Assembly (NCBI GenBank): GCA_024405895.1
Contig: JAKSNW010000007.1
Location: 1 to 64,000, forward strand
Source of the DNA: Paludibacteraceae bacterium
Lineage (GTDB): Bacteria > Bacteroidota > Bacteroidia > Bacteroidales > Paludibacteraceae
Length of the DNA: 64,000 nt
Direction: 5' to 3'
The notes beneath the pieces are model-generated. The model was given only the letters and a program-made list of their open reading frames with translations, made no database searches and had not been told where the DNA came from. Both the position numbers and the translations under genes were made by a program. Shown piece by piece: positions 1 to 64,000 of the stretch (within the stretch, counting starts at the first letter, position 1; each line of letters begins with the position of its first letter).

Positions 1-131
1 GACCTTATCACAACGAATTGCAGTTAGAATAACCCCTCAGCCTCGCTCACACAGCAGGGCTGTTTTCGTTTGAATGGGGAAGAGAGACTAAAACCATAGT
101 TGGAGAAGCACAGTTTTCGGGAGAAAAACGT

Positions 132-139
132 TATCTTTG
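132..139 (+). promoter_or_regulatory. Bacteroidota -7 promoter box
   Basis: TATCTTTG matches the TAnnTTTG -7 consensus of Bacteroidota housekeeping promoters and lies 27 bases before the chosen ATG of the TonB receptor. I see no good TTTG element 19-21 bases upstream. No recognisable B12 riboswitch is visible in bases 1-130, although a truncated one cannot be excluded at the window edge. Confidence 0.55.
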
Positions 140-166
140 CGTCGTTTTTACAACGAAGCAAGCAGC

Positions 167-2209
167 ATGCACAAACTCCTGAAAATAATCGTTCTACTGT
201 CATTGGCAATCGTAGGATTCGCACCAATCAAGGGACAAAACCCGGTGGTGAAGAAAGACACGTTGGCAATGGATAGCGTTGATGTCTATATGATCAAAGA
301 CGTGACGGTGACTTCGGCAGCCGCAATCACGAAACGGGAGGTGTTTCCTGTTCAGATGCTTACAGGAGATGCACTTAAAGGATTCTCCGCCTACAGCGTG
401 GCAGATGCCCTTCGCTATTTCTCTGGTATTCAGATTAAAGACTATGGCGGAACAGGCGGTTTGAAAACAGTGAACATCAGAAGCATGGGCACCAACCACG
501 TGGGAATCTGCTACGACGGCATTGAGTTGGGCAACGCCCAAAACGGCACGATAGACCTCGGCAAATTCTCACTTGACAACATGGAGTCTGTTGCCCTCTA
601 CAATGGCCAGAAAAGCGACCTCCTACAGTCGGCAAAAGACTACGGCAGTGCGGGCAATGTCTATCTCCAGTCGCGTACGCCGCGCTTTGCCTTCGGCTCC
701 AACAACCGACTCTCCATCACGATGAAAGGGGGATCGTTCTGGACTTTCAACCCTTCCGTACTTTGGGAACACAAAATCAACGAGAAACTATCCTTCTCCG
801 CTTCGGCAGAATATCTCTACACATCAGGCAAATATAAGTTTACCTATACCAACCCATACGGCTACGACACAACAGCCGTACGTCAGAATGGCGATGTGCA
901 ATCCGTTCGTGCTGAGATGGGACTGTTCGGCAAAATCAACAACGGCAATTGGCGCATCAAGGCATACTTCTACGCTTCGGAACGCGGTTATCCGGGAGCT
1001 GTCGTTCGCGGCAAATTCGTACACCAAGACCGTCAGTGGGACGACAATTTCTTCCTTCAAGGTCAGTGGCAGAAGACCATGAAGTTCTACACGCTCATTC
1101 TCAAAGGAAAGTATGCTTACGACTATCTCCACTACCTCTCCGACCCGAATCTCGACGTCAGCACCATGTACGTGGAGAACCGATACAAACAGCAAGAGGC
1201 ATATTTCTCTTGTATCAACCATTTCAACATCAAACCGTTTTGGGAGGCGGCTGCCAGTGTAGATGTTCAGTACAACAGTCTTGATGCCGATCTCCTTGAC
1301 TTTGTCTATCCAGTGCGCGTCTCTGTTTACGGAGCAGCCAGTACGGCACTGAAGTTTGCTCATGTAAGAACGCAAGTAGGTGTGATGGGACACTATGTTC
1401 ACGACCATCTGCGAGCCTCCGACTCTCTCGTTTCCGATCGTTGGGTTTGTCGCCCATCGTTCTTCCTCTCCTACCGTCCATGGCTTCGCGAAGATCTCAC
1501 ACTGAGAGCCTTTGCCAAGGGATCGGTGAGAATGCCAACGTTCAACGACCTCTATTACACCTCACTGAGCATAGCAAGCAGCAAACTGAAACCGGAATCA
1601 ACTACACAGTATGACCTCGGCATCCACTTCAACAAACCGATGAAGGGATGGTGTGAGTTGGTCAGCATCCAGGTGGACGGCTACTTCAATCAGGTAAGAA
1701 ACAAGATTATCGCCATTCCAACCTCCAACTTCTTCCGTTGGTCGATGGTCAACCTCGGCTATGTGGAGATTCTCGGTGTTGATGTGGCAGGACAAGTGAA
1801 TTTTGCTTGGGGCAAAGCATTCACGGCTCAACTGCGAGCCACCTACACCTATCAGTCGGCTCGCGACCTCACCGACCCCAACGACCCTTTCTACGGCGGA
1901 CAGATTCCTTACATTCCATGGCACAGCACATCTGCAACTGTCAACCTCGGCTATAAATCGTGGCAACTGCATTATAGTTTCATCTACACAGGTCATCGCT
2001 ATGACTCACAGGCAAATAGAGTAGAAGATTATGTTTTGCCATGGTACACCCACGACCTCTCGCTTTCCAAACAGTTTGTCTGGACTAAGACAGCCCTCAA
2101 CCTCACACTCGACATCAACAATCTCTTCAACCAACAGTACGAAGTGGTGAGAAACTACCCAATGCCAGGCACAAATTTCAAACTTACTGCCCAAGTAACA
2201 TTTCAATAG
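167..2209 (+). CDS. TonB-dependent outer-membrane receptor, BtuB-like
   Basis: A 680-residue TonB-dependent receptor that would import a scarce ligand across the outer membrane using TonB energy. The ATG at 167 is preferred over a TTG at 137, because a signal peptide ([17 protein letters not shown], ending near GQ) starts there and the -7 box overlaps the TTG. A plug domain covers about residues 50-145, with [25 protein letters not shown] and [12 protein letters not shown]; the rest is a beta-barrel ending in an aromatic residue (TAQVTFQ). The plug wording resembles Bacteroides cobalamin (BtuB) receptors as I remember them; the ligand is therefore an inference. It stands alone before the nfo promoter. 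B12 would serve the methylmalonyl-CoA mutase encoded at 35-39 kb. Confidence 0.85.
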
Positions 2210-2217
2210 CCGAATCT

Positions 2218-2249
2218 GTTGGGAAAACCAAAGAAAAAATGTATCTTTG
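2218..2249 (+). promoter_or_regulatory. Promoter of the nfo-folA operon
   Basis: GTTG at 2218-2221 (near TTTG), a 20-base gap, then TATCTTTG at 2242-2249. The spacing and -7 box fit the Bacteroidota consensus. It sits between the TonB receptor stop and the nfo ATG at 2290 and has no competing promoter before folA. Confidence 0.65.
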
Positions 2250-2289
2250 TGCCCTATTGTTCCCCAATAGCAGGAACAAGGAAAGCACA

Positions 2290-3135
2290 ATGGAAAAGTT
2301 TATCGGCGCACACGTAAGTAGCTCAGGCGGAGTGGAGAACGCTCCTAAAAATGCACATGCCATCGGAGCAACGGCTTTTGCTTTGTTTACAAAAAACCAA
2401 AAGCAATGGTTTGCCTCTCCGTTGACGGAATCGTCTATCGAGGCTTTCAAGGCCAACTGTAAGGAGTTGGGCTTTACTGCCGCACAGATTCTGCCACACG
2501 ACAGCTATCTCATCAACCTCGGTGCTCCCGAAGAAGATAAACTCGAGAAGTCAAGAAACTCGTTCATCGACGAGTTGAACCGTTGCGCCCAACTGGGACT
2601 CGACCGTCTGAACTTCCACCCAGGCGCTCACTTGAAACTGATGTCGGAAGACGACTGTCTGCAACGTGTGGCTGAATCCATCAATCTCGCACTCCAGAAA
2701 ACCCAAGGTGTCACTGCCGTCATAGAGAATACTGCCGGTCAGGGCTCCAACATAGGCTATCGTTTTGAACATCTTGCCCGCATCATCGAACTGGTAGATG
2801 ACAAGAATCGTGTCGGTGTCTGCATTGATACGTGTCACGCTTTTGCCGGAGGCTATGACTTTGCCACAGCAGAAGGCTTCAATAGTCTTTGGGCAGATTT
2901 CGACAGCATCATCGGTTTCCAATACCTCAAAGGCATGCACCTCAACGACTCCAAGAATCCACTGTCGAAACGTGTGGACCGTCACGAATCGTTAGGACTG
3001 GGCACCATCGGTATGGAGCCATTCGTCCGTATCATGAAAGACGCACGTTTCAACAACATTCCGCTCATCTTGGAAACACCTGATGAAACCAAATGGGCCG
3101 AAGAGATTGCTTTCTTAAAATCACAAATCTGTTGA
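2290..3135 (+). CDS. nfo: Endonuclease IV (AP endonuclease)
   Basis: A 281-residue zinc enzyme of the xylose-isomerase-like TIM-barrel fold that cuts DNA 5' of abasic sites in base-excision repair. Family landmarks are present in order: [13 protein letters not shown] at the start, [53 protein letters not shown] and LETPDE near the end, which supply the His/Glu/Asp metal ligands. The ATG at 2290 gives the normal family start; an upstream in-frame TTG or ATG would add non-conserved residues and overlap the promoter. First gene of a tightly packed nine-gene run; its stop lies two bases before the next ATG. Confidence 0.95.
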
Positions 3136-3137
3136 CA

Positions 3138-3707
3138 ATGAAATTCCCACGTATCTTTAAGTTCCGTCAGGTTTACAACGTATTGTACCGTTTTTGGGGC
3201 AATCCGAAAGTTGCATGGCAACAGGTGGCAGAGACACGCGACGAAGAAGACGACTCCTTGAATTCCGTGCTCTATACCATGATGTTTGTGTGTGGCGTGG
3301 TGGCCATGCTGAGCAAACTCGTTGAACAACAGAATATCGTCAATGCCATCCTTTGGGGATTGGTAGAGTTTGGCATATTGTTAGTGTCTTATAACATCTG
3401 TCTATATGTCTGCAGAAAGGAACGTACCTATCAGAATCAAAACATCTCCAATGCACTGTGCAATAAAATAGTGCTCTATCCGTTTACAATAGTGATGGGT
3501 GTGAACATGGCTCACAACTTGCTCCCTGGCGGTTTCTTCATCTACTTCCTCTTGGGCTACGTGCTTTATGAGGTATGGATTGCTTCGGAGAGTCTGTTTG
3601 AACCGCATGAATCCCGCGATTGGTTTCTTGGTATCAATGCCGGTGCCATCATCGTGGTTCCTCTCTTTATGGAGATGATAATGAAAAAAATGCTTGTAAA
3701 TATTTAA
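3138..3707 (+). CDS. YIP1-like integral membrane protein
   Basis: A 189-residue polytopic membrane protein. A basic, cytosolic N-terminus (KFPRIFKFRQVYNVLYRFWGNP) is followed by four or five hydrophobic segments, for example YTMMFVCGVVAML, ILWGLVEFGILLVSY, IVLYPFTIVMGVNM and FFIYFLLGYVLY. The opening stretch and helix pattern resemble YIP1-family proteins common in Bacteroidota; the role is unknown. The ATG at 3138 is two bases after the nfo stop, and the next ATG follows 13 bases after its own stop, so it is almost certainly co-transcribed. Confidence 0.6.
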   Translation: MKFPRIFKFRQVYNVLYRFWGNPKVAWQQVAETRDEEDDSLNSVLYTMMFVCGVVAMLSKLVEQQNIVNAILWGLVEFGILLVSYNICLYVCRKERTYQNQNISNALCNKIVLYPFTIVMGVNMAHNLLPGGFFIYFLLGYVLYEVWIASESLFEPHESRDWFLGINAGAIIVVPLFMEMIMKKMLVNI

Positions 3708-3720
3708 GCAACAAAATAAT

Positions 3721-4230
3721 ATGAAAATGAAACAATATATTCTCGCTGCGTTGCTGTGCTGCTTGATGGTGGCAATGGCTGGTTGCGATAGTCAGTTTAA
3801 CCATTGGCGCGACCTCAACGAAGTCTGGATTGAGGCGCATGCTGCTGAATTGGGCAAAGATACCAATGTCGTTGATTATGGTATTACCCACACGGGTCTT
3901 CAGTATGAAGTGTATCACCGTGGATACGGCAAATTGCCAAAATCAACCTCACAGATTAAAGTGAACTATAAACTCTGGCTCTACGACGGCACTTTGGTTC
4001 AGGCCAGCGAAGATGCTGTTTTAACATTGAGCAACTGTGTGCCAGCATGGAAGGAGTTCCTTCCACAAATGCCTGCCGGCTCTCATTTCAAACTCTATGC
4101 ACCTGCTGATATTTGCTACGGTGCCGACGGCAGCAAGTCGATAGAGGAGTTCCGTGTTCCACCATATTCAGCGTTGGAGTTTGAAATCGAACTCGTTGAC
4201 GTATGGCAACAACTTCCTGATAACGAATAA
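3721..4230 (+). CDS. FKBP-type peptidyl-prolyl isomerase lipoprotein
   Basis: A 169-residue lipoprotein. The signal peptide ends in a lipobox (MVAMAGC, acylated Cys near residue 21). From about residue 70 an FKBP fold can be followed: IKVNYKLWLYDGTLVQAS, a mid-domain FLPQMPAGSHFKLYAPADICYG, and FRVPPYSALEFEIELVDV. FKBP proteins accelerate cis-trans proline isomerisation and assist folding of exported proteins. It lies between a membrane protein and an outer-membrane barrel, which fits an envelope-folding role. Some active-site aromatic positions look altered, so activity is not certain. Confidence 0.85.
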   Translation: MKMKQYILAALLCCLMVAMAGCDSQFNHWRDLNEVWIEAHAAELGKDTNVVDYGITHTGLQYEVYHRGYGKLPKSTSQIKVNYKLWLYDGTLVQASEDAVLTLSNCVPAWKEFLPQMPAGSHFKLYAPADICYGADGSKSIEEFRVPPYSALEFEIELVDVWQQLPDNE

Positions 4231-4242
4231 AATTACCACACG

Positions 4243-4938
4243 ATGAAAAGAATCTCCACAATCATACTCCTGTTGACAATCGTGTTGAGTGTGTCAGCTC
4301 AACGTCTTGGTATCATGGGTGGTTTCCAGATGACCAATGCCTATGTGCTTGCAGGTAAATGCGACTTTAATGCAAAACCGGGTCCTGGTTTCAACTTCGG
4401 TGCAATCTATGAGATGAACTTGTCGCATCGTCTTGGCTTTGACGTAGCTGTGCTTTATAACATGCGCCATACATCCTATGACATTGACTATGAGTTCCAC
4501 TCTGATACCACCGTTCATCTCTCCAGCACTCACTTCTTTCTTGATCTTCCAGTGCATCTTGATGTGAACTTCCCAATCAAGAACTCTACAACCATGACCT
4601 TCTTCTTTGGTCCTTCATTCAACGTGGCTCTTCACGGTCAAGATATTGCATGGGAAAATACCGATCAGAAAAAACCTGTAGGCTATGACACCGAAAACCT
4701 TTACGGCAAAGACAAAGGCACAGAGAACCGCTACAGCCGTTTCCAAGTGTCTGGCGAATTAGGCTTTGCAGTCAAATATAAAGCCTTTGAGTGGCGTGCA
4801 AGCTATAACACAAGCATTAACAACATGACAAACAAAAGCTACCTCTGGTATGTCGGTCTCCGTCAAGGACAGTACAAATACCTTCGCGATGGTAACTTCA
4901 AAGTGTCATTCGCCTATATGTTCGACCTCAGAAAATAA
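4243..4938 (+). CDS. Outer-membrane beta-barrel protein, PorT-type
   Basis: A 231-residue protein with a Sec signal peptide (ISTIILLLTIVLSVSAQ) followed by an alternating hydrophobic pattern and aromatic strand ends (GFNFGAIYEMNLSHRLGFDVAV, FKVSFAYMFDLRK at the C-terminus). This fits the small 8- to 10-strand outer-membrane barrel group (OMP_b-brl_2) of Bacteroidota. No substrate or partner can be read from the sequence. It starts 12 bases after the FKBP gene. Confidence 0.7.
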   Translation: MKRISTIILLLTIVLSVSAQRLGIMGGFQMTNAYVLAGKCDFNAKPGPGFNFGAIYEMNLSHRLGFDVAVLYNMRHTSYDIDYEFHSDTTVHLSSTHFFLDLPVHLDVNFPIKNSTTMTFFFGPSFNVALHGQDIAWENTDQKKPVGYDTENLYGKDKGTENRYSRFQVSGELGFAVKYKAFEWRASYNTSINNMTNKSYLWYVGLRQGQYKYLRDGNFKVSFAYMFDLRK

Positions 4939-4943
4939 TCTCG

Positions 4944-5078
4944 ATGGCAGATAATTATCTCGAAAAACATCGGGAAGACTATGAGAAGCGCAAACAAGAA
5001 TGGTTGCGTAAAAAGAAACATCTCTCTAAGAAACAAACCGTTGCTCCTCCAGCAAAACCTAATGATGAGGCTTTGTAA
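4944..5078 (+). CDS. Small basic protein, 44 residues
   Basis: A 44-codon frame, ATG at 4944 and TAA at 5076-5078, five bases after the barrel gene stop. The product is highly charged: it opens MADNYLEKHREDYEKRK, continues with QEWLRKKKHLSKKQ and ends in a Pro-rich acidic tail (PPAKPNDEAL). The first 30 residues could form one amphipathic helix. The tight position inside the operon, codon use like its neighbours, and the absence of an alternative frame support a real gene. Similar tiny proteins beginning with a DNYLEKH-like sequence occur in Bacteroidota as I recall, but I know no function. Confidence 0.7.
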   Translation: MADNYLEKHREDYEKRKQEWLRKKKHLSKKQTVAPPAKPNDEAL

Positions 5079-5117
5079 GTCTGGAAGCAACAAACCGACT
5101 CAAATTTTTACTTCATC

Positions 5118-6131
5118 ATGAATAAGAAACTCTTAATTCTGGCTATTGCTGCCGTTCTTTTTTGCGCATGTAAAAAAGAAAAACGCGAAGCCAAAATCGA
5201 CAATATCGCTCTCGACCTCAATATCGAACGTTTCGATCGCGATTTCTGGAACTTGCGCGAAGATACCCTTCATCTTGCAACTCAACTGGATGCCCTCAAT
5301 GAGAAATATCCTTTCTGGACAGAAGACTATCTCTGCCGTGTGCTTCAGTTGGGACGTACTTACAACGATTCCTCTGTGCTTTTCATCTTGCCTAAATTCC
5401 TCAACGATACCAACGTAAGCGCATTGTATGTGGATGCCATGAAGCATTATGAGGATGTTACTGATATTGAGAAACCGCTTGGCGAAGCATTCAAACGTGC
5501 GAAATATTTCTTCCCTGACATTGAAACACCTGCTGTCTATATGCATATCTCTGGTTTGAACCAAAGCATCTGTGTCGGTCAGGGTTATTTGAGTATTAGC
5601 ATTGACAACTATCTTGGTGCTGATTATCCTATCTATCAAGGTCACATCTATGACTATCTCTTGCCTAACATGCGTCGCGAGATGATTGTTCCTGATGTAC
5701 TTCGTGCGTGGATGGAGAGCGAGTTCCCATTCTATCCTCAGGAAGGCGAGTTGCTTGAAGACCTTATCTACGAAGGCAAGTTAGTTTATCTTACTTCCGT
5801 ACTTGCTCCTGAATTGCCAGATACAATCCTGATGGGTTACAGCGCAGAGCAACTTTTCTGGTGCGAACAGAGCGAGCCTGCCATGTGGGACAAGATTCGT
5901 GAAGAGGGTCACTTGTTCTCTCATGAGAGTGTTTGGCGTGCAAAATATCTTCACAATGCGCCATTTACTTCACCGTTCACTCAGAACTCTCCTGGCCGTG
6001 GTGGCGTTTATCTCGGCTGGAAGATTGTGGAGTGCTACATGAACCGCAACAAAGACATCACTCCGCTTCAACTGATGGAGAACACCAACTACCGTCAGAT
6101 TCTCGAGCAGTCGGAATACAATCCAAAATAA
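5118..6131 (+). CDS. gldB: GldB-like lipoprotein
   Basis: A 337-residue predicted lipoprotein. The signal peptide ends ILAIAAVLFCACKK, with the acylated Cys near residue 19. The body starts with LNIERFDRDFW, a hallmark of the GldB family, and holds SICVGQGYLSISIDNYLGADYP and NSPGRGGVYLGWKIVECYM, which have the look of an inactive peptidase-like fold. GldB is needed for gliding in Flavobacterium, but homologues are widespread in non-gliding Bacteroidales. It starts 39 bases after the 44-residue protein and precedes fur by 11 bases. Confidence 0.8.
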   Translation: MNKKLLILAIAAVLFCACKKEKREAKIDNIALDLNIERFDRDFWNLREDTLHLATQLDALNEKYPFWTEDYLCRVLQLGRTYNDSSVLFILPKFLNDTNVSALYVDAMKHYEDVTDIEKPLGEAFKRAKYFFPDIETPAVYMHISGLNQSICVGQGYLSISIDNYLGADYPIYQGHIYDYLLPNMRREMIVPDVLRAWMESEFPFYPQEGELLEDLIYEGKLVYLTSVLAPELPDTILMGYSAEQLFWCEQSEPAMWDKIREEGHLFSHESVWRAKYLHNAPFTSPFTQNSPGRGGVYLGWKIVECYMNRNKDITPLQLMENTNYRQILEQSEYNPK

Positions 6132-6142
6132 ACTTGTTTGGC

Positions 6143-6640
6143 ATGCCAATTGCAAAGAGTGACAGCGAACTCCAGCATGCTCTCAGCACACTGAACGCAT
6201 ACATCGACTCGCACAACCTGCGACATACTGCAGAACGCGAGGAGATTGTTGCATTTCTCCACACACATCCCGGTCATTTCGATGCCGACGAGTTGTTTGC
6301 CATGATGAAAGACGAGGGGCTGAGCATCAGCCGCATGTCGGTTTACAATACGTTGGAACTGTTGGTAAAGTGTCAGCTTGCTGTTCGTCATCATTTTGGT
6401 GGCGGTGCTGCCAAATATGAGAAACAATCCCCTTCGGGACAGCATTTCCATCGCATCTGTACACAGTGTGGAGCTGTTAAGGAGTTCACCGACAAGAAAC
6501 TGCTTCGTGCCTTGATGAAGAAAGAGTTTACAGCATTTACACCAAGTGCTTTCTCATTCTACGTTTATGGCACATGTAAGAATTGCATGAAGAAACAACA
6601 GAACAATCAACCCACAAAAACAAATAAAGACAAATCGTAA
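6143..6640 (+). CDS. fur: Fur-family metalloregulator
   Basis: A 165-residue Fur/PerR/Zur-type repressor. The N-terminal winged helix includes LRHTAEREEIVAFLHTHPGHFDADELF and the recognition helix SRMSVYNTLELLV. The dimerisation half carries HFHRICTQCGAV and a second pair, CKNC, which would bind structural zinc. The chosen start, ATG at 6143, is the first that avoids reading deep into gldB, which a longer frame would do. Which metal or peroxide it senses cannot be told from the sequence. No Fur box was recognised nearby. The gene sits in an envelope/repair operon and may not regulate its own neighbours. Confidence 0.9.
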   Translation: MPIAKSDSELQHALSTLNAYIDSHNLRHTAEREEIVAFLHTHPGHFDADELFAMMKDEGLSISRMSVYNTLELLVKCQLAVRHHFGGGAAKYEKQSPSGQHFHRICTQCGAVKEFTDKKLLRALMKKEFTAFTPSAFSFYVYGTCKNCMKKQQNNQPTKTNKDKS

Positions 6641-6645
6641 ACATC

Positions 6646-7329
6646 ATGCTGTATCTTATTCTAACGATTGTAATTGCAGTGGTCAGCTATCTCGTTCAGC
6701 ATTCACTGCAAAAGAAATTCGAAAAATATTCACGCATGCCGCTCAACAACGGCATGACCGGAGCACAAGTAGCGCAAAAAATGCTTCAGGACCACGGCAT
6801 CTACGACGTGACAGTGAAGTGTGTGAATGGTTCTCTCACCGATCATTACAACCCAATTGACAAAACATTGAATCTCAGTGAGACTGTCTATGGCGTCAAT
6901 AGCGTTGCGGCTGCCGCAGTCGCAGCACACGAATGTGGACATGCTGTTCAACATGCCACCAGTTATGCTTGGTTGACACTGAGAAGCAAGATGGTGCCTA
7001 TCACCAACTTCGCTTCACGTTCCATGAGCATCTTGTTTCTTGTAGGTATTCTTTGTTCTGCCTTTTTCAATAGTTTGATTTTTATTGAGATAGCTGTAGG
7101 CCTCTATGCCATCACCACTTTGTTCACTTTCGTAACGCTCCCAGTGGAAATCAACGCCAGCCAACGTGCCTTGTCTTGGCTCGACGAGTCTGGCATCACC
7201 AATGTCTACAATCACGAATACGCAGCCGATGCCTTGCGTTCTGCCGCATACACCTACGTGGTCAGCGCATTGGCCTCTTTGGCTACACTTCTCTATTATA
7301 TCTATATCTTCTTAGGAAGACGAGACTAA
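6646..7329 (+). CDS. Membrane zinc metallopeptidase, YugP-like
   Basis: A 227-residue membrane-anchored peptidase of the neutral zinc metallopeptidase family (Zn_peptidase_2). An N-terminal transmembrane segment (LYLILTIVIAVVSYLVQ) leads to a cytosolic or lumenal stretch with the catalytic motif AAHECGHAVQH (HExxH, about residue 97). Two further hydrophobic segments and a distal EYAADALR follow, whose Glu could be the third zinc ligand. It starts five bases after fur. Substrates are unknown. Confidence 0.85.
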   Translation: MLYLILTIVIAVVSYLVQHSLQKKFEKYSRMPLNNGMTGAQVAQKMLQDHGIYDVTVKCVNGSLTDHYNPIDKTLNLSETVYGVNSVAAAAVAAHECGHAVQHATSYAWLTLRSKMVPITNFASRSMSILFLVGILCSAFFNSLIFIEIAVGLYAITTLFTFVTLPVEINASQRALSWLDESGITNVYNHEYAADALRSAAYTYVVSALASLATLLYYIYIFLGRRD

Positions 7330-7347
7330 TTCAAACGCTTAATAATC

Positions 7348-7827
7348 ATGCTTTCAATCATCGTTGCAATAGCCAATCAGAATGTTATCGGTGGCAACAA
7401 CACGTTGCTTTGGCATATCTCTGCCGATCTCAAACGTTTCAAAGCACTCACTACAGGTCATGCTGTGGTAATGGGCAGAAAAACCTACGAGTCATTGCCT
7501 TTCAAACCATTGAAAGGTCGCACGAATATCGTAATCTCCCGTGATGCTACCTTTGACGGAACCGTTGCCGCGAAGAATATCAATGAGGCTTTGGAAGAAG
7601 CCAGAAAGACCGGCGACAACGAGGTATTCGTGATTGGAGGTGCTGAGATTTACAAACAGATTCTTCCTTATGCCGATAAACTGTACATCACGAAAGTAAT
7701 GCACGACTTTGATGGTGATGTATTCTTCCCTGAGATTGGTGACGAATGGAAAGTAGAGGAGGAGAGCGAGGTATTCCACGACGAACAGTCGGGATTGGAC
7801 TATCAGTTCATCAACTACGTGAAGTAA
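7348..7827 (+). CDS. folA: Dihydrofolate reductase
   Basis: A 159-residue enzyme reducing dihydrofolate to tetrahydrofolate with NADPH. Visible landmarks: SIIVAIANQNVIGGNNTLLWHISADL (substrate loop with the conserved Trp and the catalytic acidic residue), the cofactor motif GRKTYESLP, ISRD, and the late FVIGGAEIYKQIL. Length is typical for bacterial DHFR. It is the last gene of the nine-gene run and is followed directly by a strong terminator. thyA, its frequent partner, is not in the window. Confidence 0.95.
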   Translation: MLSIIVAIANQNVIGGNNTLLWHISADLKRFKALTTGHAVVMGRKTYESLPFKPLKGRTNIVISRDATFDGTVAAKNINEALEEARKTGDNEVFVIGGAEIYKQILPYADKLYITKVMHDFDGDVFFPEIGDEWKVEEESEVFHDEQSGLDYQFINYVK

Positions 7828-7847
7828 GTTATACATTATTATATATA

Positions 7848-7889
7848 AAGAAATCCTTGGGACAGATGTCTCAAGGATTTCTTTTTTTT
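7848..7889. terminator. Bidirectional terminator between folA and miaB
   Basis: A 16-bp stem (7848-7863 with 7868-7883, one G-U pair) closes a four-base loop and is followed by a T run to 7889. A short A-rich stretch on the other side lets it also serve convergent miaB. Confidence 0.85.
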
Positions 7890-7906
7890 CGGGATATTGT
7901 GATTTG

Positions 7907-9220
7907 CTATACCAATTCACCAATCAGTGTGGCAGCAGTAGCCGATGTGACCTTCACACGAACGAAATCACCGATCTTTTTGCCTGACTTAGGGAAGATA
8001 ACGACTTTGTTCTGTGAGGTGCGACCAAAGAAATCGTCATGTGAGCGTTTTGAATAGCCCTCAATCAACACTTCGAATTCCTTGCCTATATCTTTAAGAT
8101 TGGAAGCATTGGAAAGCTCCAGCTGCGTGTCAATCAGTTCGTTCAAACGACGAAGCTTCACTTCCTCAGGCACGTTGTCTTCCAAATGTTTCGATGCGTA
8201 TGTACCAGGACGTTCGCTGTATTTGAACGTGAAGGCAGAGTCGAAAGCACACTCTCTCATCAGCGACAATGTCTGCTGATGGTCTTCTTCTGTCTCGTTG
8301 TGGAAACCACAGAAGATATCTGTGGAGATGGCGGCCTCAGGAAGGATACGGCGGATGGCAGCGATACGGTCGAGATACCATTCGCGTGTATATTTTCTGT
8401 TCATTGCTTTCAAGACGGTGTTGCTGCCGCTTTGAACAGGCAAGTGAATCATCTTGCAGAGATTATCATGAGCCGCAATCACTTCCAATGTCTTGTCGCT
8501 CATATCCTTTGGATGAGAGGTTGTGAAACGGATGCGCATGTCTGGCACGGCTTCTGCAACCAAGGCAAGCAATTCTGGGAAACCACATTCCGTATCACCT
8601 TGAACGAAACGGTAGGAGTTGACGTTCTGACCCAAAAGGGTGACTTCTTTGTAGCCTTTCTGTTGGAGATCACGAACCTCGTTCAAGATGCTTTGCACAT
8701 CACGACTACGTTCTCTGCCGCGTGTGTAAGGCACGATGCAATAGGTGCAGAAATTGTTGCAACCGCGCATGATGGAAACGAAACCGGATATACTTTTGCC
8801 AATACGGGCAGGAATGACATCTTTATAAGTCTCTGTAGTTGAGAGATTCACATTGATTGCTTTCTCACCTTTCTCCACAGCGCCAACAAGATTCGGAAGG
8901 TCGAGATAGCTGTCTGGACCTGCTACAAAATCAACACCATGTTCGTTGATTAACTCATCCTGCATGCGTTCTGCCATACAGCCGATAACACCAACAGCCA
9001 TTGGGTGTTTTTTCTTCAGAGACGAGAGATACTGCAGACGGCCCAACACCTTCTGCTCAGCATTGTCGCGCACAGAACATGTGTTCAGCAACACAGCATC
9101 TGCTTCATTCAGATTCTCTGTCAACTCGTAACCATCGCTTGCCAGCACGGCGGCCACTACCTCGCTGTCTGCTACATTCATCTGACAGCCATAGGTTTCG
9201 ATATAAAGTTTCTTCGTCAT
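7907..9220 (-). CDS. miaB: tRNA-2-methylthio-N6-dimethylallyladenosine synthase
   Basis: A 437-residue radical-SAM methylthiotransferase that adds a methylthio group to i6A37 of tRNAs. The N-terminal domain holds TYGCQMNVADSEV, NTCSVRDNAEQK and IGCMAERM with the three Cys of the auxiliary Fe-S cluster. The radical-SAM core has GCNNFCTYCIVPYTRGRE (CxxxCxxC). The C-terminal TRAM region ends near VKVTSATAATLIGELV. The ATG at 9220 (MTKKLYIETYGC) is chosen over one eight codons upstream, because the upstream ATG overlaps the -7 box. Confidence 0.95.
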   Translation of the reverse strand: MTKKLYIETYGCQMNVADSEVVAAVLASDGYELTENLNEADAVLLNTCSVRDNAEQKVLGRLQYLSSLKKKHPMAVGVIGCMAERMQDELINEHGVDFVAGPDSYLDLPNLVGAVEKGEKAINVNLSTTETYKDVIPARIGKSISGFVSIMRGCNNFCTYCIVPYTRGRERSRDVQSILNEVRDLQQKGYKEVTLLGQNVNSYRFVQGDTECGFPELLALVAEAVPDMRIRFTTSHPKDMSDKTLEVIAAHDNLCKMIHLPVQSGSNTVLKAMNRKYTREWYLDRIAAIRRILPEAAISTDIFCGFHNETEEDHQQTLSLMRECAFDSAFTFKYSERPGTYASKHLEDNVPEEVKLRRLNELIDTQLELSNASNLKDIGKEFEVLIEGYSKRSHDDFFGRTSQNKVVIFPKSGKKIGDFVRVKVTSATAATLIGELV

Positions 9221-9241
9221 TGCATGCTTTGTTTTGAAGCA

Positions 9242-9249
9242 CAAAGGTA
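9242..9249 (-). promoter_or_regulatory. -7 promoter box for miaB
   Basis: The reverse strand reads TACCTTTG, a full TAnnTTTG match, 22 bases before the miaB ATG. A TTTG-like -33 element is not evident. Confidence 0.55.
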
Positions 9250-9354
9250 GTAAATCTGCCCGACACCGACACGTTAATTTGGGAAAAAGTGTTGATTCTG
9301 CAATTTATTCACCGTCAGGATGTCAATTTAGAGCAAAGAGGAAGTGTACGCTGT

Positions 9355-9510
9355 TCTAAAAATAGCATTGTTGTGCGTCTGATTTCATGCTGCAGGCGCA
9401 ATAATGGAGAATTCTGGGGTGCGGCTATGGTTGGCTTACTGATTGAAAGCAAACATACAAAATTCATCGTGTCAGCGTTTTTTCTGCTAATTTCTTTGCC
9501 CAATTGCCCT
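9355..9510 (+). repeat. Dispersed upstream repeat, copy R1
   Basis: About 155 bp that aligns, in the same orientation relative to the downstream lipoprotein gene, with the complements of the repeats at 50823-50922, 52301-52400 and 53888-53987. Shared landmarks are a start like TCTAAAAA(T/C)AGCATT, then (A/G)TTTCA, a G-rich centre around TCTGGGGTG versus TCGGGGGTG, GAAAGCAAAC, and CAGCGTTTTTT near 9474-9484. It is more diverged than the other copies. Here it lies about 1.4 kb before its lipoprotein gene, with the 42-bp array in between. Confidence 0.65.
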
Positions 9511-9619
9511 GTAGGGGCAAAAGTAAAAACGGCTACTTGCGAAGAACAACATCTGTTCCGTTTGGGCAACTCTGCGAATAACTCTGTCTGCTAACTAAAT
9601 GCGAGAGTAAACCGTTCGA
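9511..9619. other. Non-coding spacer before the array
   Basis: No credible gene. The reverse strand shows TACTTTTG at 9518-9525, a possible -7 box with GTTG 21 bases upstream, but no convincing reverse-strand gene follows it. A GCCC/GGGGC mini-hairpin lies at 9504-9517. Confidence 0.4.
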
Positions 9620-10561
9620 CTTACTCCTATTGCTAATTCGACGTAAGGGCAAATCTCACTTGATAACACTTACTGCAAAGTAGACGTAAGAATAATTTCT
9701 GTTACTTACTCCTATTGCAATTTGATGTAAGGACAAACCTCACTTGATTACAGTTACTGCAAAGTTGACGCGAGCATAATCTCTTTTACTTACTCTTATT
9801 GCAATTTGATGTGAGGGCAAATCTCACTTGATTACAGTTACTGCAAAGTAGACGTAAGCGTAATTTCTGTTACTTACTCCTATTGCAATTTGACGTAAGG
9901 ACAAACCTCACTTGATAACAGCTACCGCAAAGTTGACTTGAGCATAATTTCTTTTACTTACTCTTATTGCAAGTTGACATAAGGACAAAACTCACTTGAT
10001 TACAGTTATTGCAAAGTTGACGTAAGAAAAAACTGAAGTGTTCAGAGTTATTGCGAAGTGACATTCGTTTGGTTCTGTTAACATCATAGAAATTGCAAGG
10101 TGACATTCATTTGGTTCTGTTAACATCATGGAAATTGCGAGATGACATTCATTTAGTTCTGTTAACATTATAGAAATTGCGAGGTAACAATTACACCAGA
10201 CAAGACTTTTTTCTCCAATTGCAAAGTGACATTCATTTAGTTCTGTTAACATTATAGAAATTGCGAGGTAACAATTACACCAGACAAGACTTTTTTCTCC
10301 AATTGCAAAGTGACATTCATTTAGTTCTGTTAACATTATAGAAATTGCGAGGTAACAATTACACCAGACAAGACTTTTTTCTCCAATTGCAAGGTGACAT
10401 TCGTTTAGTTCTGTTAACATTATAGAAATTGCGAATTAGCAATAACACCAAGCAAGACTTTTTTCTTCAATTGCAAAGTGACATTCGTTTGGTTCTGTTA
10501 ACACTATAGAAATTGCGAGTTAGCAATAACAATGTTTTGTTCAGTTTGAAGCTACTGCAAC
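9620..10561. repeat. 42-bp-phased tandem array of 22 units
   Basis: Anchors of the form TTGCAA-n-GTGAC recur at 9638, 9681, 9722, 9765, 9806, 9849, 9890, 9933, 9974, 10017, 10058 and then exactly every 42 bases to 10520 (10100, 10142, 10184 and so on). In the first half the gaps alternate 43 and 41; from 10058 on they are all 42. The mean is 42.0. Between anchors lie four alternative fillers: two alternate in the first half (84-bp super-unit) and two alternate in the second half. The anchor is conserved while the fillers change. Forty-two is divisible by three, so long open frames arise by chance in it. There is no CRISPR-like spacer diversity. Confidence 0.9.
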
Positions 10562-10799
10562 CTTGCAATAACAGTAGAAAAGCCAGAAAAACGGCATATT
10601 TCACCTCATTTAACATTGTTTGTGTTGTATTATGCCCAATTGTCAGGCTGTATGGTGCGTAGGGGATAAATGATTGGTAAAACGGAACACGACAATTGTA
10701 GAGACGTGTCATGTCTCTATGGTGCGGAGGATAGAAGAAAAGATTGTCCCTGTTAATCTGACATATTTCATAGTATCAGCGGTTTTTCGGATTAAAAGT

Positions 10800-10830
10800 T
10801 TTGCCATTTGGTTTTATTGAATTATCTTTA
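10800..10830 (+). promoter_or_regulatory. Promoter of the 10.9-kb lipoprotein gene
   Basis: TTTG at 10800-10803, 19-base gap, TATCTTTA at 10823-10830 (one mismatch to TAnnTTTG). The spacing is ideal and the gene starts about 42 bases further on. Confidence 0.6.
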
Positions 10831-10871
10831 CGGCGTCAATTTACCAAAACAAATATGAAAAACAAATCATC

Positions 10872-12200
10872 ATGATTATGAAGACACTGCGTTATTCAAT
10901 AATGGCTAAACTGACTCTTGCTGTTTCAATGACAATAATATTATTTGTTTCTTGTTCTCCAGAAATGGAGATTTCTGGAGTTGACTATTACTATAGAGCT
11001 AACAAGGCTGTTGTTTATAACGATCATTTAGAACGACCAACTGAAGATTTGGGAGGAATAACCGATTGCTATTTTGCAAACGGCAATATTTATTACATTG
11101 GTACTCATGTCTCGAAAGAAACACGAGAGAGCCAGGCATTTATTGAAGTAAATGGCTCTCGAAAATGGTATCGGTTGAACAACAACGACACCAAAGGAGC
11201 GATGATTGTTCCTGATGATAAAGACATCTATTATATCTTAGAGGAAACCTACGAGACTGGTGATAAAAACCAATTAGGAGACCCTCATGTTGGCCATTCT
11301 TATTATGCCTCAAAAAATGGGGGCGAACCAGAATTTATTGGCCATTCTCCAGAACTAATCCATGATACGAAATTACCATATATTACTACCATAAAAAGAA
11401 TAGACGGTCAGTTCTATTTCACTGGCATTAAAGATGATGTTGGATTCTATAGCCCTGCAGAAAATCTCGTCCTTCCGTTTTATGTCTCGGGACATGGTGG
11501 CGCTGCATTTGACATTATAAAGAAAGATAGCGTTATTTATTGTTGTGGTCGCCATAACAATACGGCCTATCTTTTCAACAAGACGGAACTGATAGAATTG
11601 GAAATACCAGAACGTTCAGAATATTCTGAAGCAAGATGTATGAAAGTAGTAGGTGACGATCTTTACGTCGGAGGTATGATAGACGAGGTTCCTGTAATAT
11701 GGAAAAATGGAGAGATTTGGGGAAGGTATGACGATTTTCCTCCGCACTATCTACATTATTATCTTAAAGATGTTGACAAATCATTATCTCCTGCAGTTCC
11801 AAACAACGGCACTCCACCAAACTTAGATCCAGCATTACCTATGAACTACCGCGCTGGTTCTGTCATTAATATGGAGATATTTGGTGACACAATCTATTCC
11901 ATGATAATAACACGCTCAAACAGTACTTCTCAAATATCTGGGAAACACTATGATTGTAGGTACTTTGCACTCGAATGGTATAAGTCTGGTGACAAAGTTG
12001 TTTGTAAAGATAAATATGATATAGTAGAAATGATGAAACTTCATACTATTGAGTTTGACAGAGCGTATTATGGAACAAGTGATGCTGGAGAAGAAACATG
12101 GACCGTTTGGATCTCTGACGAATCCGCTTCACGTTGGGACTTATCTTATAGCCGTCCACGTATAGCGCCTCGTTACGTGAAAGCCAAACGCAAGAAATAA
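10872..12200 (+). CDS. Surface lipoprotein, family of the 49-54 kb paralogues
   Basis: A 442-residue predicted lipoprotein (ATG at 10872; a second ATG at 10878 is equally plausible). The signal peptide ends LFVSC, acylated Cys near residue 29. The body is beta-rich with repeated short motifs such as GDDLYVGGMIDEVPVIWKNGEIW, which recur in the proteins at 49422-50721 and 52467-53780, so these are paralogues. The pattern of short repeated strands suggests a propeller-like fold, an inference only. Codons are unusually AT-rich compared with neighbours such as miaB and pgk. Function unknown. A hairpin follows at 12227-12254. Confidence 0.8.
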   Translation: MIMKTLRYSIMAKLTLAVSMTIILFVSCSPEMEISGVDYYYRANKAVVYNDHLERPTEDLGGITDCYFANGNIYYIGTHVSKETRESQAFIEVNGSRKWYRLNNNDTKGAMIVPDDKDIYYILEETYETGDKNQLGDPHVGHSYYASKNGGEPEFIGHSPELIHDTKLPYITTIKRIDGQFYFTGIKDDVGFYSPAENLVLPFYVSGHGGAAFDIIKKDSVIYCCGRHNNTAYLFNKTELIELEIPERSEYSEARCMKVVGDDLYVGGMIDEVPVIWKNGEIWGRYDDFPPHYLHYYLKDVDKSLSPAVPNNGTPPNLDPALPMNYRAGSVINMEIFGDTIYSMIITRSNSTSQISGKHYDCRYFALEWYKSGDKVVCKDKYDIVEMMKLHTIEFDRAYYGTSDAGEETWTVWISDESASRWDLSYSRPRIAPRYVKAKRKK

Positions 12201-12226
12201 TTTTCTTCACACGGCATAACATCATT

Positions 12227-12254
12227 CAGGCAGATTCCGTTCGGGGTCTGCCTG
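12227..12254 (+). terminator. Hairpin after the lipoprotein gene
   Basis: CAGGCAGA at 12227-12234 pairs with TCTGCCTG at 12247-12254. Only a weak T-rich tail follows, so it may be an inefficient terminator. Confidence 0.55.
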
Positions 12255-12330
12255 GTTTCATATTGCAAGTCAGCCAGAACAAGATATGGTGTTTTTGGAA
12301 AAAATCGATTTATATATGGTGTGGATACAA

Positions 12331-12361
12331 TAATAGCGTAGCCGTGTTGGCTACGCTATTA
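12331..12361. terminator. Perfect 13-bp hairpin downstream of tRNA-Arg
   Basis: TAATAGCGTAGCC pairs fully with GGCTACGCTATTA around a five-base loop. It lies between the end of the lipoprotein gene and the 3' end of the reverse-strand tRNA, so it could stop transcripts from either side. U-tracts are short. Confidence 0.65.
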
Positions 12362-12428
12362 TATTGCTTGCTGTAAATTTATCTGTGAGTTTGCTGTTCG
12401 GTAACTAACGGAAACACAGCTTATGTAG

Positions 12429-12500
12429 TACCCCCGAAGGGAATCGAACCCTTATCAAAAGTTTAGGAAACTTCCGTTCTATCCGTTGAACTACAAGGGC
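12429..12500 (-). tRNA. tRNA-Arg (anticodon CCT)
   Basis: The reverse strand folds into a complete 72-nt cloverleaf: acceptor GCCCTTG/CGGGGGT (with wobble pairs), D arm GTTC-loop-GAAC, anticodon stem GAAGT/ACTTT with loop TTCCTAA, T arm AAGGG-TTCGATT-CCCTT, discriminator A. The anticodon CCT reads AGG. CCA is not encoded. A -7 box at 12515-12522 lies just upstream. Confidence 0.93.
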
Positions 12501-12514
12501 ATTTTTTTGTATTG

Positions 12515-12522
12515 CAAAGATA
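12515..12522 (-). promoter_or_regulatory. -7 promoter box for tRNA-Arg
   Basis: The reverse strand reads TATCTTTG, ending about 15 bases before the first tRNA nucleotide. TTCG lies 19 bases further upstream (12542-12545), one mismatch from TTTG. Confidence 0.65.
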
Positions 12523-12569
12523 GCATGTTTTCGTGAGTTGACGAAATTCTTTGCCTACAAATAGAATAA

Positions 12570-12747
12570 GGTAGGTTCTATAAATTACTAAATTCTCTAT
12601 GAATTATCTTGGACGCTTTAGGTCTCTCTCTTGTATCTTTCTTTTCATCTTCTTGAATCATAGCTCGCTATGCTTCTGCGAAGCCGAGAAGAAATCTGCG
12701 GCGAGATAGAATCCGAAATCATCTCAAGCTAATTTATAGAACCTACC
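12570..12747. mobile_element. MITE-like 178-bp inverted-repeat element
   Basis: The ends are perfect 18-bp inverted repeats: GGTAGGTTCTATAAATTA at 12570-12587 and its complement at 12730-12747. The element is flanked on both sides by ATAA, which would be a 4-bp target duplication. The interior (about 142 bp) has no gene. It sits between the tRNA-Arg promoter and the pgk terminator. I do not recognise the parent transposon; an alternative reading is a large structured RNA or terminator. Confidence 0.5.
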
Positions 12748-12752
12748 ATAAG

Positions 12753-12785
12753 AAAAAGGTCTGCTCATGAAGAACAGACCTTTTT
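12753..12785 (-). terminator. Terminator of the operon ending in pgk
   Basis: AAAAAGGTCTG and CAGACCTTTTT form an 11-bp stem with an 11-base loop; both flanks are A/T runs, so it works in either direction. It is 12 bases past the pgk stop. Confidence 0.85.
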
Positions 12786-12796
12786 ATATAGGAATC

Positions 12797-14044
12797 TTAT
12801 TTGCCTTTGATAGCAGCAATGCCTGGGAGCACTTTGCCTTCGATGGCTTCGAGCAATGCACCACCACCTGTTGAGATGTATGATACTTGGTCGGCCATGC
12901 CGAATTTGTTGATGCAGGCTACTGAGTCGCCACCACCGATGAGTGAGAATGCACCGTTGGCTGTTGCTTTGGCAATAGACTCAGCGATAGCACGTGAGCC
13001 ATCAGCAAAACGGTCGAACTCGAATACGCCGGCAGGACCGTTCCAGAGCACTGTCTTAGCGCCTTCGATAGCTTCTGCAAATGCTTTGCGTGTGTCTGGA
13101 CCAGCATCGAGACCCATCCAACCGTCAGGAACGTTGTCGAAAGGAACGACTTGGGTGTTGGCGTCAGCAGCGAAAGCATCGGCAGCAACGCAGTCGGTGC
13201 CGAGCACGAGGTTCACACCTTTGGCTTTGGCTTGAGCCATGATGTCGAGAGCCAACTGGAGTTTGTCTTCTTCAACGAGGCTGTTGCCTGTCTTGCCACC
13301 CATAGCTTTAGCAAAGGTATATACCATGCCGCCGCAGAGGATGAGGTTGTCCACCTTGTTCATGAGGTTCTCGATGATGCCAATCTTTGAACTTACCTTG
13401 GCACCGCCCATGATGGCAGTGAATGGACGTTTGATATTTGAGAGCACGTTGTCTACGGCTTTTACTTCTTGTTCCATGAGGAAACCGAGCATCTTGTTGT
13501 CAGCATCGAAATAGTCGGCAACAACAGCAGTGCTGGCGTGTTTGCGGTGAGCAGTACCGAAAGCATCGTTTACATAGCAGTCGGCATAACTTGCGAGATG
13601 TTTTGCAAAGTCTTTCTGTTTGCCCTTCATCTCTTTCTTGGCTGCTTCGTAGGCTGGATCTTCTTTCTCAATGCCTACAGGTTTGCCTTCTTCCTCTGCG
13701 TAGAAACGGAGGTTTTCAAGCAAGAGCACTTCGCCTGGTTTGAGGTTGCGTGCTGCCTCGTCGGCTTGCATGCAGTCGTTGATGAACTTCACTTCTGTGC
13801 CGAGCGCTTTGGCTACAGCCTCTGTGATTTGTGAGAGTGAGAGTTCTGGTTTTACCTTACCTTTGGCTTTGCCCATGTGTGACATGAGGATGAGTGAACC
13901 GCCATTGTCAAGGATATGACGGAGGGTAGGCAGTGCGCCACGGATACGGGTGTCGTCGGTGATGACGCCATCGGCCAATGGCACATTGAAGTCCACGCGC
14001 ACAAGAGCACGTTTGCCTTGGAAGTTGTATTGATTGATTTGCAT
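12797..14044 (-). CDS. pgk: Phosphoglycerate kinase
   Basis: A 415-residue glycolytic enzyme moving phosphate from 1,3-bisphosphoglycerate to ADP. Landmarks: [15 protein letters not shown] (substrate loop), [73 protein letters not shown] and the Gly-rich [15 protein letters not shown] before the C-terminus. Length matches the family. It lies 33 bases after obgE with no terminator between, so it is probably also transcribed with the upstream run as well as from its own start. Confidence 0.97.
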
Positions 14045-14077
14045 ATTGATGTGTGATTTGATTTACGTTGAAAAAAA

Positions 14078-15202
14078 TTACCAGTCTACTTCGATATCGC
14101 CAGATTCGTCGTCGATGTCTTCGCTGTCGAACTCAAACTCTTCGTCGTTGTTGGCGTTGAGGTATTCGGCATCCAAAGGACGCTCTGTGATATTCTTCAC
14201 GATGTTGGAAGGGTCGTTGATGGTTTCCCATAACATATCCTTCAGTCGGTCGAGATTGAGACGTGATACGGAGGAGAAGAAGATATGAGGCACGTCGGCA
14301 GGAAGCAGAGGCTCCATCTGGGCAATGAGTGTCTCGTCGAGCATGTCGCATTTGCTGATGGCAAGGATGCGGCGTTTTTCGGCAAGTTCTGGGTTGTACT
14401 TCGTTACCTCGTTGAGCAAGACCTCGTATTCATGTGCAGGATCTTCGCTGTCGGCAGGAACAAGGAACAGCAGGATAGAGTTGCGCTCGATGTGGCGAAG
14501 GAAACGGAGACCGAGACCTTTGCCTTCGGCAGCACCTTCGATGATGCCAGGGATGTCTGCCATGCAGAAGGACTTGCCGTCGCGATATTCCACAATGCCG
14601 AGGTTAGGCACGAGAGTAGTGAAAGGGTAGTCGGCAATCTCTGGCTTGGCGGCAGAAACGCTGCTGAGCAAGGTGGATTTGCCAGCGTTAGGGAATCCTA
14701 CCAGACCGACATCGCCCAAGACTTTCAATTCCAGAACCACTTGTCTCTCGATGCGTGGCTCGCCTGGTTGGGCATAGCGTGGTGTCTGATTGGTAGAGGT
14801 GCGGAAATGCCAGTTGCCCAAGCCACCGCGACCGCCTTTCAGCAGTATGACTTCCTGACCATCTTCCGTGATGTCGCAGAGATATTCGCCAGTGTTTGCG
14901 TCGTGAACAACAGTGCCGCAAGGAACGTCGATGTATTTGTCAACGCCGTTCTTGCCGGTAGATTTGTTCTCTGTGCCGTTGCCACCGTCGCCAGCGAAGA
15001 CGTGACGCTCGTACTTCAGGTGGATGAGTGTCCAGAACTGCTTGTTGCCACGCAGGATGATATGACCGCCACGGCCACCATCGCCACCGTCGGGACCACC
15101 CTTCGGAACATATTTGGCACGATGGAGGTGCGCACTTCCTGCGCCGCCTTTGCCACTGCGACACGTAATCTTTACATAGTCAACGAAATTGGTTTCAGCC
15201 AT
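14078..15202 (-). CDS. obgE: Obg-family GTPase
   Basis: A 374-residue ribosome-associated GTPase. The N-terminal glycine-rich Obg fold contains [18 protein letters not shown] and [11 protein letters not shown]; the G domain starts near residue 160 with GFPNAGKST (G1), then [16 protein letters not shown] (G3) and ISKCDM (G4). The tail is very acidic ([21 protein letters not shown]). It follows adk by 27 bases, an order (hpt-adk-obgE) that I recall as usual in Bacteroides. Confidence 0.95.
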
Positions 15203-15229
15203 AGATTGTCGATGAGTTTTTGTGTATGA

Positions 15230-15805
15230 TTAAGCTTTTGCTGCGTCGATTGCTTTGCAAACCTGAGCGAAACATTCTTCAACGGTGGTGTCGTTGGAGA
15301 TGGCGCGAAGCAGACCTTTCTGTTCGTAGTATTTCATAACAGGGGCTGTCTGCTCGTTGTATACGGTGATACGTTTGCGGATGGTTTCGAGGTTGTCGTC
15401 GGCACGACCAGAGGTGGCGCCACGGTTGAGCAAGCGTTTGATGAGTTCGTTCTCTTCTACAGAGAGTGCAAGCATGATGCTTACTTTCTCGCCATGTTTT
15501 GCCAACATCTCATCCAATGCACCTGCTTGTACTTGGGTACGTGGGAAACCGTCGAAGATGAAGCCGTTGGCATCAGCATGACGTGAGATTTCCTGCTCAA
15601 GCAAGGCGATGATGAGTTCGTCGCTTACGAGTTGACCTTTAGAGATGACGGCTTCCACTTGTTTGCCAAGTTCTGAACCGTTTTTGATTTCGGCACGGAG
15701 GATATCACCTGTTGAGAGGTGAATGAGGTTGTAGCGTTTCTCAATGAGTTCGCTTTGTGTGCCTTTTCCGGCGCCTGGAGCACCGAACATTACAATGTTC
15801 AACAT
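15230..15805 (-). CDS. adk: Adenylate kinase
   Basis: A 191-residue enzyme interconverting ATP+AMP and 2 ADP. It starts MLNIVMFGAPGAGKGTQ (Walker A) at the ATG at 15805; a longer frame upstream adds only non-conserved residues overlapping the hpt intergenic region. Other landmarks: HLSTGDILRAE, DGFPRTQVQ (AMP-binding) and RGATSGRADDN in a short LID. It appears to be the short form without a zinc-binding LID. Confidence 0.95.
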   Translation of the reverse strand: MLNIVMFGAPGAGKGTQSELIEKRYNLIHLSTGDILRAEIKNGSELGKQVEAVISKGQLVSDELIIALLEQEISRHADANGFIFDGFPRTQVQAGALDEMLAKHGEKVSIMLALSVEENELIKRLLNRGATSGRADDNLETIRKRITVYNEQTAPVMKYYEQKGLLRAISNDTTVEECFAQVCKAIDAAKA

Positions 15806-15836
15806 AAGTTTATTGTGTATTAAATTATTTTCAGAG

Positions 15837-16382
15837 TTATTCCTCGTCTTTACACAAAGTGTAGATGTGAGGGAGATTGCGTCCGAAACCGTCGTAGTCA
15901 AGACCATAGCCTACGATGAAACGGTTAGGAATCTCGATGGCAACGTAGTCAAGTTTGACCTCGTGACGACGTGCTTCCGGTTTGGAAATCAGTGTGGCAA
16001 TCTTGATGTCTTTAGCACCTTTCTCCTTGAGTTGGCTGACAAGGTTGACCATGGTGAATCCGGTGTCAACGATATCCTCAACGACAACAACGGTGCGTCC
16101 TTCAACGCTTTGGTTCAAACCGATGAGTTGTTTCACCTTGCCGGTGGTCTGCATGCCTTCGTAGGAAGCCATCTTCACGAAAGAGATTTCGGCAGGAATG
16201 GTGACACGTTTCATCAAATCGGCTGCAAACATGAACGAGCCGTTGAGCACACCGAGAAAGAGTGGTTTCTCGTGAGCCAGTTCGGTGTTGATGCGGTCAG
16301 CGATTCGTTGTACTTGAGCCAGAATCTCGCTCTCTGGGATTGAGAGTTCGAAGAGTTTATCTTTTACTTTTACTGTTTCCAT
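15837..16382 (-). CDS. hpt: Hypoxanthine phosphoribosyltransferase
   Basis: A 181-residue purine-salvage enzyme joining hypoxanthine or guanine to PRPP. The PRPP loop VVVVEDIVDTGFTM lies near residues 95-108; GVLNGSFMFAADL and the late IEIPNRFIVGYGLDYDG complete the active site. It sits 31 bases before adk and 18 bases after the mrp gene. Confidence 0.95.
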   Translation of the reverse strand: METVKVKDKLFELSIPESEILAQVQRIADRINTELAHEKPLFLGVLNGSFMFAADLMKRVTIPAEISFVKMASYEGMQTTGKVKQLIGLNQSVEGRTVVVVEDIVDTGFTMVNLVSQLKEKGAKDIKIATLISKPEARRHEVKLDYVAIEIPNRFIVGYGLDYDGFGRNLPHIYTLCKDEE

Positions 16383-16400
16383 TGTGTGAACGCTTTTGAG

Positions 16401-17447
16401 TTAGAGAATGCTTTGTGCCAAGGCCTTGAAATAGGCAGCAGCAGGATGTTCTGGCTGCATGGCAACAGGGAGACCGTTGTCGCCGCCTTCGCGGATGCCT
16501 TGAACCAAAGGAATCTGGGCGAGTAGGCGAGTGCCGCATTCTTCTGCAAGTGCTTTGCCGCCGTCTTTGCCGAAGATATAATATTTATTGTTTGGCAACT
16601 CCTCTGGAGTAAACCAAGCCATATTCTCTACAATACCGAGTACAGGAACGCCGACGTGGTCGTTGGTGAACATGTCGATACCTTTGCGTGCATCAGCCAA
16701 TGCCACTGGTTGTGGTGTTGTGACTACGATAGCACCTGTGAGTTTCAACTGCTGAACGAGTGAGAGGTGGATATCGCCAGTTCCTGGTGGCATGTCAACG
16801 ATGAAATAATCAAGTTCGCCCCAGAGAGCATCGCTGATAAGTTGCTTCAAAGCATTGACAGCCATAGCACCACGCCATACAAGTGCTTTGTCTGGATCCA
16901 CGAAGAAACCGATGGACAAGACTTTGATGCCGTTCCAATCGATTGGGAGGATATAATCCTTACCGTCGATGTTCTCACCTTCAGGACGTGCCTCTTCCAA
17001 ACCTAACATCTTAGGTACGGAAGGACCGTAGATGTCGGCATCCAACAGACCGACGCGTTTGCCTTCGTTGGCGAGAGCAACGGCAAGGTTGACTGCCACG
17101 CTGCTCTTGCCCACACCACCTTTGCCAGATGAAACGGCGATGATATTCTTCACGTCTTTCAGTGGCTCATCTTTTGGTGTCGGAGGAGGTGCAATGGTCT
17201 TGATGGCGATGTTGCCTTTGATGTCAGCCTCTTTGTCAACATAGGTCAGAATAGCCTGTTCGCAAGCCTTTACCAATGATTTGGCAAATGGATCGTTGGC
17301 ACGTTTGAAGATGAGCGAGAAGGAGATTTTCTTGCCATCGATACGGATGTCGTCTTCCAACATGCCTGCAGACACAACGTCCTCACCTGTGCCTGGATAG
17401 CGCACATGTGAGAGGGCGTCTTTTATAAGTTGTGGATAGTATGTCAT
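16401..17447 (-). CDS. mrp: Mrp/ApbC-type Fe-S cluster carrier ATPase
   Basis: A 348-residue P-loop ATPase of the Mrp/NBP35 group, which hands Fe-S clusters to target proteins. A short N-terminal MIP18-like domain (YPGTGEDVVSAG) precedes the deviant Walker A VSSGKGGVGKSSVAVNLA near residue 100. DADIYGPSVPKMLG, VDMPPGTGDIHL and VVTTPQPVALADARKG follow. The CxxC pair seen in many Mrp proteins near the end is not obvious here. It lies nine bases after the patatin gene. Confidence 0.92.
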   Translation of the reverse strand: MTYYPQLIKDALSHVRYPGTGEDVVSAGMLEDDIRIDGKKISFSLIFKRANDPFAKSLVKACEQAILTYVDKEADIKGNIAIKTIAPPPTPKDEPLKDVKNIIAVSSGKGGVGKSSVAVNLAVALANEGKRVGLLDADIYGPSVPKMLGLEEARPEGENIDGKDYILPIDWNGIKVLSIGFFVDPDKALVWRGAMAVNALKQLISDALWGELDYFIVDMPPGTGDIHLSLVQQLKLTGAIVVTTPQPVALADARKGIDMFTNDHVGVPVLGIVENMAWFTPEELPNNKYYIFGKDGGKALAEECGTRLLAQIPLVQGIREGGDNGLPVAMQPEHPAAAYFKALAQSIL

Positions 17448-17456
17448 AATATTTTA

Positions 17457-18260
17457 TTATAGATTTGAGGGGATGGCATCAAAGAATGCGCGGTTGGCTT
17501 CAATGGTGCGACATGCTTCCTCATATCCTATTTTATAGATTGTATTTATTTTCGATTTATCAAAAGTGGTGTAGTTGCGTGCTTTAACCGGTTCAATCAT
17601 TAGGTCGCAGATGTGCTTCTCGATAACTGTGTTTGATTGAATCATCAGGGTATAGATGCGCTCTGCTACATCTTTTATGTTGTTGATTGTGCGTTGTGTC
17701 ATGATTGGATTCACGTGTACGCCAAGCAATACGTCACAACGTTCGCGAATGATACTCGCCGGAAGATTGCAAAAGATGCCGCCGTCAACATACATCTTAT
17801 CGCCGATGGTTGTCGGGGTGAGGGCGATAGGGAAACTGGACGAAGCAACGAGTTTGTCAACCAGAGGTCCTCTGAAGAAATAGGTGTTTTTGCCTTCGTA
17901 GAGTTCTGTGGCATTGACGACTAACGGAATCTGAAGTTCTTCAAATGTCTTAGCAGTCAAAAAACTATCCAATAACGTATGCAACCGGTCGTTGGAGGCA
18001 ATGCCTAACTTCGTTTTTAGTCCAATGCTTACGTATTGGAAATAACTGGAGTCGTTTAGGAAATCGCGACATTCCTCTGGCTTGTGGCCATCTGCATAGA
18101 GAGCACCGACGATAGCGCCTGCGCTAACGCCTGAGATAATCTCAGGACGGAGACCTATCTCTTCCAAAGCCTTAAATATGCCCAAGTGGGCAACGCCTTT
18201 GACGCCGCCTCCGCTTAGGGCTATACCTAATCTTTTCTTCTCTATGAGTGAGTTTTGCAT
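17457..18260 (-). CDS. Patatin-like phospholipase
   Basis: A 267-residue lipid acyl hydrolase. The oxyanion-hole motif LSGGGVKGVAHLG opens the domain, the nucleophile elbow is GVSAGAIVGALYADG (GxSxG), and the catalytic Asp sits in VDGGIFCNLP (DGG). No signal peptide is seen, so a cytosolic or membrane-surface location is likely. Seven bases separate it from the CaCA exchanger gene. Confidence 0.9.
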   Translation of the reverse strand: MQNSLIEKKRLGIALSGGGVKGVAHLGIFKALEEIGLRPEIISGVSAGAIVGALYADGHKPEECRDFLNDSSYFQYVSIGLKTKLGIASNDRLHTLLDSFLTAKTFEELQIPLVVNATELYEGKNTYFFRGPLVDKLVASSSFPIALTPTTIGDKMYVDGGIFCNLPASIIRERCDVLLGVHVNPIMTQRTINNIKDVAERIYTLMIQSNTVIEKHICDLMIEPVKARNYTTFDKSKINTIYKIGYEEACRTIEANRAFFDAIPSNL

Positions 18261-18267
18261 CGTTTTC

Positions 18268-19290
18268 TTAGTTGATGAAATGTGTCACCTCGTTAACCAA
18301 AATAATCATATAACTGATATAGGCCACGACGAGGAAGATGCCTTCCCATCGTGTAACACTACGATTCTTGCTGTTGACAATGAAGAGGAGCATCAGGATG
18401 CTTGCGATTGTTCCGATGAGGGCATCACGCAACAGATTGTCGTAGGCTGGCAGTGGGAAGATGGATGAGGTTATGCCTAAAACAAAGAAGATATTGAACA
18501 CATTGCTGCCGACAACATTGCCGATAGCTAATTCCGTATGTCCCTTGAGTGCTGCTATGATAGAGGTTGCCAACTCCGGCAATGAGGTGCCGATGGCAAC
18601 GATAGTTACTCCGATGACAGAAGCAGGAATCTGATGGCGAGTGGCAATGGCAATGGCACCTTCCACAGTGGCTTGTCCGCCGCATGCCAAACCGACCAAT
18701 CCCACAATGATGAGAAGCAGAGTCTTTGGCAGTGGCATCAACGCTATCTCGTTGTCTTCTTCCTCTACCAATGTTCCTTCTGCCAACTGTTTGGCACGTA
18801 GTTTCTTTGTGCCGGTCAAGGTCAGATAGATGTAGGTAATGAAACAGAACACGAGAACGAGTCCTTCGTATCTGTTGAGGTCGTTTTTCAAGGCGAAGAT
18901 CATGACGAGCACGCTGGCAATGATGCTGACGATGACCTCGGGTGTGGTGCCTTTGCTGCAGAACACCGGTCTGATGGCAGCGGTGCAACCGAGTATCAAC
19001 AAGATATTGGCGATGTTGCTTCCCAGCACGTTGGTGATAGCCAAATCGGTCTCGTGGTCAATGGCTGAGGCTAAGTTTACAACCATCTCAGGCATAGAGG
19101 TACCCATCGCCACAACGGTCAGACCAATCACGAGGTCGGACATGTGGAAACGTTTTGCCAGGCTGCTGGCTCCGTCAACCAACCAGTCCGCTGCCACTGT
19201 CAGTAGCACGAAACCGATGACAAGCAGAAGGTAACTGGTGAGTTCGGCACCAAGGAAACCGGATAGAAAATCTGTAAACAAAAGCAACAT
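18268..19290 (-). CDS. CaCA-family sodium/calcium exchanger, YrbG-like
   Basis: A 340-residue inner-membrane antiporter with about ten transmembrane segments in two inverted halves. Both alpha repeats are plain: GTSMPEMVVNLASAI with NVLGSNIANILLILG in the first half, and GTSLPELATSIIAAL with NVVGSNVFNIFFVLG in the second; their Glu residues would bind the cation. A charged cytosolic loop (LVEEEDNEIAL) separates the halves. It lies ten bases after the S41 protease gene. Confidence 0.92.
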   Translation of the reverse strand: MLLLFTDFLSGFLGAELTSYLLLVIGFVLLTVAADWLVDGASSLAKRFHMSDLVIGLTVVAMGTSMPEMVVNLASAIDHETDLAITNVLGSNIANILLILGCTAAIRPVFCSKGTTPEVIVSIIASVLVMIFALKNDLNRYEGLVLVFCFITYIYLTLTGTKKLRAKQLAEGTLVEEEDNEIALMPLPKTLLLIIVGLVGLACGGQATVEGAIAIATRHQIPASVIGVTIVAIGTSLPELATSIIAALKGHTELAIGNVVGSNVFNIFFVLGITSSIFPLPAYDNLLRDALIGTIASILMLLFIVNSKNRSVTRWEGIFLVVAYISYMIILVNEVTHFIN

Positions 19291-19300
19291 AACTTAATTC

Positions 19301-20905
19301 TTATTTCTTTCGGAACAACTCAACAGCCTTCAGCACCGTCTCATCGTATGTGTTGGTGTAGGAGAAGAAGGCGTTCTCGTCGAGAATGTTTCTGATGATA
19401 TAGCCAATGACTGCATGCTCCAACAGCAGTCGTGACTTGGCGTACTGTACTTTATCTATTTTCAAACCATTGTGAGCGCAATAGGTCTGGAATTCGTTCA
19501 TGATTCCATGACTTTGCAGATAGCGTTCCATCTCCTTCCAAGTCTTGAGATTGGTGAATTCCTTACGATGAGCCATTGTATAGGTGATGGCGAATTTGTA
19601 AGGCAATGACTTGTCGATAGCAGAACGGAAGAATGGTGTGAAATCGGATGTGTCTCGTGGAACGAATACATCCGGCATGATGCCGCCGCCGCCATAGACT
19701 TGACGTCCGCTCACGGTATAGTAAGTGGTGGTGTCATTCTGGTGGATGCTGTCGGCATGGAAAAACTCGCCGTGAATGTAACGGTTGTAGATATCTGCCT
19801 CGTAGTCCTCGGCATTGCCTCGGGTATAAGGTTTTTGAATGCAGCGACCGGATGGTGTATAATAACGGGCTACTGTCATGCGAACGGCAGAACCATCGCG
19901 GAATGGCATCTGAGTTTGCACGAGACCCTTGCCGAAAGAACGGCGACCGACAATCAGACCACGGTCGTTGTCTTGAACGGCACCTGCGAAGATTTCGCTG
20001 GCTGAGGCAGAGAACTCATCAATCAAGACAATCAGTTTGAGGTCTGTAGCAGAACCTGCACCGTTGGCTAACCACTCACGACGTGGCTGACGGTAGCCCT
20101 CCATATAGACAAGCATGGAGTTGTTCTTGATCAATTCGTTGAGCATGTTGACAGCAGCTTCAAGGAAACCGCCAGTGTTGCCACGGAGGTCGATGATGAT
20201 TTTTCTAACATGCTCTTTTTTCAGTTTTGCCAATGCATTCAGGAACTCCGAGTAGGTGTTTTCTGCGAATTTTGAAACTGAGATATAGCCGATTTCCGAG
20301 TCTATCATGTAGGCAGCGTCGACGCTATAGGTTGGAATCTCGGCACGTTTGATGGTGAAGTGGAGCAGAGAGTCAACGTATGGACGTTTGACTGTCAGTC
20401 TTACCTTTGTTCCGCGTTCGCCTTTCAGCGTATGCATGATTTTCTGCGTAGTGACTTCTTTGCCTGTCAGTTTTACGGTGTCTGCTTTCAGAATCTGGTC
20501 ATCAGGCAGCAAGCCGGCGGCTTCGCATGGACCATCCTTCACTACTTTTACCACATTGACGGTGTCGTTGAAGTAATTGAACTGGATGCCGATACCTACG
20601 AAGCTGGCACTCAACTCGTCATTTACGGTCTGCAACTCCTCGGCAGGGATGTAGGAGGAGTGAGGGTCGAGTTGTGACATGATGATAGGCACTACATTCT
20701 CCGCGATGCTGTCGAGATTGATGCTGTCTACATACGACTGGTTCATCATCTCGAACAGTTCAGATACTTTGTTGCCTACGGCACGATTAGCCTTGCTTGG
20801 CACCACCATGGCATATCTGAATGCGTTGCGGGTGATGAGGCTGCCGAGCAGAATGCCAATGGCCATTGCCAAGGCGATAATCAAAGGAACAAAGGCTTTC
20901 TTCAT
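19301..20905 (-). CDS. S41 C-terminal processing protease
   Basis: A 534-residue periplasmic serine protease (CtpA/Prc type). An N-terminal membrane anchor (FVPLIIALAMAIGILLGSLI) is followed by a PDZ domain around residues 95-180 (GIGIQFNYFNDTVNVVKVVKDGPCEAAGLLPDDQI region) and the peptidase core: RGNTGGFLEAAVNML, then the nucleophile in DEFSASASEIFAGAVQDND and the general-base Lys in GRRSFGKGLVQTQ. It shares four bases with the dCMP deaminase gene upstream, so the two are translationally coupled. Confidence 0.93.
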   Translation of the reverse strand: MKKAFVPLIIALAMAIGILLGSLITRNAFRYAMVVPSKANRAVGNKVSELFEMMNQSYVDSINLDSIAENVVPIIMSQLDPHSSYIPAEELQTVNDELSASFVGIGIQFNYFNDTVNVVKVVKDGPCEAAGLLPDDQILKADTVKLTGKEVTTQKIMHTLKGERGTKVRLTVKRPYVDSLLHFTIKRAEIPTYSVDAAYMIDSEIGYISVSKFAENTYSEFLNALAKLKKEHVRKIIIDLRGNTGGFLEAAVNMLNELIKNNSMLVYMEGYRQPRREWLANGAGSATDLKLIVLIDEFSASASEIFAGAVQDNDRGLIVGRRSFGKGLVQTQMPFRDGSAVRMTVARYYTPSGRCIQKPYTRGNAEDYEADIYNRYIHGEFFHADSIHQNDTTTYYTVSGRQVYGGGGIMPDVFVPRDTSDFTPFFRSAIDKSLPYKFAITYTMAHRKEFTNLKTWKEMERYLQSHGIMNEFQTYCAHNGLKIDKVQYAKSRLLLEHAVIGYIIRNILDENAFFSYTNTYDETVLKAVELFRKK

Positions 20906-21336
20906 TCTTTTTTGTCTTCTAATAACATCACTTCAATACCTGCACGTTTCAGCAGTTCGAGACCATCCATGATACGATAGTTCTCACCGTAGACCACACG
21001 TTTGATGCCGGCTTGAATGATTAGTTTGGCGCATTCGATGCAGGGCGAAGCAGTGACGTAAAGTGTGGCACCATTGCTGCTGTTGTTGGAACGTGCCACT
21101 TTGGTGATGGCGTTGGCTTCGGCATGCAGAACGTAGGGTTTCGATACGTTGTTTTCGTCTTCGCATACGTTCTCGAAACCTGATGGTGTGCCGTTGAAAC
21201 CGTCGGAGATAATCATCTGGTTGTTCACCAGCAAGGCTCCAACTTTACGGCGTGTGCAATAGGAATTCTCTGCCCAGATGCGTGCCATACGCATGTATCT
21301 GTGGTCGAGAGCCAACTTCTTTTCTTCTTTCTCCAT
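20902..21336 (-). CDS. dCMP deaminase
   Basis: A 144-residue zinc deaminase converting dCMP to dUMP for dTMP synthesis (ComEB/dCMP type). Zinc motifs are HAEANAITKV and ASPCIECAKLIIQ. MEKEEKKLALDHRYMRMA at the ATG at 21336 is taken as the start; an upstream frame adds 11 residues of no apparent family character. It overlaps the S41 gene by four bases. Confidence 0.93.
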   Translation of the reverse strand: MEKEEKKLALDHRYMRMARIWAENSYCTRRKVGALLVNNQMIISDGFNGTPSGFENVCEDENNVSKPYVLHAEANAITKVARSNNSSNGATLYVTASPCIECAKLIIQAGIKRVVYGENYRIMDGLELLKRAGIEVMLLEDKKE

Positions 21337-21378
21337 GTTGAAGATTGTTTGTCGCTGACAGAAAATCAACGTCAGAGA

Positions 21379-21984
21379 TTAGTGTTTCTTTTTCTTGAGG
21401 GTGTTAGGGTTGCCACCTTTCATGATGAACTCGTTCATCTCGTAGTTGAGCTTGTCGATATAGTCGATGTGAAGCTTGAGGTAGCCGTCGCCTTCTGGGT
21501 TGTCAATACGATAGATGTCGATACGGCCCATGCTGCGTGATGGACGGTAGCGTTTGTCTTCTGGGAATTTCTTGATGTAGATAGAGTGGTTAGGGTGACC
21601 ATTCTGTTCGCCTTCGTCGGAGAAGTTGTTGCCGTTTTCGTCGCGAATCAGTTGAACCATGTTGGTATAGAGTTTCTCCATCTCTTCCTCGTCGAGGGTC
21701 TCAAGCACAACTTTGGCTTGATAGACTTTCTTGTTCTTGGCGTTAAAATAGACGAAGATGGTAGCATCCTGACCCATAAATTGACCGTAGAAACGGTGGG
21801 CTGTCACTGTTTTCTGGGCGTTGTAGTCTACGTCGGCTACAAGGCCTTTTGCAATGAGCTTTTTCTCGAATGTTGAGGCCACGCCATTCATTGGCAAGCC
21901 CATAAATTTTACATGAGGTTCTTGGGCAGCACGGATACTGAGTGAGAGTAGGAGTGCGGCAAGCAGAAATACTACTTTTTTCAT
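21379..21984 (-). CDS. Secreted protein of unknown function
   Basis: A 201-residue protein with a Sec signal peptide (MKKVVFLLAALLLSLSIRAA) cut near AQE. The mature part starts HVKFMGLPMNGVASTFEKKL and ends with a Lys/His-rich tail (LKKKKH). I recognise no domain; the short FMGLPMNG phrase recurs, as I recall, in small secreted Bacteroidales proteins. It is the first gene of a ten-gene run down to pgk. The ATG at 21984 is chosen because the longer frame upstream reads through the promoter region. Confidence 0.75.
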   Translation of the reverse strand: MKKVVFLLAALLLSLSIRAAQEPHVKFMGLPMNGVASTFEKKLIAKGLVADVDYNAQKTVTAHRFYGQFMGQDATIFVYFNAKNKKVYQAKVVLETLDEEEMEKLYTNMVQLIRDENGNNFSDEGEQNGHPNHSIYIKKFPEDKRYRPSRSMGRIDIYRIDNPEGDGYLKLHIDYIDKLNYEMNEFIMKGGNPNTLKKKKH

Positions 21985-22091
21985 TGTTTCTTTGGTATTT
22001 GAGTTGTTTGTTTTTGTCGTTGTTTTATAGCTATTTAACACGTTGATTCTGCTGCTTTGCAGTAGGCAAGGCGCTATTTCGCTATATCGGG

Positions 22092-22099
22092 CAAAGATA
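22092..22099 (-). promoter_or_regulatory. -7 promoter box of the 21.98-12.80 kb run
   Basis: The reverse strand reads TATCTTTG, 107 bases before the first ATG. No further promoter-terminator pair is obvious within the run, so it may drive all ten genes, including hpt, adk, obgE and pgk. Confidence 0.6.
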
Positions 22100-22467
22100 C
22101 GATTTTTCTTTGGATTAGGTGGTATTCCTATGTGAAAATAGTTAGGCTGTCGGCATGGAGCAAAATGGTTGGGATTTTTCTGATTTTGAGAATGGAAAAA
22201 AACATTTGGTAGGACGGAAAAACATGTTGTAAAAAGGAGAAACAAAATGGCTTTTTATCGTCTCATTTTGTAGTCGGACAGTTGCAAAATGGTTGTGTGT
22301 TGTGAGATTTGCAGAATGTTGGAATCCAAGTGGTTTGAGATTTTTGCACTTTGAGTTTTCAGTGATACGTTATGACTTTTTTCGTGGACAATATGTGGCG
22401 CATAAAAACGGTTTAGCTACGGCTTTTTTCATGTTGAAAACAAGGAATTCAAAATGGCAAAAACGAC
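22100..22467. other. Non-coding stretch with degenerate AAATGG motifs
   Basis: No gene. It is rich in loose copies of CAAAATGG or GAATGG (22160, 22187, 22242, 22284, 22311), some 42 or 82 bases apart, but the spacing is not consistent. A similar purine-rich stretch is found at 42290-42650. Confidence 0.4.
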
Positions 22468-22499
22468 CAAAGGTCAGCTTCTGATGAAACTGACCTTTG
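22468..22499 (-). terminator. Terminator of the FISUMP-like lipoprotein gene
   Basis: CAAAGGTCAG and CTGACCTTTG form a 10-bp stem with a 12-base loop, and a T run follows on the reverse strand. It lies 23 bases past the stop of the gene at 22523. Confidence 0.8.
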
Positions 22500-22522
22500 A
22501 TATCGTGGGTTTGATTCCCGTC

Positions 22523-23335
22523 TTAGAACTTCTGAACTAAGCGAACGGAGTATCCGTTGATGCGTGAATTGGCATTTTTAACGGTGATTTCGCCAGAACC
22601 GAAATAGAGGCAATAGGCACAATGTGAGCCTTCGGCAGTGGTGCTCCAATAGAAGCCGTATGAGCCGACGTTCATGGTCTGCTGGGCATGACGATAGCCT
22701 GCTGCTGGGAGGAATACGGCACCATTGGCTTCCATGTGTTGCCATTCCAAATCGGTGTAGTTGTTTTTGGCGTAACTGGTGCCTTTGGTGAATTCGCAGT
22801 CATAAGGAATCTCCCAATCCTCAGGGAGAATGATGAGACCTAAGACATCTTCCACTTTGCCTAAGCCAGTGGTATGATGCTTAAGCAGATAAGCCCATTC
22901 TTCTTGGCTCAGTGTGAACCAGTCGCCAGCCTTGCCGGCGCCGTAGATGGCGTTGTTTTGGCCCCAATCGTAGAGGGTAGAGGCGATGTTCTCCTCTGTG
23001 CCGATATAGTCACTGTAGACGGTGGAAATGGTGTAAGGGTTCAATCCTTCGTTGCCTGATGTTGCCCAACCGAAGAGGTCAATCCAACCCTCATTGGCAG
23101 ATGAAATATTGTTGTTTTGTTCGCCTACCATGCGGTATTGTACTTCTGCAAAACGCCATGAGTTGGTTGAGGCTTGGTATTGAAGGTTGCCTGGTGAGAA
23201 ACGAACGTAGACGCCGTCGGCAATGGCAAAACGGCCTGGCAGTTGCTTTGCTTGGAACTCTGGCTCTTTGTTTCCGCAGGAACAAAGGCATGAGATGATT
23301 GCCAGAACGAAAAGAGGGATAAAGGTCTTTTTCAT
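22523..23335 (-). CDS. Lipoprotein with FISUMP-like C-terminal domain
   Basis: A 270-residue lipoprotein (signal ends CLCSCGN, acylated Cys near residue 20). The mature part has VRFSPGNLQYQAST, GWIDLFGWATSGNEG, WFTLSQEEWAYLLKH and FWSTTAEGSHCAYCLYFGSG, the usual words of the FISUMP/DUF1566-like C-type-lectin-like domain found on many Bacteroidota surface proteins. It probably binds or displays something at the cell surface; the ligand is unknown. A weak hairpin in the 63-base gap upstream may partly separate it from the next gene. Confidence 0.75.
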   Translation of the reverse strand: MKKTFIPLFVLAIISCLCSCGNKEPEFQAKQLPGRFAIADGVYVRFSPGNLQYQASTNSWRFAEVQYRMVGEQNNNISSANEGWIDLFGWATSGNEGLNPYTISTVYSDYIGTEENIASTLYDWGQNNAIYGAGKAGDWFTLSQEEWAYLLKHHTTGLGKVEDVLGLIILPEDWEIPYDCEFTKGTSYAKNNYTDLEWQHMEANGAVFLPAAGYRHAQQTMNVGSYGFYWSTTAEGSHCAYCLYFGSGEITVKNANSRINGYSVRLVQKF

Positions 23336-23398
23336 CGGTATGAATATCTAAACTCGGCAGAACGGAATGTCCTGCCGGGTTGTTTGTGTTAGACTGAT

Positions 23399-24058
23399 TT
23401 AGTAGTTGATGTCGTTGATTTCTGTCTGCAAGGCACCGATGTTGGTCTCGGTGTCGATAGGACCGCGATAGTGAACGTAGAGGTTGCCGGCATCGCCAGT
23501 GAACTCAACCTCAAAGGTGTTGTCGTCAATCTTTTGGATGTCGAGAGTGCCGTTATAACAGAACTTCAAACCAGCGCCGTCGCGATACCATTTCAAAACC
23601 TGTGTGTCGACGGTCAATGGGAAGTAGAGCACACGCATTGGCTTGTCGGTGAGTTCTGAATCGGTGAAGTATTTGCGATCGTAGAAGTCGGCATTTGGGC
23701 TGTGGAGATTGAAGAAGACGGTGAAAGCAGGTGCTTTGGTCATGACGGAACCAGCGTTGTCGCGGTTGTCGATAACGCGTTGAAGTTCATCTTCAATATT
23801 CACTGTTGACATGGCGAGGTTGAAGAGGATGTCGTCTTCATCAACGATACCCATGCCTTGGATACTTACATAGTTGATTTGGAGGCTGTCGAATGTACCG
23901 TCTGTTGTCTGATAACTCATATAGTTATCTTTAACGGTGGTCTCGCCTTCACCTTCACCATTGCCGTTACCGCCGTTGTTGTTCGGCTCGTCTGGGTGGC
24001 ATGCCACGAGTGCGAAAGTTGCTACGAAAGCAAGAAAGAGGTATTTTACGTATTTCAT
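23399..24058 (-). CDS. Lipoprotein of unknown function
   Basis: A 219-residue lipoprotein. The signal peptide ends FALVACHPDEP, then comes a low-complexity linker of Asn/Gly/Glu (NNNGGNGNGEGEGE) and a beta-rich domain ending IGALQTEINDINY. No family is recognised. It follows the gene at 24083 by 24 bases, and the two probably share the promoter at 24768. Confidence 0.75.
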   Translation of the reverse strand: MKYVKYLFLAFVATFALVACHPDEPNNNGGNGNGEGEGETTVKDNYMSYQTTDGTFDSLQINYVSIQGMGIVDEDDILFNLAMSTVNIEDELQRVIDNRDNAGSVMTKAPAFTVFFNLHSPNADFYDRKYFTDSELTDKPMRVLYFPLTVDTQVLKWYRDGAGLKFCYNGTLDIQKIDDNTFEVEFTGDAGNLYVHYRGPIDTETNIGALQTEINDINY

Positions 24059-24082
24059 ATTCTTATGTATTGTGCAGAATTA

Positions 24083-24709
24083 TTACATACCGAATTGTCC
24101 GAGAAGGTCTTGGAGTTTCTCCATGAGGCTGATGATTCTCTGACCATCTTTGAACTCGCCTTTGTAGTAGATCTCTACGACGCCTTTGTTGCTGTTGCCG
24201 CTGAAGTCGAGGGAGCGAACGCCCTTCTTGTCGGTTCTGATGGTGAACTTGCCGTTGGTGCCTTGGAGCATTTCAGCCATGTCGGAAGCGCCGCCGGAAA
24301 TGATGTTGGCGATGTTGAGGTCTTTCTCCAAATAGAGGTAGTTGAAGTAGTTGTTGATGTCGTCAACGCTCTTGATTTCGTATTCGCCGTCGGCAATGGT
24401 AGCCTCCTTGTCGGTATAGCCGAGGGTGAACATGATGGTAGGAGCAGGGATGGTGAGACCCATGATAGACATAGGGTTGGATATGATAGATGACAGCGTG
24501 GTCTCGAAATCATAGTTTGAGATGATGAAGTCGTGACTGATGGTGCCGTCTTCGTTGTCAATGTCGGCATAATAGACGAACTCTGGCTTCATACCGTTGA
24601 AGCCGTGGACGCTGATGCTGTTTTCCTTGTTTTTAGGCTCGTTGTTGCATGAGGTCAACGATACCAGGACTGACAAAACGAGTGCCAGTGAGAAAATGAG
24701 TTTCTTCAT
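24083..24709 (-). CDS. Lipoprotein of unknown function
   Basis: A 208-residue lipoprotein. The ATG at 24709 gives a signal peptide ending VSLTSCNNEP (acylated Cys near residue 21). The rest is a single domain with no recognised signature, ending in an amphipathic helix (LMEKLQDLLGQFGM). Its size and place match the gene at 23399, but the sequences are not clearly alike. A longer upstream start would cross the promoter. Confidence 0.72.
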   Translation of the reverse strand: MKKLIFSLALVLSVLVSLTSCNNEPKNKENSISVHGFNGMKPEFVYYADIDNEDGTISHDFIISNYDFETTLSSIISNPMSIMGLTIPAPTIMFTLGYTDKEATIADGEYEIKSVDDINNYFNYLYLEKDLNIANIISGGASDMAEMLQGTNGKFTIRTDKKGVRSLDFSGNSNKGVVEIYYKGEFKDGQRIISLMEKLQDLLGQFGM

Positions 24710-24767
24710 TTTGTATAGTATGATTAAGATTTGTACGTGTCGGGTGAAGGCATACGCTTTCACGTGG

Positions 24768-24775
24768 CAAAGGTA
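24768..24775 (-). promoter_or_regulatory. -7 promoter box of the lipoprotein pair
   Basis: The reverse strand reads TACCTTTG 58 bases before the ATG at 24709. Together with 24859-24866 it makes a divergent promoter region with ftcD. Confidence 0.5.
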
Positions 24776-24858
24776 AGGAAAATTTTTGGATTTCGGGGCT
24801 TTGCTCCTTTATTTGTTTGAAAAGTGGAAAACGTACATACTATATAAAAAAATATGCT

Positions 24859-24866
24859 TATCTTTG
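24859..24866 (+). promoter_or_regulatory. -7 promoter box of ftcD-hutU
   Basis: TATCTTTG, 59 bases before the ftcD ATG. No TTTG at the right distance. Confidence 0.6.
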
Positions 24867-24925
24867 TGCAATGTTTCCCAACGGGGAGCGTAATGCGTAA
24901 ATAATTACTAAACAAATATCTATAT

Positions 24926-26626
24926 ATGGAAAAGAAACTTATTGAGTGCGTTCCTAACTTTAGTGAAGGACGTGATCTCGCAGTTATCAAACAAATCACA
25001 GACGTGATTGAGGCTGTAGAAGGTGTAAAACTTCTTGACGTGGATCCAGGCGAGGCTACCAACCGTACCGTTGTAACCTTCGTCGGCGAACCAGAACCAG
25101 TGATGGAAGCAGCCTTCTTGGCAGTAAGAAAGGCTTCTGAACTCATCGACATGAGCAAACACCACGGTGCTCACCCACGTATGGGCGCTACCGACGTTTG
25201 CCCTCTCGTTCCTGTTGCAAATATCACCCTCGAAGAATGCGCAGAACTCGCTCGCACACTCGGCAAACGCATCGGCGACGAACTCGGCATCCCAGTATAT
25301 GCCTACGAGGCTGCAGCCCTCACCCCAGAGCGCCGCAACTTGGCCATCTGCCGTAAAGGCGAATACGAGGCTTTGTCAAAACGCTTCAACGAAGAAGGCG
25401 AGAAACCAGACTTCGGTCCATCCGTATGGAACGAGTTCACCTCACGCTCTGGTGCTACCGCTGTAGGTGCCCGCGACTTCCTCATCGCTGTCAACTACAA
25501 CCTCAACAGCACCTCAACCCGTCGTGCCAACGCTATCGCATTCGACGTACGCGAAAAAGGTCGTCCACAACGCGAGGGCGGCAAGCCAAACGGTAAACCA
25601 ATGAAAGATGAGAACGGCGAGGTTATCATGCTCCCAGGTACTTTGAAGGGTACAAAGGCCATCGGCTGGTACATCGACGAGTACGGCATCGCTCAGGTTT
25701 CAATGAACATCACCAACATCCGTGAGACTCCACTCCACGTCGCTTTCGACGAGGTATGCCGCTGTGCTGCCAACCGTGGTCTCCGCGTAACCGGCACCGA
25801 GATCGTAGGCTTGATTCCAAAGAGCACCCTCATCGACGCAGGAAAACACTTCCTCCGCAAACAACAACGCTCTGTTGGTATCCATGAAAGCGAAATCATC
25901 AAGATTGCCGTTAAATCAATGGGTCTTGACGACTTGAAACCATTCGACCCAAGCGAGAAAGTTATCGAGTACATGCTCGAGGACAAAAATAAGAAACGCC
26001 TCATCGACCTCACCTGCAAAGGCTTCGCTGAGGAGACCGCAAGCGAATCACCTGCTCCAGGCGGTGGCTCAATCTCTGCTTACATGGGCTCATTGGCTGC
26101 AGCCCTCGGCACCATGGTAGGCAACCTCTCAAGCCACAAACCAGGCTGGGACGACCGCTGGGACTTCTTCTCAAACTGGGCAGAACAGGGTCAGGAACTC
26201 ATGGCTCGCCTCCTCCACCTCGTTGACGAAGACACAGAGGCCTTCAACAAGATCATGGCCGTATTCTCAATGCCTAAATCAACCGACGAAGAGAAAGCAG
26301 CCCGCTCAAAGGCTATGCAAGAGGCAACCCTCTACGCAACCCAAGTGCCTCTCGAGACCATGAAGGCTTCTTTCGCAACCTTCCCATTGGTTAAGATGAT
26401 GGCCGAAGAGGGCAACCCTAACTCAGTGTCTGACGCTGGCGTAGGCGCTTTGGCTGCCCGCGCTGCCGTGCTCGGTGCCCACCTCAACGTGAAGATCAAC
26501 GCTGCCGGCCTCAAAGACCGTGCCGTTGCCGACGCTCTCGTTGCAGAGGCCGACAAGATCGCTGCTGAGGCTTGCAAGATGGAGGAAGAAATCCTCGTTA
26601 TCGTAAACCAAAAGATTAACGGTTAA
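24926..26626 (+). CDS. ftcD: Glutamate formimidoyltransferase / formimidoyl-THF cyclodeaminase
   Basis: A 566-residue fused enzyme of histidine breakdown. Residues 1 to about 330 are the formiminotransferase (ECVPNFSEGRD, DPGEATNRTVVTFVG, HHGAHPRMGATDVCP), moving the formimino group to tetrahydrofolate; from about residue 350 the cyclodeaminase (SPAPGGGSISAYMGSLAAALG, MSKSTDEEKAARSKA-like helix) releases ammonia. The fusion is the form known from Bacteroides and vertebrates. Codons end strongly in C, suggesting high expression. hutU starts 12 bases later. hutH and hutI are not in the window. Confidence 0.95.
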   Translation: MEKKLIECVPNFSEGRDLAVIKQITDVIEAVEGVKLLDVDPGEATNRTVVTFVGEPEPVMEAAFLAVRKASELIDMSKHHGAHPRMGATDVCPLVPVANITLEECAELARTLGKRIGDELGIPVYAYEAAALTPERRNLAICRKGEYEALSKRFNEEGEKPDFGPSVWNEFTSRSGATAVGARDFLIAVNYNLNSTSTRRANAIAFDVREKGRPQREGGKPNGKPMKDENGEVIMLPGTLKGTKAIGWYIDEYGIAQVSMNITNIRETPLHVAFDEVCRCAANRGLRVTGTEIVGLIPKSTLIDAGKHFLRKQQRSVGIHESEIIKIAVKSMGLDDLKPFDPSEKVIEYMLEDKNKKRLIDLTCKGFAEETASESPAPGGGSISAYMGSLAAALGTMVGNLSSHKPGWDDRWDFFSNWAEQGQELMARLLHLVDEDTEAFNKIMAVFSMPKSTDEEKAARSKAMQEATLYATQVPLETMKASFATFPLVKMMAEEGNPNSVSDAGVGALAARAAVLGAHLNVKINAAGLKDRAVADALVAEADKIAAEACKMEEEILVIVNQKING

Positions 26627-26638
26627 TACTTCAACAAT

Positions 26639-28642
26639 ATGACACTTCAAGAATTTCAGGCAGACATTCTGGGCGGCATCCCTGCGAAACTCCCAGAGTT
26701 GAAGCCTTACGATACCAAAATCAACCACGCCCCAAAGCGTAAGGAGATCCTCACCGCCGACGAGAAGAAGTTGGCTCTGAAAAACGCACTCCGCTACTTC
26801 CCAGAGGAGTTGCATGCACAACTCGCTCCTGAGTTTGCCGAGGAATTGCGCAAATACGGCCGCATCTACATGTACCGTTTCCGTCCTGACTACGACATGT
26901 ATGCACGCCCAATCAGCGACTACCCAGCAAAATCACGTCAGGCTGCTGCCATCATGCTCATGATCCAGAACAACCTCGACCCAGCCGTAGCCCAACACCC
27001 ACACGAGTTGATCACCTACGGCGGCAACGGTGCCGTGTTCCAGAACTGGGCTCAATACCGCCTCGTGATGCAATACCTCGCCAACATGACCGACGAGCAG
27101 ACCCTCGTGATGTACTCTGGCCACCCACTCGGCCTCTTCCCATCACACAAAGATGCTCCACGCGTCATCGTCACCAACGGTATGGTCATCCCTAACTACT
27201 CCAAACCAGACGACTGGGAGCGCATGAACGCCCTCGGCGTATCACAATACGGCCAGATGACTGCCGGTTCCTACATGTACATCGGCCCTCAAGGCATCGT
27301 ACACGGCACCACCATCACCGTACTCAACGCTGCACGCAAACAAGGCGGCGACACCGCTGGCAAACTCTTCATCACCGCCGGTCTCGGCGGCATGTCAGGC
27401 GCTCAGCCTAAAGCCGGCAACATCGCAGGTGTCGTTTCCATCACCGCCGAAATCAACCCATCAGCCACACAGAAACGCTACTCACAAGGCTGGGTTGACG
27501 AAGTATACGACAACCTCGACGAACTCTTCGCACACGTCAACGCCTCCATCGCCAAGAAAGAGGCTCGCTCATACGCCTACCAAGGCAACGTCGTTGACCT
27601 CTGGGAATACTGTGCTGCCAAGAACATCCATGTCGACCTCGGCTCCGACCAGACCTCACTCCACAACCCATGGGCTGGCGGCTACTATCCAGTAGGCGTA
27701 AGTTTCGAAGACGCCAAGGACATGATGGCCAACAACCCAGAACTCTTCAAAGAGAAAGTAGAGGAGTCACTCCGTCGTCAGGTAGCAGCCATCAACAAAC
27801 TCTCTGCTGCAGGCATGTACTTCTTCGACTACGGCAACGCCTTCCTCCTCCAGAGTTCACGCGCCGGCGCCGACATCATGGCAGCCGACGGCAAGAAGTT
27901 CCGCTACCCATCCTACGTACAGGACATCATGGGCCCAATGTACTTCGACTACGGCTTCGGCCCATTCCGTTGGGTCTGCACCTCAGGCAAAGAGGAAGAC
28001 CTCGCCATCACCGACGAGATCGCATGCAAGGTGCTTGAGCAGAACGCTTCAGTTGCTCCAGCAGAGATCCGTCAGCAGATGCACGACAACATCCAATGGA
28101 TCAAAGGCGCACGTGCCAACCACCTCGTTGTAGGCTCACAAGCCCGTATCCTCTACGCCGACTGCGAAGGCCGCACCAAGATCGCCGCTGAATTCAACCG
28201 CGCCATCAAGGACGGTCGCCTCAGTGCACCAGTCGTACTCGGCCGCGACCACCACGACGTATCAGGTACCGACTCACCATTCCGTGAGACCTCCAACATC
28301 TACGACGGCTCAAGTTTCTGTGCCGACATGGCTGTCCACAACGTCATCGGCGACTCCTTCCGTGGCGCTACCTGGGTCAGCATCCACAACGGCGGTGGTG
28401 TAGGTTGGGGTGAAGTGATGAACGGTGGCTTCGGCATGGTCATCGACGGCAGCGAAGACTCACACCGTCACCTCACCGAGATGCTTCTCTGGGACGTCAA
28501 CAACGGTATCGCCCGTCGTTCATGGGCACGCAACGAAGGTGCTATGTTCGCCATCAAACGCGAGATGGAGCGCACCCCAGGCCTCAAAGTGACTATCCCA
28601 AACATCGCTTCCGACGAACTCATCGAGAAAACACTCGGATAA
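26639..28642 (+). CDS. hutU: Urocanate hydratase
   Basis: A 667-residue NAD-dependent enzyme converting urocanate to imidazolonepropionate. Landmarks: YGGNGAVFQNWAQY, MYSGHPLGLFPSH, FITAGLGGMSGAQPKA (NAD-binding glycine loop), DLGSDQTSLHNPWAGGYYP, GPFRWVCTSG and RDHHDVSGTDSPFRETSN near the C-terminus. It is longer than the about 550-residue Pseudomonas type, like other Bacteroidota forms. Its C-ending codon bias matches ftcD, its operon partner. Confidence 0.95.
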   Translation: MTLQEFQADILGGIPAKLPELKPYDTKINHAPKRKEILTADEKKLALKNALRYFPEELHAQLAPEFAEELRKYGRIYMYRFRPDYDMYARPISDYPAKSRQAAAIMLMIQNNLDPAVAQHPHELITYGGNGAVFQNWAQYRLVMQYLANMTDEQTLVMYSGHPLGLFPSHKDAPRVIVTNGMVIPNYSKPDDWERMNALGVSQYGQMTAGSYMYIGPQGIVHGTTITVLNAARKQGGDTAGKLFITAGLGGMSGAQPKAGNIAGVVSITAEINPSATQKRYSQGWVDEVYDNLDELFAHVNASIAKKEARSYAYQGNVVDLWEYCAAKNIHVDLGSDQTSLHNPWAGGYYPVGVSFEDAKDMMANNPELFKEKVEESLRRQVAAINKLSAAGMYFFDYGNAFLLQSSRAGADIMAADGKKFRYPSYVQDIMGPMYFDYGFGPFRWVCTSGKEEDLAITDEIACKVLEQNASVAPAEIRQQMHDNIQWIKGARANHLVVGSQARILYADCEGRTKIAAEFNRAIKDGRLSAPVVLGRDHHDVSGTDSPFRETSNIYDGSSFCADMAVHNVIGDSFRGATWVSIHNGGGVGWGEVMNGGFGMVIDGSEDSHRHLTEMLLWDVNNGIARRSWARNEGAMFAIKREMERTPGLKVTIPNIASDELIEKTLG

Positions 28643-28691
28643 TAGGCGATAAGGCATAAGGCGACAAGCCTTCGTCTTTCGTTCATACAAC

Positions 28692-28722
28692 AGGACCGTT
28701 CCACCCCGGAGCGGTCTTGTTT
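28692..28722 (+). terminator. Terminator of ftcD-hutU
   Basis: AGGACCGTTCC at 28692-28702 pairs with GGAGCGGTCTT at 28708-28718 (two wobble pairs), followed by GTTTT. The GGCGATAAGGC word seen before it (28648) recurs at 54150 and, reversed, at 34683. Confidence 0.75.
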
Positions 28723-28724
28723 TC

Positions 28725-28924
28725 GTATATATAAATATAGTATAGGAAAAACGGCCGTCATTCCCACGTTTTTGTCTATCGAATCTGGTCACCTTCGGTC
28801 ACCTCCTTGTCCATGTTTCTGTTCTTGGAGTTCAGTTTTTCCTTTTGCTTCTTTCTCTCGATCAAACCCCAACTTCTAAATAAAAACACCAAACACCCCT
28901 CCTCCCATCAGTTCACCTCGCCCA
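28725..28924. other. Gene-free stretch between hutU and the reverse operon
   Basis: I see no gene, promoter or repeat in these 200 bases. The frames are short and codon use is random. Confidence 0.5.
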
Positions 28925-28925
28925 A

Positions 28926-28960
28926 CAAAAAAGCCGCCCCTCAGCAAAGAGAAGCGGCTT
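28926..28960 (-). terminator. Terminator of the rex operon
   Basis: AAGCCGC at 28931-28937 pairs with GCGGCTT at 28954-28960, with further inner pairs, and a T run on the reverse strand. It lies 26 bases past the stop of the 54-residue protein. Confidence 0.8.
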
Positions 28961-28986
28961 GAATGACCTGTGGAACAGCCGTCGCA

Positions 28987-29151
28987 TCAAGGCAACGTAT
29001 CGGTCAACTCGTCGACGAAAGCCTCGTAATCCTCAGGAAAATCGGTGTTGGTCAACACATCCAGCGGATTCTCATTCTCCTTCATGCGAGTCTTCTCGTT
29101 GTCGCGGCGTTCAGCCTCCGTAGCCATCGAGAATTTTGATTGATCTATCAT
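28987..29151 (-). CDS. Small acidic protein, 54 residues
   Basis: A 54-codon frame on the reverse strand, ATG at 29149-29151, TGA at 28987-28989. The product is strongly charged: MIDQSKFSMATEAERRDNEK, then KTRMKENENPL and an acidic end DFPEDYEAFVDELTDTLP. It lies 11 bases after mtaB and 26 before a terminator, so it is the last gene of a four-gene operon. No function is known to me. An internal ATG eight codons later is possible. Confidence 0.65.
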   Translation of the reverse strand: MIDQSKFSMATEAERRDNEKTRMKENENPLDVLTNTDFPEDYEAFVDELTDTLP

Positions 29152-29162
29152 AATCTTGAAAC

Positions 29163-30464
29163 TTATTTTTCTGGTTGAGTATTCTCCTCTGTGAGCACTA
29201 TCTCGGCAAACTTATTCGCCTTCGACGCATCGTACGGACTGATGCAGCGCACGTAGTTCTCCGTGAAACCGTGCATCATGCCCCCCTTGCGTGACGACTC
29301 CCAAAGCACCGTCCGCCTGCTGCCCCATTGCGAAGCATAGAACGCCTCCGTCTTCTGCTCCGACAGTTCATGCAGTCGCTCGCTTCTCCGCTTGCGCTCC
29401 TCCATCGGCACGATAGGGGTGATCTCCAGCGCCTTCGTCTTGGCGCGCTCGGAGTAGGTGAACACATGGAGTTGCGACACCGGCAGACTCTCAATGAACC
29501 TGTAGCCCGCCTCAAACTCCTCCGCCGTCTCTCCGCGGCAGCCTGCCATCACGTCCACGCCGATGAACGCCTCCGGCATCACCGCCTTGATGTGGTGGAT
29601 GCGCTCGGCAAATAGGGCAGTGTCGTAGTGGCGGTGCATCAGTTTCAGCACCACATCGCTGCCCGACTGCAGAGGAATATGGAAGTGCGGCGCAAAATGG
29701 CGCGACGAAGCCACGAAATCGATGATTTCGTCAGACAGCAGATTGGGCTCGATGGAAGAGATGCGGTAGCGCACCTCCCCCTCCAGTGCGTCCAGCGCAC
29801 GGATGAGGTCGAAGAACGTCTCGCCCGTCGACTTGCCGAAATCGCCCGTATTCACGCCCGTCAGCACGATCTCGTGAGCCCCCTCTTCGATGGCCTTGCG
29901 TGCCACCCCGATGGTCTCGGCAATCGTCGCGTTGCGGCTGCGTCCGCGTGCAAACGGAATCGTGCAGTAGGTACAATAGTAGTCGCATCCGTCCTGCACC
30001 TTGAGGAAATGGCGTGTGCGGTCGTCGGCAGAGCAGGTAGGGCAGAAATTGCGGATGTCGGCCGTGCGGGTCGTATGCACCTCTGCCTGGCGTTTCTTCT
30101 CCACTGCGCCGAGGAACTCGGCAACGGAGAACTTGTCGTTGGCGCCAATCACGAGGTCCACACCTTCAAACGTGCCGATCTCCTCCGCCTTCAGTTGGGC
30201 ATAGCAGCCCGTCACCACCGTAAACGCCTTCGGGTGCTGTCGCACGGCGCGGTGTATGGCCTGTCGGCACTTGCGGTCGGCAGTGTCGGTCACCGTACAG
30301 GTGTTGATGAGCACCACATCGGCCTGCTCGCCGCTCTTGCAGCGCATCATGCCTGCCTGCATCAGCATGCGTCCGATGGCACTCGTCTCGGCAAAGTTCA
30401 ATTTGCAGCCCAACGTATAGGTTGCCAGTCGTTTGCCAGCGAGTGTCTCTGTGTGCTCTATCAT
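29163..30464 (-). CDS. mtaB: tRNA t6A37 methylthiotransferase, MtaB-like
   Basis: A 433-residue radical-SAM methylthiotransferase acting on t6A37 of tRNAs. Landmarks: TYTLGCKLNFAETSAIGR, NTCTVTDTADRKCRQ, VTGCYAQLK with the auxiliary cluster Cys, and the core VQDGCDYYCTYCTIPFARGRS (CxxxCxxC). The CKLNFAE start, rather than CQMNVAD as in MiaB, points to MtaB. GC-rich codons, unlike the AT-rich lipoproteins nearby. It is ten bases after the FAH gene. Confidence 0.92.
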   Translation of the reverse strand: MIEHTETLAGKRLATYTLGCKLNFAETSAIGRMLMQAGMMRCKSGEQADVVLINTCTVTDTADRKCRQAIHRAVRQHPKAFTVVTGCYAQLKAEEIGTFEGVDLVIGANDKFSVAEFLGAVEKKRQAEVHTTRTADIRNFCPTCSADDRTRHFLKVQDGCDYYCTYCTIPFARGRSRNATIAETIGVARKAIEEGAHEIVLTGVNTGDFGKSTGETFFDLIRALDALEGEVRYRISSIEPNLLSDEIIDFVASSRHFAPHFHIPLQSGSDVVLKLMHRHYDTALFAERIHHIKAVMPEAFIGVDVMAGCRGETAEEFEAGYRFIESLPVSQLHVFTYSERAKTKALEITPIVPMEERKRRSERLHELSEQKTEAFYASQWGSRRTVLWESSRKGGMMHGFTENYVRCISPYDASKANKFAEIVLTEENTQPEK

Positions 30465-30474
30465 GATGATGAAA

Positions 30475-31089
30475 TTATTTGCAATTAAAATCGAACATTG
30501 TCTTGCCTTCCATCTTGCCTACCAGACGGTCGCCTGGCACTACAGGACCAACGCCTGCTGGTGTGCCTGTGTAGATGAGGTCACCGGTCTTCAGTGTGAA
30601 GAAACGGCTGCAGTAAGAAACCAGGAAGTCGAAGGTGAAGAGCATATCCTTAGTGTTGCCCACTTGAACGGTCTCGCCATTCTTCTCGAGTGTGAAGTTG
30701 ATGGCGTTGCGGTCTGGCAATTCGCTGATATTGATGAAGTCACCCAATACGGCGCTGCCGTCGAAACCTTTTGCTATGGCCCAAGGTTTGCCTTTCTCCT
30801 TTGCTACGTTCTGAAGGTCGCGTGCTGTGAAATCGACGCCGAGAGCCACTTGGTCGTAGTAGCGGTGAGCAAATTTCTCATCTATGCACTTGCCGAGTTT
30901 GCTGATGCAGAGTACTACTTCAGTCTCGTATTGCACGTCGCTTGAGAACTCAGGCACAAAGAATGGCTTGTTGCCTTTCAGCAGGGCTGAGTCAGGCATA
31001 AGGAAGATAGTTGGTTCTGATGGCACGAAGTTGCGTCCCATCTCATTATTATGTTTTGGATAATTCCAACCGATACCAATGATTTTCAT
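30475..31089 (-). CDS. Fumarylacetoacetate hydrolase-family enzyme
   Basis: A 204-residue enzyme with the FAH C-terminal fold. Landmarks: VQYETEVVLCIS (metal-binding Glu pair), ALGVDFTARDLQNVAKEKGKPWAIAKGFDG and GDLIYTGTPAGVGPV. The family hydrolyses or decarboxylates short 2-oxo acids (oxaloacetate decarboxylase, acylpyruvase, catechol pathways); which reaction applies here cannot be told. It lies 18 bases after rex. Confidence 0.85.
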   Translation of the reverse strand: MKIIGIGWNYPKHNNEMGRNFVPSEPTIFLMPDSALLKGNKPFFVPEFSSDVQYETEVVLCISKLGKCIDEKFAHRYYDQVALGVDFTARDLQNVAKEKGKPWAIAKGFDGSAVLGDFINISELPDRNAINFTLEKNGETVQVGNTKDMLFTFDFLVSYCSRFFTLKTGDLIYTGTPAGVGPVVPGDRLVGKMEGKTMFDFNCK

Positions 31090-31107
31090 ATTATCGTAGA
31101 TGATGAA

Positions 31108-31758
31108 TTAGCGTTTGTTGTTCTCCTTCTTTTCGCTCAAACGGTTGTAGATGACAGCCAGGTGCGCGTAAATAGAGGTGTTTTGCAGCACTATTTCCTG
31201 TGGCACGGTGATACGGTAAGGCGTGAAGTTCCAAATAGCCTTGATGCCTCCAGCCACCATGAGGTCTGCCACCGACTGAGCTTGCCATGCCGGAACGGTC
31301 AGCACGCCGACAGTGGCAGGCGACTCGCGCTGAATCTCTGCAAACTTCGATGTGTGCTGAATAGGAATGTGGTTGATGTGCGTGCCGATGAGTTCGTATT
31401 TGATGTCAAAAGCCGCCACGATGTCCAGACCGTATTGCAGCAGACCATTGTCGTGCAGCAATGAGCCGCCGAGGCTGCCGGCACCAAACAGGAAGGCTTT
31501 GTGAACATGGGAGAATCCGAGGAACTCCTCCAATGTGGCAATCAACTCGTCGACATTATAACCCACGCGTGTCTTGCCTGGCACTTGGGCATAGGAGAAG
31601 TCCTTAGCCACTTGCGAAGCGTCAACGCCAATCTGGTTGGCTATCTGGGTTGAAGAGAGTGTCACCTCGCCGTTCTGCTTGGCAATCTTGGCGTAGGAGA
31701 GATACCAAGGAAGGCGTCCCAACGTAGGTTCTGGCACTTTGATGAACGTATCTGGCAT
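31108..31758 (-). CDS. rex: Redox-sensing transcriptional repressor Rex
   Basis: A 216-residue NADH-sensing repressor. The N-terminal winged helix holds PEPTLGRLPWYLSYAK, VTLSSTQIANQIGVDASQVAKDFS; the Rossmann domain has the nucleotide loop AFLFGAGSLGGSLL and later GVLTVPAWQAQSVADLMV. ATG at 31758 starts MPDTFIKVPEPT; a longer frame upstream reads through the -7 box. It heads an operon with the FAH enzyme, mtaB and a small protein. Rex switches fermentative genes according to the NADH/NAD ratio. Confidence 0.92.
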   Translation of the reverse strand: MPDTFIKVPEPTLGRLPWYLSYAKIAKQNGEVTLSSTQIANQIGVDASQVAKDFSYAQVPGKTRVGYNVDELIATLEEFLGFSHVHKAFLFGAGSLGGSLLHDNGLLQYGLDIVAAFDIKYELIGTHINHIPIQHTSKFAEIQRESPATVGVLTVPAWQAQSVADLMVAGGIKAIWNFTPYRITVPQEIVLQNTSIYAHLAVIYNRLSEKKENNKR

Positions 31759-31788
31759 TTTATTGTCGGAGATTTTTATTTTCGGGTG

Positions 31789-31796
31789 CAAAGTTA
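31789..31796 (-). promoter_or_regulatory. -7 promoter box of rex
   Basis: The reverse strand reads TAACTTTG, 30 bases before the rex ATG. No clear -33 element. I do not see a Rex operator. Confidence 0.5.
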
Positions 31797-31900
31797 CTAA
31801 ACAATACGCTTTTTCTCTGCTTTTGTGGCTCGAAAAATCAAGCCTAATCTGTTTCTTCTGCATTTATTTGTCGGGAAACGAAAGATGATTTCATTGTAAT

Positions 31901-31931
31901 TTTGTAATGCGAGAAAAAAGGCATACTTTTG
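31901..31931 (+). promoter_or_regulatory. Promoter of the 32-34 kb lipoprotein operon
   Basis: TTTG at 31901-31904, 19-base gap, TACTTTTG at 31924-31931: a full consensus match. It leaves a leader of about 120 bases before the first ATG. Confidence 0.75.
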
Positions 31932-32059
31932 CATTGTAAATTACAAAATGTTAAACGTTGGCGGAGCATTGATGTTCCGCATTGCAAATCAGACAAGAAA
32001 CGGTTCGCCTTTCTGCTTTGCTTCTCAAAAATCAAACCTTAGCGAACCATTGGGATAAA

Positions 32060-32596
32060 ATGAAAAAACTCTTTACTTTAGTCTTCTCTGTACTTGTGGC
32101 TGCAATGGTGTTCACGAGTTGCAAGCCACAGCCTAACGAACCTCAGTTTGGCCCTGCAGAAACTCTCTATGTGGATTATGCAATGAACTATTGTGACTGG
32201 TACAATGCAAATACCACATTCTTTTATGTTACACTTGACGACGAATCAAAGTCAGACGGTAACAATGGCCGCGAGTACACACTTCAGTTCTTTGCTCCTG
32301 CAAATGTGACATTCCCACCTGCTGGCGAATATCCTTTCACCGATTCGCAAACAGCCATGAATGCTTTGATTGGCACTGTGTCTGACAACGGCGAGATTGT
32401 GATGGGCAGCTCTTATGTGGAATATGTAAGAGGCGTGGCTGATATTGACACGCGCGAACTTATCACCGATGGTAAAATCATCATCGAGGAAGGTACCGAA
32501 TGCCGCGTTATCCGTTTCCAGGCAACTGTTGACGGAGCCATGAAATACTTTGAGGCTACCATTCCAGATTCAAAATGGAAGGTAGAGCAGTGGTAA
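32060..32596 (+). CDS. Small lipoprotein, paralogue of the next gene
   Basis: A 178-residue lipoprotein; ATG at 32060 gives a signal peptide ending VFTSCKPQPNEP. The mature part begins LYVDYAMNYCDWYNANTTFFYVTLDD, closely patterned like VDQALNYLDDY... in the product at 32631-33164, and both end SKW or SQW plus a short tail. The two are tandem paralogues, probably surface-exposed beta-sandwiches. Function unknown. First gene of a three-gene operon. Confidence 0.78.
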   Translation: MKKLFTLVFSVLVAAMVFTSCKPQPNEPQFGPAETLYVDYAMNYCDWYNANTTFFYVTLDDESKSDGNNGREYTLQFFAPANVTFPPAGEYPFTDSQTAMNALIGTVSDNGEIVMGSSYVEYVRGVADIDTRELITDGKIIIEEGTECRVIRFQATVDGAMKYFEATIPDSKWKVEQW

Positions 32597-32630
32597 ACCA
32601 AACTACAGAATAAATACTATTATTAATATA

Positions 32631-33164
32631 ATGAAAAAGAATCTATTCAAATCGATGCTCGCAATCTTTGCGATGCTCGCACTCGTAGCTTGTGGCAACA
32701 CCCCTGAGGAGCCACAAGACGACTACACTGTAATCACTGTTGACCAAGCCCTCAACTATCTTGACGACTACGGCGAGGGAACCACCGACTTCTTTTTTGC
32801 CGGCATGGACGACGGTATGGCTGCCAGCATGAATGGCCGCAACTTCTATTTCGATGTTGTTTGCGAAGGCGAGTGCTCTGTGCCAAAGGCCGGTCATTAC
32901 GTCATCGCTACCACCAAAGAAGCCAACACCATGGTGGCTGCATTCCAAGACCCTTACATCGGCGTTTGGCAGGGTTGCTATTGCGAAACCTGGGAGAACG
33001 GCGAGAAGGTGGAAGGTGCCGAGATTGGCTACACCGAAGGCTATATGGATGTCACCGAGGAGGCCGATCAGGTGGTCTGCATCATCTGCGTCAAAGAGAA
33101 CGGTGTGGATAAAACCTACAAAGCCGTTATTTTGAACTCACAGTGGACCGAAGTACAATTTTAA
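32631..33164 (+). CDS. Small lipoprotein, paralogue of the previous gene
   Basis: A 177-residue lipoprotein (signal ends LALVACGNTPEEPQ). The body VDQALNYLDDYGEGTTDFFF and the ending AVILNSQWTEVQF mirror the product of 32060-32596, so this is a tandem duplication. Codons are more C-ending than in the first copy, so the pair is old or under different constraint. It starts 34 bases after its neighbour; 14 bases separate it from the next gene. Confidence 0.78.
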   Translation: MKKNLFKSMLAIFAMLALVACGNTPEEPQDDYTVITVDQALNYLDDYGEGTTDFFFAGMDDGMAASMNGRNFYFDVVCEGECSVPKAGHYVIATTKEANTMVAAFQDPYIGVWQGCYCETWENGEKVEGAEIGYTEGYMDVTEEADQVVCIICVKENGVDKTYKAVILNSQWTEVQF

Positions 33165-33178
33165 AATCAGATGATACA

Positions 33179-34168
33179 ATGAAAAAAGCACTCCTTTCAA
33201 TCTGGATGATTGCCATGGCATTGTGTTTTGCTGCCTGCAACCACAACGAGCCTAAGCCAGACGATGATCCAAACAACAACAACGACCCTAAAGAACCCGC
33301 CGTTGAGGTGACTTTCACCAGCGTCAACCCAACATCGATTACAGCCAAATTCGAGCCTAACGAGGCTTGTGTCAAATATGTCTTCATCATCGATGAACCA
33401 GGCAGCAGCGAGAACCTCGCCTACTGGGCTCAGATGTTCGGCTTCACCCTTGAGCAGATGGTCGAAGAACTCGGCGTTGAGACCGTGGGCGACACCACCT
33501 TCACCTTCAAGGACCTCCCACCAAAGACCGAGCACATCCTCTATACCATGGCCTACGACGCAGAGGGCAACAAGGTGTTCCATGGCGACACAATTTACAC
33601 CGAGACCCAAGGCGGCTCAGGCCAAAGCGTAATCACCGTGACCGTGACCAACATCACCAGCACCTCTGCTTACGTGACTGCTACTCCTAATGACCAGACA
33701 TGTTATTTCTACGACGGCTTGATTGTACGCAGCTATGCCGACTCAATCGGCACTGACTCTATGGCCATCGTCTTGAAAGAGCAGCCTTATGTCATGTACA
33801 AAACCGACGAATGGGAATGGCAAGAACTGCTCCCTGGCACCGAGTACTACGCTTGCGGTATCGGCGCCAACGCCAACGACGAATGGGGACCACTGGAGAT
33901 GGTGCTCTTCTCCACCACCTCCGAGGCCAGCACCATGGCACGTAGCCGTCAGTTGAAAGCCAACGTTCGTGGCGGAATGCTCGAACTCAACGGCATGCCT
34001 GAGGACGGCGCCATCGTGACCCTCTACAACGGCAACGGCGTACCAGTCATGCGTCAAAGAGTTGTTGAAACGCACGCCGCAATCTCAGTGCGCAACCTTG
34101 CACACGGCACCTACACACTCCGCGTGATGGGCGGCCGCAGCTTGGCTCACAAGAAGATTCAGCTCTAA
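33179..34168 (+). CDS. Lipoprotein with a C-terminal sorting-like domain
   Basis: A 329-residue protein. The signal peptide ends LCFAACNHNEP (lipobox) followed by an Asp/Asn linker. Two fibronectin-type-III-like units follow (VEVTFTSVNPTSITAKFEPNE and VITVTVTNITSTSAYVTATP). The last 70 residues (GGMLELNGMPEDGAIVTLYNG... NLAHGTYTLRVMGGRSLAHKKIQL) have the shape of a type IX secretion type-A sorting domain. A lipobox plus a sorting-like end is an unusual pairing. The start at ATG 33179 is preferred over an upstream GTG, which would place residues before the signal peptide. Confidence 0.75.
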   Translation: MKKALLSIWMIAMALCFAACNHNEPKPDDDPNNNNDPKEPAVEVTFTSVNPTSITAKFEPNEACVKYVFIIDEPGSSENLAYWAQMFGFTLEQMVEELGVETVGDTTFTFKDLPPKTEHILYTMAYDAEGNKVFHGDTIYTETQGGSGQSVITVTVTNITSTSAYVTATPNDQTCYFYDGLIVRSYADSIGTDSMAIVLKEQPYVMYKTDEWEWQELLPGTEYYACGIGANANDEWGPLEMVLFSTTSEASTMARSRQLKANVRGGMLELNGMPEDGAIVTLYNGNGVPVMRQRVVETHAAISVRNLAHGTYTLRVMGGRSLAHKKIQL

Positions 34169-34195
34169 GTCGCTCAGCCGACCATACCTTATAGA

Positions 34196-34228
34196 AATAC
34201 ACCGACCCTCGGGCCGGTGTATTTTTTT
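34196..34228 (+). terminator. Terminator of the lipoprotein operon
   Basis: AATACACCG...CGGTGTATT stem with an inner CCC/GGG continuation around TCG, followed by seven T. Confidence 0.8.
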
Positions 34229-34319
34229 CCCCCATCTCTGTGGCAGACCACTGAGGGCAGTCAAAGGCTTCGAGCAAAGCTTGCGGAAGGAATCTGCACT
34301 GCAATTCCTTTCTCTCCGT

Positions 34320-34500
34320 TCGTCGGGAAGGAAAAGTTGTCGACTTTTTGGCCTCGCCGACCGTCGGGACGGTTTTGCCTGCAGGATTTTCCTTCTCGCC
34401 GACCGTCGGGACGGTTTTGCCTGCAGGATTTTCCTTCTCGCCGACCGTCGGGGCGGTTTTGCCTGCAGGATTTTCCTTCTCGCCGTTCGTCGGGGAGTTT
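34320..34500. repeat. Second 42-bp array, sequence-unrelated to the first
   Basis: Anchors of the type CCGTCGGG recur at 34320, 34361, 34403, 34445 and 34487, i.e. 41, 42, 42, 42 bases apart. Three central units are nearly identical (CCGACCGTCGGGACGG, then GTTTTGCCTGCAGGATTTTC and a CTTCTCG tail); the outer two are diverged. CCGTC and GACGG form a small inverted repeat. The unit encodes 14-residue repeats on both strands only because 42 divides by three. It starts about 90 bases after a terminator. A lone exact 16-bp anchor is also at 47599. Confidence 0.88.
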
Positions 34501-35409
34501 TTCGTTAGCAAAGATACGAAGATTTTGCGAATCTACGGGTTTTGTGGCCGGAAGATGTCGCGGTCGGCATTAAAAGTGAAAAGTGAAGTCTGCGATTAAG
34601 CGAGAGCAGAACCAAGCTTGCTTGGTATGCCGAGCGTGAGCAGACTCTTTGTGAAACAAAGAAAAGTGAAAAGTTCGCCCTATCGCCTTATCGCCTCATC
34701 GCCTTATCGCCGAATTATACATTGCGCCGCAGGCAAAAGGGGGTCTATTGCTTCGCAAGAAATTTTAATAAGAAATTTTAATAAGAAATTCCTGATAGTC
34801 GGCCTATGAGCAAACAAAATAATTTCTAAAAATTAAATTTTCCCAACTCCAATTTCTCAAAATCAATTTCTTGCCTAAGCAATAAACAAATCCTCTAACG
34901 TAACTGCCAAATTATACGGTTAATTATACGTTGCGCCGCAGGCAAAAAGTCTCCCGTTGATTTCTTTTTTAACGCGAATGACCGTTGAATTATCCGTGAA
35001 CTAGCGTAGCGTAGTCGCGACCGATAGGGAGTCCCGAAGGGATGCGAAGCACAATTATCCGTTAATTAATTATCGTTTCCGCAGTACAACAAGAATGTGT
35101 TTTAAAATTTACGGAATAATTTACGGATAATTTTCGCCTAATTATACGTTGCGCCGCAGGCAAAGTCTCCCGTTGATTTCTTTTTTAACGCGAATGACCG
35201 TTGAATTACCCGTGAATTATCCATTAATCACATGAATTGTTGAATTATACGGATTAATTTACGGATAATTTTCGCCTAATTATACGTTGCGCCGCAGGCA
35301 AAAAGAAGTTTCTCAACGTTAACGTTAACCTTAACCTTAACCTCCTCGTTCCCGTTCTCGTTCCCGTTCCCGTTCCCTCATCGCCTAATTTTTGGTTCCA
35401 CAAAAAAGA
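34501..35409. repeat. Non-coding stretch with dispersed and microsatellite repeats
   Basis: No gene. The block AATTATACGTTGCGCCGCAG recurs near 34713 (diverged), 34922, 35140 and 35277; around 34922 and 35140 it extends to about 80 bp (through GTCTCCCGTTGATTTC, AACGCGAATGACCGTTGAATT). ACGGATAATTTTCGCC precedes the last two. Other simple repeats are TATCGCC tracts at 34681-34712, an AAGAAATTTTAAT duplication at 34757-34790 and hexamers TTAACC and CCCGTT at 35316-35378. This looks like a relic or recombination-prone zone. Confidence 0.75.
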
Positions 35410-35439
35410 AACCGGCTGCCTCAAGCGAGACAGCCGGTT
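35410..35439 (-). terminator. Terminator of mutA-mutB
   Basis: AACCGGCTG pairs with CAGCCGGTT, and the reverse strand continues into a T run. It lies 23 bases past the mutB stop. Confidence 0.82.
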
Positions 35440-35461
35440 GGTTTATCTGGTAAATGGGAGA

Positions 35462-37624
35462 TTATTTACCGTTGATGATTTCCATCATTACTTTAGCTGA
35501 GTGAGCCACTGGGGTACCAGGACCGAAGATGGCAGCAACGCCGGCTTTGTAGAGGAAGTCGTAGTCCTGTGCTGGGATAACGCCACCAGCAACTACGATG
35601 ATGTCCTCGCGACCGAGACGTTTCAACTCTGCGATAACTTGTGGAATCAAGGTCTTGTGACCTGCTGCCAATGAGCTTACGCCGAGGAAGTGTACGTCGT
35701 TCTCTACAGCTTGTTTTGCTGCCTCTTCTGGAGTTTGGAACAATGGACCCATGTCGACGTCGTAGCCGCAGTCGGCATAACCGGTAGCGCATACTTTAGC
35801 GCCGCGGTCGTGACCGTCCTGACCCATCTTGGCGATCATGATACGTGGTTGACGACCTTCTTGTTTTGCGAACTCAGCGGTCAAGCGGCAAGCCTCCTGG
35901 AACTCTTCGTCGTTCTTGGTGCCGGCGCTGTAAACGCCAGAGATGGTGCGGATGGTTGCTTTGTAACGACCAACAACGGCTTCGCAAGCGTCGGAGATCT
36001 CACCGAGTGTAGCGCGGAGACCGGCAGCTTTGACAGCGAGGTTGAGGAGGTTGTAGCGCAATGGATCGTCGGCAGGACGGATGTCTTTGCCGTCAGCCCA
36101 AGCCTGAACTGCGTAGGTGATTTCTTTCAAAGCAGCTTGAACGGCAGCCTCGTCGCGGTTAGCGCGGAGTTGTTTCAAGCGCTCAACTTGCTCGGTACGA
36201 ACTGCGGTGTTGTCGATTTCGAGGATATCGATTGGATCTTCGTGGTCGAGACGGTACTCGTTCACGCCGATAATCTTTTGTGAACCTGAGTCGATGCGAG
36301 CCTGTGTGCGTGCAGCAGCCTCTTCGATACGCATCTTAGGTACACCGGTCTCGATAGCGGCAGCCATACCACCGAGTTTCTCTACCTCTTGGATGTGAGC
36401 CCAAGCTTTCTCTGCGAGTTCGTTGGTCAAGCTCTCAACATAGTATGAACCTGCCCATGGGTCGATCTCTTTGCAGACTTTGGTTTCCTCCTGGATGTAG
36501 ATCTGGGTGTTACGAGCGATACGAGCTGAGAAGTCGGTAGGCAATGCGATGGCCTCGTCCAATGCGTTGGTGTGCAATGACTGTGTGTGACCGAGAGCGG
36601 CACCCATAGCCTCGATGCAAGTACGGCCAACGTTGTTGAATGGGTCTTGCTCGGTGAGTGACCAACCAGAGGTTTGTGAGTGAGTACGCAAAGCCAAAGA
36701 TTTTGGGTTCTTTGGGTTGAATTGTTTAACGATCTTAGCCCACAACATACGACCGGCACGCATCTTGGCGATCTCCATGAAGTGGTTCATGCCGATAGCC
36801 CAGAAGAATGACAGACGTGGAGCGAAGGCGTCGATGTCCATGCCGGCGTTGACACCAGCGCGGAGGTATTCGAGACCGTCGGCCAAGGTGTAACCCAACT
36901 CGATGTCAGCGGTAGCACCTGCTTCCTGCATGTGGTAGCCAGAGATAGAGATTGAGTTGAACTTAGGCATGCGTTGTGAAGTGAACTCGAAGATATCAGC
37001 GATGATCTTCATTGAGAACTTAGGTGGGTAGATGTAGGTGTTACGCACCATGAACTCTTTCAAGATATCGTTTTGGATGGTACCGGCCATCTCTTCAAGT
37101 TTAGCACCTTGCTCAAGACCTGCGTTGATATAGAATGCGAGTACTGGGAGTACGCCGCCGTTCATGGTCATAGATACAGACATTTTGTTCAATGGAATAC
37201 CGTCGAACAAAACTTTCATATCCTCAACAGAGCAGATAGATACACCAGCTTTACCAACGTCACCAACTACGCGAACGTGGTCGGCATCGTAGCCGCGGTG
37301 TGTAGGAAGGTCGAATGCAACAGACAAACCTTTCTGACCTGAAGCGAGGTTACGGCGATAGAATGCGTTTGACTCGGCAGCGGTTGAGAAACCTGCGTAC
37401 TGACGGATTGTCCAAGGACGCATTGGATACATGCCGCTGTAAGGGCCACGCAAGAATGGTGGGATACCAGAAGCGTAATCCAAGTGGTCGAAACCGGCGA
37501 TGTCTTCTTTGGTGTAGATTGGTTTTACAGTGATTTGCTCAGGGGTCAACCATGTCTCACCTTTATAATCAGTGGTGCTTGGCACTACTTGTTTGATGTC
37601 AATCTTATTAAAATCTGGTTTCAT
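35462..37624 (-). CDS. mutB: Methylmalonyl-CoA mutase, large subunit
   Basis: A 720-residue adenosylcobalamin enzyme isomerising methylmalonyl-CoA and succinyl-CoA. The N-terminal TIM barrel shows [23 protein letters not shown] and [13 protein letters not shown]-like pattern ([18 protein letters not shown]); the C-terminal B12 domain has [11 protein letters not shown] (lower-axial His), [15 protein letters not shown] and [15 protein letters not shown]. It starts two bases after mutA. In Bacteroidota it feeds the succinate-to-propionate route. It needs B12, a possible link to the TonB receptor at the window start. Confidence 0.96.
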
Positions 37625-37626
37625 GA

Positions 37627-39483
37627 TTATTTCAGGAGTTGAGCGTTAAACGATTTCAAGGTATCCAATACGTTAACCTTAACGTGGATGAAGTTTTGGA
37701 TGCCTTCTTTCTGGAGGTCTTCCATGCAAGCAGGAGCACCAGCAACAACGAAGATTTCTTTGCCGCCGATAGCTTTGTTTGCTGCAGGAGCGAGTTCTGC
37801 ATATTCGTCGTCGCTTGAGCAGAGAACGATGATGTCAGCACCTGCTTTTCTTGCAGCCTCAACGCCAGCCTCAACAGTCTCGAAGCCGAGGTTGTCGATT
37901 ACTTGGTAGCCAGCGCAAGCGAAGAAGTTGCAGCTGAATTGAGCGCGAGCGAGACGCATTGCCAAGTTGCCGATGGTGAGCATGAATGCTTTTGGACGTT
38001 TGGCTGAGTGTTCGGTCTCGAGGCGGAGAGCTTCGAACTCTTGAGCAGCGCGAACTGTTGGGAGGGCAGCCAAGCCTTCTTCGCCGCAACCGCATTTGCA
38101 AGCGCACTCGTTGCCGAGCACGATCTTGTCGCCAGCGATTTCGTTGAAGTTAGGGAATTGGTTGGTGCCGAGGAGCACTTCCTTGCGTTGTGAAACGTTC
38201 TTCAGACGTTTTGCTGCTGTTGCAGCCATGTCTGCCTGAACTTTGCCTGTAGCCACTGCCTCGTAGAAGCCGCCGTTGTTCTCGATGTCGAGGAAACGTT
38301 TCCAAGCTTCGTTGGCGATGTTGGCTGTGAGGTTTTCAATATAGTATGAACCAGCTGATGGGTCGGTTACTTTGTCGAAGTGAGCCTCTTCCTTGAGGAG
38401 TTGTTGTTGGTTGCGGGCGATACGCTCTGAGAAGTCGTCTGAAGCCTTGAAGTCAACGTCGAATGGGTTAACTACGATTGAGTTCACACCTGCGATGGCA
38501 GCACTCATGGCCTCGGTCTGAGTACGGAGGAGGTTAACGTGTGCGTCGAAGATGGTGGTGTTGAACAATGAGGTCTCAGCGTGAACGTGCATCTTGGCTG
38601 CGCATTGGCATTTTGGTGCATAAGCGTCAACGATTTTAGCCCAGAGCAAACGAGCTGCACGGAATTTTGCGATTTCCATGAAGTAGTTGCCGCCGATACC
38701 GAGGTTGAATTTGATGGCTTTGGCAGCGGTGTCAACGTCGAGACCTGCTTCGGTCATCATCTCGAGGTATTGGTTGCCCCAAGCGAGAGCGTAGCCGAGT
38801 TCTTGTGAGCTTGCTGCGCCGCAGTTGTTGAGTTCGATAGCGTTAACGGCTACAACGCGGTATTTAGGCATTTTCTCGCCTGCTTTGACAGCAGCAACGA
38901 TTTTTTCTGCCACCATGGCTTTCTCCATCTTCTTGCCTTTGAGCATGCGGCGGATAGGGTCGCAGTTGACAGAGCCTTGCATTTCTGCGAGGTTGTATCC
39001 TTTCTCTGTGTAGTAAGCGGTGAGGATGTTGAGGAGGTCTGCTGCTTTGCTGATGCAGATGTTGAAGTTCAACTCGATGCAGTCAGCGCAGATGTCTTTC
39101 AACAAAGTAGCGATGAAGTCGGCGCTGAGTTTGTCGGCGTCGATACAGAAACCGAGGGAGTCCACACCCTTGTTCAGTACGTCGAGCGCTTTAGCGTTAG
39201 CTTCTTTTGGGCAGCACACTTCGATGTTTTGGCGGATAAACCATGTGTTGTCGGCTTTGGTGCCGCGAACGAATGGGAATTCACCTGGTGCTGAGTTTGT
39301 GGTCTCGATGTTAGCCAAGTCCTCTCTACGATAGAACGGCATGACATTGAAACCTTCGTCGGTTCTCCAAACGAGCTTCTTTGTGAAATCGGCTCCTTTG
39401 AGGTCGGTTGTGATTTTTGCCATCCACTCATCGGTGGTGATAGCAGGGAAATCGGCCAACCAATTTAAATTCTTTTCTGCCAT
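37627..39483 (-). CDS. mutA: Methylmalonyl-CoA mutase, small subunit
   Basis: A 618-residue partner of MutB with a TIM-barrel-like half ([44 protein letters not shown]) and a C-terminal B12-like domain lacking the DxHxxG His, so it does not bind cofactor. A Cys-rich insert ([13 protein letters not shown]) near residue 460 is not usual to my knowledge. The reverse-strand start is at 39483; a -7 box lies about 114 bases upstream. Confidence 0.93.
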
Positions 39484-39596
39484 AATATTGTTTGATTGTT
39501 TGAATTATGTTATTCTTTATCAGTTGTTTCGCGGCGGTTCCCATCGTGTCGGTCGGAATGGACGGCGCATAGTTCACCCCACGAAATAACATGGTG

Positions 39597-39604
39597 CAAA
39601 AGTA
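39597..39604 (-). promoter_or_regulatory. -7 promoter box of mutA
   Basis: The reverse strand reads TACTTTTG, a full -7 match, 114 bases before the mutA ATG. No -33 element and no visible riboswitch in this leader. Confidence 0.5.
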
Positions 39605-40013
39605 CGTCTTTTTTTTGTATTGTGTCTTTTATTCTCTCTCTTTTTGATATAAAATCAAAGGTTGTTTTTTGCTGTTGAAAAGCGGTTGAATGTCAGTCTT
39701 TTGTTGTTTTAGTCGAAAATGCTCGTTTTTTTTGCGCCAATCCCAGACTTCGGACAAATAGAGTGGGGTGGCATGTTAATGACTTTTACGTAGATTCTTG
39801 CAGAAAAATGTAAATTTAAGGAATAATACGGGCGATAGAGGCGCTGTATGTGGCTTTATTTGTTAAATTTTTGAGCTTAAAACTGATGATTTTAGTATTG
39901 CAGCTGGGTTAATCTTGGTTAAAGTTTTAACTAATGAAATTATGTAACGAACAGAAAAATAGTGTGTAGGGATTTTTGTAAGTTGTTAATTTTGGTTCAT
40001 GAGAAGATTTCTC
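39605..40013. other. AT-rich gene-free stretch
   Basis: No gene, tRNA or repeat recognised between the mutA promoter and the promoter at 40014. Confidence 0.5.
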
Positions 40014-40044
40014 TTTGCTAATTAACAAAATAATTCTACTTTTG
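40014..40044 (+). promoter_or_regulatory. Promoter with consensus -33 and -7 boxes
   Basis: TTTG at 40014-40017, exactly 19 bases, TACTTTTG at 40037-40044. It is a textbook match. The next gene starts at 40360, leaving a leader of about 300 bases. Confidence 0.75.
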
Positions 40045-40359
40045 CACCGTTAAGATAATGGCACGGCAAAAGTGGTTTGAAGGTTTTGAAATTAACAAAA
40101 CAAATCAAGTTCGGCGGACGGACACTTTTGACTGCTTCAATCAAATAGAAATAGTTTGGATAGTTAGTTTATATTATTGTATGAGAGCGTGTGTTTTTTC
40201 AAGCATACGCTCTCGTTCAAAAACAACAAAATCCAAGATTTTTTTTGACGCTAAGACAATCTCCTCAATGAATAAGGCCGATTAGTGGGTTAACGGGTTC
40301 TGCTCACTTTGAAAGCCATAAAAAATGAATTACCAGAACCTACCTTAAGAATATAGTTT
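40045..40359 (+). ncRNA. Long structured leader or small RNA
   Basis: Transcribed from the promoter just upstream. It contains a hairpin GAGAGCGTGTG/CATACGCTCTC (40181-40212 approx.) and GGTTCTG/CAGAACC inverted repeats at 40296-40341. A frame from 40058 to 40285 exists but has poor codon use and no neighbours in kind. It could be the 5' leader of the lipoprotein at 40360 or an independent RNA. I do not recognise a known RNA family. Confidence 0.4.
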
Positions 40360-40830
40360 ATGACAAACAAAGTAGTCACGTTATTTGCAGTAATAGCAAC
40401 AGCATTCGTTTTGGTTAGTTGCGATATGGCTCCAATGCCTACTGGTTGTTGGTATGTTCAAAATGCCTTGGATGAAGATATTACCATCACGAAGGAACAA
40501 AGCAACGCATTGGGAGATATATCAGAACACTCCTTTGTCTTGCATCCGTATGACATTCATACAATTGCTTCATCAATGGCAGTTTACTATAATAAAGATG
40601 GTGAAATTCTTAGCGAAATAATAGACCCTTTCATATCACGCACAAACAAGGTTATCATCACCTACAAAGGTGTTGATTATGTCGAGACTTCTTCGGAAGG
40701 CAAATCCATCATCAATTTGGGGTCGTATGTTTTCTTCCCCGTCAACGACAATACCGGCGATCAAAAATTCCTTTTTGTGATTGATGAGGAATATCTCAAT
40801 TCTCTCACCGTGGAAGATTCGGAAGAGTAA
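40360..40830 (+). CDS. Lipoprotein of unknown function
   Basis: A 156-residue lipoprotein; signal peptide ends FVLVSCDMAPMP. The short mature domain (GCWYVQNALDEDITITKEQ... YVFFPVNDNTGDQKFLFVIDEEY) loosely resembles the protein at 41657, whose mature start YIVVNGTSDSIVLYPN has the same pattern of a short strand, polar turn and strand. AT-rich codons. First of three lipoprotein genes. Confidence 0.68.
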   Translation: MTNKVVTLFAVIATAFVLVSCDMAPMPTGCWYVQNALDEDITITKEQSNALGDISEHSFVLHPYDIHTIASSMAVYYNKDGEILSEIIDPFISRTNKVIITYKGVDYVETSSEGKSIINLGSYVFFPVNDNTGDQKFLFVIDEEYLNSLTVEDSEE

Positions 40831-40877
40831 ACAATGCGCATACTAAATTAGAACAAATCTCTAAATAACTCAAGTAT

Positions 40878-41597
40878 ATGAAAAAGTTTGTTCCTTTCAT
40901 TGCTCTGGCAATGTGTCTGTTGGCTGCGTCTTGCCAGCATGTGAAGTTCGTGACAGTGTGTTACGAGCAGAAATCCGATTTCAATCAAGCAATAAAGAAA
41001 CATGCCGATCTCAAGGCCGTAACGGTTGACGAGATGGGTGCTTTGCTCAAGAAGGACAGCGGCATCAAGGTGGTGGTGGAATACGAGCCTTGCCAGCAAT
41101 CTTCCTACAGCCTCATCAAACGTGTGGACAACTATCGCAAGGCCAACAAGGAGAAACTCCACACCTATTATATTGCCGACAACTGCGGTCGTCTCCAAGA
41201 CGTCAATCCGATGTTTGCCTCTTTGGGCGTGGACGCCGTGAAATACTACTATCGCGACAACTCCGCCCCTTACCTCAGCTACGGCAAGGACGCTCCTCTT
41301 TATACTGAACGCATTGCTGGCATGTTGAAAGCCCATTTCATCAATGGCAAGGAAATCACCCCATACACTAATCCAGATATCCGTTGCTATATCGTGAACG
41401 GCGAAGGCAAGGTGAAGCTCGCCCGCTACACCTATGTCAACGAGAAAGGTATGACTTTCTCCGTTGTTGGTCCGCTCAGCTTCGACCACGCCACCTTCCC
41501 ATTGAACGACATGGATTTCAACGTCATCGATGAGATTACGGTGAAGAAGAACGCCAAAGACCCTATCTACAATGGCTATTTCCGTATCTTCGAGTAA
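40878..41597 (+). CDS. Lipoprotein of unknown function
   Basis: A 239-residue lipoprotein; signal ends LLAASCQHVKF. The mature chain is rich in charged residues and Tyr (YYIADNCGRLQDVNPMF, VKYYYRDNSAPYLSYG), and has no domain I know. More C-ending codons than the two genes beside it, so it may have a different origin. It lies 47 bases after the previous stop. Confidence 0.7.
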   Translation: MKKFVPFIALAMCLLAASCQHVKFVTVCYEQKSDFNQAIKKHADLKAVTVDEMGALLKKDSGIKVVVEYEPCQQSSYSLIKRVDNYRKANKEKLHTYYIADNCGRLQDVNPMFASLGVDAVKYYYRDNSAPYLSYGKDAPLYTERIAGMLKAHFINGKEITPYTNPDIRCYIVNGEGKVKLARYTYVNEKGMTFSVVGPLSFDHATFPLNDMDFNVIDEITVKKNAKDPIYNGYFRIFE

Positions 41598-41656
41598 TTG
41601 TCAGAATAATGAGCTCTATTTTCCAAAAACAAATAAACACATAAAACAAATCGCAA

Positions 41657-42181
41657 ATGAAAAAGTTTTTGTTTCTATTGCCAATTTTGGCATTGTTGTG
41701 TACCAGTTGCTCAGATAGGGATTATGCTGTTATACACAATTATATCGTGGTCAACGGAACCAGTGATAGTATAGTTCTATATCCAAACTTTATTCATCCT
41801 GTGTCTGGTGTTGACCCAGATAGTGTAGAGTTAGCTCCTAACCAGGGTTTCAAGATGGGTCGTGGATTTGAAATCACCCATCTTCCTGTGGCCAACCCAA
41901 ACGACTCAAATTTTTATAGCCACTCTTCTATCTCTGTAGAATCGATTGCTTATAAGTTTGGGGAAGAAAAATTTTTTGAAGAATCTCATGAGGTCGGTTC
42001 TCCGTTAAATATATTCTCTTATGCTTATGTCGGAAGTACAGAATGGGGCGGCGGTGGTGTAAAGTCAAGACCACGTGACAAAGACGATTATGATATACTT
42101 GTCAATACTTTTACATTGACATATATCTTCGTCTTGACGGAAGACTATATTACTTCGTGTGAAAGAGTTGGCGAAGAATAG
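41657..42181 (+). CDS. Lipoprotein of unknown function
   Basis: A 174-residue lipoprotein; signal ends LLCTSCSDRDY. The mature part has a strand-rich start and ends FVLTEDYITSCERVGEE. See the note on 40360 for a loose resemblance. It ends 50 bases before a strong terminator. Confidence 0.68.
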   Translation: MKKFLFLLPILALLCTSCSDRDYAVIHNYIVVNGTSDSIVLYPNFIHPVSGVDPDSVELAPNQGFKMGRGFEITHLPVANPNDSNFYSHSSISVESIAYKFGEEKFFEESHEVGSPLNIFSYAYVGSTEWGGGGVKSRPRDKDDYDILVNTFTLTYIFVLTEDYITSCERVGEE

Positions 42182-42231
42182 TATTGTACTCTGAAGTCAA
42201 TGCCTACTTCATTCATATTAGCAATATCCAG

Positions 42232-42268
42232 CAAAGGCGTATGCTCTCGGGCGTACGCCTTTGGCTTT
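42232..42268 (+). terminator. Terminator of the three lipoprotein genes
   Basis: CAAAGGCGTA at 42232-42241 pairs with TACGCCTTTG at 42255-42264, with GC pairs inside, followed by GCTTTT. Confidence 0.82.
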
Positions 42269-42755
42269 TAGGAGAGGGAAATGAGGTTTGAAAACCATTC
42301 GGCAGAGGCTTTTCTACCAATCTTACAGACAAAATGAAGTTGGCAGCAACTCGGAAGCAAATGGAAACGGATTCTGCAAAATGATGGTTGAGACTCTGGA
42401 AACAATAATAGCAGAAACGAAATGGCAACGGAGACTTTTGCTGCAAAATCCTCTGCTGCCAAATTGCAGTGGATAATCATAAAGTATGAAACGTAGAAAC
42501 GAAATACTTGTCGGCTGATAGGAAGATAAATGTCTCATCTACAAAATGGCAGCAATACATCTGAAGTGGAAAATTCTTGTCGGAAAAATGTTGCTGTTGA
42601 AATCGTCGTTGTTTGGCATGTTTAGCAGAATGAGAACGGAGTGATTGCAGACGACTGATTGTACTGACAGTAGGGTGGAGTAGCTCCTGTCAGAACTTTT
42701 TAACAGTATGGAAAACAGCCTCGTTATGTGCGATTTTCAGCTTTGGAGAAACAAT
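42269..42755. other. Non-coding purine-rich stretch
   Basis: No gene. Loose GCAAATGG or TGCAAAATG words at 42357, 42375 and 42442 resemble those at 22.1-22.4 kb, but without fixed spacing. A GTACTGACAG/CTGTCAG stem lies near 42660-42690. Confidence 0.4.
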
Positions 42756-42786
42756 ATTGATATGTCGGCAAAAAATCGTAACTTTG
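42756..42786 (+). promoter_or_regulatory. Promoter of nrnA-lysS
   Basis: ATTG at 42756-42759 (near TTTG), 19 bases, TAACTTTG at 42779-42786. It is 10 bases before the ATG at 42796, so the leader would be very short. Confidence 0.55.
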
Positions 42787-42795
42787 TCCCCCATT

Positions 42796-43842
42796 ATGGA
42801 AAATAGAATCTTCGAACATATAGACCCCGAGAAACTGCAGCAAGTGAAGGCTTTGGTGGCTGGTACAGACAAAGTTGCCATCACTGCCCACATGTCGCCA
42901 GACGGTGATGCAATAGGCTCATCGCTTGCTCTTTACTGGTGGTTACGCAATATCGGCAAACACCCAGTGGTGGTGATGCCTAACATGTTTCCTGATTTCC
43001 TCGGCTGGCTGAAGGGTAGCGAGGATATACTCATCTATGAAACACAAACCGAGGTGGCTCATCGTGCCATCGTGGAGGCTGAACTCCTGTTCTGTCTTGA
43101 TTACAATGGATTGAACCGTATCAGCAGAGTCAAGGATGCCGTCACGGAATCAAAGGCAAAACGTGTGCTCATTGACCATCACCTCGACCCAGATATCGAA
43201 TGCGATGTCATCATCTCGCATCCGGAGGCTTCTGCAGCCAGCCAGTTGGTTTATCATGTCATCAACGGCATCGACGGTTTGCAGCACATCGACCTCAACT
43301 GTGCTGAGGCTCTCTACACCGGACTGATGACCGATACGGGCAATTTCTCCTACAACTCGCAGAACCCCGACCTTTATATCATCGTCAGCGAATTGCTTAA
43401 GAAGGGAATCAACAAGGACGTTATCTACAACAACGTATTCAACGTCTACTCTGTCTCACGTCTCCGCCTCATCGGCTACTGCCTCTACCAGAAGATGCGC
43501 ATCTATCTGGAGTTCAAGACAGCCGTCATCGCGATGAGCAAGGAGGAGTGCCAGCGCTTCAACTACGAGAAGGGCGACACTGAGGGATTGGTCAACATGC
43601 CTTTGCAGATCAAGGAGATTGACGTCTCCATCTTCGTTCGCGAGGACGAAGACAAGATCAAGATCTCGTTCCGCTCACAAGGCGAGGTGCATGTCAACAA
43701 GATGGCAGAACTCTTCAAGGGTGGCGGCCACAAGAATGCTGCCGGTGGCGAGAGCTATTGCTCACTGCGCCGCACACTCCATCAGATAGAGAATGTGGTG
43801 CGACGCCGCGAAGAATTTGACTTCAACAACAAAACAGAATAA
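42796..43842 (+). CDS. nrnA: DHH phosphoesterase, NrnA-like
   Basis: A 348-residue DHH/DHHA1 enzyme of the oligoribonuclease/pAp-phosphatase type. Motifs: ITAHMSPDGDAIGSSLAL (DxD), LDYNGLNRIS, the name motif VLIDHHLDPD, GLMTDTGNFSYN, and the DHHA1 end FKGGGHKNAAGG. It clears nanoRNAs and 3'-phosphoadenosine phosphate, or related dinucleotides. The ATG at 42796 is used; an upstream TTG would place extra residues within the -7 region. lysS follows after 18 bases. Confidence 0.93.
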   Translation: MENRIFEHIDPEKLQQVKALVAGTDKVAITAHMSPDGDAIGSSLALYWWLRNIGKHPVVVMPNMFPDFLGWLKGSEDILIYETQTEVAHRAIVEAELLFCLDYNGLNRISRVKDAVTESKAKRVLIDHHLDPDIECDVIISHPEASAASQLVYHVINGIDGLQHIDLNCAEALYTGLMTDTGNFSYNSQNPDLYIIVSELLKKGINKDVIYNNVFNVYSVSRLRLIGYCLYQKMRIYLEFKTAVIAMSKEECQRFNYEKGDTEGLVNMPLQIKEIDVSIFVREDEDKIKISFRSQGEVHVNKMAELFKGGGHKNAAGGESYCSLRRTLHQIENVVRRREEFDFNNKTE

Positions 43843-43860
43843 AACAGCAAACTATATACA

Positions 43861-45579
43861 ATGGAACTCTCAGAACAAGAACTGTTCAGACGCGAAAGTC
43901 TGAACAAACTGCGTGAAATGGGCATCGACCCTTATCCTGCAGCCGAATTTCCAACCAACGCTTTCTCAACCGACATCAAAGCCGAATTCAGCGACGACGC
44001 CGAGCCACGCGAGGTGTGCATCGCCGGTCGTATGATGAGCCGCCGTATCATGGGCAAGGCTGCCTTTGCCGAGTTGCAAGACTCCAAAGGACGCATCCAG
44101 ATCTATATCTCTCGCGACGACATCAACACCGAGGCTCAGCCAGAGATGTACAACACCGTGTTCAAGAAACTCCTCGACATCGGCGACTTCATCGGTATCC
44201 GCGGCTTCGTGTTCCGCACCCAAATGGGCGAAATCAGCGTTCACGCCAAAGAACTCACCGTGCTCTCAAAAGCATTGAAACCACTCCCTATCGTAAAATA
44301 TAAAGATGGTGTTGCCTACGACAAATTCGACGACCCTGAGCTCCGCTACCGTCAGCGCTACGTCGATCTCGTGGTCAACGAAGGGGTCAAAGATACCTTC
44401 CTCAAACGCGCAACCATCCTCCGCACGATGCGTAACATCCTCGACGAGGCTGGCTACACCGAGGTGGAGACTCCAACCTTGCAGAGCATCGCTGGTGGCG
44501 CAAGTGCACGTCCTTTCATCACCCACTTCAACGCCCTGAACATCGATATGTATATGCGTATCGCCACAGAGCTCTATCTGAAACGTCTCATCGTAGGCGG
44601 TTTCGAGGGTGTGTACGAGATCGGCAAGAACTTCCGCAACGAGGGCATGGACAAGACCCACAACCCTGAGTTCACCTGCATGGAACTCTATATCTCCTAC
44701 AAAGACCTCAACTGGGGTATGACTTTCTTCGAGAATATGCTCGAGAAGATCTGTACCGCTGTCAACGGCAAGCCAGAGGTTGAGATTGATGGTAAGATTA
44801 TCTCTTTCAAGGCTCCTTTCCGCCGTCTCCCTATCCTCGACGCTATCAAGGAGAAGACCGGCTACGACCTCTATCCTATGTCGGAGGACGAGATTCGCGA
44901 GACAGCCAAGAAGCTCGGCATCGAGGTGGACGAGACGATGGGCAAGGGCAAACTCATCGACGAGATTTTCGGCGAGACCTGCGAGGGCGATTTCATCCAA
45001 CCTACCTATATCATCGACTACCCTATCGAGATGTCGCCTCTCACCAAGAAGCACCGCTCAAAACCGGGTCTCACAGAGCGCTTCGAACTCATGGTGAACG
45101 GCAAGGAGTTGGCCAACGCCTATTCCGAGCTCAACGACCCAATCGACCAAGAGGAACGCTTCGTTGAGCAGATGCGTCTTGCCGACAAAGGCGACGACGA
45201 GGCGATGATTATCGACCACGATTTCCTCCGCGCCCTCCAGTATGGCATGCCTCCAACCTTCGGCGTAGGCATCGGCATCGACCGTCTCACCATGCTCCTT
45301 ACAGGCAAGTTCACCATCGGCGAGGTGATGCTCTTCCCACAGATGAAACCAGAGAAGGTCATCAAGAAAGACACTGCCGAAAAATACGTCGCTCTCGGCA
45401 TTCCAGAGGAGTGGGTTGAGCCATTGCAGAAACTTGGCTACGATATGGTAAGCAAACTGCAAGGCGTAAGTGCAGGCAAACTGCACCAAGATCTCTGCGG
45501 TTACAATAAGAAGAATAAACTCGGACTCACAAATCCAGTCAAAGACGATGTAGAGAATTGGGTAAAGCAAGAGGCTTAA
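43861..45579 (+). CDS. lysS: Lysyl-tRNA synthetase, class II
   Basis: A 572-residue class II enzyme charging tRNA-Lys. The OB-fold anticodon domain (EVCIAGRMMSRRIMGKAAFAELQD) precedes motif 2 (YEIGKNFRNEGMDKTHNPEFT) and motif 3 (GIGIDRLTMLLTG). A tail of about 70 residues after motif 3 (VIKKDTAEKYVALGIPEEW ... DDVENWVKQEA) is longer than in E. coli and is common in Bacteroidales as I recall. Followed by a hairpin terminator. Confidence 0.96.
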   Translation: MELSEQELFRRESLNKLREMGIDPYPAAEFPTNAFSTDIKAEFSDDAEPREVCIAGRMMSRRIMGKAAFAELQDSKGRIQIYISRDDINTEAQPEMYNTVFKKLLDIGDFIGIRGFVFRTQMGEISVHAKELTVLSKALKPLPIVKYKDGVAYDKFDDPELRYRQRYVDLVVNEGVKDTFLKRATILRTMRNILDEAGYTEVETPTLQSIAGGASARPFITHFNALNIDMYMRIATELYLKRLIVGGFEGVYEIGKNFRNEGMDKTHNPEFTCMELYISYKDLNWGMTFFENMLEKICTAVNGKPEVEIDGKIISFKAPFRRLPILDAIKEKTGYDLYPMSEDEIRETAKKLGIEVDETMGKGKLIDEIFGETCEGDFIQPTYIIDYPIEMSPLTKKHRSKPGLTERFELMVNGKELANAYSELNDPIDQEERFVEQMRLADKGDDEAMIIDHDFLRALQYGMPPTFGVGIGIDRLTMLLTGKFTIGEVMLFPQMKPEKVIKKDTAEKYVALGIPEEWVEPLQKLGYDMVSKLQGVSAGKLHQDLCGYNKKNKLGLTNPVKDDVENWVKQEA

Positions 45580-45606
45580 CACCCGTTCCCTTTATCGTAT
45601 AAACAC

Positions 45607-45645
45607 AAGAGCCTCACGCAGCCAGACGGTTGCATGGGGCTCTTT
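45607..45645 (+). terminator. Terminator of lysS
   Basis: AAGAGCC pairs with GGCTCTT, with an inner GCAGCC/GGTTGC helix. The T run is short. Confidence 0.7.
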
Positions 45646-45680
45646 GCTAATAGACTTCAAAACACAAACACTTTACAACA

Positions 45681-47513
45681 ATGAAAAAGACACTCCTTAC
45701 CCTCCTTGCCCTCGTGCCACTCATGCTCTGGGCAGAAGAGGAGACACCACGCACATTGGCGAAACTCAATGAGGCTACGGTCTATCCTTCCGGCGCTACG
45801 CTGACTCTCACCGCAACAGCCAACGTGACACAAGGCAGCAACGACATCGTCATCGAGGGACTCAGTCCGTTCATCGACCTCAACAGCTTGAAGATCTCCG
45901 CTTCCAATGGCGTGGTCATCGCCAGCAGCGAGTTCTCCACCGACTATCTCAAAGCTTCCGTTGAGGCCAAAGACCTCGCCGTTCTCCGCGATTCTCTGAA
46001 GTATTATCAGAACAAGCAGAAGGCACTCGACCGCGACCTCAAGGTGCAGCAGCAACTGCTCAGTCTCCTCGTGAGCGGCACTTCCAACAATATGACCTCA
46101 AAGGAGAAAGCCACTGCCACAACGGAGATCTCCTCCAACATGGAACTCTACCGTACCAAGGCACCCGGCATCCTCTCCGCCATCGCCAACGTGGAGCAGG
46201 CCATCAAGGATAACAACGAACGCATCACAGCACTCACCAAACAGATTCAGCAAGACGAACGTAAGGTCGGACAAAAACGCTCAGGCATCGTGACACTCGC
46301 CATGACCAGTCCGATGGCCACGAAGACCACCTTCACCATTCAGTATTTCACGGACTATGCCAACTGGACACCTTGCTACGACATCAACATCGCCGACATG
46401 AAGGGCGACGTGGCTATCAATGCGAAGGCTAAGGTATCGCAGCAGACCGGTCTCGATTGGGAACACGTTCGTCTCACCCTCTCCAACGCCACCCCTAACC
46501 GCAACGTGAAAGCCCCTGTGCTCAATGCCTGGATGCTCGACTACTACAGAGCTCGCGCTTACGGTCAGCCGGGTGCGTCGAACACGATTGCCTATGCCAA
46601 GGCCGCCCCGATGATGGAAGAGGTAGCGGGTGTAGCTTATGAGGATGCAGATGTCGACTACGCTGTGAAAATCCGTGGCGTGAGCTCCGTGAACGCTTCG
46701 ACGACGCCGCTCTACGTAGTGAACGGTCAAGTCTTCGACGGCGACATCAGCACCCTCGACCCTAACATGATTGCCTCAACCACCGTGTTGAAAGACGCGA
46801 CAGCCACAAGTCTCTACGGAGCACGCGGAGCCAACGGCGTGGTGGTCATCACCCTCAAGACGATGGACGACTACGTGGAGATGAAGGAGACGGAGATGAA
46901 CGTGACCTACGACATCAGTCTCCCCTACACCATCCCGGGCAACGGCAAGCAGCAGACCATCGACCTCAAGCGTCACAACGTGAAGGCCGACTACTACTTC
47001 TATACCGCACCACGTCTCGACAATCAGGTTTACCGCATGGCGAAAATCTCCGATTGGGAACGCCTCAACCTCCTCGACGGTGAGGCCACCATCAACTACC
47101 AAGGCACCTTCCTCGGCTCTACCTACCTCAGCACGAAGAGCAGCGTGGAGAAGGAAATCAACCTCAGCCTGACCCAAGAGAAACAGATCACCGTGAAGCG
47201 CGAAATCAACCCGACACTCAGTTCCACCAAGACGACGGGCAACACGACGACGGCGGTGCGCAGCTACACGATTAAGGTGAAGAACAACCGCTCGACGGCT
47301 GCCACCGTGATGGTGAAAGACCAATATCCAGTCTCCGTCCGCAAGGAGATTGAGGTGAAGGTGCTCACACTGACCCCAGCACCAACCACCAACGTCGAGA
47401 ACACCGGCATCGTGACGTGGCAGACCACCTTGGCACCGGGCGAGACCAAAGAGTTTGTCATCACCTACAGTGCCAAATATCCAAAAGAACATAGCGTAGA
47501 CCTCGGCTACTAA
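45681..47513 (+). CDS. DUF4139 (MuiA-type) protein with TonB-plug-like insert
   Basis: A 610-residue secreted protein. Signal peptide KKTLLTLLALVPLMLWAEE. An N-terminal DUF4140-like region (EATVYPSGATLTLTATANV) and a coiled-coil section (residues about 95-200) lead to the DUF4139 region (FTIQYFTDYANWTPCYDINI; end VTWQTTLAPGETKEFVITYSAKYP). At residues about 329-394 sits a segment like a SusC-type receptor plug: IRGVSSVNASTTPLYVVNGQ, then VLKDATATSLYGARGANG and VVVITLK. The insert lies inside DUF4139, not at an end. The function of the hybrid is unknown. Confidence 0.82.
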   Translation: MKKTLLTLLALVPLMLWAEEETPRTLAKLNEATVYPSGATLTLTATANVTQGSNDIVIEGLSPFIDLNSLKISASNGVVIASSEFSTDYLKASVEAKDLAVLRDSLKYYQNKQKALDRDLKVQQQLLSLLVSGTSNNMTSKEKATATTEISSNMELYRTKAPGILSAIANVEQAIKDNNERITALTKQIQQDERKVGQKRSGIVTLAMTSPMATKTTFTIQYFTDYANWTPCYDINIADMKGDVAINAKAKVSQQTGLDWEHVRLTLSNATPNRNVKAPVLNAWMLDYYRARAYGQPGASNTIAYAKAAPMMEEVAGVAYEDADVDYAVKIRGVSSVNASTTPLYVVNGQVFDGDISTLDPNMIASTTVLKDATATSLYGARGANGVVVITLKTMDDYVEMKETEMNVTYDISLPYTIPGNGKQQTIDLKRHNVKADYYFYTAPRLDNQVYRMAKISDWERLNLLDGEATINYQGTFLGSTYLSTKSSVEKEINLSLTQEKQITVKREINPTLSSTKTTGNTTTAVRSYTIKVKNNRSTAATVMVKDQYPVSVRKEIEVKVLTLTPAPTTNVENTGIVTWQTTLAPGETKEFVITYSAKYPKEHSVDLGY

Positions 47514-47546
47514 GTCTCAAGCAGCCCCAGTTTGGGGATAAAGCAC

Positions 47547-47580
47547 AAGCCGCTTCTCTTCATCGAGGAGCGGCTTTTTT
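47547..47580 (+). terminator. Terminator after the DUF4139 gene
   Basis: AAGCCGCT pairs with AGCGGCTT and the stem continues through TCTC/GAGG, followed by a T run. Confidence 0.82.
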
Positions 47581-47582
47581 CT

Positions 47583-47748
47583 GCCATTTTTGCCCAATCC
47601 GACCGTCGGGGCGGAAATTTGTATAATCGAAAACTCAAAGATGAGAAAATTCAACAATATGATGCCTTGGCCTGAATGCTAAAACTTCGATTTCTGTGTT
47701 AAACTATTTAACTCGCCATTTATAAGTGATTTCTATCAACAAAAATCG
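47583..47748. other. Gene-free stretch with one isolated array anchor
   Basis: No gene. CCGACCGTCGGGGCGG at 47599-47614 is identical over 16 bases to an anchor of the 34.3-kb array; here it stands alone, 19 bases after a terminator. Confidence 0.6.
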
Positions 47749-47752
47749 TTTT

Positions 47753-47776
47753 ATACCAAAAGTTTTGGTATCTTTG
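47753..47776 (+). promoter_or_regulatory. glnA promoter with overlapping 19-bp palindrome
   Basis: TATCTTTG at 47769-47776 is the -7 box. It is overlapped by ATACCAAAAGTTTTGGTAT (47753-47771), a perfect 9-1-9 palindrome. A protein bound there would block RNA polymerase, so it is a strong operator candidate; the regulator is unknown. Confidence 0.68.
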
Positions 47777-47848
47777 CGACCCAATTGCAACGGATGCCTC
47801 AAAGGCTACCGATGCACCGAATAGACTAAAACAAAAAACACAAATATC

Positions 47849-49351
47849 ATGAGTAATTTTTCAATGACATTGAACCCTCTGGTTGCCTTCCTCCAGAAAG
47901 CACCTAAGGAGTTTACCAAAGACGACATCATCCGCTTCGTGGAAGAGAATGAGATTAAGATGATCGATTTCCGCTACATCGCTGGCGACGGCCGTCTCAA
48001 AGTGCTGAGTTTCATCCTCAGCGACAAGGCTTATCTCGAACAGATTCTCTCAACCGGCGAGCGCGTTGACGGCTCAAGCCTCTTCCCTGACTTCATGCAC
48101 GCAGGCTCAAGCGACCTCTACGTCATCCCACGCTTCTCAACCGCCTTCGTCGACCCATTCAACGAGATTCCTACACTCTCTATGCTCTGCTCCTTCTTCA
48201 ACAAAGACGGCGAACCAATGGAGAACTCTCCAGAATATATCCTCCGCAAAGCCACCGAGGTGTTCACCGAGAAAACCGGCATGAGATACCAGACCATGGG
48301 CGAGTTGGAGTTCTACGTCATCGGCGAGAAAGACGAGACTTTCCCAACACCAGACCAACGCGGTTATCACGAGGCTGCTCCATTCTCTAAGTTCGAGCAG
48401 TTCCGTCGCGAGTGCATGCTCTACATCGCACAGGCTGGTGGTATGATCAAATACGGTCACTCTGAGGTGGGCAACTTCACCGAAGGCAACAAGGTTTATG
48501 AGCAGAACGAAATCGAGTTCCTCGTAACCGATGCCTGCGATGCTGCCGACCAACTCGTTATCGCCAAATGGATTATCCGCAACGTGGCTCATAACTACGG
48601 ACTCGAAGTAACCTTCGCTCCTAAAATCACTGTCGGCAAAGCTGGCAGCGGCTTGCATATCCACACACGCATCGTGAAAGACGGTGTGAACCAATATGTG
48701 GAGAACGGCAAGTTGAGCGATGTAGCCAAACGTGCTATTGCAGGCTACATGACTTGTGCAACCTCTCTCACCGCATTCGGCAACATGAACCCAACTTCAT
48801 ACTTCCGTCTCGTGCCACACCAGGAGGCTCCAACCTCTGTCTGCTGGGGCGACCGCAACCGCTCTGTCCTCGTTCGCGTGCCTCTCGGCTGGACTGGCAA
48901 TACCGACATGGTGGCCAAGGTGAACCCTAACGAGACCTACAACCCTGCCGACCACTCCGACAAGCAGACCGTAGAGTTCCGCTGCCCAGACTGCAGTGCT
49001 GATATCTACCTCTTGATGGCTGGTCTCTGCGTGGCTGCACGCTATGGTCTCGAACAAGCCAACAGTCTTGAAATCGCAGCCAAGACCTATTCCGACGTCA
49101 ACATCCACCTCGAGGAGAACCGCGCTAAGATGGAGTCGTTCGACCAACTGCCAACCTCATGCTGGGAGTCTGCCGAAGCCCTTGAAGCTCACCGCGACAT
49201 CTTCGAGCAGTACGGTGTTTTCGGCACACAGATTGTCAACGATGTGATTCGCCGTCTGAAGAAATTCAACGACCAGAACATCCGCGAGGAGATTGCCAAA
49301 GACAGCAACAAGATGACCGAATTGGTGGAGACCTATTTCCACTGCGGCTAA
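47849..49351 (+). CDS. glnA: Glutamine synthetase, type I
   Basis: A 500-residue enzyme making glutamine from glutamate and ammonia. Landmarks: IDFRYIAGDGRLKVLSF, VDGSSLFPDF, YQTMGELEFYVIG (metal Glu), VGKAGSGLHIHTRI (catalytic loop/His), SYFRLVPHQEAPTSVCWGDRNRSVLVRVP and KQTVEFRCPD. The NRSVLVRVP end stands in place of the usual NRSA-x-IRIP motif. No adenylylation Tyr motif is recognised. A palindromic operator overlaps its promoter. The gene stands alone between terminators. Confidence 0.9.
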   Translation: MSNFSMTLNPLVAFLQKAPKEFTKDDIIRFVEENEIKMIDFRYIAGDGRLKVLSFILSDKAYLEQILSTGERVDGSSLFPDFMHAGSSDLYVIPRFSTAFVDPFNEIPTLSMLCSFFNKDGEPMENSPEYILRKATEVFTEKTGMRYQTMGELEFYVIGEKDETFPTPDQRGYHEAAPFSKFEQFRRECMLYIAQAGGMIKYGHSEVGNFTEGNKVYEQNEIEFLVTDACDAADQLVIAKWIIRNVAHNYGLEVTFAPKITVGKAGSGLHIHTRIVKDGVNQYVENGKLSDVAKRAIAGYMTCATSLTAFGNMNPTSYFRLVPHQEAPTSVCWGDRNRSVLVRVPLGWTGNTDMVAKVNPNETYNPADHSDKQTVEFRCPDCSADIYLLMAGLCVAARYGLEQANSLEIAAKTYSDVNIHLEENRAKMESFDQLPTSCWESAEALEAHRDIFEQYGVFGTQIVNDVIRRLKKFNDQNIREEIAKDSNKMTELVETYFHCG

Positions 49352-49372
49352 TCCGACGATACGCATAAAAAC

Positions 49373-49408
49373 AAAGAAAGGTTGTCCGTCCGGACAACCT
49401 TTCTTTTT
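49373..49408. terminator. Bidirectional terminator after glnA
   Basis: A 16-bp perfect stem AAAGAAAGGTTGTCCG/CGGACAACCTTTCTTT with a two-base loop, flanked by T and A runs. It serves glnA and the convergent lipoprotein gene. Confidence 0.85.
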
Positions 49409-49421
49409 GTCTATGCCTAAT

Positions 49422-50721
49422 CTATTGAATCGTATCCCCCTCTTCAGGTTTGACCCTGACGAAGCTCAACGACACTCGAGGAGAGGAGTAGTATATATTG
49501 TCCCAGAAACCAGACGGCACCTCTATCATCATGGAGAGCCAGAGGTCGAAGAGCTCGTATTTGCTTTCGCAGCGAACCGTGTCTCCGGAGAAATCCCACT
49601 CGGCATACATCACATCTTTGACATCGACCGAGCCATCGGAGGTAATCACTGTGTACGCCTTGTTGCCGAACACCTCCAATGCTACCACCGCCGAACTTTG
49701 CATCTGCTTGTAAGTGAAGTTGGTATATTGGCCGAGGAGTTTCTGGTTTTTCCATATTGCAGGGAAATCGCCGAGACGGCCACCCACGTAGATATCATCG
49801 CCCACCTGTTTGATGACACGCGCCTCGGAAGCAACTGTGCCATCGGCACCTTCCAGCGCAACCTCATCAAACGAGTTGCCATTGAAGCGCCATAGTGTCG
49901 CACGGGTCTCGTTGGTGCCGCACACCCAGAAAGTGTCGGTATCGGTCTTGATGAAATCGTAGGCAGCACTCACATACATGGAGAGGATAATAAGGCATCG
50001 AAAGGTTGGAGGCATCGCAGAATATCGCTCCGCCTCTGTCGCGGGTTCCAACCAGATAGTATTTACCGTCGTACTCCTTGATGCTGTTGACGGTAGATGC
50101 ACGATTGGTTTCGGTGTCCTCCTGATTGGCAACAATCCTTGGAGTGCCACCTATAGGCATCACCATGTAGTTTTGACCAAACATAGGATTGTTGTTGTGG
50201 TCCACCTCTCCATTGGGATATTTCTCGCAATAAAGGACAGACACACCTTCGGAAGTCATGATAAAACGTGGCCAACGGGCCAATGGACCAATCTTGTCGT
50301 AGTACTGCCCCCTGCCGTTGACTTTGACGTAAGGTCTGTATTCCGTATCTTTATAATTGAAGAGATCGCCATCGTAGTCTTCATATCCCGGCGGATTCAC
50401 TTTCTTCATCAACTGGAAGACGCCTGTTTCATAGGTGTTGCCGTTGTCAAGAAGGTAGTCTGTGATGGCCAAGACTCTCAACACTGTATCTCCATCGGCA
50501 TCAACCCATTTGTCTTCTATCGCGCCGCCCAAGAGACTCAGATTATTATTGTCCAACACCCACACTCCACTGACAACGGTGGTATAGTGCACATCGGAGA
50601 CTACCAACACGCCCAATTCTTCTGGCTCTGGTTCTTGAGGATGACAACTTGTAAACAAAACACCAAGCAACATTGCCGGCCAAAGCCACAACGAGCGTTG
50701 TAATACTGAGTTTGATTTCAT
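49422..50721 (-). pseudogene. Lipoprotein of the same family as 10.9 kb, frameshifted
   Basis: Two overlapping reverse-strand frames together make one lipoprotein. The first (start ATG at 50721; signal peptide ending VLFTSCHP) runs to SNLSMPYYPL and then reads nonsense. The second begins usefully at MYVSAAYDFIKTD and carries the family motif GDDIYVGGRLGDFPAIWKN to a TAG at 49422. The break is at the GAGAGG run at 49981-49986; aligning with paralogues at 10872 and 52467 is best with one extra base. It may be real, or a sequencing error. Confidence 0.7.
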
Positions 50722-50748
50722 AGCAATATAGATTATACATTTACGCAG

Positions 50749-50780
50749 CAAATTTAACGACAATTTTTTAATTCTCCAAA
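50749..50780 (-). promoter_or_regulatory. Promoter of the frameshifted lipoprotein gene
   Basis: Reverse strand: TTTG (50777-50780), 20 bases, TAAATTTG (50749-50756). Ideal spacing; 28 bases before the ATG. Confidence 0.65.
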
Positions 50781-50822
50781 TATTTACACAACCAACAACC
50801 CTATTTCAGTGTAATTTCTCCG

Positions 50823-50922
50823 TTTGCTTACAGTCTTTAAGCAAACCATAGTCGCACCCCCGACTTCCCGCAGTGCAACGCTTGCAATATGAAACCAGAC
50901 GCTCTGAAATGCTGTTTTTAGA
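50823..50922 (-). repeat. Dispersed upstream repeat, copy R2
   Basis: One hundred bases nearly identical to R4 (53888-53987), with CGACTTCCCGCAGTGCAA and GAAATGCTGTTTTTAGA as shared landmarks on the + strand. A single TGCAGGCCTTGCACGG unit of the third array follows at 50939, exactly 116 bases from the repeat start, as in R4. It lies just upstream of the lipoprotein gene that starts at 50721. Confidence 0.85.
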
Positions 50923-50995
50923 TTTTCTAAAACGATCATGCAGGCCTTGCACGGTCGCCAAACTTTTGGATTCTGTCAATCAATTATTCGAAAAT

Positions 50996-52186
50996 TTATT
51001 TCTTCACAAGATAGAAGTGGTTGGTAAATTCGCGACGATTAGGACATGTGCTATAATCTGCCCAATTGACCTCTGTCCTAACCTCACCATATTCTGTTAT
51101 TTTTTCTAAGTTTTTCCATATTGCAAATGGCTGATAGTAATCGTACATTTCAACGGCAGAGTAGTAGCAATCGCCGTTTATTACATGTAAATCTCGAGGA
51201 TTTCTTACCTCATCGTTTTCATAAATCAGTTTCCCATCTTTATAAATATAGGCGTTTTTATAGTACTCAAATCTGCGAAATCCTTCAGGCTCATGACTTT
51301 CTTGTATTATTGTATATGCAGATAAGACATATATACTACCTTGATAACTTACTATACTTCTTATTATTTCCTCGGGATTTTGCAAATAATATCGATGCCC
51401 ATTATACCAATAAGACCCCATGCCACCAAAAACTGGATTGTTATGGTGTAATGTCATACCTTCTACTAATTCAGATGCGCGGTAAAAATCATTTGGTGTG
51501 TCATAATAATTGTTTGGCATGATAAACTCTTCTGTGTTTTTCCAATAGGTGTCAAAATGCTGACCTGTTTCTGTATTAATATCTGTTTGTGGCAAAATTA
51601 CCATACCTGCGAAATAGTTGTCCCCAGTTTTATTATCATGATAAAATCCTGTGATATAAAACTTTTTTATCAGTTCCTGTGGGTTGTCTAATATGCAAAA
51701 TTCGGAATCATCTTGACCAAATTGCCATATCGTAATTTTTTCGGGAGAAAAATATTTGTAATAATAACCAGATGTATTAGGTTCATGATGGCAATAGATG
51801 TAGTGCTCGTTGAGGAAACCAAGTATTAAGAGTGGTGCACTTATTGAATTATCAGGAAAAATCAGAGGTGAAAACAATTCAAAGTCTTTGTACATCTGCC
51901 GGTTGTATTTCCTTGTGACCTCATCGTAGGTAACTTTGAGGAAATAGAGGTGTCCGTTCTCCACTTCGAAGTTGGAGTAGGTGATGTTTTTATCATGCTC
52001 CCCCTCAAAGAGTAACGTATGGTTTTTGTAAATCTTTGCTACAGGAATCTGGGTCTCCTCGTCAATCTCATGCACCATCACATACATATCATAGTCGTCA
52101 ATGGTTGGCTCAATGTTGCTGCAAGCAGCAAGAGATGCTGCTATGACGGCAAGCAATACGAAAACAGAAACTTTGCTGTAGGTCAT
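50996..52186 (-). CDS. Lipoprotein, distant member of the 49-54 kb family
   Basis: A 396-residue lipoprotein; signal peptide ends ASLAACSNIEPT. AT-rich codons. The mature chain is rich in Tyr and in short strands (YKNAYIYKDGKLIYENDEV, YYSAVEMYDYYQPFAIWKN), the last part matching the paralogue word xAIWKN. It is more diverged than its two neighbours. A promoter and a dispersed repeat lie upstream as for them. Function unknown. Confidence 0.75.
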   Translation of the reverse strand: MTYSKVSVFVLLAVIAASLAACSNIEPTIDDYDMYVMVHEIDEETQIPVAKIYKNHTLLFEGEHDKNITYSNFEVENGHLYFLKVTYDEVTRKYNRQMYKDFELFSPLIFPDNSISAPLLILGFLNEHYIYCHHEPNTSGYYYKYFSPEKITIWQFGQDDSEFCILDNPQELIKKFYITGFYHDNKTGDNYFAGMVILPQTDINTETGQHFDTYWKNTEEFIMPNNYYDTPNDFYRASELVEGMTLHHNNPVFGGMGSYWYNGHRYYLQNPEEIIRSIVSYQGSIYVLSAYTIIQESHEPEGFRRFEYYKNAYIYKDGKLIYENDEVRNPRDLHVINGDCYYSAVEMYDYYQPFAIWKNLEKITEYGEVRTEVNWADYSTCPNRREFTNHFYLVKK

Positions 52187-52225
52187 GATATTACGTTACT
52201 TTTTCTACGGTGTTATTTTTTCGCT

Positions 52226-52257
52226 ACAAAGTTAACAACCTTTTCTCAATTCACCAA
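52226..52257 (-). promoter_or_regulatory. Promoter of the 50996-52186 lipoprotein gene
   Basis: Reverse strand: TTTG (52254-52257), 20 bases, TAACTTTG (52226-52233). Confidence 0.65.
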
Positions 52258-52300
52258 ACGTTTTTCCGACAAAAATCGCTGATACAATGAAATTTGCTTA

Positions 52301-52400
52301 TTTGCTTACAATCTTTAAGTAAACCATAGTCGCACACTCGACTTCCCGCAGTGCAATGCTTGCAATCTAAAACCAGATGCTCTGAAATGATGGTTTCTTG
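52301..52400 (-). repeat. Dispersed upstream repeat, copy R3
   Basis: About 100 bases like R2 and R4 (for example CGACTTCCCGCAGTGCAATG), more diverged at the end distal to the gene. The similarity to R4 also runs another 55-60 bases towards the gene (CACCAAACGTTT, CCGACAAAAA), covering the -33 box. Confidence 0.8.
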
Positions 52401-52419
52401 AACTATAATAAACAAAAAC

Positions 52420-52443
52420 AGCCCCGCTGTGAGTAGCAGGGCT
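52420..52443 (-). terminator. Terminator of the 52467-53780 lipoprotein gene
   Basis: AGCCCCGCT against AGCAGGGCT, with a T run on the reverse strand. The AAAAACAGCCCCGCTGTG start is shared with the terminator at 54169. Confidence 0.72.
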
Positions 52444-52466
52444 ATGGATACTAAATAATATATTAA

Positions 52467-53780
52467 TTATTTTACATATTGCAATTCGATTCTTGGGGTA
52501 GTGTAGCTCAATGCGCCCCAATATGTCTCATGAGGCACTATTATATTCAGAGTTGAGTGGTCAAGGTTGTGATAAAAGGATTCATAAAGATAAAGCGAAC
52601 CGTCTCGAAGCATTTCGACCAGATCGTATTTGTATCGACAACTTGCTGGTTCTTTAGAAAAATCCCATTCTACTGCCATAAGTTTGTTGTCAATATAATC
52701 AAATGAATTTGGTGCATTTGTTGTTACAACAATTGAATATGCTTTGTCTCCTACAACTCGAAGCGCTCTGACGAATCCAGAATGATAGTAGAAACGAACA
52801 TCTGGACGTGCTTCCAGATAGTATGGGTCTTGGTGCGGAGGAAACTCTTCGTAGATTGCAAAAATCTCCCCATTCTTCCATATGGCAGGTTTCGTTCCGA
52901 TTCTGCCGCCGATATAAATGTCATCGCCAACAAGGTCTATAACGCCAGCATAAGATTCTGTGGCGTCTTCTGTTATGGGCAGCTCAAACTCTTCAATGTT
53001 TGTTCCGTCAAATGTCCAATAACGGGCTAAATTATTATAGTGTCCGCAAATGAGAAATTTGTTGCCTATTTTGCAAAAATCAGTTGACTCTCCGATTTCC
53101 ATAGACAAGATAAAAGGCGTAGAAAGGTGTTCTGCATCACTAAAATAAGGACATTGTTCTCTTGCTCCTACAAAGTAGAAATTGCCATCATATTTCTTAA
53201 TGTTTTTTATTGCAGATACCCTACCCCCAAGCTCGGAATTTTCTTGATTGGCAATTGTAATGGGTCTTTCTCCATTTTTTGCTATTTTATAGTTGTGGCC
53301 ATACATCGTTCTGCCAAGTCTGTCGAGTTCTCCTGTAGGGTAAGTTTCGCTATAAAAAATATACAATCCGTCATCGGCTGGAACAAATCGAGGCCAGGCT
53401 CCTACTGCTGGCTCCGTTTCATAGTGTATGTATTCTCCATTGATTTTGATGTATGGTCTTCTTTCTTCTACTAGTAATTGAGCATATTCTCCCTTTTTCG
53501 TGACAATCTGATAAAATCCAGTTTCATAATGATTGTTGCCTTCAATATAGTAATCTGTTGGTCCGTAAACATTGGCAATGGTATCCCCATCTTCATTGAT
53601 TATCCAATCATTTTGTATATAAGCGATAAACTTTGCATGGTCGTTTACTAGTAAATACTTGTTGTTAAGAATGGTATAATACTGAACATCAGACACCTGC
53701 AAGTCTGGTTTGCAACCGCAGAATAATGCTGCAACAAATAGCATTGTCGATAGTATAGAAAGTGTGTTCCTTGTTTTCAT
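52467..53780 (-). CDS. Surface lipoprotein, paralogue of 10.9 kb
   Basis: A 437-residue lipoprotein; signal ends LFCGCKPDLQVS. Family landmarks: VQYYTILNNKYLLVNDH, YETGFYQIV, YPTGELDRLGRTMYGHNYK, GDDIYIGGRIGTKPAIWKNG and a C-terminal TPRIELQYVK. It matches the first half of the frameshifted gene (YETGVFQLM, YPNGEVDHNNNPMFGQNYM) well, so the two are close paralogues. Codons are AT-rich. Upstream lie a matching promoter, repeat R4 and a short 42-bp array. Confidence 0.82.
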   Translation of the reverse strand: MKTRNTLSILSTMLFVAALFCGCKPDLQVSDVQYYTILNNKYLLVNDHAKFIAYIQNDWIINEDGDTIANVYGPTDYYIEGNNHYETGFYQIVTKKGEYAQLLVEERRPYIKINGEYIHYETEPAVGAWPRFVPADDGLYIFYSETYPTGELDRLGRTMYGHNYKIAKNGERPITIANQENSELGGRVSAIKNIKKYDGNFYFVGAREQCPYFSDAEHLSTPFILSMEIGESTDFCKIGNKFLICGHYNNLARYWTFDGTNIEEFELPITEDATESYAGVIDLVGDDIYIGGRIGTKPAIWKNGEIFAIYEEFPPHQDPYYLEARPDVRFYYHSGFVRALRVVGDKAYSIVVTTNAPNSFDYIDNKLMAVEWDFSKEPASCRYKYDLVEMLRDGSLYLYESFYHNLDHSTLNIIVPHETYWGALSYTTPRIELQYVK

Positions 53781-53814
53781 AATGATGATTTTTTGGTGAG
53801 ACTATTTTGGGCAA

Positions 53815-53845
53815 CAAAGGTAGGTTTTTTTTTGAATCCACCAAA
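53815..53845 (-). promoter_or_regulatory. Promoter of the 52467-53780 lipoprotein gene
   Basis: Reverse strand: TTTG (53842-53845), 19 bases, TACCTTTG (53815-53822): a full consensus match. Confidence 0.72.
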
Positions 53846-53887
53846 CGTTTCTCCGACAAAAAACGCTGATATTGTGAATTTTGCTGG

Positions 53888-53987
53888 TTTGCTTACAGTC
53901 TTTAAGCAAACCGTAGCTTCACCCCCGACTTCCCGCAGTGCAATGCTTGCAATCTGAAACCAGATGCTCTGAAATGCTGTTTTTAGA
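53888..53987 (-). repeat. Dispersed upstream repeat, copy R4
   Basis: One hundred bases nearly identical to R2. On the + strand it runs from TTTGCTTACAGTCTTTAAGC to GCTGTTTTTAGA. Homology continues towards the gene through the promoter, and on the other side into the short 42-bp array. R1 at 9355 matches it over about 155 bases, in the same orientation relative to the gene. Confidence 0.85.
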
Positions 53988-54003
53988 TTTTCTAAAACGA
54001 TCA

Positions 54004-54130
54004 TGCAAGCCTTGCACGGTCTCCGACAATTTTTGCGAACCATCGTGCAAGCCTTGCATGGTCTCCGACAATTTTTGCGAATCATCGTGCAGGTCTTGCA
54101 CGGTTACGAAATATTTTCTGAAAATAGAGT
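54004..54130. repeat. Third 42-bp array (three units)
   Basis: TGCAAGCCTTGCA at 54004 and 54046 and TGCAGGTCTTGCA at 54088, exactly 42 bases apart. The core TGCAAG-C-CTTGCA is a 13-bp interrupted palindrome; the fillers (GGTCTCCGACAATTTTTGCG) are nearly identical in the first two units. It adjoins R4. Confidence 0.82.
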
Positions 54131-54168
54131 TCAACGATAATAAAGTTTTGGCGATAAGGCAATAAAAA

Positions 54169-54195
54169 CAGCCCCGCTGTGTGAGAGCGGGGCTG
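54169..54195 (-). terminator. Terminator of the YhcH operon
   Basis: CAGCCCCGCT pairs with AGCGGGGCTG around seven bases; T run on the reverse strand. Confidence 0.83.
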
Positions 54196-54222
54196 AGAGC
54201 ATATTGTATGTTTAGGTTGGCT

Positions 54223-54666
54223 CTATTGAACGCGTAGTTTGAAGACAATCTTCTTCCAGGTGCCTTGTCCGATGCAAGGGGCATGTGCCTCGCCAGGAAG
54301 GAGCCAGAGGAAGTCGCCGTAGGAGAACTCAATGTAGGTGGCAGGGAGGTCGTTGAAAAACTCGATGTCGCGCTGTTCGTCGTAAGGCTCCGCCACTTTC
54401 TTGCAGTATTCTGCCGTCTCCAAGCCCACGAACTCATGTCCCATGGTGATCTGGAGATCGATGTAACGATGGTGGTTTTCCAACTTGGCAACGGATGCAT
54501 CCTTGCCAGTCACCTCCTCGACATTGCAGTAGATATCGGGTGTAAACTCGTAGCGGCCGCAAGGAGGATTGCCCTGATGCTCGGCGAGAAAGGTGTGAAG
54601 TATCTCAACGAGTGCCGTTGGAATCTCTGTGTAACGGCTGATGTCGGCTATTCGTCCTTGAATCAT
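54223..54666 (-). CDS. YhcH/YjgK/YiaL-family protein
   Basis: A 147-residue cupin-like protein. Landmarks: ENHHRYIDLQITMGHEFVG, GDFLWLLPGEAHAPCIGQG and KKIVFKL. Family members (EbgC, NanQ, YiaL) bind a divalent metal and act on sugars, e.g. anomer interconversion. Its start overlaps the end of the preceding lipoprotein gene by four bases. No sugar genes are nearby, so the substrate is open. Confidence 0.88.
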   Translation of the reverse strand: MIQGRIADISRYTEIPTALVEILHTFLAEHQGNPPCGRYEFTPDIYCNVEEVTGKDASVAKLENHHRYIDLQITMGHEFVGLETAEYCKKVAEPYDEQRDIEFFNDLPATYIEFSYGDFLWLLPGEAHAPCIGQGTWKKIVFKLRVQ

Positions 54667-55493
54667 AACTCTTGAAGACGCTCTTGCAGAAGCACAAGGC
54701 GTTTGGCATTGTTGTCTTTACGAACCTGAAGTTCGTGAATCTCTTTCAACAGTTGCGAGAGACGATAGGTCTCGATGAAAGCCTGAAGGTCGGCACTGCT
54801 CATAGTGTATGAGTAGTCGGTATCACCCTTATAGACAACGGTAACCTTGGTCTCCTTCGTGCAGTTGTCGGCAACGACAGCAGGGAGGTTGTTCATCATC
54901 TCGGCATCAAACAACACTGTCTCACAGTTGGAGCCTCCGTCGCGAGAGAAGACATTGCAACTGCTCTCGTCAACCGTCTCTGTCTCCAGACGTGCTTTGT
55001 CGAACTCAACGACAACGGCACGGAAGTTGATAGGTTTGCCAACATATTGCGCCATGAGTGAGAACTTGCCATGCTCATCGGTAGAGGCATGAAGGTAGGA
55101 GCGGCTGGTGTTGTTGGTTGTAGCAAGACGTGTATGCTCATAAATGCCTAAGTCTTGATACTGTTCGTCTTTCTCGTACTTGAAGTTCTTTGCCATGGTC
55201 TCAGCCTCAGCACAACGTACTTCCAAGAGGGAGTCATTGACTGGCGACTGCTGTTTGATGTTGAGCAAGTCCATGCGCCAGGCAATGGTGTCGGCACTAC
55301 GGCGAAGATCGACACGAGTCACATAGGTACGATGGAGTGAGTCGATCAACTGTTGGGCTGTGGCATAGTCCTGACTGTTGTATGCCTCCACGGCATGTTG
55401 ATACAATACATCAGCCTCGGTGTCTTTCTTTGCAGCGCAAGAGGAGAGGAGCAGAAGCACCACCAAAGCAGAGAGAAGAAGATTCTGTTTCAT
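54663..55493 (-). CDS. Lipoprotein with N-terminal helical and C-terminal coiled region
   Basis: A 276-residue lipoprotein; signal ends LLLSSCAAKK. Residues 25-55 look like one TPR-type helix pair (LYQHAVEAYNSQDYATAQQLIDSLH). The middle is beta-rich, and the end (LSQLLKEIHELQVRKDNNAKRL) is a likely coiled coil. No family name is known to me. It overlaps YhcH by four bases and follows the SGNH gene by 21. Confidence 0.75.
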   Translation of the reverse strand: MKQNLLLSALVVLLLLSSCAAKKDTEADVLYQHAVEAYNSQDYATAQQLIDSLHRTYVTRVDLRRSADTIAWRMDLLNIKQQSPVNDSLLEVRCAEAETMAKNFKYEKDEQYQDLGIYEHTRLATTNNTSRSYLHASTDEHGKFSLMAQYVGKPINFRAVVVEFDKARLETETVDESSCNVFSRDGGSNCETVLFDAEMMNNLPAVVADNCTKETKVTVVYKGDTDYSYTMSSADLQAFIETYRLSQLLKEIHELQVRKDNNAKRLVLLQERLQEL

Positions 55494-55514
55494 GTTGAAA
55501 CTGTTATAGTAGCC

Positions 55515-56762
55515 TTATTTTATATAGATATATTTCAAGACATTGTTGCCTGTGGCCATGGTCAATCTAACGAGATAGAGACCTGTTGGGAGGTTGGGCA
55601 AAGTGATGGAAGTTTCTGTTGTTTCCATTGGGTATGCTGCCAGTTCTATGCCTGTAGCGTTGTAGACCTTGACGGTATTGATAACTTCGGATGATACTAC
55701 TGTCAATATGTTGGCAGATGCTGCAACGACGATGTCGGCATTAGCCATTTCGAGTGCACTGATGGTGCTGACGGTGACGGATTGTGAGGTCACGTCTCTT
55801 TCGCAGTGATTCTTGGCTGTACATGTGATGACGTAGGCACCGGTGTTGGCATATTTGTTTGATACATCATTGCCTGTTGCTGTGTTGCCGTCGCCGAAGT
55901 CCCACTCGTAGGTGATGCCTACGGTAGCAGGTGCGTGACAGTTGACGATATTGTCTGTGACTTCGTAGGTGAAGGTTGCCTCGGCTGGATGGCGTTGCCA
56001 CTGTGGGAGGTTGTCGTATACAACGGCCTTGGCTGCTGCGCGAATCTGTGCAGCCTCGGTTGGGTCTATGGCATAAGGCACATAGGTTACAAGTGTAGGA
56101 TCGATGCTCCAGATGGCTGCAAGAAACGAGCATGCAGCAGCGTAGGTGCCAGCCAGTGTCGGGTGGCTGTTGTCGCCTTGGTAGAGTTCGATGTTAGGGT
56201 GATTATTGCGTAAATAACGCCACACACGGCCAACTGGTGACACGGCAGCGTTATTTGTTTCTTTCATATACATGTAGCGCTCATAGAGCAGACTGTCCAT
56301 GCCTTCGTAGGTTCCGAGAGGAGGAAACTCAGCGGCATTACCAGCATCGCCGTACTTTCTGCCCCATGTCATGTAGAACATTGGGATTGCGCAGTCATTA
56401 TATTTATAGATGCTGTCAACGAGACGCTTTGCAAAAGGGAATACTTCTGCTTGTACTTGATAGTCTGGGAATGAAGGGTATTGGCTTTGTTCCTGCAAGA
56501 CCACGATGTCCCAACCACCTTGTTTGATGAGGGTCATTGACTGGTTGTTGCAGTGTTGCATGAATGTGCAGCCGCCCGGAGTGTTGCGTTCGGAAGTCAT
56601 TTCAATATTGACAGAGGCTGCTACGTTGGAAAGAACATTAGGGAGGTCGTTCACTTCGGTATAACTGTTACCGATGAACAGAATGTTCTTTTTTGTGGTT
56701 GTCTGGGCAGCGCAAACGATAGCTGCGCAGACAAAAAGTAGGGTGAAAAGAATTTTTTTCAT
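55515..56762 (-). CDS. SGNH-type hydrolase (DUF4886-like) with PKD and sorting domains
   Basis: A 415-residue secreted protein. Signal peptide LFTLLFVCAAIVCAAQ, then a GDSL/SGNH-like domain: nucleophile in ILFIGNSYTEVND, VVLQEQSQYPSF, and the Asp-His pair in GDNSHPTLAGTY. A PKD fold follows (ITYEWDFGDGNTATG ... GAYVITCTAKN), and a type IX-secretion type-A C-terminus (VKVYNATGIEL ... LPTGLYLVRLTM). It probably removes acyl groups from a surface or dietary glycan; the substrate is inferred only. Confidence 0.85.
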   Translation of the reverse strand: MKKILFTLLFVCAAIVCAAQTTTKKNILFIGNSYTEVNDLPNVLSNVAASVNIEMTSERNTPGGCTFMQHCNNQSMTLIKQGGWDIVVLQEQSQYPSFPDYQVQAEVFPFAKRLVDSIYKYNDCAIPMFYMTWGRKYGDAGNAAEFPPLGTYEGMDSLLYERYMYMKETNNAAVSPVGRVWRYLRNNHPNIELYQGDNSHPTLAGTYAAACSFLAAIWSIDPTLVTYVPYAIDPTEAAQIRAAAKAVVYDNLPQWQRHPAEATFTYEVTDNIVNCHAPATVGITYEWDFGDGNTATGNDVSNKYANTGAYVITCTAKNHCERDVTSQSVTVSTISALEMANADIVVAASANILTVVSSEVINTVKVYNATGIELAAYPMETTETSITLPNLPTGLYLVRLTMATGNNVLKYIYIK

Positions 56763-56777
56763 TAAATTGCCTGAGAC

Positions 56778-57023
56778 TTATTCGTTAGGTAATTCTTCGC
56801 CGTTGTTTTTCATGAGTGCCAATGCAGTCTCGACGTCTTCGGCATTGACATTGAGTCGGACACCGTTGACAGGGCCGAAGATGTTGCCGAACACCATGGT
56901 GCTCTCGTTGCTAAGGAAGGCTGCGATGCCGTAGGCTTGCAACATGTTGCAGCAGACAGCTGCTTCGCTGTATGTGCTGAAGGTCTTCAGTACTACCACG
57001 GAACTGTTCTTTTTGACTGTCAT
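56778..57023 (-). CDS. DUF2007-type small protein
   Basis: An 81-residue protein, ATG at 57023 (MTVKKNSSVVVLKTFSTYSEA). The pattern FSTYSEAAVCCNMLQAYGIAAFLSN and the end VRLNVNAEDVETALALMKNN fit the DUF2007/putative signal-transducing protein fold. Fifteen bases separate it from the SGNH gene, so it heads the four-gene operon. The longer frame upstream runs through a terminator and is rejected. Confidence 0.72.
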   Translation of the reverse strand: MTVKKNSSVVVLKTFSTYSEAAVCCNMLQAYGIAAFLSNESTMVFGNIFGPVNGVRLNVNAEDVETALALMKNNGEELPNE

Positions 57024-57060
57024 TGTGTAAGAGGAATAGCGACTGTGTTGTAAAAAATGA

Positions 57061-57090
57061 AATAGAGGCCGACCGAAGTCAGCCTCTATT
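57061..57090 (-). terminator. Terminator of the DUF1015 gene
   Basis: AATAGAGGCCGAC pairs with GTCAGCCTCTATT (one wobble or mismatch) around four bases, with a T run on the reverse strand. The DUF1015 stop is 17 bases away. Confidence 0.83.
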
Positions 57091-57106
57091 ATATGGGGAG
57101 ATTCGA

Positions 57107-58351
57107 TTAGTCGGCGAGTTTGTGAACTACGAGACCAGAGCGAAGTTTTGGTTCGAACCAAGTGGTCTTAGGAGGCATGATGTTGCCGGTGTCAGCGATG
57201 TCGATGAGCTGTTTCATTGAAACAGGATAGAGAGCCAAAGCAACTTTCATCTCACCGTTGTCAACGCGACGTTTCAACTCGCCGAGGCCACGGATACCAC
57301 CAACGAAGTCGATACGTTTGTCGCTGCGGAGGTCTTTGATGCCGAGGATTTCGTCGAGGATGAGGTTTGAAGAGATGGTTACGTCGAGAACGCCGATTGG
57401 GTCGTTGTCGTCGTAGGTGCCTTTCTTAGCTTCGAGGCTGTACCATTCGCCTTCGAGGTAGAGAGAGAAGTTGTGGAGGTGATCTGGTTTGTAGATATCA
57501 GCACCCATCTTCTTAACGTCGAAGTTCTTCTCGAGTTTAGCGATGAACTCAGCAGCTGAGAGGCCGTTGAGGTCTTTAACTACGCGGTTGTAGTCGATGA
57601 TCTTCAATTGGTTGTCTGGGAAGCAAACAGCCAAGAAGTAGTTGTACTCTTCGTCGCCGCGGTGGTTAGGGTTTTGGTTTTTCTTCTCGTTGCCAACCAA
57701 AGCAGCAGCAGCGCTACGGTGGTGACCGTCGGCGATGTAGAATGCTGGCATAGCGCCGAAGATTTCGGTGATGCGGTTGTTGATAGCCTCATCGCGGATT
57801 ACCCAGAAGTGGTGACCGAAGCCGTCTGGAGCAACGTAGTCGTACTCAGGAGCACCTTCGCACACTTTCTTCACGATAGCGTCGATTTCGTCGTTGTGTG
57901 GATAAGCGAAGAATACTGGTTCCATGTTAGCGTTGTTAACGCGAACGTGTTTCATACGATCTTCTTCTTTATCGCGACGGGTGAGCTCGTGTTTTTTGAT
58001 TTTGCCGGTCATGTAGTCCTCAAAGTGAGCAGCTACGCAAAGACCATATTGAGTTCTGCCTTCCATGGTTTGAGCATAGACATAGTAGCATGGTTTTTCG
58101 TCTTGAACCAACCAGCCTTTGTCTTGGAACATCTGGAAGTTAGCAGCAGCTTTGTCGTAAACTTTTGGATCGTGCTCGTCGGTGCCTACTGGGAAGTCAA
58201 TCTCTGGTTTGATGATGTGGTAGAGAGATTTCTCGTTACCCTCGGCTTCTTTGCGAGCCTCTTCTGAGTTCAACACGTCGTAAGGGCGTGAAGCAACTTG
58301 TTCTACAAGGTCTTTTGGTGGACGGAGACCTTTGAAAGGTTTTACAATCAT
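57107..58351 (-). CDS. DUF1015-family protein
   Basis: A 414-residue protein matching the DUF1015 family in full: VKPFKGLRPPKDLVEQVASRPYDVLN at the start, YVYAQTMEGRTQYGLCVAAH, IADGHHRSAAAALVG and VGGIRGLGELKRRVDNGE. The family is cytosolic and has ATP-dependent or kinase-like suggestions in the literature; function remains unclear to me. The gene stands alone with its own promoter and terminator. Confidence 0.85.
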   Translation of the reverse strand: MIVKPFKGLRPPKDLVEQVASRPYDVLNSEEARKEAEGNEKSLYHIIKPEIDFPVGTDEHDPKVYDKAAANFQMFQDKGWLVQDEKPCYYVYAQTMEGRTQYGLCVAAHFEDYMTGKIKKHELTRRDKEEDRMKHVRVNNANMEPVFFAYPHNDEIDAIVKKVCEGAPEYDYVAPDGFGHHFWVIRDEAINNRITEIFGAMPAFYIADGHHRSAAAALVGNEKKNQNPNHRGDEEYNYFLAVCFPDNQLKIIDYNRVVKDLNGLSAAEFIAKLEKNFDVKKMGADIYKPDHLHNFSLYLEGEWYSLEAKKGTYDDNDPIGVLDVTISSNLILDEILGIKDLRSDKRIDFVGGIRGLGELKRRVDNGEMKVALALYPVSMKQLIDIADTGNIMPPKTTWFEPKLRSGLVVHKLAD

Positions 58352-58429
58352 GATTGTTTGTTTTTATGATTTATATATTAAGTTTTTTCCTTATCCATCA
58401 GTCACTAACGTTTAGGACCAATTTCGGTG

Positions 58430-58437
58430 CAAAGGTA
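58430..58437 (-). promoter_or_regulatory. -7 promoter box of the DUF1015 gene
   Basis: The reverse strand reads TACCTTTG, 78 bases before the ATG. No -33 element. Confidence 0.5.
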
Positions 58438-58530
58438 AGATTTTTCTTTTGTTGCAAGAAATAAACAACGGACAAAAAAACGGGGTTTTGGTGGTTTATT
58501 TGCAGAAAAATGATGTTTCTCAAAAAAGAA

Positions 58531-58561
58531 GGCTCCAAACGCCATATAAGCATTTGGAGCC
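58531..58561 (-). terminator. Terminator of the YD-repeat secreted protein gene
   Basis: GGCTCCAAACGC pairs with GCATTTGGAGCC (one mismatch), and a T run follows on the reverse strand. Confidence 0.78.
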
Positions 58562-58594
58562 CTTGAGGTTTATGTTGGGAAACTAACCTTTCGA

Positions 58595-59743
58595 TTATTT
58601 GTTAACCACAACTTTCTGAGTCTCGTAGCGTGTACCGTCGAAGATTTTTACGAAGTAGGTACCGTTTTCGAGGTCGTTGCAGTTTACAGTAGTGATGTTG
58701 GTGTGGTGTGAGTTGTCTGTTTTTACCAATTTACCATCAACGCTGTAGATTTCTACGCCACAGATTTTGTGGTTTTGAATGTTGAAGCTGGTGGTTGCAG
58801 GGTTAGGGAATACTACAGATTGGTTGTCAGCAGCTACGTTCTCAACGCCTGTTGGGTCACCGAACAAGTAGTGGTAGCAGCAGATGTATTGGAGTACGTC
58901 GTTGTCATCGATTGACCACCATGTGTACCAGCGTGGTTTGTTGGTGAAGTTAGGGAATTGTAGGAAGATTGGTTCTGGGTGAACTGGGAGGATGTAGTCA
59001 GAAACCAATTCGTCGTCGAAGTAGGTGTAGAGGTATTTGTTTACTTCGGTGTTGCCACGATAGGTGATGTCTGACAAGCAGTTGCCAGCAGCATCGTAGG
59101 TGTAACGACGGGTGTTGGTGAGTGACCAACCAGTGTTGCTCCAACCGTAGCTCTCGATGCTTGTTACGTGGTTGTTGGCATCGTAGGCGTAAACAACTTT
59201 GAATGAGTTCTCCCAGCCGCTGCCGTCCCAGTATGAGTTCTGTTGAGCTTCTTCTTTGATGAGGTTGCCGTTAGCGTCGTATTCGTAGGTGCAACGTTCG
59301 AAATCGTTGCCCACCAATGTCATGGTGTGTGAGGTCATGCGACCGTTGGCATCATAAACATAGGTGTAAACGCCTTGAATTTCCATACCAGAACCGAAGT
59401 TGTTGTAGTTGGTACGGGTCAAACGGTTGCCATTTGCGTCGTAGGTGTACATTACATCGCTGACGTGACGGCATTCACGGTTGATGTATTGGAAGGTTGA
59501 GATTTTGCTGATGTTGCCAGCTTCATCGTAGAACAATGAGTCCATAGCGTGGATAATACCATCAACGTCGAGGAGATACATGTCTACCATGTTCACGCGG
59601 TTTTGCTCGTCGTAGAAGAAGTAGTGACGCTCCAAATCGTCGTCTGACTTCAAGGTGTGCAGACGGTTAGGCAAGTAGTCTTGCGCTGAAACAGAGAATA
59701 CTGCTGCGATAGCAAACAGTACTGTGAGTAATTGTTTCTTCAT
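58595..59743 (-). CDS. Secreted YD-repeat-like protein with sorting domain
   Basis: A 382-residue protein. Signal peptide KKQLLTVLFAIAAVFSVSAQ. Six or so short repeats of the type YTYDANGNRLTRTNYNN, YTYVYDANGRMTSHT, YEYDANGNLIKEE, YAYDANNHVTSIES, YTYDAAGNCLSDI, as in RHS/YD proteins, then a type-A sorting domain (VENVAADNQSVVFPNPATTS ... LENGTYFVKIFDG). It is likely displayed on the surface by type IX secretion. It lacks the toxin tip and core of full Rhs proteins. Confidence 0.82.
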   Translation of the reverse strand: MKKQLLTVLFAIAAVFSVSAQDYLPNRLHTLKSDDDLERHYFFYDEQNRVNMVDMYLLDVDGIIHAMDSLFYDEAGNISKISTFQYINRECRHVSDVMYTYDANGNRLTRTNYNNFGSGMEIQGVYTYVYDANGRMTSHTMTLVGNDFERCTYEYDANGNLIKEEAQQNSYWDGSGWENSFKVVYAYDANNHVTSIESYGWSNTGWSLTNTRRYTYDAAGNCLSDITYRGNTEVNKYLYTYFDDELVSDYILPVHPEPIFLQFPNFTNKPRWYTWWSIDDNDVLQYICCYHYLFGDPTGVENVAADNQSVVFPNPATTSFNIQNHKICGVEIYSVDGKLVKTDNSHHTNITTVNCNDLENGTYFVKIFDGTRYETQKVVVNK

Positions 59744-59825
59744 TCTATTAAGATTTTATTAAGTTAGTATTTTTCTCTTGTTTGCTGTTTTTCCTAATTA
59801 GTGCAACTTGGGAAAAATCGGTGGC

Positions 59826-59833
59826 AAAAGTAG
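59826..59833 (-). promoter_or_regulatory. -7 promoter box of the YD-repeat gene
   Basis: The reverse strand reads TACTTTTG, 82 bases before the ATG at 59743. Confidence 0.5.
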
Positions 59834-59894
59834 CGTTTTTTTTGTTAACTTGATGCCTTTGATGTAAATTTTTTATCTACAATTCCACCGTAAC

Positions 59895-59936
59895 AAGAAA
59901 CGTCTGTCTTCTCTTACGTGAAAACAGACGTTTCTT
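59895..59936 (-). terminator. Terminator of the TonB receptor locus
   Basis: AAGAAACGTCTGT pairs with ACAGACGTTTCTT (13 bp) around a 16-base loop; 17 bases after the lipoprotein stop. Confidence 0.78.
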
Positions 59937-59953
59937 ATTGATTGACAGTTACT

Positions 59954-61189
59954 TTATTTAAGTACAACTACATCTTTGATTTCCCAGGTTGGGGCAGCAG
60001 AAGAAGTGCTGACGTATTTGAAGGCGATTTGAACAGACTGACCTTTGTAAGCAGCCAATGAGAGGGCGCCAGAGTTCACGAAAGAGAAGTTGGAACCGTC
60101 AGAATAGTTGGTGAGGTTGAGGTTGGTCCAATCGCTGGTAGCGGTCTTCACCCAAACGGTGAGTTCGTTGGCAGCAACGCTGAAGAAACGCTCAGCATGT
60201 GAGAAAGAGAGTGAGCAGTCTGCGTCAGCTGGGAGTTCGATAGCAGGAGAAATCAACCAGCTCTCGGCTGCATGGTTGGTACCGCTTACGAATGCAGAAG
60301 CCTTCATACATTTGTAGTCGGATGAGTGAGCCCAGACATAACTGAGGCCCTCAGAGAGGTTGACGTCTTGGATGGTGAAGGCACCCATACCGCTGAGGAA
60401 TGACTCTTGGAATACAACGCGGCTTGGGTCGGCTGGTTCGTCACCGTATTTGTTACCGTTCAATACGGCATAGGTTACGTTTTTCAAGCCAGGCTGTGAG
60501 AAGTAGGTAGTCAACTGACCATAGAGGAGCACCTCTTTGCCGAGATTCTCGGTGTGGTCTTTGACGTTCAAGGCATTGCGGATATCACCTGTTGGGAGTT
60601 GAACAGGGATGCATCTTGCAACATTCTTTTCGTTGGCAGCATCAGCAATGAGGATATTGGTAGTCAAACTGTCGGAAGCACCGAAGAAAGGAGTGTTCTG
60701 GTTGCCGGTCTGGATGTAACCAACGATGATGCCTTTCACGAAAGCCATGTTGTTGGTTTGGTTGGCAATAGCAGCAGCTACATTGTATGGATCGGCAGCA
60801 GTGCCAGCGCCTTCGCCTTCAGCAGGTTGGTCGCCACCACCGTTTTCAGATACTACGATGACAAACTCCTGGCTTTTGCGCTCGCCATTGTTGGTGGCAG
60901 TGATAGCAACAGGGTATTCGCCTTCCTCTGCAGGAACACCAGTGATAGTGGCTGTATTGTTGCCGTTGTCGGTCAAGGTGAGCCATTCTGGCAATACTTC
61001 TGCTTCGAAGGTAGTTTTACCGTCAGGATTCTCCACGCGAACGGTGGCTGTGTAGGTGTATACTTCGTTCAGTTTGGCAGAAGTAATACCGTTGGTTGTG
61101 AATGTGATTGCGGTTGGATCGTTCACATTGTTACATGCAGCCATGAACAACAAAGCCACAGCAGCAAAAAACAGTTGAATCTTTTTCAT
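59954..61189 (-). CDS. Lipoprotein with Ig-like, OB-like and choice-of-anchor domains
   Basis: A 411-residue lipoprotein; signal ends LLFMAACNNVND. An Ig-type unit (residues about 25-115) is followed by a Gly/Glu linker (GGGDQPAEGEGAGTAADPY) and a DUF6359-type domain (VAAAIANQTNNMAFVKGIIVGYI), then a choice-of-anchor J-like beta domain (VVFQESFLSGMGAFTIQDV to the C-terminus). It is the last gene of the TonB receptor operon, 26 bases after the DUF5689 gene. The set probably binds a nutrient or a metal ligand at the surface. Confidence 0.8.
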   Translation of the reverse strand: MKKIQLFFAAVALLFMAACNNVNDPTAITFTTNGITSAKLNEVYTYTATVRVENPDGKTTFEAEVLPEWLTLTDNGNNTATITGVPAEEGEYPVAITATNNGERKSQEFVIVVSENGGGDQPAEGEGAGTAADPYNVAAAIANQTNNMAFVKGIIVGYIQTGNQNTPFFGASDSLTTNILIADAANEKNVARCIPVQLPTGDIRNALNVKDHTENLGKEVLLYGQLTTYFSQPGLKNVTYAVLNGNKYGDEPADPSRVVFQESFLSGMGAFTIQDVNLSEGLSYVWAHSSDYKCMKASAFVSGTNHAAESWLISPAIELPADADCSLSFSHAERFFSVAANELTVWVKTATSDWTNLNLTNYSDGSNFSFVNSGALSLAAYKGQSVQIAFKYVSTSSAAPTWEIKDVVVLK

Positions 61190-61215
61190 ATCGTTATAAA
61201 TTTGTGATTGTTATT

Positions 61216-62199
61216 TTAGAATGGATAGACAGGCACCCATGGTGTGCCGTCGTCTTGAGAAATCAAGTGGAGGTCGGACATGCCACGAAGCACGAGTTGT
61301 ACGTTGCCGTTGTATTGACTCTTGTCGCGATACCAACTGACAATAGCCACGATGTCGCCATGATACTCTTCCGTTGGAATCGTAACGCCGGCAAAACGTG
61401 CATATTCACTTGTCGCAATGGAAACATAGCCGCCAGTGCCGTCTTCGATGTCTCGGCTTTGAGGATAGCCGATGCCGTTGGTGCCAGGGGCAAAGATTTT
61501 CTCACTTGCGTCAAGTGCCTTTCCTTGCGATTTCTGGTTGAACCATGCGTGACGGATGCAGATGAGTCGTGAGTGCATGCTACGGTCGTTGCCAACGTCT
61601 TGAAGGTCGGCAATCGTCAAGGTGTCAATTTTGATTGCATGGATATCTGGCAATCCGTTGCAATGGGCGTTCTGGCTCCATAAGGCCAAAGGCATGCGAC
61701 CTGGTTCGTAGCCACGTTTTGCAGCCGCTTCGTTGTTGTTGAAATAGACGGTGCCCAATTGATACATATCGGCATATTTGCCAAGTGCCATGCCATTGCA
61801 ACGAACGGTGACAACCTGTCCCATAGGATAAAGGGCAGAGATGCCTGAAGCATCAATGGATACTTTCAGTCCGATGTTTGGGTCCTGGAGGTCTTGGAGT
61901 ACAATATATTTATATATGTTGCCTTCGTTGTCGTCGCTGACAACTCGACCTACAATTATGATATCGTCACCATTGGCTGGAATAGTGTCGATGCTGTACA
62001 ATCCGGCATCGCCACTGTTAGGACGCACAGGGAAGAGGTCGCCTTCAAACGAGCCATATTCCTCAATGAATTGTGCAATGGTATGTGTAGGCATTGGAGC
62101 CTCGCTGTTGTCAGGGGCAATAGGTTCGAAACGATAGCATGAGCCCATCGTTACCATCACAGCAAGCAGCAGAATGCTGAAAAAACAATTCTTTCTCAT
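61216..62199 (-). CDS. DUF5689-domain lipoprotein
   Basis: A 327-residue lipoprotein; signal ends VMVTMGSCYRFEP. DUF5689 landmarks: IPANGDDIIIVGRVVSDDNEGNIYKYIVLQD, GLKVSIDASGISALYPMGQ, GTVYFNNNEAAAKRGYEPG. It lies between the TonB receptor and the choice-of-anchor lipoprotein, three bases after the receptor stop, so the three are one operon. Confidence 0.85.
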   Translation of the reverse strand: MRKNCFFSILLLAVMVTMGSCYRFEPIAPDNSEAPMPTHTIAQFIEEYGSFEGDLFPVRPNSGDAGLYSIDTIPANGDDIIIVGRVVSDDNEGNIYKYIVLQDLQDPNIGLKVSIDASGISALYPMGQVVTVRCNGMALGKYADMYQLGTVYFNNNEAAAKRGYEPGRMPLALWSQNAHCNGLPDIHAIKIDTLTIADLQDVGNDRSMHSRLICIRHAWFNQKSQGKALDASEKIFAPGTNGIGYPQSRDIEDGTGGYVSIATSEYARFAGVTIPTEEYHGDIVAIVSWYRDKSQYNGNVQLVLRGMSDLHLISQDDGTPWVPVYPF

Positions 62200-62202
62200 A
62201 GC

Positions 62203-64000
62203 TTAAAACTTATATCCAAGGTTCAAGAAGAAGTTTACACCTTGATTGTAGTAGTATTTGTTTGGATATTTGTTGTAGTTGTTTTGAAGTACGCCTTCTG
62301 AGTCAACTGGTACGCGACCTTGCTGGTAGCCGCCTGTTACCAAACGGGTGTTGAGCAGGTTGTTTACACTGAGGTTGATGCTGAGCGACTGGCTGTTCTT
62401 GAAGTAGATGAGATGGCCGACAGAGCAGTCAAGAAGGAATCCACCTTTCAGACGTTCCTGTGTGCCGAGAGCTTCAAGAGCAGGGTATTTGGTGCGAACG
62501 TAGTTGCCGTCGTTGTCAACCACATCAAATAAACGCTCGCGGTATTTGTCCATATTGCTCTGCATGAAGCGTGATGGTGCAATGCTGAGGAAGTTTTTCG
62601 AGAGGTATGACAGAGTTACATCGGCAAACCACATTTTAGGATGGAAGAACTTCAAACCGGCACAAACGGCAGCTTGAGGACCAGTGGAGAGGTGAACGTC
62701 TTTCAACTCAACCACATCTTTGATGTCATCAAAAGAGCCGTTCTCTGGACTCAATACGCCAACGGCATTGTCGGTGTATCGGTTGTCAGCGTAAGTACCG
62801 GCAGCTACAACGGTGAAGTACTGACCTGCCTTGACAGACAAGCCAACCTCAACACCGCGATAGATTTTGTCGATGCCTGACATTGAGACATTGGTGAAGG
62901 TGCGGTATTCGTCATTGTAGAATCCGCTGAGTTCAACGGCATTCTGTACGTGTGTCTGGTAGAGTGCAATACGACCGCGAACTTTAGGGAATGAGAAGTT
63001 GTAGGAGAGGTCGTAGGAGAGAATACGCTCCTGGTCAAGTCCACTTACGCGGATGTCTTTGATGCGTGGAGAGACGTAGGCGTTGTAGGCTTGTGGAGCA
63101 GCTTGCTTAGCGAGAATGTTGGCTTGGATGATGTTGCGGCCGTTGATACGCCAGGTGATACCAGCCTTAACACCAGGGTCAAGGAATTTGTAGACAGAAC
63201 CTTTGCCTTTGGAGGTGACGCCAAGAACATGGGCACGACCGTTCTCCATGTGTCCGTAGCGGTAGAACTGTGTGTAGTCGGCCATCAGGGCATAGAAGAA
63301 AGAGACGTGGTTGAAGTTCCATTCGTTCTGCAACCATGCACCTGCACGGAATGAGTGAATAGTGTAGTCGTAGCCGAAACGGTCGCCAACGCCAACCACA
63401 GAGTCTTCTCCCATATTGTTGAGAATGATAGTGCTGCTTGCCTCTGGCAGAGAACCGCCAGTGAGGTCGCGTTCGGCGAATTGGTCGATGTCAATCCATT
63501 GGTTGGCTCCGAGAAGATCGTCCACAGTTTTGTAGTGCTTGCCGGCACTTTGCTTGAGGTGAATGCCAGCCTGGAGTTTCAGTTTCTCGTCAACGAAGCG
63601 GCCGTTGTAGTTTACGTTAAACATGCTTTCCTGAAGGTCGTTGTGGCGACGCTCAAGCATATATTTGGCAGAACCGGTAGGGTTGACTTCGTTGTTGCGG
63701 TAGTTGGCTTGATACATCTGTTCCCAGTTCACTTGGGTGACGTCAGGGTTGCGGCAGCTCCACCATTCTGTCATCTGGTCTTGCAGACCAACGTTGACTT
63801 GTGAAGGGTCGAGTGTGCCTGTCTCGTCGTAATGTCCGTCGTTGAGATAGCTTGGGAGGAAACGGTAGTAATCAGGACGAGGGTCTGGTGCGTTGTAGAA
63901 ATTGAGGGCAGAGTTGCTGTAGAGGCTATAGTGGAAACCGAGTCCCATACGCAACAGGTGGTCTTTGTTGATGTTGAAGTCGTAGTTCAAGATGGCAACA
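62203..64000 (-). CDS. TonB-dependent receptor, 5' part outside the window
   Basis: The last 599 residues of an outer-membrane receptor, read to the window edge. The frame is open to 64000 and has no signal peptide or plug, so the start is missing. The barrel part shows INGRNIIQANILAKQAAPQAYNAYVSPR, VEVGLSVKAGQYFTVVAAGTYADNRY, RLKGGFLLDCSVGHLIYF, SINLSVNNLLNTRLVTGGYQQGR and ends VNFFLNLGYKF, the typical aromatic C-terminus. It heads the DUF5689 operon. A plug and an N-terminal carboxypeptidase-like domain are expected upstream. Confidence 0.85.
   Translation of the reverse strand, partial: VAILNYDFNINKDHLLRMGLGFHYSLYSNSALNFYNAPDPRPDYYRFLPSYLNDGHYDETGTLDPSQVNVGLQDQMTEWWSCRNPDVTQVNWEQMYQANYRNNEVNPTGSAKYMLERRHNDLQESMFNVNYNGRFVDEKLKLQAGIHLKQSAGKHYKTVDDLLGANQWIDIDQFAERDLTGGSLPEASSTIILNNMGEDSVVGVGDRFGYDYTIHSFRAGAWLQNEWNFNHVSFFYALMADYTQFYRYGHMENGRAHVLGVTSKGKGSVYKFLDPGVKAGITWRINGRNIIQANILAKQAAPQAYNAYVSPRIKDIRVSGLDQERILSYDLSYNFSFPKVRGRIALYQTHVQNAVELSGFYNDEYRTFTNVSMSGIDKIYRGVEVGLSVKAGQYFTVVAAGTYADNRYTDNAVGVLSPENGSFDDIKDVVELKDVHLSTGPQAAVCAGLKFFHPKMWFADVTLSYLSKNFLSIAPSRFMQSNMDKYRERLFDVVDNDGNYVRTKYPALEALGTQERLKGGFLLDCSVGHLIYFKNSQSLSINLSVNNLLNTRLVTGGYQQGRVPVDSEGVLQNNYNKYPNKYYYNQGVNFFLNLGYKF

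Follow-up and report, generated by a model that had tools for sequence, protein, structure and literature searches.

Here we describe an array of 42-bp units in the genome of a Paludibacteraceae bacterium, together with the genome-wide set of repeats to which it belongs. Tentatively, and with a little less than an even chance in our estimate, we read this array as a non-coding minisatellite carried within a dispersed intergenic element, one of a genome-wide set of constant size (41-43 bp) and variable sequence, in which units would be generated by in-register recombination or slippage and the period would be held by duplex geometry, most likely through a sequence-tolerant protein. Several copies of the element are present, they differ in copy number by whole units, filler sequence has turned over in a kept register, and array clusters across the genome share the period or a multiple of it (15 of 19).

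The array lies in a stretch of 64,000 nucleotides, hereafter the window. A pattern scan with [TC][TC]GC[AGT]A placed 23 TTGC-type anchors at 9630, 9673, 9715 and onwards to 10555; the first of the 22 gaps is 43 bp and the other 21 are exactly 42 bp, which bears out the regular spacing of about 42 bp that had been reported in an initial annotation of this DNA. An additional match at 10563, 8 bp past the last anchor, falls inside the tail of the element. The alternation of 43 and 41 bp described for the first half is true of the GAC core, found at offset 9 in one unit type (A1) and 10 in another (A2), while the TTGC core stays at 42. Between 9600 and 10600, self-identity reaches 0.75 at lag 84, 0.70 at 168, 0.48 at 42 and 0.46 at 126, as against 0.323 for the best lag from 5 to 199 that is not a multiple of 42, and the 84-bp rows of the array score 597 and 673 in TRF. 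This periodicity is far beyond chance. The units run head-to-tail at 42 bp from 9630 to 10554, in two parts:

9630..10050, plus strand: array part A, in which two unit types alternate as an 84-bp higher-order repeat; it opens with a 43-bp unit and closes with a chimeric one.
10051..10554, plus strand: array part B, 42-bp units of types B1 and B2, partly in 84-bp pairs; last unit chimeric; carries the TTGCGAGGTRRCAA anchors.

As had been noted, there are four filler types (A1, A2, B1 and B2), which change along the array while the anchor register is stable. The chimeric unit that ends each half matches the preceding type, by eye, over its first 18-20 or so bases. Since the fillers recur as the same four types within and between loci and are not unique spacers, a CRISPR was ruled out.

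A repetitive peptide would be one explanation of such an array, 42 bp being 14 codons, and a 142-aa reverse-strand ORF does occupy 9992-10420, with a 114-aa ORF in the C5 copy of the element. We rejected this coding reading as very improbable: each of the six frames is interrupted by stops over some part of the array, sister arrays have periods of 41 or 43, and the two reverse-strand ORFs that cross the array gave no Pfam match above the curated cut-off, with two weak matches below it. The search for Rfam families at gathering score returned none in the array and only one tRNA in the whole window. Tests for palindromes gave nothing significant in the A and B units (for stems, p 0.94 and 0.99; for dyads, p 0.70 and 0.98), and a lag-21 test detected no 21-bp substructure in the two window arrays.

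BLAST comparison with other copies extended the repeated element from the 9620-10561 interval marked earlier to 9502-10706. The element and its surroundings are as follows:

9502..10706, plus strand: dispersed element (leader, 42-bp array and tail), with BLAST homology to copies on contigs C5 and C21 whose neighbouring ORFs differ.
9506..9575, plus strand: leader, 70 bp between boundary words that we chose, starting with the palindrome GCCCTGTAGGGGC; ungapped in C37 (the copy in the window), C5, C21 and C2, with at least four substitutions.
10555..10727, plus strand: tail, 173 bp here; the C5 and C21 copies end in the GTAGAGACG..CGTCTCTAC palindrome.
7910..9223, minus strand: left neighbour, a MiaB-type radical SAM protein (Pfam UPF0004, Radical_SAM and TRAM; the MiaB name is our reading).
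10872..12200, plus strand: right neighbour, a 442-aa ORF, lipoprotein-like by eye, with no Pfam match.

The source genome (1.72 Mb in 39 contigs, 78% complete) holds three dispersed, intergenic copies with both leader and tail, namely that in the window and those at C5:23024-24143 and on C21 from 18567, the latter two being 86 and 87% identical to it over the matched parts. Between boundary words of our choosing the tail measures 173-176 bp in the three copies, and the unit number varies among them by whole units. On C2, from 23687, a fourth leader alone precedes a different 42-bp array, of a type found again on C39. The C5 copy is neighboured by an outer-membrane-type ORF and an hsdM-like ORF (names read from the ORFs by eye); since the neighbouring ORFs differ between copies, the element has moved or been copied. 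Its ends bear unlike palindromes, in which no terminal inverted repeats were recognised by eye, and the palindromes of the leader flank recur elsewhere in the genome. For the MiaB-type protein, the closest named match among the best 80 of 592 stretches is from a Paludibacteraceae MAG (77% identity). A search of the assembly of a same-genus relative, G001 (88% complete), found neither the element nor a close miaB match (best 1.4e-49), the latter making an empty-site comparison impossible, and an exact 24-base leader pattern had zero matches in the contig database, where near relatives may be missing.

The initial annotation had proposed that the array docks a DNA-binding protein and that selection acts on the anchor and not on the filler. 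Anchor (positions 1-14) and filler (15-42) were compared in 54 typed units from the C37, C5 and C21 copies, after exclusion of 7 of 61 units, one of 43 bp and six chimeric. Diversity in anchor and filler, respectively, was 0.144 and 0.167 for A2, 0.106 and 0.156 for A1, 0.091 and 0.076 for B1, and 0.087 and 0.105 for B2, so that three types vary slightly less in the anchor than in the filler and one varies more; ranked by variability, the anchor window comes 19th, 6th, 35th and 16th of 42, in the same order. When the type consensuses are paired, five of the six pairs agree better in the anchor than in the filler, a comparison that favours the anchor because units were cut there; A1 and B1 agree at 11 of 14 anchor and 10 of 28 filler positions, and the contrary pair, A1 and A2, at 6 of 14 and 15 of 28. 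Among these paralogous units of four types, conservation of the anchor does not clearly exceed that of the filler, and the claim of selection on the anchor was not supported. Equal divergence of anchor and filler in relatives, which was to count against docking, is nearly what we observed, on paralogs only, no orthologous array having been found. What the docking idea retains is a period more constant than the sequence.

With at most one mismatch allowed, the TTGCGAGGTRRCAA anchor motif is matched 37 times in the genome, compared with 4 times for the reversed pattern. Thirty-four of these lie in, or at most 45 bp from, arrays of four clusters with unlike fillers; two are outside arrays and one (C9:25109) lies beyond the stretches analysed. 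The motif was drawn from arrays, so its presence in them is by construction, and what is informative is that it is nearly absent elsewhere and that arrays whose fillers are unlike have it in common. Among 100 other family genomes, nine contain the exact anchor, with no more than four matches in each, none of them array-spaced.

A census of periods was made by running TRF on 822,056 bases (48%) of the genome, consisting of the window and fetched stretches. Rows scoring below 80 and groups whose best and smallest periods were both below 15 were dropped, and overlapping rows were merged by our own rule, which takes the smallest period having at least 0.3 of the best score. Arrays were labelled coding by a crude filter, when they lay within a stop-to-stop frame of at least 200 aa that exceeded the array by 450 bp. 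Outside long ORFs, the period of 43 of 47 arrays is 41-43 bp or a multiple of that length, the smallest periods being 41 (19 arrays), 42 (18), 43 (2), 83 (1), 84 (2) and 125 (1); the four exceptions have periods of 25, 51, 60 and 69, and those of 51 and 60 look coding by eye. None of the 47 has a period of 21-23. The proportion is similar for arrays of at least four units (31 of 33). BLAST clustering reduced the 47 arrays to 19 clusters, the two halves of the window array counting as two, of which 15 are at 41-43 bp or a multiple. The period is therefore steadier than the sequence, as had been claimed, and the many arrays of varied, non-helical periods that would have spoken against docking were looked for and did not appear in this 48% of the genome, beyond the four exceptions. 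Two of the arrays, different in sequence, lie in the window itself:

34353..34494, strand unassigned: second array, period 42, 3.4 copies (TRF).
53996..54104, strand unassigned: third array, period 42, 2.6 copies (TRF), with the palindrome CGTGCAA(GCC)TTGCACG.

Sampling bears on the number of arrays. In 20 stretches that were picked after the idea had formed, and not by hits, 17 of 20 arrays are at 41-43 or a multiple; some other stretches of this genome were picked since searches had matched their contigs, and contig starts were favoured. Thirteen of 40 contig ends tested sit in arrays of period 41-43 or a multiple at an identity of at least 0.70 (on C1, C3, C4, C6, C8, C14, C25, C27, C29 and C30), and two more starts fall just under. 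Assembly breaks in arrays, combined with the favouring of contig starts, may thus have inflated the number of arrays found, not their period; because assemblies break in such arrays, they probably also undercount them. Nine arrays in the same DNA were labelled coding, and all have periods divisible by three, one of them 42 bp. Of the coding-labelled arrays elsewhere, 14 of 18 at relatives' loci, 7 of 8 from genomes of the family and 1 of 2 from other classes have such periods, a shortfall which means that the label has errors; a 42-bp array at L304:9149-9244 is among those so labelled.

Palindromes are collectively significant in the 19 clusters of this genome (Fisher p 0.036 for stems and 1.3e-5 for dyads) and in 37 arrays of relatives (3.5e-4 and 1.3e-4), in both cases against mononucleotide shuffles alone. 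Given that the two window families are not significant and that the shuffles were mononucleotide, we rejected palindromes as a general feature of the arrays. A mean z of 0.61 at lag 21, taken over 18 partly related arrays, no more than hints at a 21-bp substructure.

Relatives follow another size. We examined 80 of their loci (the best 80 of 592 stretches, 1.41 Mb), nearly all labelled as Bacteroidales groups, with a few bearing just the label of uncultured bacterium and one that of Lachnospiraceae. In these best 80 stretches, 24 of 40 non-coding arrays, counted unclustered, have a smallest period of 21-23 and 3 have 41-43, the remaining periods being 7, 14, 16, 25, 26, 33, 51, 63 (2), 66, 73, 79 and 132. 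Twelve other genomes of the family (725 kb) contributed three arrays outside ORFs, with periods of 22, 41/82 and 140; the 41/82-bp array is that of G001 and has a different sequence. In G018, which belongs to another genus of the family, there is a 41-bp array that the filter classed as coding. Other orders of the class (400 kb) gave one array outside ORFs, of 22 bp, and other classes of the phylum (400 kb) gave three, of 12, 17 and 32 bp, in both cases too few to judge. Outside the phylum, six 50-kb stretches from E. coli, Sinorhizobium and Rhodococcus held three arrays, all in Rhodococcus, with periods of 24, 45 and 105, unsorted by coding status. As a separate observation, a 21-bp array of 17 copies with the unit GCACTCGGAAACATTGCGAGT lies at L085:3093-3450 in the family genome G013, near that relative's miaB-type gene.

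How far the array families are independent was addressed through their unit consensuses. For 17 consensuses (136 pairs) the mean best score is 7.43, versus 6.91 (sd 0.115) after dinucleotide shuffling, and none of 60 shuffles scored as high. When the pairs inside A/B and one pair from a single BLAST cluster are set aside, 13 of the 129 cross-family pairs reach p<=0.05, where about 6 are expected. No word of 4 to 6 letters is common to more of the 17 consensuses than in shuffles. Judged by these sequence comparisons, the families are not wholly independent, and part of the common period reflects common descent in a network of arrays that recombine. Sharing of this kind is what we would see if a few 42-bp founder arrays had been copied, recombined at their anchors and diverged, since slippage and unequal exchange keep any period and require neither a protein nor selection. 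We regard such passive inheritance as possible, and as nearly as likely as a constraint from duplex geometry; slippage that keeps the period, which had been named as the main rival to docking, is still a live one. It accords with the single leader that precedes unlike 42-bp arrays, with the chimeric units at type borders and with the similar diversity of anchor and filler. Length stability is equally compatible with it, as indels are few outside the array too: within arrays there is one odd-length unit in 61 as against at least 61 substitutions, and in leader and tail one internal gap, plus two at the ragged right end, as against at least 25 substitutions, so that, with array and flank similarly stable, the test cannot separate selection from inheritance. 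Against passive inheritance, 116 of the 129 cross-family pairs have no detectable kinship and yet share the period, and the drift of founders would not predict that relatives hold to 21-23 and Bacillus, according to excerpts of PMC8161180, to 20-21 and 52.

A ruler of a mutational kind would place the cause elsewhere, in an enzyme that works on duplex or single-stranded DNA and makes duplications of fixed length, such as a REP-associated transposase of the IS200-like (Y1) kind, any function being secondary. We consider this improbable. The genome has two Y1_Tnp genes. One, at C1:9099-9443, is surrounded by recurring REP-like palindromes and an 83-bp repeat, and the other lies at 2.1 kb from the element's C5 copy; moreover, the leader starts with a palindrome and those of its flank recur at other sites. 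In these intergenic palindromes beside a Y1 transposase, recurring in the leader flank, there is a likeness to the REP/BIME and RAYT systems, as described in the parts of PMC3733652 and PMC2817692 that we consulted. The 42-bp window units, unlike REP sequences (PMC3733652, in part), are not significant palindromes, and G018 (99% complete) has its 41-bp array without a Y1_Tnp match.

Among published kinds of repeat, the nearest are the bacterial tandem repeats of constant size and variable sequence described by Subirana and Messeguer. In a study of 1241 genomes these were found in sizes of 20-21 and 52 nt only, with 20-23 nt repeats in species of many groups and a few 40-41 nt repeats in Bacillus that were tied to the 20-21 class, the Bacillus repeats otherwise holding to 20-21 and 52 (PMC8161180, excerpts). 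According to the same excerpts, 20-21 nt corresponds to two helical turns, a protein polymerising along the DNA, or else an RNA role, was proposed, and no protein is named for the constant repeat size. Our arrays share with these repeats an unstable unit number, few other sizes and a non-coding character, judged here by periods of 41 and 43 besides 42, by window ORFs without Pfam matches above the cut-off and by our crude ORF filter. Several unlike families of one length occur per genome in both, those described here being in part distantly kin, and the sequences are species-specific in both, as our searches with leader, element and anchor in relatives indicate. Where the published families of a species have short words in common (PMC8161180, in part), here TTGCGAGGTRRCAA is found in four clusters and pairwise sharing exceeds shuffles, with no 4- to 6-letter word doing so. 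The difference is one of size: 41-43 nt here, none at 21-23 and one coding-looking array at 51, compared with 20-21 and 52 nt. The string 'bacteroid' has no text match in PMC8161180, nor do Bacteroid, Porphyromonas and Prevotella in the portion available to us of 'Satellites in the prokaryote world' (PMC6749651). In the literature that we searched no report of a genome-wide 41-43 class was found, while the 1241-genome survey may include cases of 41-43 nt. The 41-43 bp arrays thus appear to be a further size class of constant-size, variable-sequence repeats.

In organisation the element resembles the BrickBuilt MITE of Porphyromonas gingivalis, which is likewise dispersed and intergenic and consists of a leader, spacerless direct repeats and a tail, with copies differing in repeat number. 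BrickBuilt has a 23-nt unit, a single sequence family and, in some copies, 12-nt terminal inverted repeats of IS5 type, unlike the dissimilar terminal palindromes of our element (PMC4596501, in part). MITEPgRS/464 of the same species, at about 10-20 copies per genome, contains internal 41-nt tandem direct repeats, and differs from the present set in being a single type of element, whose flanks are repetitive and whose terminal inverted repeats are nearly those of BrickBuilt, not a genome-wide collection of unlike families (PMC4596501, in part). The unit sizes of these two P. gingivalis elements are close to those found in this analysis. By contrast, the tandem repeats of archaeal Borg elements are numerous; their genic units may take any length that is a multiple of three, and the sections of PMC9879509 that we drew on report no one size for intergenic repeats.

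These comparisons also raise the prospect that the arrays are transcribed as a sponge or small RNA, with unit size set by an RNA-binding protein or by a fold. In B. coagulans the 52-nt class is transcribed, and an RNA role has been put forward for that class (PMC8161180, excerpts); in addition, BrickBuilt segments hold promoter elements in both directions (PMC4596501, in part). With no Rfam match at gathering score, and window array types without a significant hairpin, we think such a role distinctly unlikely here.

Under the reading that we favour, of a period held by duplex geometry, unequal recombination or slippage in register would make and homogenise the arrays, which may also swap pieces at shared anchors, and a geometric constraint would hold the period near four helical turns. 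That constraint would most likely be a sequence-tolerant DNA-binding protein packing along one face of the array, perhaps one related to the nucleoid or to supercoiling, which agrees with the suggestion of Subirana and Messeguer for the 20-21 and 52 nt classes (PMC8161180, excerpts). Periods of 21, 42 and 52 lie near two, four and five turns, as do the published 20-21 and 52 nt near two and five. A broader statement can be framed, although we hold it doubtful: that the non-coding minisatellites of bacteria are quantised, across phyla, near certain whole numbers of helical turns, namely two (20-23 bp), four (41-43) and five (52), through a sequence-tolerant protein or an enzyme that uses the helix as a ruler. 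Counter to a helical rule, the 22 and 23 common in relatives fit 10.5 bp per turn less well, and periods of three turns are almost absent, with one of 32 in another class and one of 33 in the order set. The rule, if real, is accordingly not one of any whole number of turns. Were the broader statement true, this genome would be the first genome-wide four-turn case that our search turned up, the two-turn class being unseen in it, and would offer a change of ruler length that can be studied in nature inside a single order of bacteria. A further class near whole turns, in another phylum, bears on why some bacteria fix the size of a repeat while its sequence drifts, and makes the idea of a helical ruler testable.

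Three other regions deserve mention in their own right. At C1:8270-9860 a Y1 (IS200-like) transposase gene is set amid an 83-bp tandem repeat and REP-like palindromes of two types, CCCCTTCAGGG and CCCAGGGTG..ACCCTGGG, and palindromes similar to these recur at other sites in the genome. The second Y1 transposase gene, at C5:20573-20914, comes right after the hsdM-like ORF, at a distance of 2.1 kb from the element's C5 copy. Finally, in the window at 34675-35377, clustered past the 34353 array, there are short repeats of 6-13 bp (TCGCCTTA, AAGAAATTTTAAT and CGTTCC) along with repeated intergenic pieces.
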